Positions 1 through 45,078 of a stretch of DNA of 45,078 nt are shown here, one piece after another. Below the pieces are notes generated by a model, which ran no database searches, was not told the origin of the DNA, and saw nothing but the letters and a program-made list of their open reading frames with translations. The stretch is taken from NCBI GenBank assembly GCA_027006785.1, contig JALTFR010000038.1, positions 1 to 45,078 of the forward strand. Reading direction: 5' to 3'. Every line of letters starts with the position of its first letter. Positions within the stretch are counted from its first letter, which is position 1. The position numbers and the translations under genes were made by a program. This DNA is from Thermoplasmata archaeon. Lineage in GTDB: Archaea > Thermoplasmatota > Thermoplasmata > WALJ01.

Positions 1-3000
1 GTCTATGCCGGAACCATCATCAGAACCAGTCCAATTGACGGTAACATTGGACGATGTGATTGTCTCTCCGTCGGATGGCGATATTATGGAAACACTGGGT
101 GGTGTAGTATCGCTTTCGCTTATTTTAATCTCGATTTCCTCTGTTTTTGCAGTCGTGTTGTATGAATTTCTTGCATATATAGAATATCTTATTACGCCAG
201 AGCGGTTTTGAGGAGGTATTACATATGTGTATAGATAGTCTCCAGAAGGTGTCATGCTCACATTGTGATAGAGTCCATCTACATCCGTATAGTTCAATCT
301 AACTTCTGATATGCTGACAGCCGAGGTAACTATGGCACTAATGTTTATGTTTTCGTGAGATTTATGTGCGTGAGGTATGGATGCTAAGCCCAAAATTTTA
401 GGTGAAGTGAGATTTTGTATGCTTTTATAGTTGTACATTGTACCGTCTAGTTGCTCCCAGCCTATGAAGTTCTTCGTATGTGCATAGATGTGGGATTTGG
501 AATAGAGCGGTACATATGGTTGGTCATATCCTATGGCCTCCTGCAATTGGAAATCTATCTCTCTAGCTTTTTTTGTGTTGTTATTTATCTCATAGTGCAT
601 AGAGTCACATAGCTGGTCAAAGCTCTGATTGTGATAACCCGGATAGTTATTGCCAAAGCCTGAATTCAACACTAGATCTTGCTTGGAACTAAAGAAATCA
701 CAGGGTGCTGTTGCGGACGATAACGGTGTAGGTATAGCCCATCCGAGCATGTACATATCAAAATCTCCATTTTGTATCTTGGTGAATATCGTTCTAAAAT
801 TGGTATGTACAGCTTTTATATTCAATCCGACTTTTGTTGCATTTTCCTGTATCATTTCTGCTATTTTGGCCCTTACAGGATCATATGATTTTGGAGGTGT
901 AAGTATATATAGTGGGTCACTGCCTCTTTTTGGAAGATCTCTGAATCCATCTCCATCCTTATCTATATATCCAGCATTATCTAAAATCTCGTTAGCTTTC
1001 GTTATATTATAGTCATATGCTTTCACATTCGGGTCATGCCAGAACGAATTTGCCTCGGTTACCACGGAATTCTCCGCATTTCCATATCCTTTTAGGAGTT
1101 TATCCACAATATATGTCTTGTTTATGAGATGGGCAATGGCAAGTCTCAAGGGTTTTCCAACATCCGTATAGTTGCCTTTGTCATATGTAGGTGGATTTCC
1201 GCCGTCTGATTTGCTGTAGTTTTTATATCCAATGTCCGGGTCCCTCATGTTGAATGCCAGATAGAAAAATCCAAGATCTCCGACTTTTTCAATGGCTACG
1301 TTGGAGAAATTGCGCGCGTATTCTGCTCGCAGTATCCCCATGTCCCAATCTATATAGTCTGTTTTGTTCCTAGTAAGAGAGACCATGGCTGCAGAGGAGA
1401 TGTCATATCCTCCCATGACGCTGAATTTCATCCCTGAAATTTTTGGAGTTTTCTCGAAATAGTCCCAAAATGTGCTTATTTCTCCCACATGCTTGGAATA
1501 ATCCCAGTAGTCGAATTTAAAGGGGCCGAAGTTTATCAGCGCTTTTGGATTAGACCATGTGAGTTTGTCTGATATGTGGTCTTTCCATATTCTTTCAGGG
1601 AATATAAACGAATTTAGAGTGTTTTCTATGTTTGTCCTATATGTTGTAAAGTAATGCAATGTAAGGTCGTCCTTATCTTCCCATACATAGACCACAGGCA
1701 GATCCGGATATTTTTTCTGAGATGAAAGATTAACCCAATAAGGGAGTTTTTTCACTCCCGTACCATTCCAGTCGATGAGTTGAATCGTACCGTTAGAAGG
1801 CAAGTCTCTTCCGTACATGATGGAACCATCATCCTTTCTCGCTGTAACGGCATCTGTCATACCCATATATCTCGGTACATCTGCCACGAGTCTGAGTGAG
1901 AATATAACATCGTGAGCTTTTACCGTCTGATTCTTCACATCTTGAGACTTCCAGTCATGCCATTTTATATCATCCTTCAATTTCACAGTCCAGTTCCGGT
2001 AATCTGTATTGTTGTCATTGTCTGGATATCCTACGGATGTGTCCCATGTGCTTTCAGGTCCGTGGTGGAACCATTCTGCAGCCCATGGCTCTAAGTGGTA
2101 ATCATTGGAGTAGTTTTTCCATACTAGGCCATCGAAACACCATTCAATAACATCCCATGTCCACATATCCCATAGATAGATAGATAGCGGATTAAATGTC
2201 ATGATATCGTGTTCCATTGTTACTCTTAGCTTTCCAACGCCAGTTGTGTTTATAATATAGGGGTAAGACGAATTCAGCGGATTAGTAAGCACTCCGGAAT
2301 CATTTTTTGCTTCAATGTAGTATTCTATCTTCTCTCCACCCTTACTTGGGGATATATATCCATAGTATGTTTCTCCAATACCTCCGTTATCCATCTTAAC
2401 TGACCTATAGGGGGAGTTTCCTATTCTATACCACAAGGTAACTTCACTAGCACCTGCAACTTCTGCTTTTATTGGAATAACAGTATTCATTACTGCTTTG
2501 TTAACAGGGTAATGTCTTATAACCATTCCCTTATCGGATAATATTTCTGTGGAGTATATCCCTGTTTTGGCGGTGTTTATTCCGTCAGATACCTCTATGT
2601 AATAGTAAATCTTTCCTGTTAATGATTGGGCAGGTATTGTTCCTGTGTAATATTCCTCACTTATGGGGTTCATAGGAGTCGAAGAAAAGTTGGAATCTCC
2701 AACTCCTTTATACCACAAAGTAGCAGTTTTGACTGAGAAATCGTCGGTTATTTTTGCCATTATCTCTGTAGAATTTCCAATGGAATTCATTTCATAGCCA
2801 TTGTGTTCAATTTCAGGGGCTTTTTCATCCCACAGTGTGAAATTCCATGAAATTTCGGCCGAATTTCCTTTTAGGTCTTCAGCGTAAATTTTGAGCGTGT
2901 GATTTCCCACACTCATTTTCGTGGATGGCATACTTGTCAGTGTATAGGCATATTCTCGGTCATCTGGTATCAAAGTATCTTTCTGCATGTTTCCATCAAT

Positions 3001-4602
3001 CCACAGTTTAATCGATGTCTTATCGACGCCCAATAGATCGTCTGATATCTTTGCTTGTATTAGTGGTAGTGAATCACTTATATTTGAAGATGGTTCTGGT
3101 GATAAAATATTAAAAATAGGTCCTTTTTTATCATATGCTGAGTTCTTAAGCGGGTAGTAATCACGATTTCCTTTTAGGAGATATGGCCAGTCCACAACCC
3201 CATCATTGTTTTTGTCGTTTGTATTGTTATTTTCAGCCCAATCGAGCCAGAAGTTTCCTTTACCACTGTTATTCCAGTAATTATTCCCACCATCAAATGC
3301 CTGACCTGACAGGTAGTCTTTGAAATAATGGGAAGTCCTTTTATTAAAATAGAATTCGTTTTTCCATATTCTACTTCCATTGCTTCTGTTATCAAAATAT
3401 ATTCCGTAATCTGTATTTTTTATAAGAACATTTTTATATATCTTCAAATTGCTAGAATTTTCTACATAGATACCGTAGTTTCCGTCTCTTATCACTAGGG
3501 AAGAGATGTTTTTGCTGGTAGAATTGAAGACATATGCACCATAAACTGAAGCTGAAATTTCCATATCGTTTCCTGTGACATTTGAATTTTCGGAAACGAT
3601 TCCGTAAGGGAGGTTCTTTATTGTAGTGTTTATGAGATTTACAGAGCTGTTTTTCAGAGATATCCCCGCACTTCCATCTCTCGTCATTATCTTCATATCG
3701 AAATGACCGGGTTTTTCATTCACATGGTAACCAGCCACCTTTATAATATATGTCCCGCTTACTGGAAGGTTAAGAGCCACTTCTTCGTCAGCATCAGCAT
3801 CAGCGCAATATTTGATAAATTCAGATTTTTGAGCCTTACCATCTTTAGGTGCTCCACCCTTTCCGTCCAAGAATACGCCGAGGTCCAAATCCGGAGAGTC
3901 AAACCATCCCCATATATGGACGTCAAAATAGGATTCATTGGTTATGTTGAATAATTTTGTATATGTGGCATTTGCAAGATACCATATGTAATCACCGCCA
4001 GTATAATTATATTGGTTTATCGGAATTCCATATTCTGCATTTTCGTATTGACTACAGGTAAAGGTGGAATTGTAAATATTGTAGCTAGCGTTTGAAGAGA
4101 AAGCCCCTATCTTGTTGCCTTCTAATAGGTTACCATCGATCCGTGGAGAACTACTGTTAAAAGCATATATCCCATAGTAGTTGTCTTTTAATGTAACATT
4201 GTAAATCAGAGAACTGCCGCTGTTGTTGTATAGTTCTATTCCTGCCCCTACAAAATAAGAAGTTGAATTATAACTGGCATTATAAATGAGGCAGTTTCGT
4301 ATTACAAAAGAGTCGGTTGTATTTCCTATATAACCACCATAAGTATATCCTGTTGCATTAATCTCATAGTTCTCTATTATATACGGGTCATCCTGCGTAC
4401 CGCTCCCCGAACTCGCCGCACTAGCGAGGTCCGAGTTGTTGTTTATCCTTATAGGCTCATGGCCTGTCAGCATCGGCTCCGGATTCTCAGGAGCGGATGA
4501 TATCTCATCGCCATTCTCATAGCCCGTACTTTCATTCACCATCACCATGAACCCGCTCGCCAGCATGAGCAGGATTATTGCGATTGAGATTGCTTTTTTC
4601 AT
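1..4602 (-). CDS. Giant secreted beta-helix / Ig-like / family 5 solute-binding fusion protein (C-terminus beyond window)
   Basis: I read this frame codon by codon from the ATG at 4602 to base 1: 1534 codons with no stop, so the gene continues beyond the left edge. Layout, approximate residues: signal or anchor helix 1-22; NosD-like parallel beta-helix repeats 60-195 and 300-485; a PPC-like beta-sandwich (about 198-292) inserted between them; three Ig-like beta modules 490-785; a complete SBP_bac_5 (OppA/DppA-type) domain 787-1390, with the family's LRLAIAHLINK and DKDGDGFRDLP motifs; further Ig-like modules from about 1400. SBP_bac_5 proteins capture peptides or other solutes for ABC importers; here the domain sits inside a surface adhesin-like scaffold. 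A ribosome site, GAGGTGG, lies just before the ATG. The body is visibly AT-richer than the neighbouring genes, while the first 75 codons are not. No transporter genes are in view. Domain calls are by eye; SBP_bac_5 is the surest. Confidence 0.9.
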   Translation of the reverse strand, partial: MKKAISIAIILLMLASGFMVMVNESTGYENGDEISSAPENPEPMLTGHEPIRINNNSDLASAASSGSGTQDDPYIIENYEINATGYTYGGYIGNTTDSFVIRNCLIYNASYNSTSYFVGAGIELYNNSGSSLIYNVTLKDNYYGIYAFNSSSPRIDGNLLEGNKIGAFSSNASYNIYNSTFTCSQYENAEYGIPINQYNYTGGDYIWYLANATYTKLFNITNESYFDVHIWGWFDSPDLDLGVFLDGKGGAPKDGKAQKSEFIKYCADADADEEVALNLPVSGTYIIKVAGYHVNEKPGHFDMKIMTRDGSAGISLKNSSVNLINTTIKNLPYGIVSENSNVTGNDMEISASVYGAYVFNSTSKNISSLVIRDGNYGIYVENSSNLKIYKNVLIKNTDYGIYFDNRSNGSRIWKNEFYFNKRTSHYFKDYLSGQAFDGGNNYWNNSGKGNFWLDWAENNNTNDKNNDGVVDWPYLLKGNRDYYPLKNSAYDKKGPIFNILSPEPSSNISDSLPLIQAKISDDLLGVDKTSIKLWIDGNMQKDTLIPDDREYAYTLTSMPSTKMSVGNHTLKIYAEDLKGNSAEISWNFTLWDEKAPEIEHNGYEMNSIGNSTEIMAKITDDFSVKTATLWYKGVGDSNFSSTPMNPISEEYYTGTIPAQSLTGKIYYYIEVSDGINTAKTGIYSTEILSDKGMVIRHYPVNKAVMNTVIPIKAEVAGASEVTLWYRIGNSPYRSVKMDNGGIGETYYGYISPSKGGEKIEYYIEAKNDSGVLTNPLNSSYPYIINTTGVGKLRVTMEHDIMTFNPLSIYLWDMWTWDVIEWCFDGLVWKNYSNDYHLEPWAAEWFHHGPESTWDTSVGYPDNDNNTDYRNWTVKLKDDIKWHDWKSQDVKNQTVKAHDVIFSLRLVADVPRYMGMTDAVTARKDDGSIMYGRDLPSNGTIQLIDWNGTGVKKLPYWVNLSSQKKYPDLPVVYVWEDKDDLTLHYFTTYRTNIENTLNSFIFPERIWKDHISDKLTWSNPKALINFGPFKFDYWDYSKHVGEISTFWDYFEKTPKISGMKFSVMGGYDISSAAMVSLTRNKTDYIDWDMGILRAEYARNFSNVAIEKVGDLGFFYLAFNMRDPDIGYKNYSKSDGGNPPTYDKGNYTDVGKPLRLAIAHLINKTYIVDKLLKGYGNAENSVVTEANSFWHDPNVKAYDYNITKANEILDNAGYIDKDGDGFRDLPKRGSDPLYILTPPKSYDPVRAKIAEMIQENATKVGLNIKAVHTNFRTIFTKIQNGDFDMYMLGWAIPTPLSSATAPCDFFSSKQDLVLNSGFGNNYPGYHNQSFDQLCDSMHYEINNNTKKAREIDFQLQEAIGYDQPYVPLYSKSHIYAHTKNFIGWEQLDGTMYNYKSIQNLTSPKILGLASIPHAHKSHENINISAIVTSAVSISEVRLNYTDVDGLYHNVSMTPSGDYLYTYVIPPQNRSGVIRYSIYARNSYNTTAKTEEIEIKISESDTTPPSVSIISPSDGETITSSNVTVNWTGSDDGSGID

Positions 4603-4677
4603 CGTTCCACCTCGAGAGTTAGACGGATATATGATTTCACACTATATAGTTTTCTATTGAGGTGATGTTTCTCATAA

Positions 4678-4690
4678 ATAGTCAGTTATC
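4678..4690 (-). promoter_or_regulatory. Shared promoter element upstream of the giant beta-helix gene
   Basis: On the minus strand this reads GATAACTGACTAT and runs into TTATG, giving a TATA-like CTATTTATG. It lies 76-88 bases before the ATG at 4602. The same 13 bases lie at nearly the same distance before the other beta-helix gene (8180-8192). I read it as the promoter core or an activator site shared by both genes. Confidence 0.5.
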
Positions 4691-4713
4691 CTACTGAAAC
4701 CATACAGAGAGAT

Positions 4714-5481
4714 TCAAGCCTTATCAGGGATGTTCAGATATTCCCCCAGCGCATGAACAAGAAGGTCCAGAGATATATCCTTCTCCAGAACTATGTACAG
4801 CTTTATCTCCTCGGATGTCCTGCCCAATATCATAAGGATGGGCCTTTTGTTTCCAGCGGAGTTCCGTGCCAGAGGTACCGTCAGCATGGCATCTCTCGGC
4901 AGTTCTATGACCTTCTTTCCCGGGGATTTTGTTAACAGGCTCACGATAGGCCGCAGAAAGAAATGTATGGAAGGAGAGGGCATTGCCATCTTACCGGAAG
5001 CACTGTACCTCACGGAGATGGAGGGTCTTATTATTACGGTGTTCCCCTCCAATTCTATGCTTGTTGGCCGCAGTATGAGGTATGCTATGTAGAGTATGAT
5101 GGAAAAGTAGATGGCGTGGCCTGCCTGAAGGAAGAGGTCAAAGTACCTGGACTCGCTTTCCTCCATGACTGCTGCAATAACAAGAAGTATTAACACGGCA
5201 AAGACCACCACATTGAAAAGAAGCATCGCTGTGTTCTCATCGGATATCAGTATCCTTTCTGTTCTGTCTCCTCTTTTGTCCGCGAATACCTCTCCCATCG
5301 CCGTGAAAACGAGCAACCACAGGATAAGAATCATAATATCTATGAGGAGACACTGTTTTGAAATCGCCGGGAAATAGAATAAAGTTAGAGGGCTGCTCAC
5401 GAATAGAAGTAGAAGTACGGCCACTAGAGAGACTGCCAACTTTACGGTATAACGCTCCTTTCCTGGGATATCTGCGTTCAT
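4714..5481 (-). CDS. Membrane protein of unknown function, possible bacterial PH-like C-terminal domain
   Basis: 255 residues. I see four hydrophobic segments, at about 13-37, 46-63, 84-106 and 115-135. A soluble part of about 115 residues follows, beginning with a strand pattern (SIELEGNTVIIRP) like that of bacterial PH-like domains. It ends with an amphipathic stretch (LDLLVHALGEYLN). The ATG is chosen because a TATA-like TTTTTATATGG lies about 25 bases upstream, suggesting a leaderless message. It sits between two beta-helix genes on the same strand but has its own promoter. I do not recognise the family; the PH-like reading is a guess from strand pattern and topology. Confidence 0.75.
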   Translation of the reverse strand: MNADIPGKERYTVKLAVSLVAVLLLLFVSSPLTLFYFPAISKQCLLIDIMILILWLLVFTAMGEVFADKRGDRTERILISDENTAMLLFNVVVFAVLILLVIAAVMEESESRYFDLFLQAGHAIYFSIILYIAYLILRPTSIELEGNTVIIRPSISVRYSASGKMAMPSPSIHFFLRPIVSLLTKSPGKKVIELPRDAMLTVPLARNSAGNKRPILMILGRTSEEIKLYIVLEKDISLDLLVHALGEYLNIPDKA

Positions 5482-5586
5482 CGGTTATCCCCATATATTT
5501 TCCATATAAAAACTTGCCCGCCCATCCATATTGGTCATCGAATTGAACGCAGGTGCAAGACTGGAGATGGAGTGGGGTGCCGGTCC

Positions 5587-8112
5587 CTACCACTCAACCC
5601 TCCAGACACAGTCTGAGCCCACATATATCCAGTAGCCGGTTCCAGGTACCATGGTATCCTGCTCTGAAAGCGATATCAGAGCACCCGTATCGTTGGCCGT
5701 TCTGAGGAATTCATAGGAAATCTCCGAGAATGCGTCTCCCACGGCCCTTGTGAAGTTGCCGGAGGGATATCCGATGAGATTCCACCCTTTGTGAAGGGAT
5801 ATGTTGGTTGTTCCCCCATCCAGTGCTTTTCCCAGAATGGCACCTGAAGAGTTGCAGTGCAACCAGATGCCCATTGTATTGTCCACCATCGGGAATCCGA
5901 GGTTGAACTTATTGCCCCTGTTCACATTGTATGTGTACCAGATTCCGTTCATATAGACCATTGCTCTGTCCCATGATACCCCGTTAATGGCATCGCTTAT
6001 GTTAACAGGAGTGTCAAGCCATGGTATTGATATGAGGTTCCATCCTTCCGTCACCCTCACTGCCATGTATCCCATAGGCTGCATGAGAGGATAACTGTCT
6101 GGGTTTCCCCCGGTTCCTCCTATATCAGAGTAAGGTGTGTCCCCTATGCCATCGCTGCCGGATTTGTTCTGCCCTGGGCCTGAGTATATGTCGTTACCGC
6201 TGTAATCGGACCAGTAATTTCCACCTGTGGGATAGGATACATTCCACAGATTATCATCGCCTCCATCCCATGCCTGCTTCTCATTATCTATGAAGTTGTT
6301 GTGGTATATCTGGTTCTCATCCCCACTGCTTATGTAAAATCCGTATTTCCCGCTTTTGTAAACGGTGTTGTTGAAGAAGGTGTTCTCATAGCTGGATGAG
6401 GAAAGATAGATGCCGTAGTAGTTCCACATTATCCCATTATCGGCAACAGAGTTCCTGAAACTGCTGGAAGTCATATAAATACCTGCATATCCACTGTGGT
6501 GAATGGTGTTATTGGATATAACGGAGTAGTCTGATGAGTATATGTCCACACCATATTTGTTATCCGCCATAGAATTTCCGTGAATGAAGTTGTGGTTCGA
6601 GGAATACAGGTATATCCCCTCATCACTGTTCTCCTCCAGGGTGTTGTTCATTATCTGGTTGTTGTCAGACTCATATACAACTATTCCGCTGTCATCGTTT
6701 GATGCCACAGTATTGTTCCATATGGAGCCGTAGTTGGAATAGTACAGATATATGCCGTCGTTGGTGTTGCCGGAGGCGATGTTATGGTGAACCTCACAGT
6801 GATCTGAATCCTTTACCTCTATACCTCTGGAGTTGTTCTCCGCCCTGTTCCCATATACTCTGGAATAGCTGGATGAGAACACGAGCACTCCCTTGTCGTT
6901 TCCCTCCAGATAATTTCCGTATATGGTGTTGCTGTTGGAATCGAAGGCCTCTATCCCTGCTCCATCGTTCCCAATCACCGTGTTGTTGGATATGGTGTTG
7001 TTCTCGCTGTTGTGCCACAGATATACGCCTTCACCGCTGTTCTTAACAGTATTGTCAGATATGGTGTTATTGCTGGATGAATCAAGGTATATCGATTCAT
7101 CAGCGTTCGATGTGAAAGAACACCCCACAATATCATTCCAGTTGGAACCATCCATGAGTATTCCATTCTCTCCGTTGCTGGATGCATTGCAACCGTATAC
7201 TGTTGTGTTGTCAGAGGAATAGAGGTGTATACCATAATGGCCGTTGAAAGAGGCGGTGATGTTCATGAGCCTGCAACCAGATGAGAACGCAACTATGGCC
7301 CCGATTGAACCTTTATTCAGTTCCTGGCCTTCAACTGTGACATTTTTGCAACTGACAAGTATTACCTCTCCTGAGCTCTCCGACAGTGTCATGTTCTCCT
7401 CGTTCTTAATGTAATATATCGGCTTTCCATTCACCGTGTTCGTTGTATCTATCTCATGTGAGGCCCAGTAGGATGCCGTGAAACCGGACATCTCTATGCT
7501 GTCGTTAACGAATGCGTTGTTAGAAAGGGAATTGTTGGACGAGCTCAGATACACCCCCCAATCATTATCCGCTATGCTGTTGTTCTCCACCACATTGTAT
7601 GACGAATCGAGATATATTCCGTAATCCGAGTTCGAGGATATGGTGTTGTTGGAAATCCTGTTGTAGTCCGAGATGAAGACATATATCCCGCTTCCCGTGT
7701 TGTATTCCACGGTATTGTTATCCACGACACCGTTCTCCACATCATAGAGCACTATGCCTGAGTTCCAGTGATAGGTCCACGAATTCCCGCTGGCATGGTG
7801 TACCGTGCAATTCCTTATTATGAAATGCACCGTCGTGTTTCCAATGTATATGCAATATCCTGCATCGCTCCCATCTATGTCGTAATTCTCTATGATGTAT
7901 GGGTTGTCCGCGGAACCATTTCCTTTCCACCCCTCAGAATTCGCTTTTTCAGAGAAGTCGGAATTACTGTCTATCCTTATCGGATCGTGGGAATCATAGG
8001 CCTTTTCCTGCGGAGAGCCAGCGCTCCCCGTCACCCCATATATGGGTACAATGGACGCCGTTGAAAGGGCAAGCAACATCAAGACCAGAACTATGGATGA
8101 TGCTCTTCTCAT
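5587..8112 (-). CDS. Secreted NosD-like parallel beta-helix repeat protein
   Basis: 841 residues from the ATG at 8112; the longer open frame to 8172 adds residues before a clear signal peptide (MRRASSIVLVLMLLALSTAS), so the shorter start is preferred. After a linker comes a conserved entry motif (PIRIDSNSDF, then DNPYIIENYDIDG), then about 25 short beta-helix coils rich in Asn and Ser (patterns such as NNTISSN and GIYLYSS) over roughly residues 70-640. The last 160 residues hold two related modules starting GWNLISIPW and GWNLIGYPS and ending GTGYWIYVG, often found at the end of archaeal secreted proteins. Such proteins are normally cell-surface carbohydrate-binding or structural proteins; the ligand cannot be told. 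Its N-terminus is clearly paralogous to that of the giant protein to the left. Confidence 0.9.
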   Translation of the reverse strand: MRRASSIVLVLMLLALSTASIVPIYGVTGSAGSPQEKAYDSHDPIRIDSNSDFSEKANSEGWKGNGSADNPYIIENYDIDGSDAGYCIYIGNTTVHFIIRNCTVHHASGNSWTYHWNSGIVLYDVENGVVDNNTVEYNTGSGIYVFISDYNRISNNTISSNSDYGIYLDSSYNVVENNSIADNDWGVYLSSSNNSLSNNAFVNDSIEMSGFTASYWASHEIDTTNTVNGKPIYYIKNEENMTLSESSGEVILVSCKNVTVEGQELNKGSIGAIVAFSSGCRLMNITASFNGHYGIHLYSSDNTTVYGCNASSNGENGILMDGSNWNDIVGCSFTSNADESIYLDSSSNNTISDNTVKNSGEGVYLWHNSENNTISNNTVIGNDGAGIEAFDSNSNTIYGNYLEGNDKGVLVFSSSYSRVYGNRAENNSRGIEVKDSDHCEVHHNIASGNTNDGIYLYYSNYGSIWNNTVASNDDSGIVVYESDNNQIMNNTLEENSDEGIYLYSSNHNFIHGNSMADNKYGVDIYSSDYSVISNNTIHHSGYAGIYMTSSSFRNSVADNGIMWNYYGIYLSSSSYENTFFNNTVYKSGKYGFYISSGDENQIYHNNFIDNEKQAWDGGDDNLWNVSYPTGGNYWSDYSGNDIYSGPGQNKSGSDGIGDTPYSDIGGTGGNPDSYPLMQPMGYMAVRVTEGWNLISIPWLDTPVNISDAINGVSWDRAMVYMNGIWYTYNVNRGNKFNLGFPMVDNTMGIWLHCNSSGAILGKALDGGTTNISLHKGWNLIGYPSGNFTRAVGDAFSEISYEFLRTANDTGALISLSEQDTMVPGTGYWIYVGSDCVWRVEW

Positions 8113-8173
8113 GGTCACACCTTCTCTCCTCCATGAGCCACTTTGAAAGATAAAAAACTTATCTGAACACATG

Positions 8174-9418
8174 TCACATATAGTCAGTTATCTTCCTTTG
8201 CACCCGTATTTCCATAATTATGCGACTCTTCCTCATCCACTCCCTGTTTCTGACCCTCCCGGTTATGGCCTTCAGAGCGCTCTCCATGTCGCTGAACCTC
8301 TCGGGCTCCATCTTCATGGCCTCCCTCACGGTTTCCCTGACCACCCACACACCCAGAGGCGCCCAGTATTCTGGACCTATTTCACGATATATCAGCACCT
8401 TCGCGCTCCGCCTTCTCTTATGCAGATGCTCCAGAACCGCAAGCCTTGCGGCATAATACCCGCCGGTTATGTTGTCCGCATATGTCTTCCTTCCCTCGAA
8501 GGGCTCCCAGTCGGTCAGCACAGCATCAGCGGAGGACCAGAACGCGCCCTTTGCCCAGAGTTCCATCATCTCAAAGCCCCATTCACCCGGAATGAGCAGT
8601 ATGAGGAAGTGGTTTCCGAGGTACTCGTTCTCATAGACCTCGTATTCCCCTATCTCCTGAAAATAGCGCACATCCTTCATCAATCTCTTTCCAACTGTGT
8701 CGTCCACTGCGGTTATGGACCAGCGCGTCGGTACCATCTTTCTCCTTGATGCCGTTCCCAGAAGCCCTGCGGACAGAAGGTTCTGCATCCGGTCTATCTC
8801 AATCCCCGACCTGTAGAGTTCGGCGAGGGCCACTGTGGATTTTACATCCGTGTCCTCAACCAGATAGTCCACCTTCCTCGGAACCACGGGGTTCTCTGTC
8901 ACCCTTGCCTTTTCGGCATCGGTTCTCGGCCCGAGGGGTGCGTGGAAGAAGTCCAGGCTCGGCCTCTCCTTGACCTCTTTGGAGAGTTTCACCTCAAGGT
9001 CCACGGGCCTCTCTGCCATAGCCAGCAGTTGCGTCGCCTCCAGAACGCCTCCTTTCTCCTTCGGGTGCCTGACATCATATACCGACGATGTCCGGTAGAG
9101 AGCGCTCCGCTTCCCGATTATCTCCTGCAACTGCATCCCATAGAGCTTTGAGGAAAGGCCGAGGACCTCGACCTCCTTCGAGACAAAGGGCGGCAGCACC
9201 GGGCCTGCATAGACCTTCGGGTATCCGTACCTTCCCACGAATATGGATGGTGGGGAGGAGCCGTACATCTCCTTTCCCTTCACCTCTATCTTCGGGAATG
9301 TGTCTCTGGCTTTCTGAAGTATCGGGCAGTATCCGAGCCCGCACAGGTTTCTGGCTCCCTTGCACCTTATGCATGTTTCGGGACTGACCCAGTCGGGTAT
9401 GTCGGGGTGCTTCTGCAC
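8174..9418 (-). CDS. nreA: Archaeal DNA repair protein NreA
   Basis: 414 residues, GTG start at 9418 preceded by GAGGA. The N-terminus carries a four-cysteine cluster (CIRCKGARNLCGLGYCPI) followed by SSPPSIFVGRYGYPKVYAGP, diagnostic of the Nre family. The C-terminus ends in QRKITDYM, matching the PIP-box pattern (Q-x-x-hydrophobic-x-x-aromatic) by which NreA proteins bind the PCNA sliding clamp. Known role in haloarchaea: tolerance of DNA damage. It is the last gene of the run that starts with the mevalonate genes, 21 bases after the transporter stop and in the same frame, so it is probably co-transcribed. Nothing else in the run is a repair gene. Confidence 0.92.
   Translation of the reverse strand: MQKHPDIPDWVSPETCIRCKGARNLCGLGYCPILQKARDTFPKIEVKGKEMYGSSPPSIFVGRYGYPKVYAGPVLPPFVSKEVEVLGLSSKLYGMQLQEIIGKRSALYRTSSVYDVRHPKEKGGVLEATQLLAMAERPVDLEVKLSKEVKERPSLDFFHAPLGPRTDAEKARVTENPVVPRKVDYLVEDTDVKSTVALAELYRSGIEIDRMQNLLSAGLLGTASRRKMVPTRWSITAVDDTVGKRLMKDVRYFQEIGEYEVYENEYLGNHFLILLIPGEWGFEMMELWAKGAFWSSADAVLTDWEPFEGRKTYADNITGGYYAARLAVLEHLHKRRRSAKVLIYREIGPEYWAPLGVWVVRETVREAMKMEPERFSDMESALKAITGRVRNREWMRKSRIIMEIRVQRKITDYM
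8180..8192 (-). promoter_or_regulatory. Shared promoter element upstream of the beta-helix gene
   Basis: Minus strand GATAACTGACTAT, running into ATGTG and giving a TATA-like CTATATG. It lies 68-80 bases before the ATG at 8112 and is identical over 13 bases to 4678-4690. It overlaps the last codons of the NreA gene. With a start site about 25 bases downstream, the leader would be some 45 nt, ending in a purine-rich ribosome site (GGAGGAGAGAAGG). Confidence 0.5.
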
Positions 9419-9439
9419 GAATGCCCATCCTCTTCGCCA

Positions 9440-10384
9440 CTAAAATATCTTTGCGACAAGGAGCAGGGTGAAAGTGAAAAGGAAGAACGGGACGGAATAG
9501 CGGTGAAATTCCCTCAAAAGTGGCCTTTTTGCGAGGCGGAGGGCGATTATGTTGGCCATTGAGGCTATAACGAGTCCGTTGCCTGCCACATTCACGCCGT
9601 AGGCTATGGCATTCCAGTCGGATGAGAACGAGGATACGAATATCGCAGCCGGAACATTGCTTATGAACTGGGATATGACGGCCGATGATAGCAACGGGCT
9701 GGAAGAGAGCACGCCTGCCATAGAGGACAACCCGGGCATGGAGGCCAGAAGGCCGAAGTCAAGGAACATCACGATGAAGAGCAGTATCAGGGGCCAGTCC
9801 GCCTTTTTAAGAACACGGGCGAACGGGATATAGGCAATGAGGATGAGGGGCAGGGCGATATATGAGAGGCCGAGGTCCACTGCGACTATGAAGAGCGGGA
9901 GAAGAATGGCCGAAAGAAGTAGAACCGGGCGCTCTACCTCTTTACGCTCAATTCTCACAGGGCTTATCTCCCTGCTTTTGAACGAAAGATGTGTGAATAG
10001 CAGAAGTGAAAGAAAAAGAAGGATGCCCAAGGGAAGCATGGCAGAGAAAAAGGAGATGGAAGAGACGCCGCTCATGGACCACAGATATATGTTCTGCGGG
10101 TTTCCTATAGGAGAGAGCGCGGAGCCCGAGTTGACGGCTATCGCCTCGAAGATCACCAGTTTTCCGGTATCCTCACCCATTCCTCTTCCAAATGCCAGAG
10201 TCAGAGGTACGATGATGAACAGGGTTATGTCGTTGGTCAGAAATGTGGATAGAACGAATGAGAGAATCACGAAGAAAAAGGCCATCCTTCTCTCGTCCGA
10301 GAACCTCGATGCATGGCGCTCCACAAGGGTATCGAAATACCCGCTCTGCTCCAGCCCCGTGCTTATCACCAGCAGGCCCGACAT
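9440..10384 (-). CDS. SLC13/ArsB-type ion transporter (start uncertain, N-terminus probably longer)
   Basis: At least 314 residues, nearly all hydrophobic: about ten membrane segments. Family marks are LSTFLTNDITLF, GSALSPIGNPQN and QFISNVPAA, the two inverted signature regions of the ArsB/NhaD/CitM (ion transporter) superfamily. Substrates in this group include arsenite, dicarboxylates, citrate and sodium/proton; I cannot choose. The first ATG is at 10384, but the frame is open for 42 more codons to 10510, right up to the nitrilase stop. These codons encode the missing first helix and the family-typical IDWRTIFAM, yet contain no ATG, GTG or TTG. The true start may therefore be an ATA or ATC near 10495-10507, just after GGAGAG. 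Confidence 0.85.
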   Translation of the reverse strand: MSGLLVISTGLEQSGYFDTLVERHASRFSDERRMAFFFVILSFVLSTFLTNDITLFIIVPLTLAFGRGMGEDTGKLVIFEAIAVNSGSALSPIGNPQNIYLWSMSGVSSISFFSAMLPLGILLFLSLLLFTHLSFKSREISPVRIERKEVERPVLLLSAILLPLFIVAVDLGLSYIALPLILIAYIPFARVLKKADWPLILLFIVMFLDFGLLASMPGLSSMAGVLSSSPLLSSAVISQFISNVPAAIFVSSFSSDWNAIAYGVNVAGNGLVIASMANIIALRLAKRPLLREFHRYSVPFFLFTFTLLLVAKIF

Positions 10385-10510
10385 GGCGAATATGGTCCTC
10401 CAGTCTATCAGACCGGCATAATCCCTCTCAGGAGCAAGAAATAGAAGAGGTATGAGCAGCAGTGAGAGAGCTATGAGCAGGGCTTCCTTACGGATGCGCT
10501 CTCCTATCGT

Positions 10511-11332
10511 TCAGAACTCCCTCCATACAGAGTGCAGTTCCTCCATTATCTCTGGCCTCGTGTCCCTGCGCGTCGGCCTGTACTGGAGAGCGAGCCTGAG
10601 GACATCTGCCTTAATGTCGGCGACCACCATGCCTTCCTCGTAGGGATCTCCCTGGGCAATTATCTCTCCCTTCGGGCCTATGACCCTTGAGCCGCCCCAG
10701 AAGACCAGGCCTATCTGCGTTCCTATATTGTTGGAATACAGCACATATGCGCCGTTCTCGATGGCCCTTGCAGGCAGGACCGTTTCGAAGAGCGCTCTGC
10801 TTATGCTGGGAGAACCTGATATGTTCACCAGTATCTCAGCGCCCTTTCCCGCGTATATCTTCGTTATTTCGGGATAGAACAGGTCATAACATATCTCTAT
10901 GCCTATGGCGCCCAGGGATGTCTGGAACACGGGGAATTCGTCTCCGGGAGTGTAGTACAGGGCCTCCTCGAATGGCCCGAAGTTTGGGAGCATGGCCTTA
11001 CGATAGATACCCGTGTTTCCCTCATTGTCTATCAGCACAGCGCTGTTGTATATGGCCTCCCCCTCTCTTTCCGGCATGCCGAATATCAGGTGTATTCCTG
11101 CCTTTTTCACCGCTTCAGCGATCATCTCCGTGCTCTCCCCGGGTATCTCCTCGGCCAGCCTGAAGACCTCGTTCCTCATGTTGTACCCTGTGAGGAATAG
11201 CTCGGGGAATATGAGGAGCTCCGCTCCTATCTCTTTCGCTTCCTCTATGCCATTCAGTATCGCTTCCCTGTTGCGCTCCCTATCGTTCAACTCAGCTTTA
11301 ACCTGTGCTATTGCGACCCGAAAGTCCCTCAT
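10511..11332 (-). CDS. Carbon-nitrogen hydrolase (nitrilase superfamily amidase)
   Basis: 273 residues, the usual length for a single-domain member. The Glu-Lys-Cys triad is visible: Glu in FPELFLTGY (about residue 43), Lys in YRKAMLPNFG (about 112) and Cys in IGIEICYDLFYPEI (about 147). These enzymes cleave amides such as omega-amides, N-carbamoyl compounds or polyamine precursors; the substrate cannot be read from the sequence. It overlaps the DUF35 gene by 4 bases (ATGA type), so translation is probably coupled. Its place in the mevalonate run is unexplained. It is cytosolic, with no signal peptide. Confidence 0.92.
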   Translation of the reverse strand: MRDFRVAIAQVKAELNDRERNREAILNGIEEAKEIGAELLIFPELFLTGYNMRNEVFRLAEEIPGESTEMIAEAVKKAGIHLIFGMPEREGEAIYNSAVLIDNEGNTGIYRKAMLPNFGPFEEALYYTPGDEFPVFQTSLGAIGIEICYDLFYPEITKIYAGKGAEILVNISGSPSISRALFETVLPARAIENGAYVLYSNNIGTQIGLVFWGGSRVIGPKGEIIAQGDPYEEGMVVADIKADVLRLALQYRPTRRDTRPEIMEELHSVWREF

Positions 11333-11733
11333 TCCTTCACCGGCCTGAACTTGTAGCCGTAGAAGATGACCCCGTCCTTTCCGTCCTCGCTAAGCTTCCT
11401 GAATGTGTCCCTAACCCTCATTCCGGTGTGTATCTCATCCAGGGAGCAATCAACGATCTGCCCTGTGAGCCTCGGCCCTTCTTCTAGTTCTATTATCGCC
11501 ATGATGTAGGGCCTCATGTCCTTGTAGTCGGGATGCGCGTCATGCACTATGGTCCATGAAACAACCTTTCCTGTCCCTTTGAAACGCACTTCCTCCATCT
11601 TTCCTATGCTCTTTCTATGGCATTTCGGGCATATATCCCTCTTCGGGAAGTAGTAGGTGCCGCAGTTGGTGCACCTGTTCCCGACAAGGTTGTACCTGCC
11701 CTGCTTCTCTCTCCAGAACCTCGGCATGTTCAT
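11329..11733 (-). CDS. DUF35 zinc-ribbon / OB-fold protein, scaffold of the thiolase-HMG-CoA synthase complex
   Basis: 134 residues. A rubredoxin-like zinc ribbon near the N-terminus (CTNCGTYYFPKRDICPKCH, about 20-38) is followed by an OB-fold domain with a typical strand (GTGKVVSWTIVHDAHPDY). In archaea, proteins of this family hold acetoacetyl-CoA thiolase and HMG-CoA synthase together so that acetoacetyl-CoA passes directly between them. The context fits exactly: the gene follows both enzymes, overlapping the thiolase stop by 4 bases. The family is also called ChsH2-like. Confidence 0.92.
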   Translation of the reverse strand: MNMPRFWREKQGRYNLVGNRCTNCGTYYFPKRDICPKCHRKSIGKMEEVRFKGTGKVVSWTIVHDAHPDYKDMRPYIMAIIELEEGPRLTGQIVDCSLDEIHTGMRVRDTFRKLSEDGKDGVIFYGYKFRPVKE

Positions 11734-12902
11734 ATCTCTGCCTCCAGTATGCTCACAACGGCCGTGGCACCGCTTCCGCCCACCGCATGCGCCAGTCCTA
11801 TCTTCGCATCCTTGACCTGCCTCCTATCCGCATCTCCACGGAGCTGCTTCACTATCTCAACTATCTGGGCAACCCCTGTGGCTCCCACCGGGTGCCCTCT
11901 GGCCTTGAGGCCTCCTGATGTGTTTATCGGTATCTCTCCGCCCAAGGCTATTTTCTCATCCTCAACCGCCTTTCCACCCTCTCCTTTGGGGAAGAATCCG
12001 AGGTCCTCTATTGCCATTATCTCGGCTATTGTGGAACTGTCGTAGACCTCCGCCACATCTATATCCTCAGGCCCCATACCTGCCATATCATAGGCCCTCT
12101 TTGCCGCATACACCGTGGAATCCATGGTGCATATCTCCCTTCTGTCATGCAGGGATATGGTATCTGATGCCTGACCTATGGCCTTCACCTTTACAGGCCT
12201 GTCTGTGTATTTTCGGGCCACATCCCCTGATGCAAGAACCAGAGCCGCTGCGCCATCGGATAAAGGCGCCATGTCGAAGACCCTGAGGGGCTCCGCCACA
12301 TAACCGGACTTAAGTACGGTTTCAAGCTTTATCTCCCGCTGGAACTGCGCGTCAGGGTTGAGCGCTCCATGCCTGTGATTTATCACGGACACCATTCCAA
12401 GCTGTTCCCTCGTGGTCCCATACCTTTCCATATGGGCTCTGGCCATCATGGCCTGAAGGGATGCATAGGTCGCTCCGAAGACCGTCTCCCATTCTTGGTC
12501 TATGGCCATGGATGTGATATAATTCGCCATCTCGTCCCCTATGTCTGTCATCTTCTCCGCTCCCCCCACAACGACTATGTCGTACATTCCTGATGAGATG
12601 GAAAGATATGCCTCCTTGAAGGCCAGAGCGCCCGATGCTCCGGCTGCCTCGACCCTTGTGGCAGGTATGTGCAGGGAACCTGCCAGCCCGACATAATCTG
12701 CGATGAGCGCTCCCACATGCTCCTGATTTATGAAAGCTCCTGCGGACATGTTTCCTATGTACAGGGCGTCTATGTCGTTTCCTGTTATTCCGGAGTCGTT
12801 TATCGCCTTTATTCCCGCCTCTATTCCTATATCTCTGAAGGAGCGCTCCCATAGTTCGCCGAACCTCGTGGTCCCTGCTCCGATCACATAAACATCACGC
12901 AT
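11730..12902 (-). CDS. Acetyl-CoA C-acetyltransferase (thiolase), first step of the mevalonate pathway
   Basis: 390 residues from the ATG at 12902, chosen because GGGTGAT lies just before it; a GTG at 12911 would overlap the upstream gene. The N-terminus (MRDVYVIGAGTTRFGE) and the C-terminal signature (NTSGGLKARGHPVGATG) mark the archaeal/SCP-2-type thiolases. The loop around residue 85 reads VEAAGASGALA, with Ala-Ala-Gly where many family members have the nucleophile Cys. The protein thus seems to lack the usual cysteine there, although archaeal members of this complex vary at this point. It would condense two acetyl-CoA to acetoacetyl-CoA, which the adjacent HMG-CoA synthase consumes. Confidence 0.88.
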   Translation of the reverse strand: MRDVYVIGAGTTRFGELWERSFRDIGIEAGIKAINDSGITGNDIDALYIGNMSAGAFINQEHVGALIADYVGLAGSLHIPATRVEAAGASGALAFKEAYLSISSGMYDIVVVGGAEKMTDIGDEMANYITSMAIDQEWETVFGATYASLQAMMARAHMERYGTTREQLGMVSVINHRHGALNPDAQFQREIKLETVLKSGYVAEPLRVFDMAPLSDGAAALVLASGDVARKYTDRPVKVKAIGQASDTISLHDRREICTMDSTVYAAKRAYDMAGMGPEDIDVAEVYDSSTIAEIMAIEDLGFFPKGEGGKAVEDEKIALGGEIPINTSGGLKARGHPVGATGVAQIVEIVKQLRGDADRRQVKDAKIGLAHAVGGSGATAVVSILEAEI

Positions 12903-12903
12903 T

Positions 12904-13962
12904 TCAATCACCCTTTCTCCTTATCTTGCCACGGAACTTCACATAGGTGGCATAGTCCACATAGTATTCCTCGGGCACATTTATCATATCCTCAACGAGA
13001 GGCCCTGCGCTCCGGTTGAATCTCTCCATCTCATCCGTTACGCTGATATCAAAGGCATCGGAACCGGCGCCAGAACCGAATGAGGTCACAAGTATCCTGT
13101 CGCCGGGCTTCGCTATATCCAGAACTGCGGAAAGCCCCAGAGGCACGGCTCCGGAGTAGGTGTTGCCTATCCTGGGCGTAAGCAGACCCGGTGCAAGCTG
13201 CTCATCGGTGAATCCCAGCTTTGCCGCAGCCCTTCTCGGAAACTTGCCGTTGGGCTGGTGCAGGACCACATAGTCGTAGTCCTTCGCCTCCGTGCCCTCA
13301 AGTTCCATCATCCTGCGGGCTGCGGTGAGGACATGCTTGAAATATGCCGGCTCCCCTGTGAAACGCCCCCCGTGGCTCGGATAGGCCTGCCCTTCCCTTC
13401 TCCAGAAATCAGGGGTGTCCGTAGTGTATGAATACATCCCGTTTATCTTCGCTATTATCCTCTCAGTGCCTGCTATGAACGCGGCTCCGCCTGCGGATGC
13501 GCTGTATTCCAGCGGGTCGCCCGGCGCTCCCTGAGAGGTGTCTGCACCTATTGCCATCCCGTACTTTATCCATCCCGTGTTAACGAGTCCCAGAACATTC
13601 TGGAGCGCTGCCGTTCCTGCCTTGCATGCGAACTCATAATCCGCGGCTGTCATGTCCGGGGCCGCAAGTATCGCCTCAGCCACAACGCTTGATGTGGGCT
13701 TGACCGCGTATGGGTGCGACTCGGAACCCGTGTATATGGCCCCGATATCCTGCGGGTCTATCCCTGCCCTGAGGAGAGCGCTCCTCGCAGCCTCAACAGC
13801 GATTGTTATGACATCCTCATCTGGCGAGGGTATGGATTTGGACATTATCCCGAGGCCTTTTCCACGGGTCGCTCCGTCCTCTCCCCATACCCTGCCTATC
13901 TCTTCCGGCCTTATCCTGTACTTCGGCACATATGCGCCGTAACTGACTATTCCTGCCTTCAT
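12904..13962 (-). CDS. Hydroxymethylglutaryl-CoA synthase
   Basis: 352 residues, the normal archaeal length. It shows [17 protein letters not shown], the catalytic Glu region ([14 protein letters not shown]), the nucleophilic Cys in [13 protein letters not shown] (about residue 112), and the His of [11 protein letters not shown]. It condenses acetoacetyl-CoA with acetyl-CoA to HMG-CoA, the committed route to the isoprenoids of archaeal lipids. It starts one base after the regulator's stop and ends one base before the thiolase ATG. Confidence 0.95.
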
Positions 13963-13963
13963 T

Positions 13964-14650
13964 TCATACCTCCAGTTTCCTGAGTCTTTCTATAAGCTCT
14001 ACCTCTGAAAGCGGCGTTCTAACAAGGGGTATTCCCTCTATATCCGCTATCTTTATGGCAAGTTCATCAATATCTCTTGGCCTCACATAAATCACCATTG
14101 CAGGCTTCAGAGGGTTTGCCCTCACAGCTATCATGGGGGAGCGCCCGTAGGTAACCGACGTGAAGAGTATGGCCCTCTCACTTGTCCATCCGTACAGGCG
14201 GATATACTCGAATGCGCTCATGTTCAGTATTGCCTTTATACTGTCCACAATCGTGTATCCATAAAGGGCTCTTTCCGGGTCATAGTTCTCATTGACAATC
14301 GTTCCCTGTATAACATGAGCAAAATCCGGTACCTTTATTCCACTGAAAAACTCTCTCATGTCAAGAATAGCCTCGTCCATGGAAGAGAACTTGAACCTGC
14401 TGACGTTCTTCCCACCACGCTCCATATCTATTTCTATTATGGAATCGACTATCTTCCTTACTGTCAGGGTCCTTGGAAAACGCCTTCTTCCAGACTCATA
14501 ATCGCTTATCATCGAGGGAGAAATCCCCATCTTCCTTGAGAGATCCTGCTGTGATATTCCGAACTCCTCTCTCCATTTCTTTATGGTGGCTCCGGGAGAA
14601 TCGGACATGGCTATCTCGCCTGCAATCTTTTCCTTCAGTTCTTCGTGCAC
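13964..14650 (-). CDS. XRE-family HTH transcriptional regulator of the mevalonate operon
   Basis: 228 residues, GTG start at 14650, about 25 bases after the TATA box, so probably leaderless. The HTH lies at about residues 24-75 ([20 protein letters not shown], then [13 protein letters not shown]). The remaining 150 residues form an alpha/beta domain (for example [20 protein letters not shown], and later [17 protein letters not shown]), likely the ligand sensor. It is the first gene of the operon and directly precedes HMG-CoA synthase. The perfect inverted repeat TTGACGAA-N6-TTCGTCAA beside its TATA box is the natural candidate for its own binding site. I infer autoregulation and control of isoprenoid synthesis; the effector is unknown. 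Confidence 0.88.
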
Positions 14651-14670
14651 GACAGCGGAGTTGAAAAACG

Positions 14671-14702
14671 CTATATAAACTTGACGAATAGCGGTTCGTC
14701 AA
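14671..14702 (-). promoter_or_regulatory. Promoter and candidate operator of the mevalonate operon
   Basis: TTGACGAA (14681-14688), six spacer bases and TTCGTCAA (14695-14702) form a perfect inverted repeat. On the minus strand it abuts the TATA box TTTATATAG (about 14672-14680), in the BRE position, and the GTG start lies at 14650. A protein bound here would block or replace TFB, and the first gene of the operon encodes an HTH regulator. The six-base spacing puts the arms one helical turn and a half apart, usual for an XRE dimer. Confidence 0.75.
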
Positions 14703-14711
14703 AAATAGAAC

Positions 14712-14945
14712 TCACTTCTTCAATACCTCACGATAAACCCTTCTTATACATATCTCCCTCCAGTCCGGGTCAAGTATTGATTCATCTATGACCTTTCTGG
14801 CAAGAGCAGGAAGATTTTCAGGAGGGAAAGTTCCCGGGGTATAGCCCATGCGCTTTATCTCACCCCGTATCATATACCTTGCTATGGGGCCGGCATATTC
14901 TGTTATTATGTCGCTCATCCCTGCTATCTTCTCCTCCACCTTCAT
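14712..14945 (-). CDS. Small helical protein, stand-alone copy of a domain found three times in this window
   Basis: 77 residues, no membrane segment, predicted mostly helical. Core motif, residues about 17-55: AGPIARYMIRGEIKRMG, then a Pro-rich turn (YTPGTFPPENLP), then ALARKVIDES. The same pattern (P-x-I-[AG], a helix with KxQ/GxE, G, short turn, second helix) appears at residues 15-55 of the TPR protein at 18604-19854 and in the 85-residue protein at 24265-24522. The ATG overlaps the stop of the dCACHE-HAMP gene by 4 bases, so the two are translationally coupled and probably work together. I do not recognise the family; an adaptor or output role is an inference. Confidence 0.8.
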   Translation of the reverse strand: MKVEEKIAGMSDIITEYAGPIARYMIRGEIKRMGYTPGTFPPENLPALARKVIDESILDPDWREICIRRVYREVLKK

Positions 14946-16438
14946 TTTTTCCCCCTCTCAAGCTCCCTCATGGCAACCCTGAAGCTGTTGACCATTCTTC
15001 CAAATGCCTTCTGAAGCTCTCCCAGTTCATCCGAGCTGTCGACCTCAATCCCCTTTACATCGAAGTTTCCCCTGCTCACTTCGTCAGCATATCTCGTGAG
15101 CCTTTCTATCCGCCTTGTGTATCCGTCTATAATGATGAAAGATATGAAGAAAAGAACCACAGCTATGGAAAGCTGTACAACAGCAAGATATATTACAGAA
15201 CGTGAGGCACTCTCCGCCGAAGAGTTTGAGGCCGCGTCCACTTTTTCCTTTACCTCCTCCATGTCCACAACACTGACGAATTTCCATCCTGTGCATCTCA
15301 TGGTTGAGTACACAAGAGTTACATTTCGCCCGTTGAGAATTGTCTCCACAGTGCCAGTGCTACCGTTGAGTATCTCTCTGACACTCCTGTTGAAAGGTTC
15401 GTCTCCCTGTGACAGGTCCTTTCCCAGTGTGGAATTTGAGGGTGCTGCCAGAGCAATGCCATCAGATGTCATTAAAAATGCAAAGCTCGTGTTGGATATG
15501 TAAAAAGACCTTGTTTTCTGGCTTATTGTGGTTAGCAGTATATCGAATCCCACGACCCCTGCAAAGGAGCCGTTTTTCATGACCGGTGCGGAAGATGTTG
15601 CGACGGGGCATCCGGTCAATTCGTCGAGATATACCGAAGACCAGACCTCATGCCCGCTGTCCCTAGCCTTAACATACCATGACCTTACAAAGGGATTGAA
15701 AAGCGGAGAGAGGTATGTTACTGACGGAATGAGTACTGTAAAACCCGAGTTCTCATCCGTGTAATAGCTCCAAAGAAGGTCGTTGATGTTCCTGAATGAA
15801 TACAGCATATCTGCCACAGGCATGAGCTCATCAAGCTGTTCCCTGTACTGTGGAAGCATTACAGAATACAGGAAATCATAAAGAGACCTACTTCCGTTGT
15901 TGAAAAGTGCCTCTCCCAGCGAGTTTATAGCATTGTATGCGCTCCGGTTGATGTAAAGTTCAGAGTAATTGAGAGAGGGTGTGTGAACGAGATAATAGAG
16001 GGCTGAATCAACCATTTCAGGGTTCCCTGAAACTGCAAGCATCTCGTCATAATAGTGATTTGATATGTTTCCTTTCATTATTCCATCCACAAGGCTTGAA
16101 TTCACCTGTGTCAGAAGATACCTGCTTGTCCAGAGAAATCTGCCTCCGGAGTAGTGCATTCCTATGTGCGATGGAATATCTTTCGAGGCAGCATCCGCCG
16201 ACAGCTCTATGCTGTGCATATAGTTCTCCATGCAGAGGGTGGCATTTGTATTTAGTGCGATAGAACTGTTGAGCATCTGTTCCGTAAGTACCTTTTCCAT
16301 GCTGGAAGATACCTCTTCCCCAACAGAATGGTGAAGCATATCTCCAAATCCGAGAGTGACTGCAGAAGAGAGAAGCAGAAGTAAGACTATGAAAAGGGTA
16401 CCTTTCTTTCTTATTCCCCACTTGATTTCTGATTTCAT
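14942..16438 (-). CDS. dCACHE-HAMP membrane receptor without an output domain
   Basis: 498 residues from the ATG at 16438; a GTG at 16462, about 25 bases after a TATA box, is an alternative leaderless start. Order: short basic N-terminus; membrane helix about 13-33; large extracellular region with a dCACHE sensor (motifs NPFVRSWYVKARDSG, and later GVVGFDILLTTIS); second helix about 403-425; HAMP (RRIERLTRYADEVSRGNFD ... DELGELQKAFGRMV). The chain then stops about 15 residues later. Typical receptors of this type continue into a methyl-accepting, kinase or cyclase domain; this one has none, and no remnant in another frame was seen. The coupled 77-residue gene probably provides the output. The ligand is unknown; dCACHE domains often bind amino acids or other small metabolites. 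Confidence 0.88.
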   Translation of the reverse strand: MKSEIKWGIRKKGTLFIVLLLLLSSAVTLGFGDMLHHSVGEEVSSSMEKVLTEQMLNSSIALNTNATLCMENYMHSIELSADAASKDIPSHIGMHYSGGRFLWTSRYLLTQVNSSLVDGIMKGNISNHYYDEMLAVSGNPEMVDSALYYLVHTPSLNYSELYINRSAYNAINSLGEALFNNGSRSLYDFLYSVMLPQYREQLDELMPVADMLYSFRNINDLLWSYYTDENSGFTVLIPSVTYLSPLFNPFVRSWYVKARDSGHEVWSSVYLDELTGCPVATSSAPVMKNGSFAGVVGFDILLTTISQKTRSFYISNTSFAFLMTSDGIALAAPSNSTLGKDLSQGDEPFNRSVREILNGSTGTVETILNGRNVTLVYSTMRCTGWKFVSVVDMEEVKEKVDAASNSSAESASRSVIYLAVVQLSIAVVLFFISFIIIDGYTRRIERLTRYADEVSRGNFDVKGIEVDSSDELGELQKAFGRMVNSFRVAMRELERGKK

Positions 16439-16565
16439 GTTCGTTCCGCTCCTTATCTCCACAATATTGTAACTATTGAAACTATATACAATTTTCGGTT
16501 GATTTTCGCTGATATGGGTGAGACCGAAATTTCCTTATACGGAAGCGGATTGAAGAGGGATTCCC

Positions 16566-17639
16566 ATGAATACGGAAGAAAGGCTCGAACTCGTGATTCG
16601 GAACACGCAGGAGATAGTCACTGTGGATGAACTTAGAAAGCTGCTGGAAGAGAAGGAGAACCCCACTGCATACATAGGCTTTGAGCCCTCCGGGTTCGTG
16701 CACATAGCCCAGGGAATGATATGCGCTCAGAAAATAAGGGATATGCAGGAAGCGGGCTTCAGGGTGAAGATATTCCTCGCTGACTGGCATGCCTTCATAA
16801 ACGACAAACTTGGAGGGGATATCGAGAACATAAGGGCCTGCGGCGAGTACATGAAGGACGCATTCCTGTCGCTTGGCATAGACCCGGACAGGACGGAGTT
16901 CGTATGGGCCTCCGACATAATAACCCCTGATTACTGGGAGAAGGTCCTGAGGATAGCGAAGGTGTCCAGCCTTGCCCGTGTGAAGAGAGCGCTCACCATC
17001 ATGGGGAGGAAAGAGAGCGATGTGGAGACCGATGTTTCAAAGCTCATCTACCCTCCGATGCAGGCCGCTGACATCTATCAGCTGAATGTTGATGTTGCAT
17101 ACGGTGGAATGGACCAGAGGAAAGCGCACATGCTTGCCAGAGATGCGGGGGAAAAACTCGGATGGAAGAAGCCCATAGCGCTCCATACACCGCTTCTTTC
17201 GGGCCTTAAGGGCGGAAGCAGAATGGACCCTGTAGAGGCAAAGATGTCCAAGAGCGACCCTGATTCCTCCATACTCATACACGACAGGCCTGAGGACATA
17301 AGAAGGAAGATGAAGAAGGCGTACTGCCCCGAGGGGGTTGTGGAAGGCAATCCTGTCATGGACATAGCAAGGCACATCGTCTTTCCTCAGAAGGGAAGCC
17401 TTCTCATAGAGAGGCCGGAGAAATGGGGTGGAAACCTCGAATTCTCCTCCTATGAGGAACTGGAAAAGGTGTTCATTGCAAAGGAACTGCACCCGATGGA
17501 CCTGAAGACAGGGGTGGCCGAGGCTCTTGTTGAACTGCTTGAACCTGCCAGAAAGTACTTTGAAGAGCATCCTGAGAACCTTAAAAGAGTAAAGGATATC
17601 ATAGAAAGGAGAGCAGATAATAGTAAGAAGAGGCGATAG
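16566..17639 (+). CDS. tyrS: Tyrosyl-tRNA synthetase, archaeal type
   Basis: 357 residues. Class I synthetase with the HIGH-like motif in PSGFVHIAQG (about residues 41-50) and the KMSKS loop in AKMSKSDPDSS (about 223). The N-terminal helix and the short anticodon domain match archaeal/eukaryotic TyrRS. It charges tRNA-Tyr. A TATA box (CCTTATACGG, about 16531-16540) lies 25-35 bases upstream of a short leader with GAGGG. It is transcribed divergently from the receptor gene. Confidence 0.95.
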   Translation: MNTEERLELVIRNTQEIVTVDELRKLLEEKENPTAYIGFEPSGFVHIAQGMICAQKIRDMQEAGFRVKIFLADWHAFINDKLGGDIENIRACGEYMKDAFLSLGIDPDRTEFVWASDIITPDYWEKVLRIAKVSSLARVKRALTIMGRKESDVETDVSKLIYPPMQAADIYQLNVDVAYGGMDQRKAHMLARDAGEKLGWKKPIALHTPLLSGLKGGSRMDPVEAKMSKSDPDSSILIHDRPEDIRRKMKKAYCPEGVVEGNPVMDIARHIVFPQKGSLLIERPEKWGGNLEFSSYEELEKVFIAKELHPMDLKTGVAEALVELLEPARKYFEEHPENLKRVKDIIERRADNSKKRR

Positions 17640-17667
17640 AACGGACAAAAACGAGATTTCCGGCCTT

Positions 17668-17793
17668 ATGTTCGCGGGAATTCTCATCCTGTGCATAGGA
17701 ATTGGGCTGCTCGTCGACCAGGTGGGGGCCGCCACACTTATAGGAGTCGGAGCAGGATTTCTCGGAATGGCCGCAGTGAAGTGGAAAAAATAG
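17668..17793 (+). CDS. Small hydrophobic membrane protein
   Basis: 41 residues from the ATG at 17668. Almost all residues are hydrophobic or Gly: two membrane helices (MFAGILILCIGIGLLV and TLIGVGAGFLGMAAV) and a basic tail (KWKK), as in many archaeal two-helix miniproteins. The frame is open upstream through 18 charged codons (ending RTDKNEISG) to 17605, inside the tyrS end. A GGAG at 17608 sits just before ATA codons but no ATG or GTG, so the protein may be longer if a rare start is used. It lies 28 bases after tyrS and is probably co-transcribed. Function unknown. Confidence 0.55.
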   Translation: MFAGILILCIGIGLLVDQVGAATLIGVGAGFLGMAAVKWKK

Positions 17794-17948
17794 AAAGAAG
17801 GCATCTTTAAAGCTTAACCGGCCATTCGCATGGTCTGTGCTGATGAATGAGGATATCCACATCGGTTTTCGCGCTGATGAAAGATAATGTGATGCCGGCT
17901 ATGAGGAAATAAAAGAAAGGTTTTTTAATACTGCCCTTATCTCGTGAT

Positions 17949-18617
17949 ATGGAACTGAGGGCTGACCTGCATGTGCACACGGCACACTCCACAGATGGAA
18001 AGGAGGCCGTCAGAAGGGTGGTTCACCACGCAAAGAAGATAGGTCTTGGTGCCATTGCCATTACGGATCACAATGTGATTACCGCTTGGACTGAGGCTCT
18101 CAGTCAGGGAGAGAAGGACGGAATCATAGTTATACCTGGAGAAGAAATCAGCTCTTCGGAAGGACATATCCTTGCTTACGGCATAGAGAAACGGATAAAG
18201 AAAGGGATGAGCCCGGAAGAGACTGTGGAGGAGATACACGAGCAGGGGGGAGTGGCCGTGGCGGCGCACCCGTATCGTTCAGGCAATGGTCTCGGAGCCG
18301 ATGCAGTCAGAAAGGTTGATTTCGATGCTGTTGAAACCCTTAATTTCGGATCCTCTGCCAGAAGCAATGAAAAAGCGGAGGTACTTGCCAGAGAACTCGG
18401 TCTACCGATGACGGGGGGGAGTGACGCTCACACCCTTGACGATATAGGAAAGGCATACACAGTCTTTGTGGACGTTGAGTCCGTGGAAGATATCCTTGAA
18501 GACATCAGAAGAGGGAATACCGAGCCCCGAGGAAACTCTCAGACCTTCGGAGCAATGCTGTCGCACAATACGAGAAAACTTACGAAATGGGCTAAAAGAG
18601 GTTTCAGGAGGGTGTGA
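17949..18617 (+). CDS. PHP-domain metal-dependent phosphoesterase
   Basis: 222 residues, a full PHP domain and little else. Metal ligands: HVHTAHS (residues 8-14), AITDHN (about 39), the Glu of PGEEISSSEGHILAY, the His of AAHPYRSG and the final GGSDAHTLDDIG. Stand-alone PHP proteins hydrolyse phosphate esters such as histidinol phosphate, nucleoside 3',5'-bisphosphates or 5' ends of oligonucleotides; the substrate here is not clear. A T-rich TATA-like TTTTTTAATAC lies about 25 bases before the ATG. The 3' end overlaps the convergent TPR gene by 14 bases. Confidence 0.9.
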   Translation: MELRADLHVHTAHSTDGKEAVRRVVHHAKKIGLGAIAITDHNVITAWTEALSQGEKDGIIVIPGEEISSSEGHILAYGIEKRIKKGMSPEETVEEIHEQGGVAVAAHPYRSGNGLGADAVRKVDFDAVETLNFGSSARSNEKAEVLARELGLPMTGGSDAHTLDDIGKAYTVFVDVESVEDILEDIRRGNTEPRGNSQTFGAMLSHNTRKLTKWAKRGFRRV

Positions 18618-19854
18618 ATGACTCACATTCCTCTGCCTTTTTATCGTTGCCAATCTCTCTGAATATTCTGGAGGCCTCTCTGACCTTCGCCTTTCCATCT
18701 GGATTTCCGTTTTCATAGAGCATCTTTCCATATCTGCACAGGGTGACAGCCATTCCGTATGGAGTGTCATATCTTTCTTTCAGTCTTATGCTCTCCTCAA
18801 ATCTCACGGCAGCTTCCTCATAATCGCCTTTTGCCGAATATACCATGGCAAAACGCTCTTTTGCAAGGGCTATGCCTACATTGTCCTTCATCTCCTCGTA
18901 GGCCTCCAGAGCGTTCTTTGCATATTCTTCGGCAGCCCAGTAATCGCCCATACGAATATACAGCTCGGAGAGGTTGAGGTAGGCCCATGCCTCCGTGAGA
19001 AGATAGCCTATGCTTCTGGAATACTCCACACAAAGAAGATAATAGTTCTCTGCATCCCTTAGATTGCCCATGTCCTCATATGTGACACCTATGTTCGTGT
19101 ACATCTTGGCAATCTCCTCCTTGGCATCGGATTTCTCGAAGTAGTTGAGGGCTTTCATGGAATACTCAAGATCCTTTTCGATGTCCCCGAGTTCACAATA
19201 TGCATTCGCCATCCCCATGTATGCCAGGCCCATCAGGCGATGATCCCCCAGAATCTTTGCCACATCAAGAGACCTTTTGAAATTCTTTATCGCATCCTCT
19301 TCATCACCTGACCACCATGAAACAGCTCCTTTTTCATAGAATAGTTCTGCCTTAAGGTCACGGTCCCCGATTTTTTCGAGTACCTTACCTGCCTCTTTTA
19401 GAAGAGAGCGTGCATATTCAAAGTCCTTCTTTCTGGAGAGGATGCGAGCCATCTTCATGTCTATCTCCACAACCTTCCTGCTAAACCCATGATTGAGGGC
19501 TATTTCCCTCGCCATTTCGAGATTCCTTATGGCCTCATCCCATTCTCCTGAAAAATATGCACTATATCCGATTTCAACGAGAGTTTGAACTCTGTGCTCA
19601 GGGCTCTTTTTTTCACTGTAAAGCTCGCTTACCGATACGAGAGAAAGTATGCGTTTGCGCATGGACCTCGCTCTCACGGTGCCGAACATAGAGGCAACCT
19701 CGGCCATATGCCTCGCTATCTCCGGGATGTGATCCGGCTCAAGAGTCTCCGGCGATATTCCTATGTCTCTCATCTGCTTCTCGAGCGCATAGGCTCCTAT
19801 CTCTGGCATCTCCTCCTCCGCTATCTGTAGGAGAGCCTCATACGCACCTGGCAT
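18604..19854 (-). CDS. TPR-repeat protein with an N-terminal copy of the small helical domain
   Basis: 416 residues, no signal or membrane segment. Residues 1-65 carry the helical domain also seen at 14712-14945 and 24265-24522 (MPEIGAYALEKQMRDIGISP, then HIPEIARHM). Residues about 85-405 are at least eight tetratricopeptide repeats (AYFSGEWDEAIRNLEMAREI and, later, ENYYLLCVEYSRSIG). TPR arrays bind partner proteins, so this looks like a regulator or scaffold, with the small domain as its specific contact. A TATA box (CTTTTTAAACA, about 19875-19885) sits about 25 bases before the ATG, so the message is probably leaderless. Confidence 0.88.
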   Translation of the reverse strand: MPGAYEALLQIAEEEMPEIGAYALEKQMRDIGISPETLEPDHIPEIARHMAEVASMFGTVRARSMRKRILSLVSVSELYSEKKSPEHRVQTLVEIGYSAYFSGEWDEAIRNLEMAREIALNHGFSRKVVEIDMKMARILSRKKDFEYARSLLKEAGKVLEKIGDRDLKAELFYEKGAVSWWSGDEEDAIKNFKRSLDVAKILGDHRLMGLAYMGMANAYCELGDIEKDLEYSMKALNYFEKSDAKEEIAKMYTNIGVTYEDMGNLRDAENYYLLCVEYSRSIGYLLTEAWAYLNLSELYIRMGDYWAAEEYAKNALEAYEEMKDNVGIALAKERFAMVYSAKGDYEEAAVRFEESIRLKERYDTPYGMAVTLCRYGKMLYENGNPDGKAKVREASRIFREIGNDKKAEECESFTPS

Positions 19855-19989
19855 GATGCTTCTTCATAGGTTTTTGTTTAAAAAGCTATCGCGTTTTTTT
19901 CAGTTCCCTCATTTGTGTGTTTTTACACATATAGACAAAAAGTGAAGTTTCTTTTACATTAAGACGAAGACAAAAAGAGAAAAAACTGT

Positions 19990-20037
19990 TATATACGAGG
20001 TCAATCTACCTCATTCGTTCCCTTTTGAAGAAAAGGG
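19990..20037 (+). promoter_or_regulatory. acs promoter with two inverted repeats
   Basis: TATA box TATATA at 19990-19995. Just downstream, GAGGT (19997-20001), six bases and ACCTC (20008-20012) form a perfect inverted repeat where a repressor would block initiation. Further on, CCCTTTT (20020-20026), GAAG and AAAAGGG (20031-20037) form a seven-pair hairpin at or just after the expected start site. A strong ribosome site, AAAGGAGG (20058-20065), then precedes the ATG at 20073. Upstream, AGACAAAAAG occurs twice (19932 and about 19969). Confidence 0.6.
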
Positions 20038-20072
20038 AGAACAATCGTCAAACAGTAAAGGAGGATTCAAAA

Positions 20073-22013
20073 ATGTCCGAAGAGATGGTGTTCAACCCGC
20101 CGAAGAGAATCTCAGAGAAAGCATATGTAAAGAGCATGGATGAGTACAGAGAGATATACGAGCGCTCCCTGAAGGACCCGGAGGGATTCTGGGCGGAGCA
20201 GGCCGAGATAATCGAGTGGTTCAAGAAGTGGGACAAGGTCCTGGACTACGACTTCAAAGAGGGAAAGATACAGTGGTTCATTGGCGGAAAGACAAACGCT
20301 GCCTACAACTGCCTTGACAGACACCTGAAGGATAAGGCCGACAAGAAGGCCCTCATCTGGGTGGGCAACGAGCCCGGAGAGGAGAAGATATACACATACA
20401 GAGAACTCTATGAGGAGGTCAACAAGCTCGCGAACGCGCTCCGCAAGATGGGTGTGAAAAAGGGCGACAGGATCTCCATATACCTGCCGATGATACCCGA
20501 ACTGGCCATATCTCTCCTTGCATGCGCGAGGATAGGTGCCATACACTCCGTTGTCTTCGGAGGCTTCAGCGCCGATGCCCTTCGCGACAGGATAGTGGAT
20601 GCCGAGGCGAAGGTCCTGATAACCTCGGACGGCTCATTCAGGGGAAAGAAGAAGATACCGCTGAAGGTCAATGCAGACAAAGCCGTCGAGGGCCTGGACT
20701 TCTTCGAGAAGATGATAGTGGTGAAGCGCACAGGAATGGATGTTGAGATGAAGGATGGCAGGGATGTCTGGTACCATGAGATAACCGAGAACGAGAGCAC
20801 CGAGGCACCGTACGAGGAGATGGATGCGGAGGACCCGCTGTTCATACTCTACACCTCAGGTTCAACAGGAAAGCCGAAGGGCGTCCTGCACACCACCGGA
20901 GGATACATGGTCTATGCCAGCATGACCCACAAGTATGTCTTCGATGTGCATGACGACGACATATACTGGTGCACCGCTGACATAGGCTGGGTGACAGGAC
21001 ACAGCTACATCGTGTACGGACCGCTCTCCAACGGTGCTACCACCATAATGTTCGAGGGAATACCCAGCTATCCGGCGCCTGACAGGTTCTGGGAGATAGT
21101 TGAGAAGTACAAGGTAACCATATTCTACACCGCACCCACTGCCATAAGGGCCCTGATGAAGGAGGGCGACGAGTGGGTGAAGAAGCACGACCTCTCGAGC
21201 CTCAGAGTGCTGGGAAGCGTCGGAGAGCCCATAAACCCGGAGGCATGGCTCTGGTACTACAGGAATGTGGGACACGAGCAGTGCCCGATAGTGGACACGT
21301 GGTGGCAGACCGAGACAGGAGGAATACTGATAACACCTCTGCCCGGAGCGACACCCATGAAGCCCGGTTCAGCGACATTCCCGTTCTTCGGGGTTGAGCC
21401 CGGGATAATGGATGATAAGGGAAATGAGCTGGAAGGCAACGGCGTCGAGGGCGCTCTGGTCATGAAGAGGCCGTGGCCCGGAATGGCGAGGACAGTTTAC
21501 GGAGACCACAAGAGGTTCATAGAGACCTACTTCTCCATGTATCCCGGCATGTATTTCACCGGAGATGGGGCAAACAGGGACAAGGACGGCTACTACTGGA
21601 TAACCGGAAGGATAGACGATGTCATCAATGTCTCGGGCCACAGGCTCGGAACAGCAGAGATAGAGAGCGCTCTGGTGGCTCACCCCGCGGTTGCTGAGGC
21701 AGCGGTTGTCGGATACCCGCATGAGCTCAAGGGCTGGGGCATATACGCCTATGTCATACTCAAGAACGACTACGAGCCGAGCGACGAACTGAAGAAGGAA
21801 CTTGTGAAGCATGTGAGGGCTGAGATAGGGCCGATAGCCACGCCTGACAAGATACAGTTCACAGAGGGGCTGCCGAAGACCAGGAGCGGAAAGATAATGC
21901 GCAGGATACTCAGGAAGATAGCCGCAGGAATAACGGACAAGAGCGCTCTAGGAGACACTTCCACACTGGCCGACCCGACAGTCGTGGATGCCCTCATAGA
22001 GGGCAGACAGTAA
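20073..22013 (+). CDS. acs: Acetyl-CoA synthetase (AMP-forming)
   Basis: 646 residues. The ATG at 20073 is chosen over one 16 codons earlier because AAAGGAGG lies eight bases before it and the earlier ATG falls in a hairpin near the predicted transcript start. Core motifs: [14 protein letters not shown] (ATP loop), [10 protein letters not shown] (the Trp restricts the pocket to acetate or propionate), the TGD and [15 protein letters not shown] hinge, and the catalytic Lys in [10 protein letters not shown], a usual site of regulatory acetylation. It activates acetate to acetyl-CoA, which could feed the mevalonate operon nearby. Codon choice is strongly biased, suggesting high expression. Confidence 0.96.
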
Positions 22014-22085
22014 AACCCCTTTCACTTTCTACTATTTTTCTTTAAAGAAGGAAAAGGAACAAATATATGAGAGATATGCGGCATC

Positions 22086-23486
22086 ATGGCCGAGAAGGAG
22101 CTCAAAAAGGAACTTGGCATGAAGGAGGTCATCGCCACGGTCATGACATCCGTCATAGGCGGAGGGCTCTTCCTGACAACAGTGCAGATACAGAACCAGG
22201 TTCCCGTAGGCTCCAATGTGATATTCTCCTACCTTATCGCTGCGATACCCGCATTCTTCGTGGCGCTTTCGTATGCGGTGCTCTCCTCGGCCATACCGTC
22301 CTCGGGCGGGGACTACATCTACATCTCGCGCATACTTGACCCCACAACAGGTTTCCTTGTGACATGGGTGCGATGGTTCGGGATGGTGGCAGGCATAGCT
22401 GCTATAGCCATAGGTGACCTCGCGCTCATCTCCAACATGTTCACAGCGGTCGGTTGGGACTCCGCAACGGCCTTCGTGGCGGACTATGAGACATGGATAG
22501 CCATCGCCATAATACTCATTTTCCTGAGCATAAACTACTTCGGGGTGAAGATATACGGATGGGTGCAGGACATAATGCTCCTGATACTCCTTGCCGGAAT
22601 ACTGGTTTACATATTGCTCGGGCTTCCGCATGTTAGAATGGAGCATCTGACCGCCTCTGCCCAGGGAGGCATGCAGGATATAGTCAAGGCCTCGTCCATC
22701 GTCTTCTTCAGTTACATCGGATTCGCAGCGATAGCCGATGCGGGGGGCGAGGTGAAAGACGCTAAAAGGAACCTTCCGAGAGGGATAGTGATATCCGTCA
22801 TAGCCATAGCTACACTCTATGTCATGGTGGCACTGGTGACATACGGGAGCGCTGACCTGGACTCCATCATAGAGGCGGGGAATGTCCCTGCTGTGGCCAT
22901 GCTCTTCCTTCCCTCGTTCATAGCCCTGTTCATCTCCTTCACAGCGTTCATAGCCCTTGTATCGGACATAAACCCCTCAATTCTGGCCACATCCAGGCTT
23001 TCCTTTGCATGGTCAAAGGACGAGGTGGTGCCCAAAAGGCTCAGCGAGCTGAGCAGGTATCATACGCCGAAATGGACACTTGCCATGAACGGTGCCATCG
23101 CCATATTCATAGTCCTCGCATTCAAGGACTTCATAGAGGCCATAGACATAACCACGATAGCGATACTCATAACATACTCCATGGTCTGCCTCGCAACCTT
23201 CGTGATGCCCTACAAAAGGCCGGACCTGTGGAAGAAGGCGGAGGTAAAATACAGGGGAACATGGCTGATAAGCATAACCGGCATAGTAACGACCCTTCTC
23301 CTTCTGGGGTACCTTATACAGACCTCGCTGACGCAGTTCATGACAGTCGTCATATGGATCGGGATAGGGGCTGTGGTCTATCATCTGACAAGGGACAAAC
23401 ACCAGCTTGACTGGAGAATACTCAGGGAGAAGACGAAGGCCCTGAAAGAGATGGAAGAAGATATCCTTAAAGACCTGAAAAGATAG
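22086..23486 (+). CDS. APC-superfamily amino acid permease
   Basis: 466 residues with about twelve membrane segments. The first helix has the APC substrate motif (VIGGGLFLTTVQ) and segment 6 follows SSIVFFSYIGFAAIADAGGE, typical of amino acid/polyamine permeases. The C-terminus is a short charged tail (MEEDILKDLKR). An AT-rich TATA-like AAATATATG lies about 25 bases before the ATG, so it has its own promoter despite following acs by 72 bases; a T-rich stretch between them can end the acs message. Substrate not determinable. Confidence 0.9.
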   Translation: MAEKELKKELGMKEVIATVMTSVIGGGLFLTTVQIQNQVPVGSNVIFSYLIAAIPAFFVALSYAVLSSAIPSSGGDYIYISRILDPTTGFLVTWVRWFGMVAGIAAIAIGDLALISNMFTAVGWDSATAFVADYETWIAIAIILIFLSINYFGVKIYGWVQDIMLLILLAGILVYILLGLPHVRMEHLTASAQGGMQDIVKASSIVFFSYIGFAAIADAGGEVKDAKRNLPRGIVISVIAIATLYVMVALVTYGSADLDSIIEAGNVPAVAMLFLPSFIALFISFTAFIALVSDINPSILATSRLSFAWSKDEVVPKRLSELSRYHTPKWTLAMNGAIAIFIVLAFKDFIEAIDITTIAILITYSMVCLATFVMPYKRPDLWKKAEVKYRGTWLISITGIVTTLLLLGYLIQTSLTQFMTVVIWIGIGAVVYHLTRDKHQLDWRILREKTKALKEMEEDILKDLKR

Positions 23487-23550
23487 AATGCGGGACAAAT
23501 CTGAGCAAAAGACTTATATTCATATATCAGAGTGCGCTTTCAGTGGTAAA

Positions 23551-24264
23551 ATGAATACTGAAAGATACAAAAAATTCGTTGACATGCTGGTAGAAAAGCA
23601 CGAAGCAAGCTGGGCGGCTGTTATACTCGATAACGGAGATATACCTGCATACAGAGCGCACGATGAGAAGAACTCCGAGAGGTTCCTTCGCTCCACAAGA
23701 AGCTTCTTCTGGACCATGATGAGCATGGGAGATATGGTTGACATGCCGGACCTCGATGGAAAGTATCTGGAGGTCATCTGGAATCAGAAGTACTTCTACA
23801 ACTTCCTCTACATGTTCAGGCTGGAGAACGAGATAGTCATGCTCGCGACGAACAAGAGGATGGAGGAGTTCATGATAGAGCTTGTATCCGATATGGATGC
23901 TGAGATGGCGCCTCAGATTCCCGGTCTTATAGGCTTCGGAATAGGCGACTATGACGGGAACCCGATATCCACATACATAGACATGGATGCCATGCTGGAG
24001 ATGGGCGACGGGAAGGAATACGGCGAGGATGAGGTGAAGAGGATATTCGAGGATGCCACCAAGATGACCTTCGAGAAGTTCCTTTACATGGGAAAGGCAG
24101 GGTTCGGAGAGGGAAAGTACATGGAGATAGAGTGGGAGAAAGTGAGCGGCTGGATGTTCCCCTACAAGGACATGGTGGCGGCCGCGATGTTCACGACAGG
24201 AAAGGTGGACACGATGATAAATGTGCTGTCCTACCTCCTGGAGAACATGCCTGACGGTGATTGA
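23551..24264 (+). CDS. Tandem roadblock/LC7-like protein
   Basis: 237 residues from the ATG at 23551; a TATA box (CTTATATT, 23513-23520) lies about 30 bases upstream, ruling out the earlier ATG at 23488. Two similar halves each read helix, beta hairpin, helix, three strands, helix. First half: WAAVILDNGDIPAY ... GKYLEVIWNQKYF ... EIVMLATNKRMEEF. Second half: GLIGFGIGDYDGNPIST ... GKYMEIEWEKVSG ... DMVAAAMFTTGKVDTM. This is the roadblock (MglB/longin-like) pattern, whose members regulate small GTPases or act as dimer platforms. The fold call is mine by eye. The next gene starts directly at its stop codon. Confidence 0.75.
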   Translation: MNTERYKKFVDMLVEKHEASWAAVILDNGDIPAYRAHDEKNSERFLRSTRSFFWTMMSMGDMVDMPDLDGKYLEVIWNQKYFYNFLYMFRLENEIVMLATNKRMEEFMIELVSDMDAEMAPQIPGLIGFGIGDYDGNPISTYIDMDAMLEMGDGKEYGEDEVKRIFEDATKMTFEKFLYMGKAGFGEGKYMEIEWEKVSGWMFPYKDMVAAAMFTTGKVDTMINVLSYLLENMPDGD

Positions 24265-24522
24265 ATGGCAGACGCGGAAGTGGAGGGGGCCCTGGAGAAG
24301 ATAACCGTCTTCCTTCAGAGGTGGTATCCGCCTGAAATCGCTCCGCTGGTGGTGAAGAAGCAGATACAGATCACCGGCGCGATAAGGGAGGAGATGAGCG
24401 CCAAGGACATAAACCTGCTTCTGAGCAGGATAGAGAAGGTCATACTCCCGTCATTCATGAGCCCTGCAGAGGCCAGAAGGGAGATAATGAAACTGAGAAA
24501 GCAACTGGGCATGAAGTTCTGA
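24265..24522 (+). CDS. Small helical protein, third copy of the shared domain
   Basis: 85 residues. The ATG follows the TGA of the roadblock-like gene without a gap, so the two are coupled. The centre (YPPEIAPLVVKKQIQITG, then INLLLSRIEKVILP) aligns with AGPIARYMIRGEIKRMG of the 77-residue protein and MPEIGAYALEKQMRDIG of the TPR protein. It lacks cysteines and membrane segments. As in the receptor pair, the small protein is encoded directly downstream of a sensor- or platform-like partner. Unrecognised family; adaptor role inferred. Confidence 0.8.
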   Translation: MADAEVEGALEKITVFLQRWYPPEIAPLVVKKQIQITGAIREEMSAKDINLLLSRIEKVILPSFMSPAEARREIMKLRKQLGMKF

Positions 24523-24528
24523 GGAAAT

Positions 24529-24798
24529 CTTTAAATCCCATTTCATTCTGTTTCGCCTGCTCCATCAATACATCTGACAGAGAGAACAATGTATAGAATG
24601 GCTGATTCGGGCCCTTCCGAGCCAACAGGCGAGGCACGGACTTTTCTTTGAAAAGTCCGGTGTCTTTATTGCTCGCTCACAAACTTCTTGTATTCGCAAT
24701 GTATCCTGCATCTGTAATCTGCACGAAGGCACTACTTCGTGCACATGGACTCGCAAAGGCGAGTCCTGCTCGCAAGATTGCTTCGCAATCTCGCTCGT
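24529..24798 (+). repeat. Hairpin-rich non-coding stretch upstream of tRNA-Thr
   Basis: No convincing gene lies here. A TATA-like CTTTAAATC (24529-24537) comes first. Four perfect hairpins follow: CGGACTTTTC/GAAAAGTCCG (24637-24659, 10 pairs, 3-base loop), GCACGAAG/CTTCGTGC (24721-24742), GGACTCGC/GCGAGTCC (24747-24766) and AGATTGC/GCAATCT (24775-24791). GGCACG (24633-24638) can pair with CGTGCC (24796-24801), closing a branched structure that reaches into the first bases of the tRNA. GCGAG (24759-24763) can also pair with CTCGC (24769-24773), so alternative folds exist. It may be a structured precursor leader, a small RNA or a palindrome-rich repeat element. Confidence 0.6.
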
Positions 24799-24871
24799 GC
24801 CACTGTAGCTCAGCAGGTGGAGCGGCTGATTCGTAATCAGCAGGTCGGGGGTTCAAATCCCTCCAGTGGCT
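24799..24871 (+). tRNA. tRNA-Thr(CGT)
   Basis: All four arms fold: acceptor GCCACTG/CAGTGGC, D-arm GCTC/GAGC, anticodon arm GCTGA/TCAGC with loop TTCGTAA, T-arm GGGGG/CCCTC (one G-T pair) with loop TTCAAAT. Anticodon CGT reads ACG (Thr). The discriminator base is T, as usual for archaeal tRNA-Thr. CCA is not encoded and no intron is seen. There is no TATA box at the expected distance; the nearest is about 260 bases upstream, beyond the hairpins. Confidence 0.95.
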
Positions 24872-24952
24872 TCATTCCCATATCATAAGTGGCTTTTCTG
24901 AAGAGCGCTCTTTCATTGCACATTATAATGTTCCTTGAGATTCTTGCTGTAT

Positions 24953-25438
24953 TCACTCCTTACCTTCACTTCTGCCGTTATCTCCCACAATCTCTCCGAA
25001 CATCTTTCCGATGATAGCGACATAGTCGCCTACCTTAATCTGCTCAGCAATCCAGCCGTCCACTTTGCTATCCAATAGTAACCCACAGTCCACTTTGATA
25101 ATGCGAGTTTTTGTTTTCTTTCCTCTGTATACCTCGGACTTAATCTCACCAGCCTCTTTTACCTCGCCGACAACTATATATATCGGGTCCATTGGAAATG
25201 TGCTTATCTGCTTCAGCATTTTTTCTTCTATGTTTATCTGATGTAAATCATAGGCCATGAATTTAAAGTTTACATCGTAGATTTTACCTACCTCAGGATC
25301 AACACGGGGTAAACCCATGAAAGCTTCTATTTTAAGTTCATCAATCTCAAAGGTAGTCCAAATTTCTATTGGGTGTGGGTGATAGTCGCCTCCGGTCACG
25401 ATTTCATTTTTTACCACTTTTGCTTTGCATATTACCAT
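24953..25438 (-). CDS. Protein of unknown function, beta-rich
   Basis: 161 residues from the ATG at 25438, preceded by GGTGAT; a GTG at 25447 is possible. I do not recognise it. The pattern is mostly beta: strands in MVICKAKVVKNEIV, EIWTTFEIDELKIEAFMG and YDVNFKFMAYD, then DPIYIVVGEVKEAG, TRIIKVDCGLLL and, at the end, VGDYVAIIGKMFGEIV. The last block resembles an OB-fold strand pair, and the VGDYV phrase is common in such barrels. It follows the 99-residue gene with a 2-base overlap or less, as a pair. Base use is AT-richer than the surrounding housekeeping genes. Confidence 0.7.
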   Translation of the reverse strand: MVICKAKVVKNEIVTGGDYHPHPIEIWTTFEIDELKIEAFMGLPRVDPEVGKIYDVNFKFMAYDLHQINIEEKMLKQISTFPMDPIYIVVGEVKEAGEIKSEVYRGKKTKTRIIKVDCGLLLDSKVDGWIAEQIKVGDYVAIIGKMFGEIVGDNGRSEGKE

Positions 25439-25439
25439 A

Positions 25440-25739
25440 TTAATCACCAGGATGTGCTGTGATAATACTGCCTGAGTTTTTAGGTTTTGTAGATACTACC
25501 ACCTCAATGCCTTCATAGTTGTACATTACCGATTGTCTTTCCGGCATATCTGTTTTTTCTCCATACCTCAATGTATCTTCTATGTCCTCAAGCATCCTCT
25601 GCTTCAATGCATCACCAGTGTATTCGCCCTTGTATAAATTGTAAAATCTCCTTGATCTCAATTCTTCCTCCCATATATGATCCAAGCCGAAGCCCTCATG
25701 TGGACCGCCGGATTTGTCTCTTCCCTTGATTTCAGTCAC
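25440..25739 (-). CDS. Small protein of unknown function, possible nuclease-like C-terminus
   Basis: 99 residues, GTG start at 25739 about 25 bases after a TATA box (GATATAAATAG, about 25764-25774), so probably leaderless. The N-terminal two thirds are charged and helical (RRFYNLYKGEYTGDALKQRM, then LEDIEDTLRYG). The last 30 residues are strands ending SGSIITAHPGD, a layout seen in small barnase/EndoU/colicin-type RNases, where a final strand carries the TAxP phrase. That resemblance is weak and no catalytic set is clear. With its downstream partner it forms a two-gene unit beside the tRNA. Confidence 0.65.
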   Translation of the reverse strand: MTEIKGRDKSGGPHEGFGLDHIWEEELRSRRFYNLYKGEYTGDALKQRMLEDIEDTLRYGEKTDMPERQSVMYNYEGIEVVVSTKPKNSGSIITAHPGD

Positions 25740-25778
25740 ATGAAAGACATTGCTTCTTCGCTATTTATATCTTTTGCA

Positions 25779-27176
25779 TCATCGCTTCATTTTCCTCATG
25801 ATAATCTCTCCGGCAAGAAGGATAGTTCCCGATATGCCTATTGCGATGACCCCGGGAAGGAAGGGTGTGTTGATTGGGTGGAGCGCTGAGAGAACGACGA
25901 ACGATTCTCCCGCCAATATTGACAGTATCGCAAGGGGAGCGCTCCTCTCCTTTGAATACAGGATGTAGATGAATGCAGGGGCAAGAACCGCAAGGCCTGA
26001 GAATGAGTTCTTCAGAAGGAAGCTCATGATGTCCGAGCCGCTTTTCAGGAAGAGATATGCGGTTATGATGGTGAAGAGCGCCATTATCCATGTGATGAGC
26101 ATTCCTGCCTTCACTTCATCCATTTTCTTTCCGATGTTCAGGTCCCTGACGAACATTGTGGATATGGAGAAGAGCTGTGAGTCCGCGGTTGACATGAGCG
26201 CGGAGAGAGCGCCGAGCATCACGAGGTAGTAGAGCCATTTCGGTGTGTACCTTTCTATCATCGCTATCATCACCTGGTTGGTGCCGGCCTCTATGCCCGC
26301 GCCCCTTGCCCATACACCGATTAGAACAGGTATCAGGAAGAGAAAGGATATCACGAACGGGTAGAGCACCATGGTGCTTTTCAGGGCCTTCTCGTCCTTT
26401 GCGGTGTAGAACCTTGAGAAGAGCTGGGGGAACATGGGGTCAGCGAATATCCAGAGCACCATGAAGGAGAACCAGATGCTCACTGTGAAGTAGCCTCCTC
26501 CCCTTACGAACAATTGCGGGGCCTCGGAGTATGCGGAATCTCCGGCGGCCTGAAATCCTCCGAGGGCCGATGCGATGAAAATGCCAGCGAGCACCATTGC
26601 CGAGAACATCAGTATGCCCTGCACCATGTCGGTCCATCCCGATGCCCTCATGCCGCCTACGGACACATAGAAGGCTATGGAAAGGGTGATGACGAGCGCT
26701 CCCCCGAAAGCGGATATCCCTGTGAGGGATGCGATTATGTATCCTCCACCTACGGCTTGAACCGTGAGATAGGGTATTGTGAAGATGACCATCATGAGCA
26801 TCGTGAGTATCTGCAATGGCTTCGAGCCCGCTTCTCCTCCGATGAGCTCCGCAGGGGTGACATAACCCTTCTCCTTTCCAAGCCTCCACGCCTTCCTTCC
26901 GAGGATGTAGAACATGATGGGCATGAAAGCGGTTCCGAGCGCCATAATCCCGTACTGACCGAAGCCGAGGCGATATGCCGAATCGGGAAAACCCAGGAAG
27001 AAGAAGGCGGAGAAATTAGTGGCGGTCATTGTGAAGAAAAGAATTGCTGTCCTGAATCCCCTCGATGCAAGGAAATAGTCGTCCGAGCCCTTTCTCTTGA
27101 TTCTGTCGGCGTATATTCCAAGGGCGATGAGGAGAATGATGTAGAGAACTATGAAAAACACTGCAATGGTGTCCAT
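25779..27176 (-). CDS. Sodium:solute symporter (SSS family)
   Basis: 465 residues from the ATG at 27176, preceded by GGAGG eight bases away; a GTG one codon upstream is an alternative. About thirteen membrane segments. Family marks: FLASRGFRTAILFFTMTATN near the N-terminus, GGMRASGWTDMVQGILM in the middle, and ALMSTADSQLFSISTMFVRD. These carriers take up solutes such as proline, pantothenate, sugars or short carboxylates with Na+. The substrate cannot be assigned, but a small partner membrane protein is encoded just upstream, as for the carboxylate and pantothenate branches. Confidence 0.92.
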   Translation of the reverse strand: MDTIAVFFIVLYIILLIALGIYADRIKRKGSDDYFLASRGFRTAILFFTMTATNFSAFFFLGFPDSAYRLGFGQYGIMALGTAFMPIMFYILGRKAWRLGKEKGYVTPAELIGGEAGSKPLQILTMLMMVIFTIPYLTVQAVGGGYIIASLTGISAFGGALVITLSIAFYVSVGGMRASGWTDMVQGILMFSAMVLAGIFIASALGGFQAAGDSAYSEAPQLFVRGGGYFTVSIWFSFMVLWIFADPMFPQLFSRFYTAKDEKALKSTMVLYPFVISFLFLIPVLIGVWARGAGIEAGTNQVMIAMIERYTPKWLYYLVMLGALSALMSTADSQLFSISTMFVRDLNIGKKMDEVKAGMLITWIMALFTIITAYLFLKSGSDIMSFLLKNSFSGLAVLAPAFIYILYSKERSAPLAILSILAGESFVVLSALHPINTPFLPGVIAIGISGTILLAGEIIMRKMKR

Positions 27177-27376
27177 CACTCATCCCTCCAGATGTATTTC
27201 GAGAAAAGGATGTAGTAGATCCCTGTCGCTATGACGATCGCCATGCTCCAGATAACCCAGTATGGCATCCCTGCGATATCCGGCCCTCCTTCGTTCCACT
27301 CCCAGATATCGATGGAAAGAGCCATTAGGAGAAGGAATCCTGCTGAGAAGACCATTTTAACGGACAGTCCGGCCAT
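27176..27376 (-). CDS. Small partner membrane protein of the symporter (DUF3311-like)
   Basis: 66 residues from the ATG at 27376, with GGTGAT before it. Two membrane helices (about 5-22 and 37-57) are joined by a loop with GMPYWVIW; the end is IWRDE. Small two-helix proteins of this kind (DUF3311, DUF997 and relatives) are encoded with SSS symporters and are thought to help assembly or transport. The stop overlaps the GTG of the symporter. Confidence 0.75.
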   Translation of the reverse strand: MAGLSVKMVFSAGFLLLMALSIDIWEWNEGGPDIAGMPYWVIWSMAIVIATGIYYILFSKYIWRDE

Positions 27377-27460
27377 TTTCATCACCTTTCTGCCCGTTTC
27401 CTGGTTTCACGAGCTGGAAGCGGGAAAACAATGCTCTGCGCTGCCAGACATGACGCTGAT

Positions 27461-28585
27461 TTAAACCTTTCTTGAGTCGTGCTCTCTGGCCAGCGCATTG
27501 AGGAGTTCGCCGACGCTCATGTCAACATTGTGTATGTTGATGGTCCCGAAGATTATGTCGGAGCTCAGCAGATATGAAACTGTATCCATTAGCCACTTCA
27601 TCTCAGGTTGGCCCATTCCGTGCATAAGCAGGACCCTTCTCGGATACCATGATGGGTCTCCCGCATAGAAATCGGAGTATGCTATAAGATCTCCGACTCT
27701 TGTCTGTTCTGCCCTGAACGAAACCGGTATCAGGTTTATTCCGGCCAGATTAAGTGCCTGAATCTCTTCGCCTGAAAGCCCGAATCCGAATACGGGCTTC
27801 TGAACGCTCTCTTCCGGTGCCTCCATCCAGAATCCGGTTAAGAGGTCCTTTCTCTTCTCATCCCTCTCAAGCTCCATATATCCTCTTGTCATCATCACTA
27901 TGGACACCATTGACATATATGCGATTACGAAATCAAGTGCAACATTTACGTAATAGTATTGCCGCGGGATTGCCGCACTTAAAATCACAAAAGGAATTAC
28001 CGGAATCTCTGCGATTATGATGAATGCGAGTACATCTACCACCTTTCCCGATGTCAGATCCCAGCTTCTATGGAGTGAGTCTATGACCCCCACATCATTC
28101 AGAATTAGAGGATATACCGCAAATATCAGGCGTATGCTAACTATGAAAATTAGTATGAAAACAATGAGCATGGAAAAACAGGCACACACTGGGCTTATGA
28201 ATATGGTGAGGAGTGCCACAATTATAGAGCCGAAAAGAAGCAGAGCTATGATAAAATATATGGCAATGATACCCGGAATCTTGCGAAGAACAATGGTGAA
28301 AATGTCCTCTCTTCTTTTTGCATCCAGATTTGCGGTGAACCTTATTGCATAGGCATCGAGAAAGAGAGTTAATAGGCTTGAAAGAATGAATATCAGAAGA
28401 AACAGTCCTAAAGATGTTACATAGGGGCCCATATCGGGAGGATTTTCTCCGACAGGCATACTGATTCCTTTGAAGACATATTGATCAAAAATGGTCTGAA
28501 TGCCCATAACCGCCCCTACCATGATTGAGAGGTAGAGAAACATGTTATTCTTCGTAACTGTCCTGAATGCATCCGATAGCTTCAC
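27461..28585 (-). CDS. Polytopic membrane protein with C-terminal DUF3783-like domain
   Basis: 374 residues, GTG start. About six membrane segments occupy residues 15-255, in a pattern like glycerophosphodiester-phosphodiesterase-associated or YciC-type membrane domains (VIDSLHRSWDLTSGKVVDVL). The cytosolic tail, from about 265, contains RRVLLMHGMGQPEMKWLMDT, then IIFGTINIHNVDMSVGELL, which fits the small DUF3783 fold. A TATA-like CATTTATTTAC lies some 60 bases upstream. Function unknown. Confidence 0.75.
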   Translation of the reverse strand: MKLSDAFRTVTKNNMFLYLSIMVGAVMGIQTIFDQYVFKGISMPVGENPPDMGPYVTSLGLFLLIFILSSLLTLFLDAYAIRFTANLDAKRREDIFTIVLRKIPGIIAIYFIIALLLFGSIIVALLTIFISPVCACFSMLIVFILIFIVSIRLIFAVYPLILNDVGVIDSLHRSWDLTSGKVVDVLAFIIIAEIPVIPFVILSAAIPRQYYYVNVALDFVIAYMSMVSIVMMTRGYMELERDEKRKDLLTGFWMEAPEESVQKPVFGFGLSGEEIQALNLAGINLIPVSFRAEQTRVGDLIAYSDFYAGDPSWYPRRVLLMHGMGQPEMKWLMDTVSYLLSSDIIFGTINIHNVDMSVGELLNALAREHDSRKV

Positions 28586-28655
28586 CCTGTCAAGGCCTAT
28601 CCTATCACCCCCGGGGTATTGAAATAATAGTAAATAAATGTTTTGGTGAAATGGT

Positions 28656-29333
28656 TTATTTATTTGCCGATTCTGAGATCAATTCTTTCAGGCTCTCATC
28701 GGTCTCCAACACCGCCCTCTCGAAGCTTCCCCGTTTCATTGCTATGTATGAGAGCATGGCTATGAGGAGCGCTGCAGCCGTATCCAGTATGAGGTCCTGC
28801 ATCGTATCCACAAGGTCTGGCTGGGTGTGGTATCCGAAGAGCTGGTCCAGTGTGAACTCACCTATCTCCCAGACCACGCCAAATGCCATTGTGAAGACGA
28901 TTCCCAGAAGCACTATAAAGCCTGGCCCTGCCTTGAATGTGCTGGAGTTCCTTTCCCACAGGTAGAAGAAGACTATGAGGAGGGTCGAGAGCACCAGGGA
29001 TGTGAAGCTGTGGGCTATGACATCATACATCCCGAACAGGTCGTAGAGGCCGAAGGCCATTCCCCTCTGGTGAAAGAGCATGGCCGCTGTTATCAGGAAA
29101 TCGAGGAAGGCGGGGGTCACTATTCCCTTGCTCTTTTCCAGCATGAACGGGAGGAACACGATCAACAGGGATTCGATCGACTTTATTATGAGTATCGTAT
29201 CACCAAGATAAATTCCCCTTGCTAGAAGAGCGAAGAAGTTGAACTTCATGATCCACGAGAGTATCAGGAATACCTGTTCGCTTCTGCGCCTTCTCGTGAA
29301 GTAGTGCTTGATGCCTTTATATTCTGCACACAT
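28656..29333 (-). CDS. Membrane protein, DUF2238/YjdF-like
   Basis: 225 residues from the ATG at 29333, with GGGTGAAT before it; a start at 29360 would lie upstream of the likely transcript start. About six membrane segments. Near the C-terminus VVWEIGEFTLDQLFG, then DTMQDLILDTAAALLIA, matches the conserved WEIxEF...DTxxDLxxDTxGA pattern of YjdF/DUF2238 proteins. No biochemical role is known for the family. The gene is divergent from the methylthiotransferase gene and shares a 29-56 bp promoter region with it. Confidence 0.8.
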   Translation of the reverse strand: MCAEYKGIKHYFTRRRRSEQVFLILSWIMKFNFFALLARGIYLGDTILIIKSIESLLIVFLPFMLEKSKGIVTPAFLDFLITAAMLFHQRGMAFGLYDLFGMYDVIAHSFTSLVLSTLLIVFFYLWERNSSTFKAGPGFIVLLGIVFTMAFGVVWEIGEFTLDQLFGYHTQPDLVDTMQDLILDTAAALLIAMLSYIAMKRGSFERAVLETDESLKELISESANK

Positions 29334-29363
29334 TTTATTCACCCTTGATGTTCGCACCATACC

Positions 29364-29375
29364 TCTATATATAAC
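29364..29375. promoter_or_regulatory. Two-way TATA box between divergent genes
   Basis: CTATATATAACT. The core TATATATA reads the same on both strands and lies about 20 bases before the plus-strand ATG at 29390 and about 35 before the minus-strand ATG at 29333. No other AT-rich box is present in the gap, so a single symmetrical box probably serves both genes. Confidence 0.5.
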
Positions 29376-29389
29376 TATTTCGGACAGAA

Positions 29390-30631
29390 ATGTCTAAATA
29401 TGAACCGCAATGGACATGCGTGAGGCTTTACTTCGAATCCTACGGATGCACGATGAACCACGGGGAATCCATCCTGATGCGAAAATGGAGCGCTGAGGCG
29501 GGCCATGAGATAGTGGATGCACCTGAGGATTCGGACGCCATCGTATTTTCGGGATGCATAGTCATAGACCGCACATACAGGGACATGATGAAGAGGCTTG
29601 AGGAACTGGCACAATACGATAAAAAGATGATAATCTCGGGATGCCTCGCATCCGTCTTCGCTGAGGAGATACTGCGCCTTTACCCGAATGCAATCCTCAT
29701 TCCACCGCAGGACATACGGAAGATAACCGAGCATATCGGAAGGGTTGAGGAAAAAAAGGGCTTCAGGTGGGGAGTAATAGGGATAATCCCGATAGCCCAG
29801 GGCTGCATGGGGAACTGCACATACTGCATAACGAAGGTTGCGAGAAGGGAGCTGAGGAGCGCTCCCCACGATTGGATACTGGACACTGCCCGGGAAATGA
29901 TATCCTCCGGAGTGAAGGAGATAGAACTGACAGCGCAGGACTCGGGGGTCTATGGGATTGACACGGGCCATGACCTGCCCGAGCTCATAAGGGACATCAA
30001 CGATATTGAGGGGGAGTTTCGCATAAGGGTTGGGATGATGAACCCCGATGCGGCATCCAAGATACTGGACGGATTGATGGAGGCTTACAGGCTTCCGAAG
30101 GCCTACAGATTCCTTCACCTGCCGGTGCAGAGCGGCGACGATGCTGTTTTAAAGGACATGAGAAGGAACTACAGGGTGCAGGACTTCATTGACATCGTGG
30201 AGAAGGTGCGCTCTGCCATACCTGAGATAACGCTGTCAACGGACATCATCGTTGGCTATCCCACAGAGAGCGAGGAAGCGTTCGAAAGGAGCATGGAACT
30301 TATCGAGGAAATAAGGCCGAACATCGTGAACATAACCCGCTTCTCACCGAGGCCCTTCACGGACGCCTACGAACTGAAGCCGATAACCCAGAGGATTGTC
30401 AAAGAGCGCTCCCGGAGAATGACAGAACTTGTCTCGAGAATAACAAAGGAACTGGGGAGCGAATACATCGGGAAAAGAAAGAGGATACTGATAACCGAGC
30501 ACGGAAAGAACGGCACCCTCTCGGGACGGACCGATGAATACCTGCCTGTCATCGTTAAAGATGGGAGAATCGGAGACTTCGTTGATGTGGAGATAAGGGG
30601 TGTGGGTGTGGGGTACCTTATCGGATATTAG
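29390..30631 (+). CDS. tRNA threonylcarbamoyladenosine methylthiotransferase, CDKAL1/MtaB type
   Basis: 413 residues. Radical SAM methylthiotransferase: an N-terminal UPF0004 domain with three cluster cysteines (ESYGCTMNHGES, VFSGCIVID, IISGCLAS), the radical SAM motif CMGNCTYC (about residues 139-146), and a C-terminal TRAM domain (SGRTDEYLPVIVKDGRIGD). It converts t6A37 to ms2t6A37 in ANN-decoding tRNAs, using two iron-sulfur clusters and SAM. The sequence groups with archaeal/eukaryotic e-MtaB by N-terminal style. Its 3' end overlaps the HD gene by 4 bases, convergently. Confidence 0.92.
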   Translation: MSKYEPQWTCVRLYFESYGCTMNHGESILMRKWSAEAGHEIVDAPEDSDAIVFSGCIVIDRTYRDMMKRLEELAQYDKKMIISGCLASVFAEEILRLYPNAILIPPQDIRKITEHIGRVEEKKGFRWGVIGIIPIAQGCMGNCTYCITKVARRELRSAPHDWILDTAREMISSGVKEIELTAQDSGVYGIDTGHDLPELIRDINDIEGEFRIRVGMMNPDAASKILDGLMEAYRLPKAYRFLHLPVQSGDDAVLKDMRRNYRVQDFIDIVEKVRSAIPEITLSTDIIVGYPTESEEAFERSMELIEEIRPNIVNITRFSPRPFTDAYELKPITQRIVKERSRRMTELVSRITKELGSEYIGKRKRILITEHGKNGTLSGRTDEYLPVIVKDGRIGDFVDVEIRGVGVGYLIGY

Positions 30632-31869
30632 TCAAAGACCACGAATCTCGCCGCCTTTGACACTGCCTCCCTGTGCTCCTGCGGGCTCGCCACCAGTATT
30701 CCCCAGCGGTGAACATTTCTGCGGCGGAGCGCTCCCGGTAAGGTGCTGTACTTGGATATGCTCTCCTTCCTTCCGTCCCAGACAAAGACCTCTGTCTCGT
30801 TCATTCTCGGCTCCGAGATGAGTATGTCCTTTCCCGGAATGTCAACCAGCACCTCTTTTTCATCTATGCCGGCGCGGTGCGCTATGGCCCTTTCCAGTTC
30901 CCTCTGGCGCCCTGACCACTCTGCCACAGTGCTTCTTTCCTCATCGCCCATGGATGCCAGTTCAACGCTGAGCGCTCTCTTGTAGAGCCTCCGGTATATG
31001 ATGCGCTCCGCCATCTCCCTGACGAATCCGTACTCGTTCCTGAGCGCCTGCATGAGTTCGCAGTCGTTCATCATCTGTATCTCCTCAACAGGCAGGGAAA
31101 GTTCCTCAACGGCCCGGTTCAACATCATCTCCGCTATCCTTACGGTCCTGTGGAAATAGACCGATGAGTACATCAGAGCGCGGGCGACCAGCATGCCTTC
31201 AACCGCAGGAACCCCTCCCCGCTCCACCATGAGCGTTCCGTCCCTCACCATGATGGTCTCGAGGAAGCGGTCAAGGTCTATGGCCCCGTGGGCCACTCCA
31301 GTGTAATGAGCATCCCTCATCAGATAGTCTATCTGGTCCGCATCCATGGGCCCGCTGATTATTGCGGAGAGCACATCCCCGTTGTCCTTTCGGTTCCATA
31401 CCCATTCGTCCGCCTGCTGCTTCTTCACATGGGATGCCACGGCCTTCGGGTCAAGGCCCATATCCTCGAGCGCTCCGGGTATGGAAGGTCCATCGCTTAC
31501 CTCCAGATGCACCTCTCCCTCTATTATCCTCTGGGTTATGTCCATGTGGTCCTTTCCCTGCTTTGACTTGAACGCGACCTCAAGCGTGTGCGAGAAGGGA
31601 CCGTGGCCTATGTCGTGCAGAAGTGCGGAGGCCATGACCTCCTTCCTCTCATCATCGCTCAGACCTATGGAATCCGCCATGAGCCCTGTGATGTGGTATG
31701 TGCCAAGTGAATGCTCAAGCCTCGTGTGATTGGCCCCGGGAAATACCAGGAAACCCAGACCCAACTGCCTTATTCCCGTCATCCTCTGAACCTCAGGGCT
31801 GGAAAGAAGAGAAAGAAAACCATCATCAAGCCTTATGCTTCCGTGAACCGCATCGTGTATGACCTTCAT
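30628..31869 (-). CDS. HD-domain phosphohydrolase, dGTPase-like
   Basis: 413 residues from the ATG at 31869; the longer open frame upstream only shadows the neighbouring gene. Starts KVIHDAVHGSIRLDDGF. Metal site: His in NHTRLEHSLGTYH, the HD pair in LLHDIGHGPFSHTLE (about residues 72-73) and a later Asp in MDADQIDYLMRDAHYTG. It matches the COG1078 family, whose members hydrolyse nucleotides such as dNTPs. The start overlaps the stop of the flavoprotein gene (ATGA), so the two are coupled. Likely role: nucleotide pool control. Confidence 0.9.
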   Translation of the reverse strand: MKVIHDAVHGSIRLDDGFLSLLSSPEVQRMTGIRQLGLGFLVFPGANHTRLEHSLGTYHITGLMADSIGLSDDERKEVMASALLHDIGHGPFSHTLEVAFKSKQGKDHMDITQRIIEGEVHLEVSDGPSIPGALEDMGLDPKAVASHVKKQQADEWVWNRKDNGDVLSAIISGPMDADQIDYLMRDAHYTGVAHGAIDLDRFLETIMVRDGTLMVERGGVPAVEGMLVARALMYSSVYFHRTVRIAEMMLNRAVEELSLPVEEIQMMNDCELMQALRNEYGFVREMAERIIYRRLYKRALSVELASMGDEERSTVAEWSGRQRELERAIAHRAGIDEKEVLVDIPGKDILISEPRMNETEVFVWDGRKESISKYSTLPGALRRRNVHRWGILVASPQEHREAVSKAARFVVFD

Positions 31870-33212
31870 CTCCTTCGCCTCAGCTTCATGGATGCCATGG
31901 TGCATGCTATGCTCGTCGGGTCCAGGGTGGGCGCTATCACCGGCGAATACGGGGTCTCGAGCATTGAAAGGTGGTGCACCGTGTCTCCTGTGGATATGGC
32001 CTCTGCGAACATGGAAATACGCCAGGGAGCGCATTTTCCAACTATCTGAGCCCCCATGACCTTTCCGTCGGGTTTCGATGCAATGACCTTCACCGTGAAC
32101 TTCTCTCCTTTCATGTACTCCGGAACCGTGTCTCCCGTGTACTTCGCAGAGACATATTCCAGACCTGCGCTCTTCACCGTATGCTCTGTGGGCCCAACAG
32201 CGGCCATCTTCACTCCGAAGAGGTCAGTTGTCCTCGTTCCAAGGTATGGCTGTACCTCAAGTTCTCCGCCTGCGGCGTTCACCCCTGCCGCCATTCCCAG
32301 CCTCACGGCCATGGTTCCCATTCCCATCGGTACTCTCTGACCCGTTATCGCATCGGTGAACTCCGTGCAGTCACCTGCGGCATAGACTCCAGGCACAGAT
32401 GTCTCCGCCCTCTCGTTCACCTTTATGTGCCCTTTCGGGCCTTTCTCAATCCCCTCGAATATTTCAGTGTACGGCACATTTCCCGTGGCTATGATGACCA
32501 TCTCTGCCTCCATCCTTCTTTCCTCTCCCGTATTTCTATCCCTTGCAATGACCGAAGAGACAGGGTCTCCCTCTATTAACAGCACTTCGTGCCCGTAGAG
32601 CGCCTTTATTCCGTTCCTCTCAAGTATGTCAGCCACAAGACCGGCCATGTCCTGGTCGAACATAGCGAGGAGCGGCGCGGGAAGGAACTCCACCACAGTT
32701 ACCTCCTTGCCCATCTCCTTCAGGGATTCGGCGCTCTCCAGCCCTATCAATCCGGCGCCGACGATGAGTGCCTTTTCAATGCCCTTTGCGTACTCCTTCG
32801 CTCTCTTCAGGTCGTCGAGGGTCCTGAGGTAGAATATACCCTCCACATCAATTCCCTTTATCGGCGGTGCCCAGGGGCGCGCACCTGTGGCTATTATCAG
32901 CCTGTCGTATTCCATCTCCCTTTTCTCACCATCCCTCTCTATGATTGCCTTTCTTTCGTTGAAATCAACTGACACGGCTTTCCAGCCGTAGAGCGCCTCT
33001 ATCCTGTTCTTTCCGAACCACTCTGGAGAGAACTCTATCAGGCCTTCGTCATCAACCATTCCCCTCAGAGCATAGGGGAGTCCGCATCTTGAATACTGGC
33101 CGTATGGCTCGGAATCAATAATCGTTATCTCCGCCTTTCTGTCGCTCTTTCTGGCGAACTGCGCCGCTGTTCCTCCGGCTGCGCCTCCGCCGAGTATAAG
33201 TATCTTCATCAT
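31866..33212 (-). CDS. CoA-disulfide reductase / NADH oxidase-like flavoprotein
   Basis: 448 residues. FAD site GGGAAGGTAAQFARK at the N-terminus, the single redox Cys in SRCGLPYALRG (about residue 43), the NAD(P) site ALIVGAGLIGLESAESL, and the second FAD contact VYAAGDCTE. The lone cysteine, without a CxxC pair, defines the CoADR/NOX/NPSR subfamily, whose members reduce CoA disulfide, polysulfide or O2. It has the C-terminal dimer domain but no rhodanese extension. It probably serves redox or sulfur metabolism. ATG with GGTGC just before it. Confidence 0.9.
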   Translation of the reverse strand: MMKILILGGGAAGGTAAQFARKSDRKAEITIIDSEPYGQYSRCGLPYALRGMVDDEGLIEFSPEWFGKNRIEALYGWKAVSVDFNERKAIIERDGEKREMEYDRLIIATGARPWAPPIKGIDVEGIFYLRTLDDLKRAKEYAKGIEKALIVGAGLIGLESAESLKEMGKEVTVVEFLPAPLLAMFDQDMAGLVADILERNGIKALYGHEVLLIEGDPVSSVIARDRNTGEERRMEAEMVIIATGNVPYTEIFEGIEKGPKGHIKVNERAETSVPGVYAAGDCTEFTDAITGQRVPMGMGTMAVRLGMAAGVNAAGGELEVQPYLGTRTTDLFGVKMAAVGPTEHTVKSAGLEYVSAKYTGDTVPEYMKGEKFTVKVIASKPDGKVMGAQIVGKCAPWRISMFAEAISTGDTVHHLSMLETPYSPVIAPTLDPTSIACTMASMKLRRRR

Positions 33213-33275
33213 AGCACCTGAACTGAATGGATTTCAGGAGCATATATATGCCTTTTGAAAAAGTGTGAAAAGGGT

Positions 33276-34142
33276 TTAGTGAAGCCTTGCCCCGCAGTTA
33301 GGACAGGTGTTCCAACTCGGGTCAACCTCCATGCCACAGTTCGGGCACCTCTTCGGCATGTTCGGTACTCCCTGCTGAGGTGGTTGCTGTGGCGGATACT
33401 GCTGATATGGCTGTTGCGGAGGCTGAGCCTGATAGGGCTGCTGGGGCGGCGGTCCCTGATATGGCTGCTGATATTGTTGATAAGGAACCTGCTGCTGTAT
33501 CGGCGGACGAACGATGAGCCACACTATCAGACCGAGTATACTGAAGAAGAACACTATCAAAAGCCAGAGGGCACCGCTCTTTCCACGCCTCTTGGCATCC
33601 TTGTATACCCATACCAGCACATAAAGCCATATGAGAAGCACTATTATGCTCACAATACATGTGGCTCCACCGAGAAGCCCGCCTGCTAGAAGGCCTTCCC
33701 AGAAAGAAGGTGTGTAATCTGCGCCGTATTTGACCGAATAATGGAAGGAAACGTCAGACCCACCTGCGTTCTCAACCACCAGAACATATGTGCCTGCATC
33801 CAGGGTGAGGGACTCGCTAACGGTCCAGCTTATGTCATCATCTTCCTCTATGGCAGAGTAGGTTTCTCCAAGGAGATAGCGGGCATAATTATCCGAATCC
33901 ATGAGGATGACGTTCACGCTTCCACCGTTTATGTCATCTATTGTATATGAAATGCCTCCGCCACTCGATGACAGATCAACCATGTATGACCAGTGATCTC
34001 CTGAAGAAATGCTTTCGTTCCCCTCGTCACTCTCAACCGCCTCCACCGCGGGCAAAAATGACGAAGATAGGATGAAGGCCACTGCAAGAGCCAGTACAAG
34101 CACTGCCATTTTCTTATTTCTTTCGACTTTTCCATCTTTCAT
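33276..34142 (-). CDS. Secreted/membrane protein with PPC-like domain, two helices and C-terminal zinc ribbon
   Basis: 288 residues. Signal peptide (about 12-35); extracellular PPC-like beta-sandwich about 45-145 (SGDHWSYMVDLSSSGGGISY ... AGTYVLVVENAGGS); two membrane helices about 155-178 and 190-212 with a short basic loop (YKDAKRRGK); a linker of Pro-Gln-Tyr repeats (QQPYQ) about 215-265; and a zinc ribbon at the end (CPNCGMEVDPSWNTCPNCG). This puts the ribbon in the cytosol. GGAGG precedes the ATG, and a TATA box (TTTTTATATATC) lies about 45 bases upstream. Function unknown. Confidence 0.8.
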   Translation of the reverse strand: MKDGKVERNKKMAVLVLALAVAFILSSSFLPAVEAVESDEGNESISSGDHWSYMVDLSSSGGGISYTIDDINGGSVNVILMDSDNYARYLLGETYSAIEEDDDISWTVSESLTLDAGTYVLVVENAGGSDVSFHYSVKYGADYTPSFWEGLLAGGLLGGATCIVSIIVLLIWLYVLVWVYKDAKRRGKSGALWLLIVFFFSILGLIVWLIVRPPIQQQVPYQQYQQPYQGPPPQQPYQAQPPQQPYQQYPPQQPPQQGVPNMPKRCPNCGMEVDPSWNTCPNCGARLH

Positions 34143-34207
34143 ATAAACTCCTCCGAGTTAAATGGAGAAAACAAATGCGATATATAAAAATTTTGGAGAA
34201 TGGGTTT

Positions 34208-35065
34208 TTATATCTTCTGCCCGCAGTTGGGACAGAACTTCGCACCTTCCGGTACCTCTGCCCCGCAGTTGGGACAGCGCCTCAGCTGTGATGGTATGGA
34301 TGAGGGGGTTTCCGTTACAGGCAGGCTCTGAGGCTGAGGCGGAACATATTCCTCTGATGGCGGCTCTGAAACCGGTGATGGAGCCGGTACCTCTGCAGGT
34401 TCGGAGGGCTGAGAAACAGGCTGAGGTGGGATTGTTGCTGATGCATCAGAAATCCCTTCTGACCCGGACTGAGTAGCTGAGTTCACAGGCTGAGGAGGCA
34501 CATACTGGGGAGGGGGTGTGGAATAGTCCTGCTGCCCCTGTGGGTACTGCTGAGGCGGAGCCTGATAGGGCTGGCCCGGCGGTGGCTGCTGATATCCCGG
34601 CGGGGGTGCCTGATACTGCTGGTTAGGATACTGCTGGTACTGGGGCTGTGGCTGCGGAGACTCATCGAGCTTCAGATATGCCAGAAGCATGAAGATGAAG
34701 GGTATGAACAATATGAAAATCCCTATTATAAGCCATTTCACGCTCTCCTCCTTGGCCCTTCTGACATCTCCCATGTCCAGGGCCGGGATGACCACTTTCT
34801 TCACCTGAAGAGCGCTGTAATATCCAAGAAAAGCGAGTATGAAGTATATCACCGAATATACTATCATGAAAAGTCCGCCGTAACTTATCCACAGAATGCC
34901 CTCGACAATGTCCACGATCCCTAGCAGGCCAAGTATGGCCCCCATTACAAGGAAAGTTATGGATGCTATGTGAAGCATATCTCTGGCTTCCCTCAGGTTG
35001 GGCGGCATATTCGGTGGTGCCGCTGTCTTGTTCATTATCTGGTTTATGTCCTCCGAGATTGACAT
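34208..35065 (-). CDS. Membrane protein with Pro-Gln-rich linker and C-terminal zinc ribbon
   Basis: 285 residues. Cytosolic N-terminus, about three membrane helices between residues 28 and 135, then a low-complexity linker of about 120 residues rich in Pro, Gln and Tyr (YQAPPPGYQQPPP), then a zinc ribbon (CPNCGAEVPEGAKFCPNCG). The layout parallels its downstream neighbour at 33276-34142. GGAGG lies ten bases before the ATG, inside the end of the VanZ-like gene, which it overlaps by 22 bases. Confidence 0.8.
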   Translation of the reverse strand: MSISEDINQIMNKTAAPPNMPPNLREARDMLHIASITFLVMGAILGLLGIVDIVEGILWISYGGLFMIVYSVIYFILAFLGYYSALQVKKVVIPALDMGDVRRAKEESVKWLIIGIFILFIPFIFMLLAYLKLDESPQPQPQYQQYPNQQYQAPPPGYQQPPPGQPYQAPPQQYPQGQQDYSTPPPQYVPPQPVNSATQSGSEGISDASATIPPQPVSQPSEPAEVPAPSPVSEPPSEEYVPPQPQSLPVTETPSSIPSQLRRCPNCGAEVPEGAKFCPNCGQKI

Positions 35066-35496
35066 ACCACATCATCCTCCTTCTCGTTTATATGTTTTTC
35101 CGTCATTCTGGCCATGATAAGAAGAGATACGGAGATAGCAAATGCATCAGCTAGGAAATCGAGAGGGTCTGTGGAACGGTTCGGAACAAAATACTGGTGG
35201 ACCTCGTCAGAAAAGGCATAGAAAGCGCCGGATATATAGGTTATCATGTATGTATTTTGCCTGTGAATTTTACTTCTATCAATGGCTCTAAAAAGCATAA
35301 AACCGAAGAATAGATATATGAAAAAATGAGCGATTTTATCAAAAAAAGGTATGGAGATCCCGACAGTCTCATCGCTTGGAGGGTGTGAAAATGATGAGAG
35401 CATGAATATTCCGGCAGCATAGAGAACAGTCACCGCCCAGAGAAAACGACTGTCGTTCCATATTCCGGATTTCTCGTTAGCGGGAGTCCCCGGCAT
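35044..35496 (-). CDS. VanZ-like membrane protein
   Basis: 150 residues from the ATG at 35496, preceded by GGTGG; an ATG at 35517 is possible. Four membrane segments with the VanZ signature: FFDKIAHFFIYLFFGFMLF and SDEVHQYFVPNRSTDPLDFL. VanZ-family proteins are small envelope proteins of uncertain activity, some linked to glycopeptide or lipid-directed resistance in bacteria. The gene overlaps both neighbours, so it belongs to their operon. Confidence 0.85.
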   Translation of the reverse strand: MPGTPANEKSGIWNDSRFLWAVTVLYAAGIFMLSSFSHPPSDETVGISIPFFDKIAHFFIYLFFGFMLFRAIDRSKIHRQNTYMITYISGAFYAFSDEVHQYFVPNRSTDPLDFLADAFAISVSLLIMARMTEKHINEKEDDVVCQSRRT

Positions 35497-36574
35497 CTTT
35501 TCCACCGGCCCCCTCATTCTGAGCTTCGACGGCTTTTACGGATGATTCGGAACTGGGTTCGATGGTGTCTTCATTCTTCGGAGATTCAGATTCTCCGGAT
35601 TCAGGTGGCTCTTCATCCACTGATGATATCTCAGGGCCCTCTTTATCCGAGGAAATAGTGTCATCATCCACAATGTCTTTGCCATCTTCCTCATCGTATT
35701 CGAGCTCGGCACCGCAATATGGACAGGTTCTGGTTCCATAAGGTATGAGCCTCTCACAGACGGGGCATTTAATGTACTCTCCTTCCTCTTTTCTAACGGT
35801 AAGGGCCTCTTTCTTCTGGCGTCTTGCAACCTTCGTCCACCAGTACATACCTATGAGAATATATGTCAGTCCACCTATTTGAAGGAAGATGTGCAGAGCC
35901 GAATAAGGAAGAGATACGATCATAAAACTGTTCTTTTCAATGTTCTGTGGGCCGAAAAAGAAGAAGCTGCCGGTGTTATTGACAAGCTTTGAATTGTTAT
36001 ACACATAGATGCTGAATATATATGTTCCTCTGTCGAGCTGCACCTCGGAGTAGAAGGTCGTCTCGTTAGTTCCGTTGTATCTCTCCATCCAGCCCTCGTA
36101 ATACTGTTTATTCATGTCTATACCTGACATGACCTTCAGGCGAATCGTTATATTGTTGGCCTGACCCGGAACGACAGCGCTGAAATTGAATGACTGGCGG
36201 CTATTGCCCCCGATGTACGGCTCAACGTTTACCTCACTTACAACATAGTGTTCAGAGTTTATGCTGTCCGGATACTGAACAGAATAAAGAGCATCGGTGT
36301 ACATAACCGAATATGCGGGAACCATTATGAGGAATATGGCAGTTGCCAGTATGGCCAGCTTCTTTGGCTCCTTTATACCCAACCAGACGAAGCCGAAAAA
36401 GGATATGACTCCCATGAGTATTCCTGCCATGCATGCATCTTGGGGTGAGTTTACAGAAATCCATATCAGACCAAGATTCGTAAGCAGGACAAGTGCGAAT
36501 GCAAGGGGCATATTCAGCCTCTTCTCCTCCAGAATCGAGAGGATGTTTCCAGCGCTCTTAAAGGGATCGCTCAT
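35477..36574 (-). CDS. Membrane protein with extracellular domain and cytosolic zinc ribbon
   Basis: 365 residues. Three helices near the N-terminus (about 18-35, 38-62, 72-92), an extracellular beta-rich region about 95-215 with N-glycosylation-type sequons (NGTNETTFYSEV), a further helix about 225-245, then a zinc ribbon (CPVCERLIPYGTRTCPYCG, about 275-293) and a highly acidic tail (EYDEEDGKD and many Glu/Ser). The ATG lies about 25 bases after a TATA box (GTTTTAAATAG). It heads the operon with the VanZ-like gene and the 285-residue membrane protein. Confidence 0.8.
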   Translation of the reverse strand: MSDPFKSAGNILSILEEKRLNMPLAFALVLLTNLGLIWISVNSPQDACMAGILMGVISFFGFVWLGIKEPKKLAILATAIFLIMVPAYSVMYTDALYSVQYPDSINSEHYVVSEVNVEPYIGGNSRQSFNFSAVVPGQANNITIRLKVMSGIDMNKQYYEGWMERYNGTNETTFYSEVQLDRGTYIFSIYVYNNSKLVNNTGSFFFFGPQNIEKNSFMIVSLPYSALHIFLQIGGLTYILIGMYWWTKVARRQKKEALTVRKEEGEYIKCPVCERLIPYGTRTCPYCGAELEYDEEDGKDIVDDDTISSDKEGPEISSVDEEPPESGESESPKNEDTIEPSSESSVKAVEAQNEGAGGKDAGDSR

Positions 36575-36719
36575 ACCTCTTCATCCCGTTGCTCTATTTA
36601 AAACCTTCATATCTATTCGATGTTTGTGCCACATATCCTTTATATAGTGAAAGAAGAGGCTATGGCATACAACACCTTCTCTCTTCCCTCCTTTTTGGGA
36701 AGAATGACGGAGTGATGGA

Positions 36720-37583
36720 ATGAAAAAAAGAATGGCGGTGATGACCCTTGCCCTTATACTGGCCCTCGCACCCCTTTTAGCGAGCGCAGGCTATTCTGAG
36801 CCGTCGAAGTATATGATAAAGGCGGATGGATTCACCATATCCATAGATTCCTCACATCCGGCACTCAAGTTCTACAGGGAGAACTCCACGGAACCTGATT
36901 TCTCAATATCATATGACCGTCTTATTCTCTATTCGGGAGATATTGAAAGACCGGAATACGTATCCAATCTCTCTGCGAGCTCATGGCATAGTATGGTTGG
37001 CAACAGCACGGAAGAGAACGGGACTGTGAGAACCGTTGTAACAATGACATCAACAATATCCCTCAGCGGAGAGAAAGACATAGGTGATTGGGGCCTCCTG
37101 AGCTTCACTTTCCTTATACTGGCCCGCGGAGAGCATGCTCAGCTTGGAATATCCATGAGCATCTCTGGAATGAAGCCCGTGGAATCGTGCTCAAACCTCG
37201 CAATAGTGCAGAGCATAGGAGGAGATGCAAGTTTCGTTCCCGATTCCGATGAGATAATCATCTCAAATGTCTATTACCGCTGGAACCCCACAGCCACTGT
37301 GGACATTAACGGAGCCCATGAAAAGAGGGATGTCGGAGCAGAGTATTCGGACCACTCACTCTCGCTTATATATCCGTACAACAGCGGTATGCAGAGTATA
37401 ATGCACGTCTCAGGTCAGGTTGAACTCGGACATGCGGCTGTGATGCCGGATTACTTCTCTGATGCCCTCGGATACGGACTTGGAATGCTCAGCATTGCCG
37501 GGCTGCTCGGGATAAGCTATGCCGTGAAGGGCAAAAGAAAGAAAAGCCCCTTTGACATGGATTCCCCCATATACAGAAAATAA
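36720..37583 (+). CDS. Secreted protein with C-terminal membrane anchor
   Basis: 287 residues. N-terminal signal peptide (KKRMAVMTLALILALAPLLA), a beta-rich extracellular domain of about 220 residues, a membrane helix about 246-265 (LGMLSIAGLLGISYAV) and a basic cytosolic tail (KGKRKKSPFDMD). Not recognised. GGAG lies ten bases before the ATG; a TATA box (TTTATATAG, about 36639-36647) lies some 75 bases upstream, so this message has a leader. It is divergent from the zinc-ribbon operon. Confidence 0.8.
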   Translation: MKKRMAVMTLALILALAPLLASAGYSEPSKYMIKADGFTISIDSSHPALKFYRENSTEPDFSISYDRLILYSGDIERPEYVSNLSASSWHSMVGNSTEENGTVRTVVTMTSTISLSGEKDIGDWGLLSFTFLILARGEHAQLGISMSISGMKPVESCSNLAIVQSIGGDASFVPDSDEIIISNVYYRWNPTATVDINGAHEKRDVGAEYSDHSLSLIYPYNSGMQSIMHVSGQVELGHAAVMPDYFSDALGYGLGMLSIAGLLGISYAVKGKRKKSPFDMDSPIYRK

Positions 37584-37593
37584 TTCTAAAGTA

Positions 37594-37621
37594 CCTTCTC
37601 TCTTCTCTTTTTTCCTTTTCC
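37594..37621 (+). terminator. Pyrimidine/T-rich terminator region
   Basis: Directly after the 36720-37583 gene comes a run of T and C with a block of six T. Archaeal transcription ends at such T-rich tracts without a hairpin. The convergent gatD gene ends 42 bases further on. Confidence 0.45.
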
Positions 37622-37662
37622 ATTTAAAATTTAGATAAAATCAATTGAATGAATTGCATTAT

Positions 37663-39042
37663 TCACATCATATTTTCTTTGAGAAATTCCTCGACCTCCG
37701 GTATCTCACCCTGATATATCAGATATGCGTTTGGCGGTTCCCGTGGTGTTATCTCTCCGGCAACAGGCGTTAGCATCATCTCCCTGACCTCTTCCCTGTT
37801 CTGCGTGTGCCCCAGGACCCATCCGAGTTTGACATATGCAACCTCAGGAAGCATGTTCCCTGCCGGAACCACTCCGAGCTGCAGAAGGTCCCTTCCGGTG
37901 TCATAGACATACATATGTGCATAGCCCCAGAGGGTCTGAACTGTCATAAACACATGAATGCCCTCTTCTATAGCCCTTCTGAGCGGCTCGTAGAGTGGCT
38001 TGTTCACATGTCCGAGTCCCGTGCCAGCTATCACTATTCCCCTATATCCGTTATCCACTATTGAGTCGATTATATCCGGTTTCATGTTTGGGTAGTAATA
38101 GACCAGCGTTACCCTGTCATCGAATACGGCGTCCAGTTTAACCTCCGTGTCCTTCCTGCGTCGGTTGTAATCCTTTCTGAATGGCTTTATCTCGCCCGGG
38201 CTCGCCATTCCAAGAGGTATGTCACTTATGGTCCTGAATGTGCTCCTGTAACTGCTGTGCATCTTTCTCACACGGGTTCCTCTGTGCAGAAGGTTGAACC
38301 TGTCGCTGGTCGGCCCGAACATAGATATCATGACCTCTGCTATGTCTCCGTTGGCCGCAACATTTGCAGCTGTCAGAAGGTTGAAAGCCGCATCTGAACT
38401 GGGACGGTCCGAAGAGCGCTGCGAGCCCACAAGAACTACAGGGACCGGAAGATTCTGAACCATAAACGAGAGGGCTGCGGCGGTATGGTGCAGTGTGTCC
38501 GTGCCGTGTCCGATGATTATGCCGTCGGCTCCGTTCTCGATCTCCCTTGCTATTGCTCTGGCGGTACCCATCCACTGCTCCGGGCCCATGTTCTCGCTGA
38601 AGACAGCATACAGCTTCTCAGTCTTTATGTTACAGATATCAGCCAGTTCCGGCACAGCTCCGTAGAGTTCCCCGGGAGAAAAAGCAGGTATCACGGCGCC
38701 TGTCCTGTAATCGAGCCTTGATGCTATTGTTCCCCCTGTTCCGAGAAGCGTGACATTCGGCTTATCCGGGTCATAGGGAAACTCCTTTTCAGGAACATGA
38801 TAATGACCGACCTTCTCTCCAACGACCTTCGCGCTCCTTATCCCTTTGACCGCTATTCCGACATTGTATCCGATATCCATCTTCAGGACTATATGGTCTG
38901 GGTCTCCGGTCTCAGCCCGTGGGAGTATGATACCTCTGAACTCGCCTTTGTCAGTCCTGAGTATCACTTCATCCCATACCTTCAGGTTGAATCTTTTCAT
39001 GGCTTCGAGCGCAGGTCCGCGGTATCCTTTAGTATCGGCCAT
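37663..39042 (-). CDS. gatD: Glu-tRNA(Gln) amidotransferase subunit D
   Basis: 459 residues. An N-terminal Tudor-like domain (VWDEVILRTDKGEFRGIILP) precedes an L-asparaginase-type domain with both catalytic threonines (LLGTGGTIASRLDYRTGAV; GHGTDTLHHTAAAL) and the Lys-equivalent region (VGSQRSSDRPSSDAAFN). The extra N-terminal domain separates GatD from plain asparaginases. With GatE it makes Gln-tRNA(Gln) from Glu-tRNA(Gln), as most archaea lack GlnRS. gatE is not in this window. It follows trmI by 33 bases on the same strand. Confidence 0.94.
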   Translation of the reverse strand: MADTKGYRGPALEAMKRFNLKVWDEVILRTDKGEFRGIILPRAETGDPDHIVLKMDIGYNVGIAVKGIRSAKVVGEKVGHYHVPEKEFPYDPDKPNVTLLGTGGTIASRLDYRTGAVIPAFSPGELYGAVPELADICNIKTEKLYAVFSENMGPEQWMGTARAIAREIENGADGIIIGHGTDTLHHTAAALSFMVQNLPVPVVLVGSQRSSDRPSSDAAFNLLTAANVAANGDIAEVMISMFGPTSDRFNLLHRGTRVRKMHSSYRSTFRTISDIPLGMASPGEIKPFRKDYNRRRKDTEVKLDAVFDDRVTLVYYYPNMKPDIIDSIVDNGYRGIVIAGTGLGHVNKPLYEPLRRAIEEGIHVFMTVQTLWGYAHMYVYDTGRDLLQLGVVPAGNMLPEVAYVKLGWVLGHTQNREEVREMMLTPVAGEITPREPPNAYLIYQGEIPEVEEFLKENMM

Positions 39043-39075
39043 AACCCTGCATCCGGGGGGGTATAATAACCCTTT

Positions 39076-39816
39076 CTACCGCTTCCTTCCGTGTATGATG
39101 AAGCCGGTGTGCATGAGGCCGTTGTAGGCAGGCCTTGTAGCCCCTTCCTTCGCGCTGATCTCGCGCTCTATGCTCTCCGTGGCGGACATGCCAAAGAACC
39201 CTCCATTCATGGCTAGTACGGTCTTTTCCACCTGATTGAATGTCGGGACATAGACACAGAGATGGCCTCCTGCAAGCAGAACGGACGATATGTTTGGAAG
39301 GGCTTCCCATGGGGTAGGCATATCCAGAACAGCAGAAGAGAACCTCTCCGATATCTCAGCGCTCCCCACTTCCCCTTTCCTTATCTCATATCCTGTGAAA
39401 CCGAATCTCTCAAGATTCTTTTCTGCCACGGATATTGACCTCTCGCTGATATCGTAGCTTATCAGCCTTCCGCCGGGCATTATCGAGTGGAGTATGGCGG
39501 CGCTCATCCACCCGGAACCGACTCCCGCCTCGAGAACCGTGTCGCCCGGCCTTATGTCACACATCCGTATGATCCTCGATGCGTCCTTCGGGAGTATCAC
39601 CTGAGGGCCCCTTTCGAACTCTGAGACCATGTCATCCAGAGATGCCGGATAGACGGTGAATTCCTGTCCCCAGAGGTTCAGTATGTCCCCGTATTCCATG
39701 CCGATGAGCCTTGACAGGTCCGCAGTTCCGCTACCTATTCTGCTCATCCCCCTGCTTACCCTGACAACGATCCTTCTTTTTCCAAGAAGAAGTACGGCAT
39801 CTCCCTCCTCTATCAC
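39076..39816 (-). CDS. trmI: tRNA (adenine-N1)-methyltransferase TrmI (positions 57/58)
   Basis: 246 residues, GTG start at 39816 with GGTGAG before it. A small N-terminal beta domain (DAVLLLGKRRIVVRVS) and a Rossmann SAM domain: RGPQVILPKDASRIIRMCDI, then the SAM loop LEAGVGSGWMSAA, and the catalytic-region LDMPTPWEALP. Archaeal members methylate A57 and A58 in the tRNA T-loop and act as a tetramer. It starts 4 bases after the coiled-coil gene stop. Confidence 0.93.
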   Translation of the reverse strand: MIEEGDAVLLLGKRRIVVRVSRGMSRIGSGTADLSRLIGMEYGDILNLWGQEFTVYPASLDDMVSEFERGPQVILPKDASRIIRMCDIRPGDTVLEAGVGSGWMSAAILHSIMPGGRLISYDISERSISVAEKNLERFGFTGYEIRKGEVGSAEISERFSSAVLDMPTPWEALPNISSVLLAGGHLCVYVPTFNQVEKTVLAMNGGFFGMSATESIEREISAKEGATRPAYNGLMHTGFIIHGRKR

Positions 39817-39820
39817 TTTC

Positions 39821-41974
39821 TCACCTTATCTTGTCCAGTGAGAACGAGCCCATATCTATGCCGCTCTTGCTGAATGTGTACCTTATCCACGCCCTGCTCT
39901 GGACATCACATATTCCCCTGACAGCCAGGAAGTTCCTGAGGTTCTCCACCTTGAACTCTATGGTTCCGTCCATCAGGTGGCCGAGCATGGAGATGTCAGT
40001 CTCGGAGTGCATTCCCTTCTCAATAGCATAAAGGGCAACGGCCCTCTCCCTTTTCCTCTTTCCGACAAAGGGTTGAAGGAACTTGAACGCTGTGTTCGGG
40101 TCAAGGTATGCGATGAGGGTTGAAACCGACATAAAGGCCAGCCTGTAATATGGGTGCTTCTCCTTGTATCTATTTGCAACCTCATCCACCGCTTTCAGTA
40201 TCGCATCGGTATCTGTGGCATCCTCAATGTATGTCGTATTCGGTTCCTCGGAGGAATCCCCCATGCTTCTTGAGTAGGAATCAACATAGCTCACAAGACC
40301 CATCTCTTCGTATTCCTCATATGTCGGAAGAACGAACATCATCTCCTCCCTTATCTGGGCCACGGACTTGTCGGTGAGGACCCATATGCCCGGTATTCCC
40401 TTCTTCAGGCCTTCAGCTATGAAAGAATTTACAAGAACCTCCTTTCCAACGAAGGCCGGACCATAGAGCAGTATGTTCGAACCTATCGGGAAACCACCGT
40501 ACAGCAGGTCGTCCAGCCTTGGGGTGCCCGTCTTTATCTTCTCCTGCTTGAGCTCTATCTTTATCTCCTCTTCTCTCGCCTCTATCTCCTTCTCCACCAT
40601 TCCCTGCTCCATCTCACGGAGTTCTTCCATCTTGTTCCTTATATACTGCTCCCTGACCTTCAGTTCTTCTTCCTTGCGTGCAATCTCTCTCTCAAGGTCC
40701 TCCAGCCTGCGTTTCATCTCCTGCTGCTCTATGCTGCCGACATCCTGCTGTGCATGCTGGAGCTTTCTGAGCTCTGCCTTCAGGACCTCTTCCCTGTGCC
40801 TGAGGTCCTCTTCCCTTCTAAGAAGCTCATCTTCCTTGAATTTCAGCGGTTCTCTGAGCTTCTCCAGCTCATCTTCCTTGAATTTCAACTGCTCTTTAAG
40901 GCGCTCTATCTCCTTCTCTCTGACCTCTACCTCCTTTTCCTTTGATGCGAGCGCCCGTTCCTTCTCCAGAATCTTCTTTTTCTCTTCCGGAAGGTCCTTG
41001 ATCTTCTCCAGATCTATCATAACTGCGGTGCCGGCCTGAGCCTTGAGGGATTCCACTTCAACCTCAAGCTTGGATATCTTTTCCTCGTATTCCTCCTTCT
41101 GCTTCTCGAATTCGGATTCCTTTGCCCTGAGTTCGGCCTCGAACTGTGCCCTTAGCTGTTCTACACGCTCCTCGCTAGCCTCAGCGCTTATCTGGGTTAT
41201 CTTCTCCTGCAGAAGGTTCAGTTCATCCTCTTTGGCCTTGAGCTCGGCTTCCTTATCTATTATCTGCATTTCACGCTCTTTAGCTGCCTTTTCATCCTCG
41301 GGCATCTTTTCCTTCAGAAGGGCGATTTCCTGTTCTTTGGCCTTCAGCTGTATTTCCAGCCACTTCTTGGAGTGCTCCGCAGCCTCAAGCTTTGCTTTCA
41401 GCTCCCTCGTCCCAGCTTCCTTCATCTTCTTCTGCTGTTCCTTAACATATTTTATGAGGGCAACACTGCTCCTCTTTAGCTTCTGGACCTCCTTTTTCAG
41501 GCTTGCAACCTCTTTTCTGGAGCGCTCCAGTTCAAGTCTTAGTTTCTCACGCTCTTCCACCAATTTCTCCGCATCGAAACCGTCCTTTGAGAATGCTTTG
41601 AGTTCCTCCCGGATAATGTTCTGCATCCCCTCCATCTCTGATTCGAGGTCCTCTATCCTCTTTTTCAGCTCTGCTATCTCCCTGTCCTTTTCCTTGAGTT
41701 CCTTTTTCTTCTCCTCAAGTTCCTTGACAACCTCAGGTGAAGGCGATGCTAGATCCTCGTTCAACCAGCTGTGGAACGCATCATCCTCTCCCTCGAGCCA
41801 CCTCTTGAGAGCCTCGGCGCTATCGTCATCCGCGGAAGAGACTGCAGTCTCAGAGACCACCGCATCTCCTCCTTTAAGCCAGTCGAGAAGGTTGTCCTCC
41901 TTTTGCTCCTTTTTAGGGGGAGCCTTCTTTTTAGGCTTTTTCTTAAGATTGAGCTTTTCACCCAAAACTGGCAC
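39821..41974 (-). CDS. Long coiled-coil protein with a degenerate KaiC/RecA-like domain
   Basis: 717 residues, GTG start at 41974 with GAGG before it and a TATA box (AAGTATAAATATAAG, about 42007-42021) upstream. Residues 1-35 are basic and disordered (KKKPKKKAPPKKEQK); two short motifs DNLLDWLKGG and DDAFHSWLNEDL follow. About residues 75-470 are a continuous coiled coil, including a duplicated 14-residue unit. From about 475 a RecA/KaiC-type domain begins (RLDDLLYGGFPIGSNILLYG). Its P-loop reads GPAFVGKE, with Glu where Ser or Thr should bind Mg-ATP, and the Walker B strand (YRLAFMSVSTLIAYL) lacks the acidic residue. It may bind but not hydrolyse nucleotide. Function unknown. Confidence 0.88.
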   Translation of the reverse strand: MPVLGEKLNLKKKPKKKAPPKKEQKEDNLLDWLKGGDAVVSETAVSSADDDSAEALKRWLEGEDDAFHSWLNEDLASPSPEVVKELEEKKKELKEKDREIAELKKRIEDLESEMEGMQNIIREELKAFSKDGFDAEKLVEEREKLRLELERSRKEVASLKKEVQKLKRSSVALIKYVKEQQKKMKEAGTRELKAKLEAAEHSKKWLEIQLKAKEQEIALLKEKMPEDEKAAKEREMQIIDKEAELKAKEDELNLLQEKITQISAEASEERVEQLRAQFEAELRAKESEFEKQKEEYEEKISKLEVEVESLKAQAGTAVMIDLEKIKDLPEEKKKILEKERALASKEKEVEVREKEIERLKEQLKFKEDELEKLREPLKFKEDELLRREEDLRHREEVLKAELRKLQHAQQDVGSIEQQEMKRRLEDLEREIARKEEELKVREQYIRNKMEELREMEQGMVEKEIEAREEEIKIELKQEKIKTGTPRLDDLLYGGFPIGSNILLYGPAFVGKEVLVNSFIAEGLKKGIPGIWVLTDKSVAQIREEMMFVLPTYEEYEEMGLVSYVDSYSRSMGDSSEEPNTTYIEDATDTDAILKAVDEVANRYKEKHPYYRLAFMSVSTLIAYLDPNTAFKFLQPFVGKRKRERAVALYAIEKGMHSETDISMLGHLMDGTIEFKVENLRNFLAVRGICDVQSRAWIRYTFSKSGIDMGSFSLDKIR
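40824..40887 (-). repeat. 22-base direct repeat in the coiled-coil gene
   Basis: The same 22 bases lie at 40824-40845 and 40866-40887, a period of 42 bases (14 codons, two heptads). They encode LKFKEDEL twice. This points to a recent duplication that keeps the coiled-coil phase. Confidence 0.85.
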
Positions 41975-42012
41975 CTCAGCCTCTTTTTAGGGACAGAAAT
42001 CGTCTCTTATAT

Positions 42013-42702
42013 TTATACTTGACTGTTCTCATATTCAATCGGGTCCTCATATCCTGCTTCCCTGAAGCCTTTTAGCCTTAATTTGCATGAATCACATACC
42101 CCGCAGGCCTTCTCACCGCCTTTGTAACAGGACCATGTGAGCTCGTACGGAACGCCGAGTTCCATGCCTGTGCGAATTATATCCGCCTTGCTCATGTCTA
42201 TAAGTGGATACTTTATCTCTATTGGCCTTCCCTCGACCCCTCTCTTCGTACCGAGGCGGGCAACATCCTCGAACGCCTTGTAGTATTCCGGCCTGCAATC
42301 CGGATATCCCGAATAATCAAGGGCATTGGCACCGATGTAAATGGCATCCGCATCCTTGACCTCCGCATAGGCGAGCGCATAGCTGAGAAGTATGGTGTTC
42401 CTCGCAGGGACATAGGTGACCGGTATCTCATCTGCCATGTGCTCCTCATCCCTGTTCTCAGGGACCTCTATGCTCTCGTCGGTCAGTGCGGAGCCACCTA
42501 TCCTGTCCAGTTCAAGCCTCAGAATCATGTGCTCCTTTGCCCCGAAGTGCTTCGCTATCGCCTTAGCGCTCTCCAGTTCCTTTTCATGCCTCTGCCCGTA
42601 CTGGAAGCTGAGCGCATAGAGTTCGTAGCCGTCTTTCTTCGCTATGGCCATGCAGGTGGAGCTGTCAAGGCCTCCGGATAGAAGGACCACCGCTTTCTTC
42701 AT
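42013..42702 (-). CDS. queC: 7-cyano-7-deazaguanine (preQ0) synthase
   Basis: 229 residues. ATP-pyrophosphatase P-loop LLSGGLDSSTCMAIAKK at the N-terminus and the zinc site CYKGGEKACGVCDSC near the C-terminus (about 195-210). It makes preQ0 from 7-carboxy-7-deazaguanine, the base inserted into tRNA position 15 to give archaeosine. It starts 2 bases after the PfkB gene stop, so both are probably on one message. None of the other archaeosine genes (queD, queE, tgtA) are in this window. Confidence 0.95.
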   Translation of the reverse strand: MKKAVVLLSGGLDSSTCMAIAKKDGYELYALSFQYGQRHEKELESAKAIAKHFGAKEHMILRLELDRIGGSALTDESIEVPENRDEEHMADEIPVTYVPARNTILLSYALAYAEVKDADAIYIGANALDYSGYPDCRPEYYKAFEDVARLGTKRGVEGRPIEIKYPLIDMSKADIIRTGMELGVPYELTWSCYKGGEKACGVCDSCKLRLKGFREAGYEDPIEYENSQV

Positions 42703-42704
42703 GA

Positions 42705-43643
42705 TTACAAAAGCATGTAGTTCCTTTTAAGCCTTTCCACCAGCATTTCAGGGGTTGGAAGCGGTTCCTGAGCCCCGTGGCCTTCAACAGCGATGCTCGC
42801 AACAGCGCTCCCCAGTATCGCAGAGTCGAACACATCCTTGCCATCGTATCGCCCGGCGTAGAAGCCTCCGCGGTATGCGTCTCCTGCCCCTGTGGTGTCC
42901 ACGACCTTCTCCGGCCTGAGCGCATCTATCTTCTGCTTCACCACCACCGGCTTCCCTTCGGAGTTCCCTCCTTCCTGAATGATGAAACTGCCCTTCTCGC
43001 CCATGGTCTTTATGGCCGCAAATATGCCTGTGTCCAGTATCTGGTCCTCGCACCTGTATCCCATTATCTCCTTCACCTTTTCCATCTCCGCCTCGTTGCA
43101 GAAGAAGATGTGTGTGAGTTCCAGCATCTCCTGAAGGTGCTCCCTGTCATAGACATAGTGCAGTTCCTGCCCCGGGTCAAATGAGACATACATCCCCTTC
43201 TTCCTTGCATACTTCGCTATGTCAATGTTGTACTCAGGCCTGCCCGTGGATATGTGCACCCACTCGGTACCATCCGCGGGATAGACCCTCTCGTATTCAT
43301 CCATCTTTCCCATCACACCCTGAAAGACGAAGCCTCTCTGCCCTTCTGGAGTGTTCACTATCCAGACCCTAGGTGACATCCCTTCCTTGACCACAAGGCC
43401 TGAAATGTCCACGCCCTCGTTCTCAAGCCTTTTCCTGTAATCCTCGGGAAAATCGGTGCCCACGAATGCGTGCAGTGCAACGGGAACGCCGAGCCTTGCC
43501 ACGGCCATGGCTATGTTCGCGCCTGTCCCACCGTACCTTATGTAGTATCCGTCTATGCCCGTGAACTCCTCATTTTCCGGAGCCTTCGGGGATTCTATTA
43601 TCGTGTCCATTATTGCGTGGCCATACACTGCGAGGAATGCCAT
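42705..43643 (-). CDS. PfkB-family carbohydrate or nucleoside kinase
   Basis: 312 residues. Substrate motif GGTGANIAMAVARLGVP (about 37-53) and the PfkB signature with catalytic Asp, VVDTTGAGDAYRGGF (about 250-264). Archaeal relatives phosphorylate ribose, 2-keto sugars or nucleosides such as cytidine and adenosine. Its place next to queC does not settle the substrate. Cytosolic; normal family length. Confidence 0.92.
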   Translation of the reverse strand: MAFLAVYGHAIMDTIIESPKAPENEEFTGIDGYYIRYGGTGANIAMAVARLGVPVALHAFVGTDFPEDYRKRLENEGVDISGLVVKEGMSPRVWIVNTPEGQRGFVFQGVMGKMDEYERVYPADGTEWVHISTGRPEYNIDIAKYARKKGMYVSFDPGQELHYVYDREHLQEMLELTHIFFCNEAEMEKVKEIMGYRCEDQILDTGIFAAIKTMGEKGSFIIQEGGNSEGKPVVVKQKIDALRPEKVVDTTGAGDAYRGGFYAGRYDGKDVFDSAILGSAVASIAVEGHGAQEPLPTPEMLVERLKRNYMLL

Positions 43644-43674
43644 AGGGTGAAATGCGCTTTCGATAAAACACTTC

Positions 43675-44754
43675 TCATGCCGGCACCAGTGCCTTCAGCC
43701 TTCGCATGGCCTCCATCCTCTCCTTATCCCCTATTTTAGCGGAGGAGAGCGCTTCCTCCATGAACTGCGTGGCCTCGTCCATGGCCTTCCTGTTCACGGG
43801 ATACGGCACTCCGTCCTTTCCTCCGACCGCAAACGAATATTTCACAGGGTCCTTCCATGAGGGCGCTTCGCCGTATATAAGTTCGGACACAAGGGCCAGG
43901 GCCTTAACGGTCCCTGCTCCGATGCCCTTCATTCCGAGAAGTTCGTCGTAGTTCCGCGGCTGGAACTCGTATGCCATCTTCAAGGCCTTCCAGTCTACCC
44001 TCTTCGGCATGTCCAGGTGCCTCGCCTTCCTCACAGGCTCATCGTAGTTGAAGAGGGTTCTCTGTGGCGATACCGAGGATATCTCGTTCATTATATGCTC
44101 GGGCCCGTCGTTTATCAGGTCCAGCGATATCTTCCTGGCATTCTCGCTCTCCCTGGCGCTCATGTCAAGCGCTTCTCCCACATCAACGCCTTTCAGGGCT
44201 GTCCTCGGCTCCTCTGAAAATGATTTGATACCATGCAGCCAGTGGTATCTTCTGGCATAGCCCTTCTCCTCCATGAGCCCCTGCTGGACCACGGCCCACC
44301 TTCCGTCCTCGTCCACGAGCATCGTGTGGTGGTATATCTCGTGGCCGTCCTGCAGTGCCGCGCTGTCCACCTTCGCGGCCATCCTGCTTGAATGGATGAG
44401 GGGATCGGCATCAAGGTCGAATCCTTCGGCTATCGTCCTCAGCTCGTAGGGTGTCCTTCTGGATGCCTTTCCCTTTCCCCCTGCCACCTTTATTCCGAGC
44501 TCCTTCTTTGAAAAGGCTTCTTTTAGAGCGCCCATGGTCACCGTTGTTGTTCCCGACGAATGCCAGTCGAAGCCTATGGCGCATGAGAATGACTGGAACC
44601 AGTAGGGGTCCGATATCCTTCTCAGGAACTCATCTCTCCCGTGTTCCTCGATGACGATCCCGACTATCGCTCCCGACATCCTCACCATTCTGTTGAAGAG
44701 CCAGCGCGGTGCCTTTCCTCCGTGTAGCGGCAGGTTAGCGGTTCCTGTGTGCAC
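43675..44754 (-). CDS. DUF763 family protein
   Basis: 359 residues, GTG start at 44754, matching the family start (TGTANLPLHGGKAPRWLF). A TATA box (TTTAAATA, about 44776-44783) lies about 25 bases upstream, so it is probably leaderless. A helix-hairpin-helix-like segment is visible at about residue 265-285 (YDELLGMKGIGAGTVKALAL), suggesting nucleic-acid binding. The family is widespread in archaea and thermophilic bacteria and is without known function; the HhH segment supports a DNA or RNA role. Confidence 0.9.
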   Translation of the reverse strand: MHTGTANLPLHGGKAPRWLFNRMVRMSGAIVGIVIEEHGRDEFLRRISDPYWFQSFSCAIGFDWHSSGTTTVTMGALKEAFSKKELGIKVAGGKGKASRRTPYELRTIAEGFDLDADPLIHSSRMAAKVDSAALQDGHEIYHHTMLVDEDGRWAVVQQGLMEEKGYARRYHWLHGIKSFSEEPRTALKGVDVGEALDMSARESENARKISLDLINDGPEHIMNEISSVSPQRTLFNYDEPVRKARHLDMPKRVDWKALKMAYEFQPRNYDELLGMKGIGAGTVKALALVSELIYGEAPSWKDPVKYSFAVGGKDGVPYPVNRKAMDEATQFMEEALSSAKIGDKERMEAMRRLKALVPA

Positions 44755-44810
44755 AAAGGCATCTCAGAAAAATGGTATTTAAATGGGTTTGAGGGAGGTA
44801 GGTGAAAGTG

Positions 44811-45077
44811 TCACTTCCTCCTTCTTATCCAGAGAGCAGCGCTCCCCGAAACCCCCAGTGCAATGATAAGCATCGGTGCTGTGAATCCGGGAGTGCTTCC
44901 TTTTTCTCCGTCTCCTGAGCCTCCATTTGTCCCCTCATCTCCGCCGCTTCCTGATGTACCTGTGCCTCCTCCAGTTCCATTATCACCTGTTTCTCCTCCG
45001 GCACTACCTGATGTTCCATTGCCTCCATCCTCATTTCCACCTGTGCTACCCTCGCCAAAGGCATAGAGATAACCATC
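44811..45077 (-). CDS. C-terminal end of a surface protein with PGF-CTERM-like sorting tail (N-terminus beyond window)
   Basis: 88 residues and a TGA, open to the right edge. A Gly/Ser/Thr/Asp-rich linker (GGNGTSGSAGGETGDNGTG) leads to STPGFTAPM, a membrane helix and the end LWIRRRK. The PGF motif just before a helix and an Arg cluster is the PGF-CTERM tail, recognised by archaeosortase, which cleaves it and attaches the protein to a lipid. The linker is the usual low-complexity, probably glycosylated, stalk. No archaeosortase gene is in view. Confidence 0.8.
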   Translation of the reverse strand, partial: DGYLYAFGEGSTGGNEDGGNGTSGSAGGETGDNGTGGGTGTSGSGGDEGTNGGSGDGEKGSTPGFTAPMLIIALGVSGSAALWIRRRK

Positions 45078-45078
45078 C

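Follow-up and report, generated by a model that had tools for sequence, protein, structure and literature searches.

What is a complete oligopeptide-binding domain doing in the interior of a giant archaeal surface chain? The question is raised by the left end of a 45,078-nt stretch of DNA from a Thermoplasmata archaeon. This stretch, the window, is contig C38 of a 1.33-Mb metagenome-assembled genome in 49 contigs with a completeness of 90%. A minus-strand reading frame starts with ATG at 4602 and, as already noted in the preliminary description, runs without a stop to base 1 (1534 codons), where the gene overruns the contig edge (Table 1).

Table 1. Coordinates of the giant gene, its predicted domains and the end repeat (window positions unless a contig is named).
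Feature	Position	Strand	Basis or remark
Giant surface protein gene	1..4602	(-)	residues 1-1534 of ~1842; remainder on contig C9
Signal peptide, class I type, ~residues 1-27	4522..4602	(-)	sequence; hydropathy maximum at residues 3-5
Right-handed beta-helix, first half, ~residues 47-184	4051..4464	(-)	para_beta_helix stretches; AlphaFold2, pLDDT mostly 60-86
PPC-like domain within beta-helix, ~residues 200-313	3664..4005	(-)	homology to L061, alignment
Beta-helix, second half, NosD-like, ~residues 314-457	3232..3663	(-)	Pfam PF05048/PF13229; AlphaFold2
Ig-like module 1, ~residues 493-588	2839..3126	(-)	AlphaFold2, Foldseek
Ig-like module 2, ~residues 590-688	2539..2835	(-)	AlphaFold2, Foldseek
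Ig-like module 3, ~residues 690-786	2245..2535	(-)	AlphaFold2, Foldseek
Full-length SBP_bac_5, residues 791-1402	397..2232	(-)	Pfam, local profile, PDB relatives, alignment with own-genome SBP
Central SBP segment, residues 1061-1260	823..1422	(-)	common to G015 giant only; segment trees, sliding identity
Ig-like module 4, ~residues 1404-1497	112..393	(-)	alignment with L043; strands of pLDDT ~49-84 in an otherwise poor model
Start of Big_7 Ig repeat, residue 1502 on, cut at contig end	1..99	(-)	Pfam
117-bp exact repeat	C38:1-117	.	also C9:3-119 and C9:288-404; C38-C9 join, assembly break

The layout described earlier, a NosD-like beta-helix interrupted by a PPC-like domain, then a solute-binding protein (SBP) domain between Ig-like modules, is borne out by Pfam, by homology and by structure prediction. 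Pfam matches are NosD (PF05048, residues 306-454, 48.5 bits) and Beta_helix (PF13229, residues 312-457, 45.7 bits). True NosD, of nitrous oxide reductase maturation, is not matched (TIGR04247, 40.3 bits versus a cut-off of 300), and the two proteins have the fold alone in common. PPC (PF04151) gave no match in the Pfam search of the window protein; the homologous region of a relative, L061, aligned column by column, is matched at 26.9 bits versus a cut-off of 25.9. In the AlphaFold2 model of residues 28-790, two beta-helix halves flank a low-confidence insert of 126 residues and are followed by three Ig-like modules (block confidence mostly 65-89), for which the Foldseek matches are Ig chains. 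Ig-type sequence resumes after the SBP, with Big_7 recognised by Pfam. The AlphaFold2 model of the Ig-SBP-Ig part, built on four sequences, has a mean pLDDT of 41.8, too low for the binding pocket to be judged. No enzymatic domain is present on the window protein.

The sequence beyond base 1, which the preliminary description left to be sought, is located on contig C9. The C9-edge reading frame was found by searching the window's own genome with the C-terminal part of the giant of a related genome, G015. The C38 end and the C9 start agree at 118 of 119 positions, and the 117-base core of this overlap occurs at three places only in the whole genome. The assembly breaks here because the element is an Ig repeat; as it sits in a tandem Ig array, the number of Ig units in the joined protein is uncertain. 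On C9 the chain continues with Ig repeats and a CarboxypepD_reg domain and ends with a transmembrane helix and an acidic tail. The chain, first read as longer than 1534 residues, is thereby extended to 1842 aa, in which the most hydrophobic stretches are residues 1767-1775 and the N-terminal signal. By sequence and hydropathy the N-terminus looks like a class I signal peptide; a lipobox cysteine is absent, the first Cys being residue 104. With its C-terminal helix the joined product is a predicted type I surface protein of ~1842 residues, anchored in the membrane at the C-terminus. About 370 residues of Ig-type stalk separate the embedded SBP from the membrane helix. The joined protein contains 57 sequons, versus 19.9 in shuffled sequences (maximum 32 in 500 shuffles). 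The SBP part contains 17 versus 5.4 expected, and the stand-alone Opp-linked SBP of contig C16 contains 11 versus 8.8 expected. The excess is consistent with a glycosylated, outer-surface location, short of proof. Directly 3' of the giant on C9 are genes read as 2-oxoacid:ferredoxin oxidoreductase and indolepyruvate:ferredoxin oxidoreductase, which would fit amino-acid fermentation.

The embedded SBP is a whole domain rather than a fragment. SBP_bac_5, expected at residues 787-1390, is found by profile search at 791-1402. The Pfam core (PF00496) covers residues 863-1293 (150.8 bits, 7.4e-44, versus a cut-off of 32.4), and a profile from local homologues widens it to the full span. The domain starts at the point where mature stand-alone SBPs begin, with no signal peptide immediately before it. 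With the operon-linked SBP from its own genome it shares 55% identity.

Four SBP_5 proteins, the giant and three stand-alone ones, are encoded in this genome versus one Opp-type DppB/DppC permease pair. The pair belongs to a five-gene operon on C16 (SBP-DppB-DppC-DppD-DppF). For the stand-alone SBPs of C27 and C48, an adjacent permease was not found in the stretches read. A second permease may be missing, since the genome is 90% complete. The three stand-alone SBPs are 859-918 aa long and carry Big_1-type/Ig-like domains after the SBP and a C-terminal hydrophobic helix. The statement that family 5 SBPs are normally free lipoproteins of 500-600 residues thus fails in this lineage, where they bear a stalk and an anchor.

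The spread of the layout was determined in the class. Of 300 sampled genomes, 237 have SBP_5 domains, and many of these domains lie in frames of 1,200-2,900 aa. In the other long SBP_5 frames read, giants excluded, the start of the SBP falls at residue 30-98, after a signal peptide; long proteins with an N-terminal SBP are ordinary in the class. A full-span match to the PPC-Ig-Ig-Ig-SBP layout, searched with profile A1, is present in 7 of the 400 genomes sampled from the class, belonging to five families (the window genome, G014, G015, G017, G036, G057 and G065, all read). A phylum-wide draw of 390 genomes gave no further full-span match at a stricter cut-off. The architecture is rare but recurrent, its unusual feature being the interior position of the SBP behind a PPC-Ig array rather than the length of the protein. 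Literature searches within an open-access library turned up no account of an SBP_bac_5 domain in the interior of proteins of this kind.

The carriers are not uniform. The G015 protein is entire in one contig (contig 68, 2137 aa), 50% identical to the window protein over window residues 1-1528, and ends in Big_5 and Big_7 repeats, CarboxypepD_reg, a membrane helix and a charged tail. G017 and G036 each have one divergent SBP (47-55 bits to the local profile), without the beta-helix. G014 and G057 have two different SBP_bac_5 domains in tandem per giant (L046 5941-12639 and L131 1475-8551). The G065 protein (L132 2-6340, G065:C37) is a single chain of a subtilase-like domain, PPC, Ig, SBP_bac_5 and Ig; its frame is open at both ends of the contig and starts, at the contig edge, within the subtilase-like domain. 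The catalytic-serine motif there is GPGLSTP, versus GTSLASP in the giant subtilase of the same genome. The subtilase-like domain is probably inactive because the catalytic Ser is changed, which weakens the case for a protease and an SBP cooperating on one chain. As for the PPC-Ig array, it occurs widely among the giant subtilases of the class; the PPC-like part of the one on contig C9 is 54% identical to that of the window giant. Two further loci were recorded in carrier genomes. Four stand-alone SBP_5 genes of ~925 aa each stand in a tandem row at L074 3289-14412 (G014:C93). A 2499-aa surface protein at L072 4097-11593 (G017:C10) has matches to WD40-type propellers and subtilase, PPC-like and Ig parts, with GSH instead of GTS at the serine of its subtilase.

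The history of the embedded SBP bears on its function. In sliding windows the window and G015 giants are ~55-72% alike in the middle of the SBP, whereas in the flanks each resembles the stand-alone SBPs from its own genome or family, with identities of up to 91-100% over short stretches. A tree of residues 791-1045 rejects the two giants as sisters (p-AU 1e-43) and makes the G015 giant sister to the G015 DppA (100/99). For residues 1061-1260 the two giants are sisters (100/100), and grouping of the G015 giant with its own DppA is rejected (p 1.4e-5). For residues 1268-1360 they are again not sisters (p 0.014). These p-values are somewhat optimistic, since the segments were picked after the identity profile had been viewed. 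The whole-SBP tree rejects the two giants together (p 0.029) and is misleading alone because the segments disagree. On these trees the SBP of the closest relative, G015, is a phylogenetic mosaic, two segments going with its own DppA and the centre with the window giant. In the shared segments four-fold sites are saturated, with an identity of only ~35-50%, whereas the protein there is 60-100% identical; the event is accordingly old, and selection has maintained the protein sequence. Recent gene conversion and assembly chimerism are rejected as causes by the same four-fold identity. The pattern agrees with two histories. In one, the giant is ancestral and was overwritten in both lineages; in the other, it arose in the family of the window genome, was passed to the lineage of G015 and was overwritten there. 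By either route at least one lineage swapped about two-thirds of its embedded SBP for resident DppA sequence. A shared permease would favour such an outcome, and the recombination with an ordinary transporter SBP hints that giant and DppA may feed one uptake machine.

A tethered surface protein that captures peptides and delivers them to the single DppBCDF permease is the overall reading, and its chances are about even. The beta-helix/PPC/Ig array would be the outer part, probably N-glycosylated, and would place the SBP within the surface layer or outside it, perhaps close to the giant subtilases of the cell, which bear a like array; the beta-helix/PPC part would serve in adhesion or as a scaffold. 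The SBP would bind released oligopeptides, dock to the cell's only DppBCDF permease and deliver the peptide. The architecture is well supported; the peptide ligand, docking, delivery, glycosylation, the surface-layer position and the role of the beta-helix/PPC part are inferred. The suggestion made earlier, that capture of a polymer is coupled to uptake of its fragments, is plausible. In its favour are the occurrence of the PPC-Ig array in giant subtilases, the fusion in G065 and the DppA mosaic in G015. Against it stand the changed serine of G065, the lack of an enzyme domain on the window protein and the lack of transporter genes beside it. A more specific form is rather unlikely as a whole. 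Peptides from the cell's giant surface proteases would be caught by an SBP in the same layer and handed to a permease shared with the free SBPs; the permease-contacting parts of this capture arm would be kept compatible by recombination with DppA, with a propeller in DppC as a possible docking post. DppC of the sole Opp-type operon (L041 2112-4481, G000:C16) is 790 aa long. Its OppC_N helix occupies 18-55 and its permease domain 602-788, and a PQQ/BamB-type beta-propeller, with 237-383 as the best stretch, lies in between. Given this order, the propeller is placed externally, after the first membrane helix. DppC of G015 is likewise enlarged (L134 from 7487).

The embedded SBP may instead be transport-free, a ligand-binding or adhesive module of an S-layer-associated protein in which the fold is kept for peptides or for protein-protein contacts; this is a real possibility, though well short of even. 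No transporter frames are seen beside the giant's gene in the window, DppBCDF lying on C16 with another SBP, and the domain lies interior in the chain. The divergent SBPs of G017 and G036 point the same way, as does the G065 subtilase without its catalytic Ser, a sign that such arrays retain dead enzymes as modules. However, the window domain is full-length and has strong PDB relatives, and the DppA-derived two-thirds of the G015 SBP has stayed conserved in protein despite saturated silent sites, an argument that the surface under constraint is the one constrained in DppA.

That the embedded SBP binds sugars or another solute rather than peptides is improbable. SBP family 5 includes sugar binders, and the PDB matches extend to proteins that bind a mannoside or chitin oligosaccharides. 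The best solved relatives of the domain, searched with its homologues as a profile, are nevertheless AppA (1xoc, 1.9e-53), 8efz and DppA (1dpp, 1.1e-37), the alignment to AppA/DppA covering positions 65-561 of 571, nearly the whole domain, and a homologous stand-alone SBP stands in the five-gene DppABCDF operon; neither fixes the ligand. In DppA an Asp holds the peptide amino group. The embedded SBP has no clear counterpart of it after the GW motif, though AppA seems to differ there too. The domain is predicted to be an AppA/DppA-like oligopeptide binder. An assembly or binning artefact, to which the 49 contigs and the repeat at the contig edge might point, is hardly credible, since the layout recurs in six other genomes, in G015 within a single contig, and the frame is open across all domain junctions; for residues 1-1528 it is refuted by these independent genomes, leaving aside the join to C9 and the number of repeats.

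The layout is real and uncommon, and extends the known SBP_5 surface proteins. DppA of Escherichia coli and AppA of Bacillus subtilis are single-domain proteins, free or lipid-anchored. The giant's SBP has their complete family 5 fold by sequence, but is embedded at residue 791 of ~1842 aa and is without permease genes of its own. Long Thermoplasmatota SBP_5 surface proteins (to 2,940 aa) share the SBP, class I type signal, Ig-like stalk and C-terminal membrane helix; in them the SBP is the first domain, whereas in the giant it comes after beta-helix, PPC and three Ig modules. The giant subtilases of the class have a homologous PPC-Ig array, but bear Peptidase_S8 without an SBP, G065 alone combining the two. 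SGBP-B of Bacteroides ovatus (PDB 6e57), a multidomain glycan binder, is the best Foldseek match to the giant's Ig chain and likewise presents a binding module on an Ig stalk at the cell surface. It differs in its binding module and in belonging to a bacterial outer-membrane glycan system, and the whole-model TM-score is low (0.12/0.19). The bindosome SBPs of Sulfolobus are also archaeal SBPs arranged at the cell surface/S-layer; they bind sugars, have class III (pilin-like) signal peptides and are assembled by a pilus-type system (PMC2910488), in contrast to the class I type signal, read by eye and hydropathy, and C-terminal helix of the giant. In MBG-D archaea, which are Thermoplasmata relatives, peptide transport and fermentation have been inferred, and a family 5 SBP is among the expressed genes listed (PMC6461988). 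The SBP is here an interior module of very large archaeal surface proteins, repeated in one class and linked by recombination to an ordinary transporter gene. Should peptides in fact be delivered to the permease, uptake in these probably peptide-fermenting archaea would be organised on surface arrays as well as on ordinary SBPs.

Two other genes of the window were recorded. An 861-aa secreted NosD/beta-helix repeat protein is encoded at 5587-8172, on the giant's strand and two genes upstream of it. A 717-aa protein at 39821-41974 has a long charged coiled-coil and a C-terminal part with a Walker A-like motif (GPAFVGKE) recognised by eye; this part is perhaps KaiC/RecA-like.

Follow-up and report, generated by a model that had tools for sequence, protein, structure and literature searches.

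The locus analysed here raises the question of whether one small helical domain, encoded by three genes within 10 kb and each time placed beside a sensing or interaction module, serves a single archaeal signalling system. The window, that is, the whole stretch of 45,078 nucleotides, is contig 38 of a 1.33-Mb archaeal genome (a MAG with a completeness of 90%). The initial annotation had located the domain in a 77-residue protein (P0001, 14712–14945, minus strand), at the N-terminus of a TPR protein (P0002, 416 aa, 18604–19854, minus strand, with the domain at 19633–19854) and in an 85-residue protein (P0003, 24265–24522, plus strand), and all three open reading frames (ORFs) are found at these positions. 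Their neighbours are also as described, namely, a receptor (P0005), a TPR array and a tandem roadblock/longin protein (P0004).

Direct pairwise similarity of the three segments is weak, with an identity of merely 10%–20% and E = 0.026 for P0001 against the P0002 N-terminus. Given that helical repeats are able to mimic one another, the segments might be unrelated small helical bundles that resemble each other by chance. However, when each copy was scored against a profile built without its own partner class, P0003 reached 45.1 bits, P0002 47.2 bits and P0001 29.6 bits, whereas the best of 2000 shuffles per copy remained at or below 9.6 bits (at or below 8.6 bits for P0001). The underlying family of small proteins, which bridges the segments, was recovered by P0001 and P0003 searches of 60 relatives. 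Profile–profile comparisons between the partner classes point in the same direction, yielding E = 1.3e-10 for the HAMP (receptor) and TPR classes, 4.4e-7 for the roadblock and TPR classes and 1.9e-5 for the roadblock and HAMP classes. At the level of sequence, the chance explanation is already refuted, and we leave it next to no probability. The proposal of one domain common to the three genes accordingly holds, as does its helical nature, but the domain spans about 75 residues in four helices, not the approximately 45 residues originally given. A profile search found six copies in this genome; a match adjoining FtsZ (G000:C42, E = 0.26) was dropped, being absent from later profile searches.

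No Pfam or NCBIfam model covers the domain, whether single proteins or all 29 or 68 members are searched (no credible family emerged), and to this extent it was rightly called unrecognised. It is, nevertheless, STAC-like. The best PDB match of the pooled profile is AF1502 (5A1Q; E = 0.022 from a 29-row profile, 0.0012 from a 68-row one), the type stand-alone STAC domain, which in Archaeoglobus fulgidus goes with the receptor AF1503 (PMC4834066). With the pooled profile and with those of the HAMP, TPR and KQC classes, the AF1502 stretch scores higher than each of 5000 shuffles, whereas with the roadblock-class and GTPase-class profiles alone it does not rise above the 5000 shuffles. Likewise, Foldseek comparison of the P0003 model with the PDB gave no significant match, and 5A1Q is not among the 50 matches listed. 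We therefore split the naming by class. The receptor and TPR classes are assigned, by sequence, to the STAC superfamily, and the roadblock and GTPase classes are designated STAC-like, being linked to it via intermediates. Single phmmer searches of the PDB with P0001 and P0004 returned nothing useful.

The AF2 model of P0003, the one window copy that was modelled (pLDDT 93, pTM 0.83), contains helices at residues 3–17, 26–37, 46–63 and 67–80, arranged as two helical hairpins with a joining loop of 8 residues. The published STAC fold is likewise a four-helix bundle made up of two hairpins, whose connecting loop typically has nine residues (PMC5715377). The P-x-I-[AG] pattern from which the domain had first been delineated proves to be the turn that joins helix 1 to helix 2, and resembles the LGPx(x)A motif shared by the AF1502 relatives, proteins of 60–90 aa that are genomically coupled to AF1503-like receptors (PMC4834066). 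In the receptor class (19 rows), the G and P of AGP are invariant and most rows continue with x-A or x-G, with A taking the place of the L of LGPx(x)A; P0001 has AGPIA. Because P0002 carries PEIGA and P0003 PEIA, the published motif is encountered in the receptor class only, in modified form.

The receptor P0005 (14942–16462, minus strand) is of the dCache–HAMP type, as annotated (Pfam dCache_1 6e-17, HAMP 1.2e-10). An N-terminal transmembrane segment, an extracellular dCache domain (15272–15712) and a second transmembrane segment precede the HAMP domain (14984–15118; residues 449–493 of 506), after which there is a 13-residue tail and no further domain, hence no output domain. The stop of P0005 overlaps the start of P0001 by four bases, ATGA (14942–14945), which confirms the coupling claimed for this pair. 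The P0005 homologues in the relatives G001–G004 keep this next gene. Altogether 19 HAMP-ended receptors lie upstream of the domain (Pfam HAMP in 17), ten of them with 4-base and four with 8-base overlaps, and no further output domain is visible in their C-terminal sequences. In AF1503-like receptors, too, HAMP is the sole cytosolic part (PMC4834066). With a small, translationally coupled four-helix protein, the GPxxA-type turn between helices 1 and 2 and AF1502 as the best PDB profile match, P0005/P0001 matches the published AF1503/AF1502 arrangement; the receptor-coupled form is STAC and, hence, not new. It differs in its sensor, here a dCache domain, and in the company kept by the other copies, which are encoded next to, or in one chain with, roadblock, TPR, Ras-GTPase, AAA-TPR and KaiC-like proteins. 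In the relatives, the receptor pair sits with an HMG-CoA synthase cluster and with P0006, an HTH_3 regulator encoded after P0001 (13964–14650, minus strand; Pfam HTH_3 4.9e-12). The gene order of P0006 is unchanged in G001, G003 and G004, but this conserved neighbour probably belongs with the HMG-CoA synthase genes.

P0005 carries the one HAMP domain found in this genome. Searches there yielded neither a histidine kinase nor CheA, the sole HATPase_c matches being GyrB and TopoVI-B, and the receptor would thus take another route, probably distinct from two-component signalling; as the MAG is 90% complete, the assembly might lack a histidine kinase that the organism has. The genome does encode roadblock proteins and Ras-like GTPases. 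STAC domains also occur within the SLC5–histidine kinases CbrA and CrbS (PMC13022988, PMC5715377, PMC7096432), which resemble the present case in having a small four-helix relay element between input and output parts. There, however, STAC is a middle domain in a chain ending in a histidine kinase, whereas here it forms a protein of its own or the end of a longer one, and the SLC5 gene of the window (25779–27179) is not in an operon with it. The link between SLC5 and two-component signalling defines the bacterial multidomain STAC, not the stand-alone form. CbrA devoid of STAC retains a lowered output (PMC7096432), which, by analogy, may count against a relay role.

The second pair, P0004/P0003, is equally tight: the first base of P0003, 24265, directly follows the P0004 stop, as the initial annotation had it. 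P0004 (23551–24264, plus strand) lies in a 258-aa ORF open from 23488, its likely start being the ATG at 23551. It has no Pfam match, and a search of the genome with Robl_LC7 (PF03259) retrieved three other genes, P0004 not among them; we therefore call it roadblock/longin-like by fold and not a member of the Robl_LC7 family. In its AF2 model (pLDDT 78, pTM 0.77), the order H-E-E-H-E-E-E-H, i.e. the alpha-beta-beta-alpha-beta-beta-beta-alpha fold of roadblock/longin domains, occurs twice, and Foldseek mainly returns roadblock/longin matches, including MglB, LAMTOR, Asgard roadblock, Mon1-Ccz1 and Fuzzy-Inturned proteins. The predicted fold thus supports the tandem roadblock-like assignment. 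Proteins of the MglB, LAMTOR, Mon1-Ccz1 and Fuzzy-Inturned types are mostly regulators of small GTPases. With Mon1-Ccz1, Fuzzy-Inturned and LAMTOR, the modelled P0004 appears to share the fold class alone, at approximately 10% sequence identity. P0004 occurs in six of the 250 genomes surveyed (three genera), each time with the domain following it (6/6), and the flanks of the pair vary in each relative.

The combination of a roadblock protein with a Ras-like GTPase recalls other prokaryotic signalling systems, namely MglA/MglB and the Streptomyces conservons, in which histidine kinase, roadblock protein and Ras-like GTPase occur together (PMC4316618). By contrast, P0004 is a tandem pair coupled to a STAC-like protein, the GTPases themselves bear a STAC-like domain and the sensor is not a kinase.

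How widely such partnerships recur was assessed in 250 genomes of the class, with neighbour families taken from about 100 loci. The domain is present in 70 of these genomes, with a maximum of 12 copies in a single genome. Among 194 genomes sampled from the phylum, matches at E ≤ 1e-6 were confined to the present genome and two others. The relatives that carry names are MAGs of Thermoplasmata, the DHVE2 group and Methanomassiliicoccales from a contig scan, which covers the KQC subclade only because a single conserved pattern was used. Throughout the relatives, gene calls are mechanical, and several contigs are short. P0002 (profile E = 9.2e-21; Pfam TPR_12 1.4e-33) represents a common architecture: about 55 of the survey matches listed lie in ORFs of 395–533 aa, and all nine such proteins that were scanned, P0002 included, consist of the domain and TPR. 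The TPR-gene orthologues in G001, G002 and G003 lie in divergent orientation next to acetyl-CoA synthetase. KaiC-like ATPases are found downstream of the domain, in most cases as part of a cassette of three genes, one of which encodes a helical protein of about 100 aa, and the remaining neighbours include 11 AAA/TPR proteins (upstream), seven membrane proteins, six roadblock-like proteins, three ABC-2 permeases and two CheD. Since as many as 34% of adjacent gene pairs in these genomes are closely spaced on the same strand, gap statistics were rejected as proof of coupling, and the repeated partner families and the 4- and 8-base overlaps carry more weight.

A further association, outside the window, is with Ras-like GTPases, which are fused to or adjoin the domain in dozens of Thermoplasmatota genomes. 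Elsewhere in the present genome, the Ras-like P0007 (Pfam Ras 1.1e-38) is directly followed by a domain copy, P0008, and this pair is kept in G001–G004; in other genomes, a Ras GTPase (Pfam Ras) and a C-terminal domain share one ORF. One such fused ORF (G007:C158) is matched at E = 2.6e-10 by a profile devoid of any GTPase-class row. The GTPase-class profile itself matches 59 of 120 genomes (31 of 57 genera), with up to 21 matches in one genome, mostly at the C-terminus of ORFs of 270–320 aa (about a dozen checked directly). In the STAC texts consulted, roadblock, TPR, Ras-GTPase, AAA-TPR and KaiC-like partners go unmentioned. What is new here is, accordingly, not the domain but its roadblock/longin, TPR, AAA-TPR, KaiC-like and Ras-like GTPase partners.

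Do the three genes of the window form one system? In the phylogenetic tree, copies largely group by partner class, with supported clades for those of the roadblock, GTPase, KaiC and receptor classes. Those of the window fall into three different, well-separated groups and do not, therefore, stem from a recent triplication; the clades separated long ago, each with its own partner. In the relatives examined, the three-gene 10-kb cluster is not seen; its parts, namely the receptor pair, the TPR gene and the roadblock pair, are set among different neighbours there, and their proximity in the window is, therefore, probably due to chance. The shared domain is the one link found between P0001 and P0003, P0002 or a GTPase. 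Consequently, the single-system part of the initial annotation is not borne out. The checks by neighbourhood and by profile came out in favour of the remainder: the partners are kept (19 receptor loci, roadblock 6/6, TPR fusions in many genomes), and the segments are related in sequence, with AF1502 as the PDB lead. The idea of an adaptor has been strengthened in kind through further partners, in particular the Ras-like GTPase fusions; that the copies would meet in one pathway is the conjectural part of it.

Two further explanations merit consideration. The same domain could do separate jobs, with each clade acting as a private subunit of its own partner, such as a cap, an assembly helper or a local regulator, without any common pathway and with the 10-kb proximity being accidental. 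The clustering of copies by partner class in the tree, the loss of the 10-kb cluster in relatives and the tight coupling of each pair to one partner all fit this possibility, which we regard as a serious, if less probable, contender. It accounts less readily for the recurrence of the same domain on Ras-like GTPases, on roadblock proteins and on receptors, since such proteins act together in other systems, as in the conservons (PMC4316618), and for a receptor in whose genome no two-component output was found.

Alternatively, the domain could regulate solute transport, the targets being the amino-acid permease (22086–23486) and the sodium:solute symporter of the SLC5 family (25779–27179), both Pfam-confirmed. 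STAC was named for its association with SLC5, AF1503-like receptors are often located near transporters (PMC4834066) and in CbrA the STAC domain docks under the SLC5 domain (PMC13022988). Yet the symporter is on the other strand, with genes in between, in none of the relatives examined does the roadblock pair have either transporter gene as a neighbour, and the recurring partners are receptors, GTPases, roadblock, TPR and ATPase proteins. Overall, a role in transport appears improbable.

We favour, with a probability of about 0.5, the interpretation that the copies belong to a STAC-type superfamily of four-helix docking or relay domains, each with a fixed partner, and that signalling most probably ends at an NTPase switch, with Ras-like GTPases as the foremost candidates. 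Each copy is produced together with its partner, by fusion or translational coupling. Under this docking interpretation, binding of a ligand to the dCache domain would move HAMP, and P0001, made separately and docked on the HAMP end of P0005, would change state or be released, thereby acting as the missing output part. A docking surface of this kind would likewise be reached by the tandem roadblock/longin protein, with its small-GTPase-regulating fold, through P0003, and by the TPR scaffold through P0002. Signalling might then run from the receptor to the NTPase switch, with Ras-like GTPases, which have a domain copy at the C-terminus or in the next gene, as the presumptive hub.

STAC itself is without a settled function, and AF1503-type receptor signalling has been left open because these receptors end at HAMP without a recognisable effector. 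The Ras-like GTPase fusions and the coupled tandem roadblock protein provide a concrete, testable downstream candidate for such receptors, and a large domain family in Thermoplasmatota, outside Pfam and NCBIfam coverage, is described. More tentatively, these partnerships may represent a Thermoplasmatota receptor-to-GTPase network, in which a STAC-like plug would join output-less HAMP receptors, roadblock regulators and TPR/AAA scaffolds to Ras-like GTPases, replacing two-component signalling.

Ras-like GTPase genes occur in tandem at a number of loci (L209, L210, L213, L215, L218, L220, L223-L225 and L230), often as a single-domain GTPase followed by one with a C-terminal STAC-like domain, and the domain of this GTPase class is matched 21 times in one genome (G028). 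A conserved three-gene cassette, with genes that overlap or abut in most cases, encodes a ~100-aa helical protein, for which Pfam gave no credible family, a STAC-like protein and a KaiC-like ATPase of about 241 aa (L130, L131, L136, L147, L149, L150, L152, L155, L159-L162, L166 and L169). Two STAC-like proteins are encoded by tandem genes in L081 (1605-2111) and L168 (3318-4054), followed in the latter by a KaiC-like gene.

On another contig of the window's own genome (C17), a STAC-like protein is encoded a few bases downstream of a 1346-aa protein (L067:3434-7706) that begins with a peptidase domain of the clostripain type and also contains a membrane segment, an AAA ATPase and TPR; relatives also have AAA-TPR proteins followed by a STAC-like protein. 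A distinct STAC-like clade has a ~250-aa membrane protein encoded directly downstream (L138, L170, L177, L178, L179, L182 and L185), with no Pfam family found in the two scanned, and in L133 and L142 CheD precedes a STAC-like protein and a further ~82-aa protein.

Within the window, a sodium:solute symporter (SSF/SLC5; 25779-27179) lies on the opposite strand, 1.3 kb from the stand-alone STAC-like protein P0003; this gene was not found beside the roadblock pair (P0004/P0003) in the relatives examined. At 18604-22013, the STAC-TPR gene P0002 adjoins a divergent acetyl-CoA synthetase gene, an arrangement also present in three relatives (L192, L193 and L194). In Pseudomonas and Vibrio, acs is regulated by the STAC kinase CrbS (PMC5715377), a parallel that may be coincidental.
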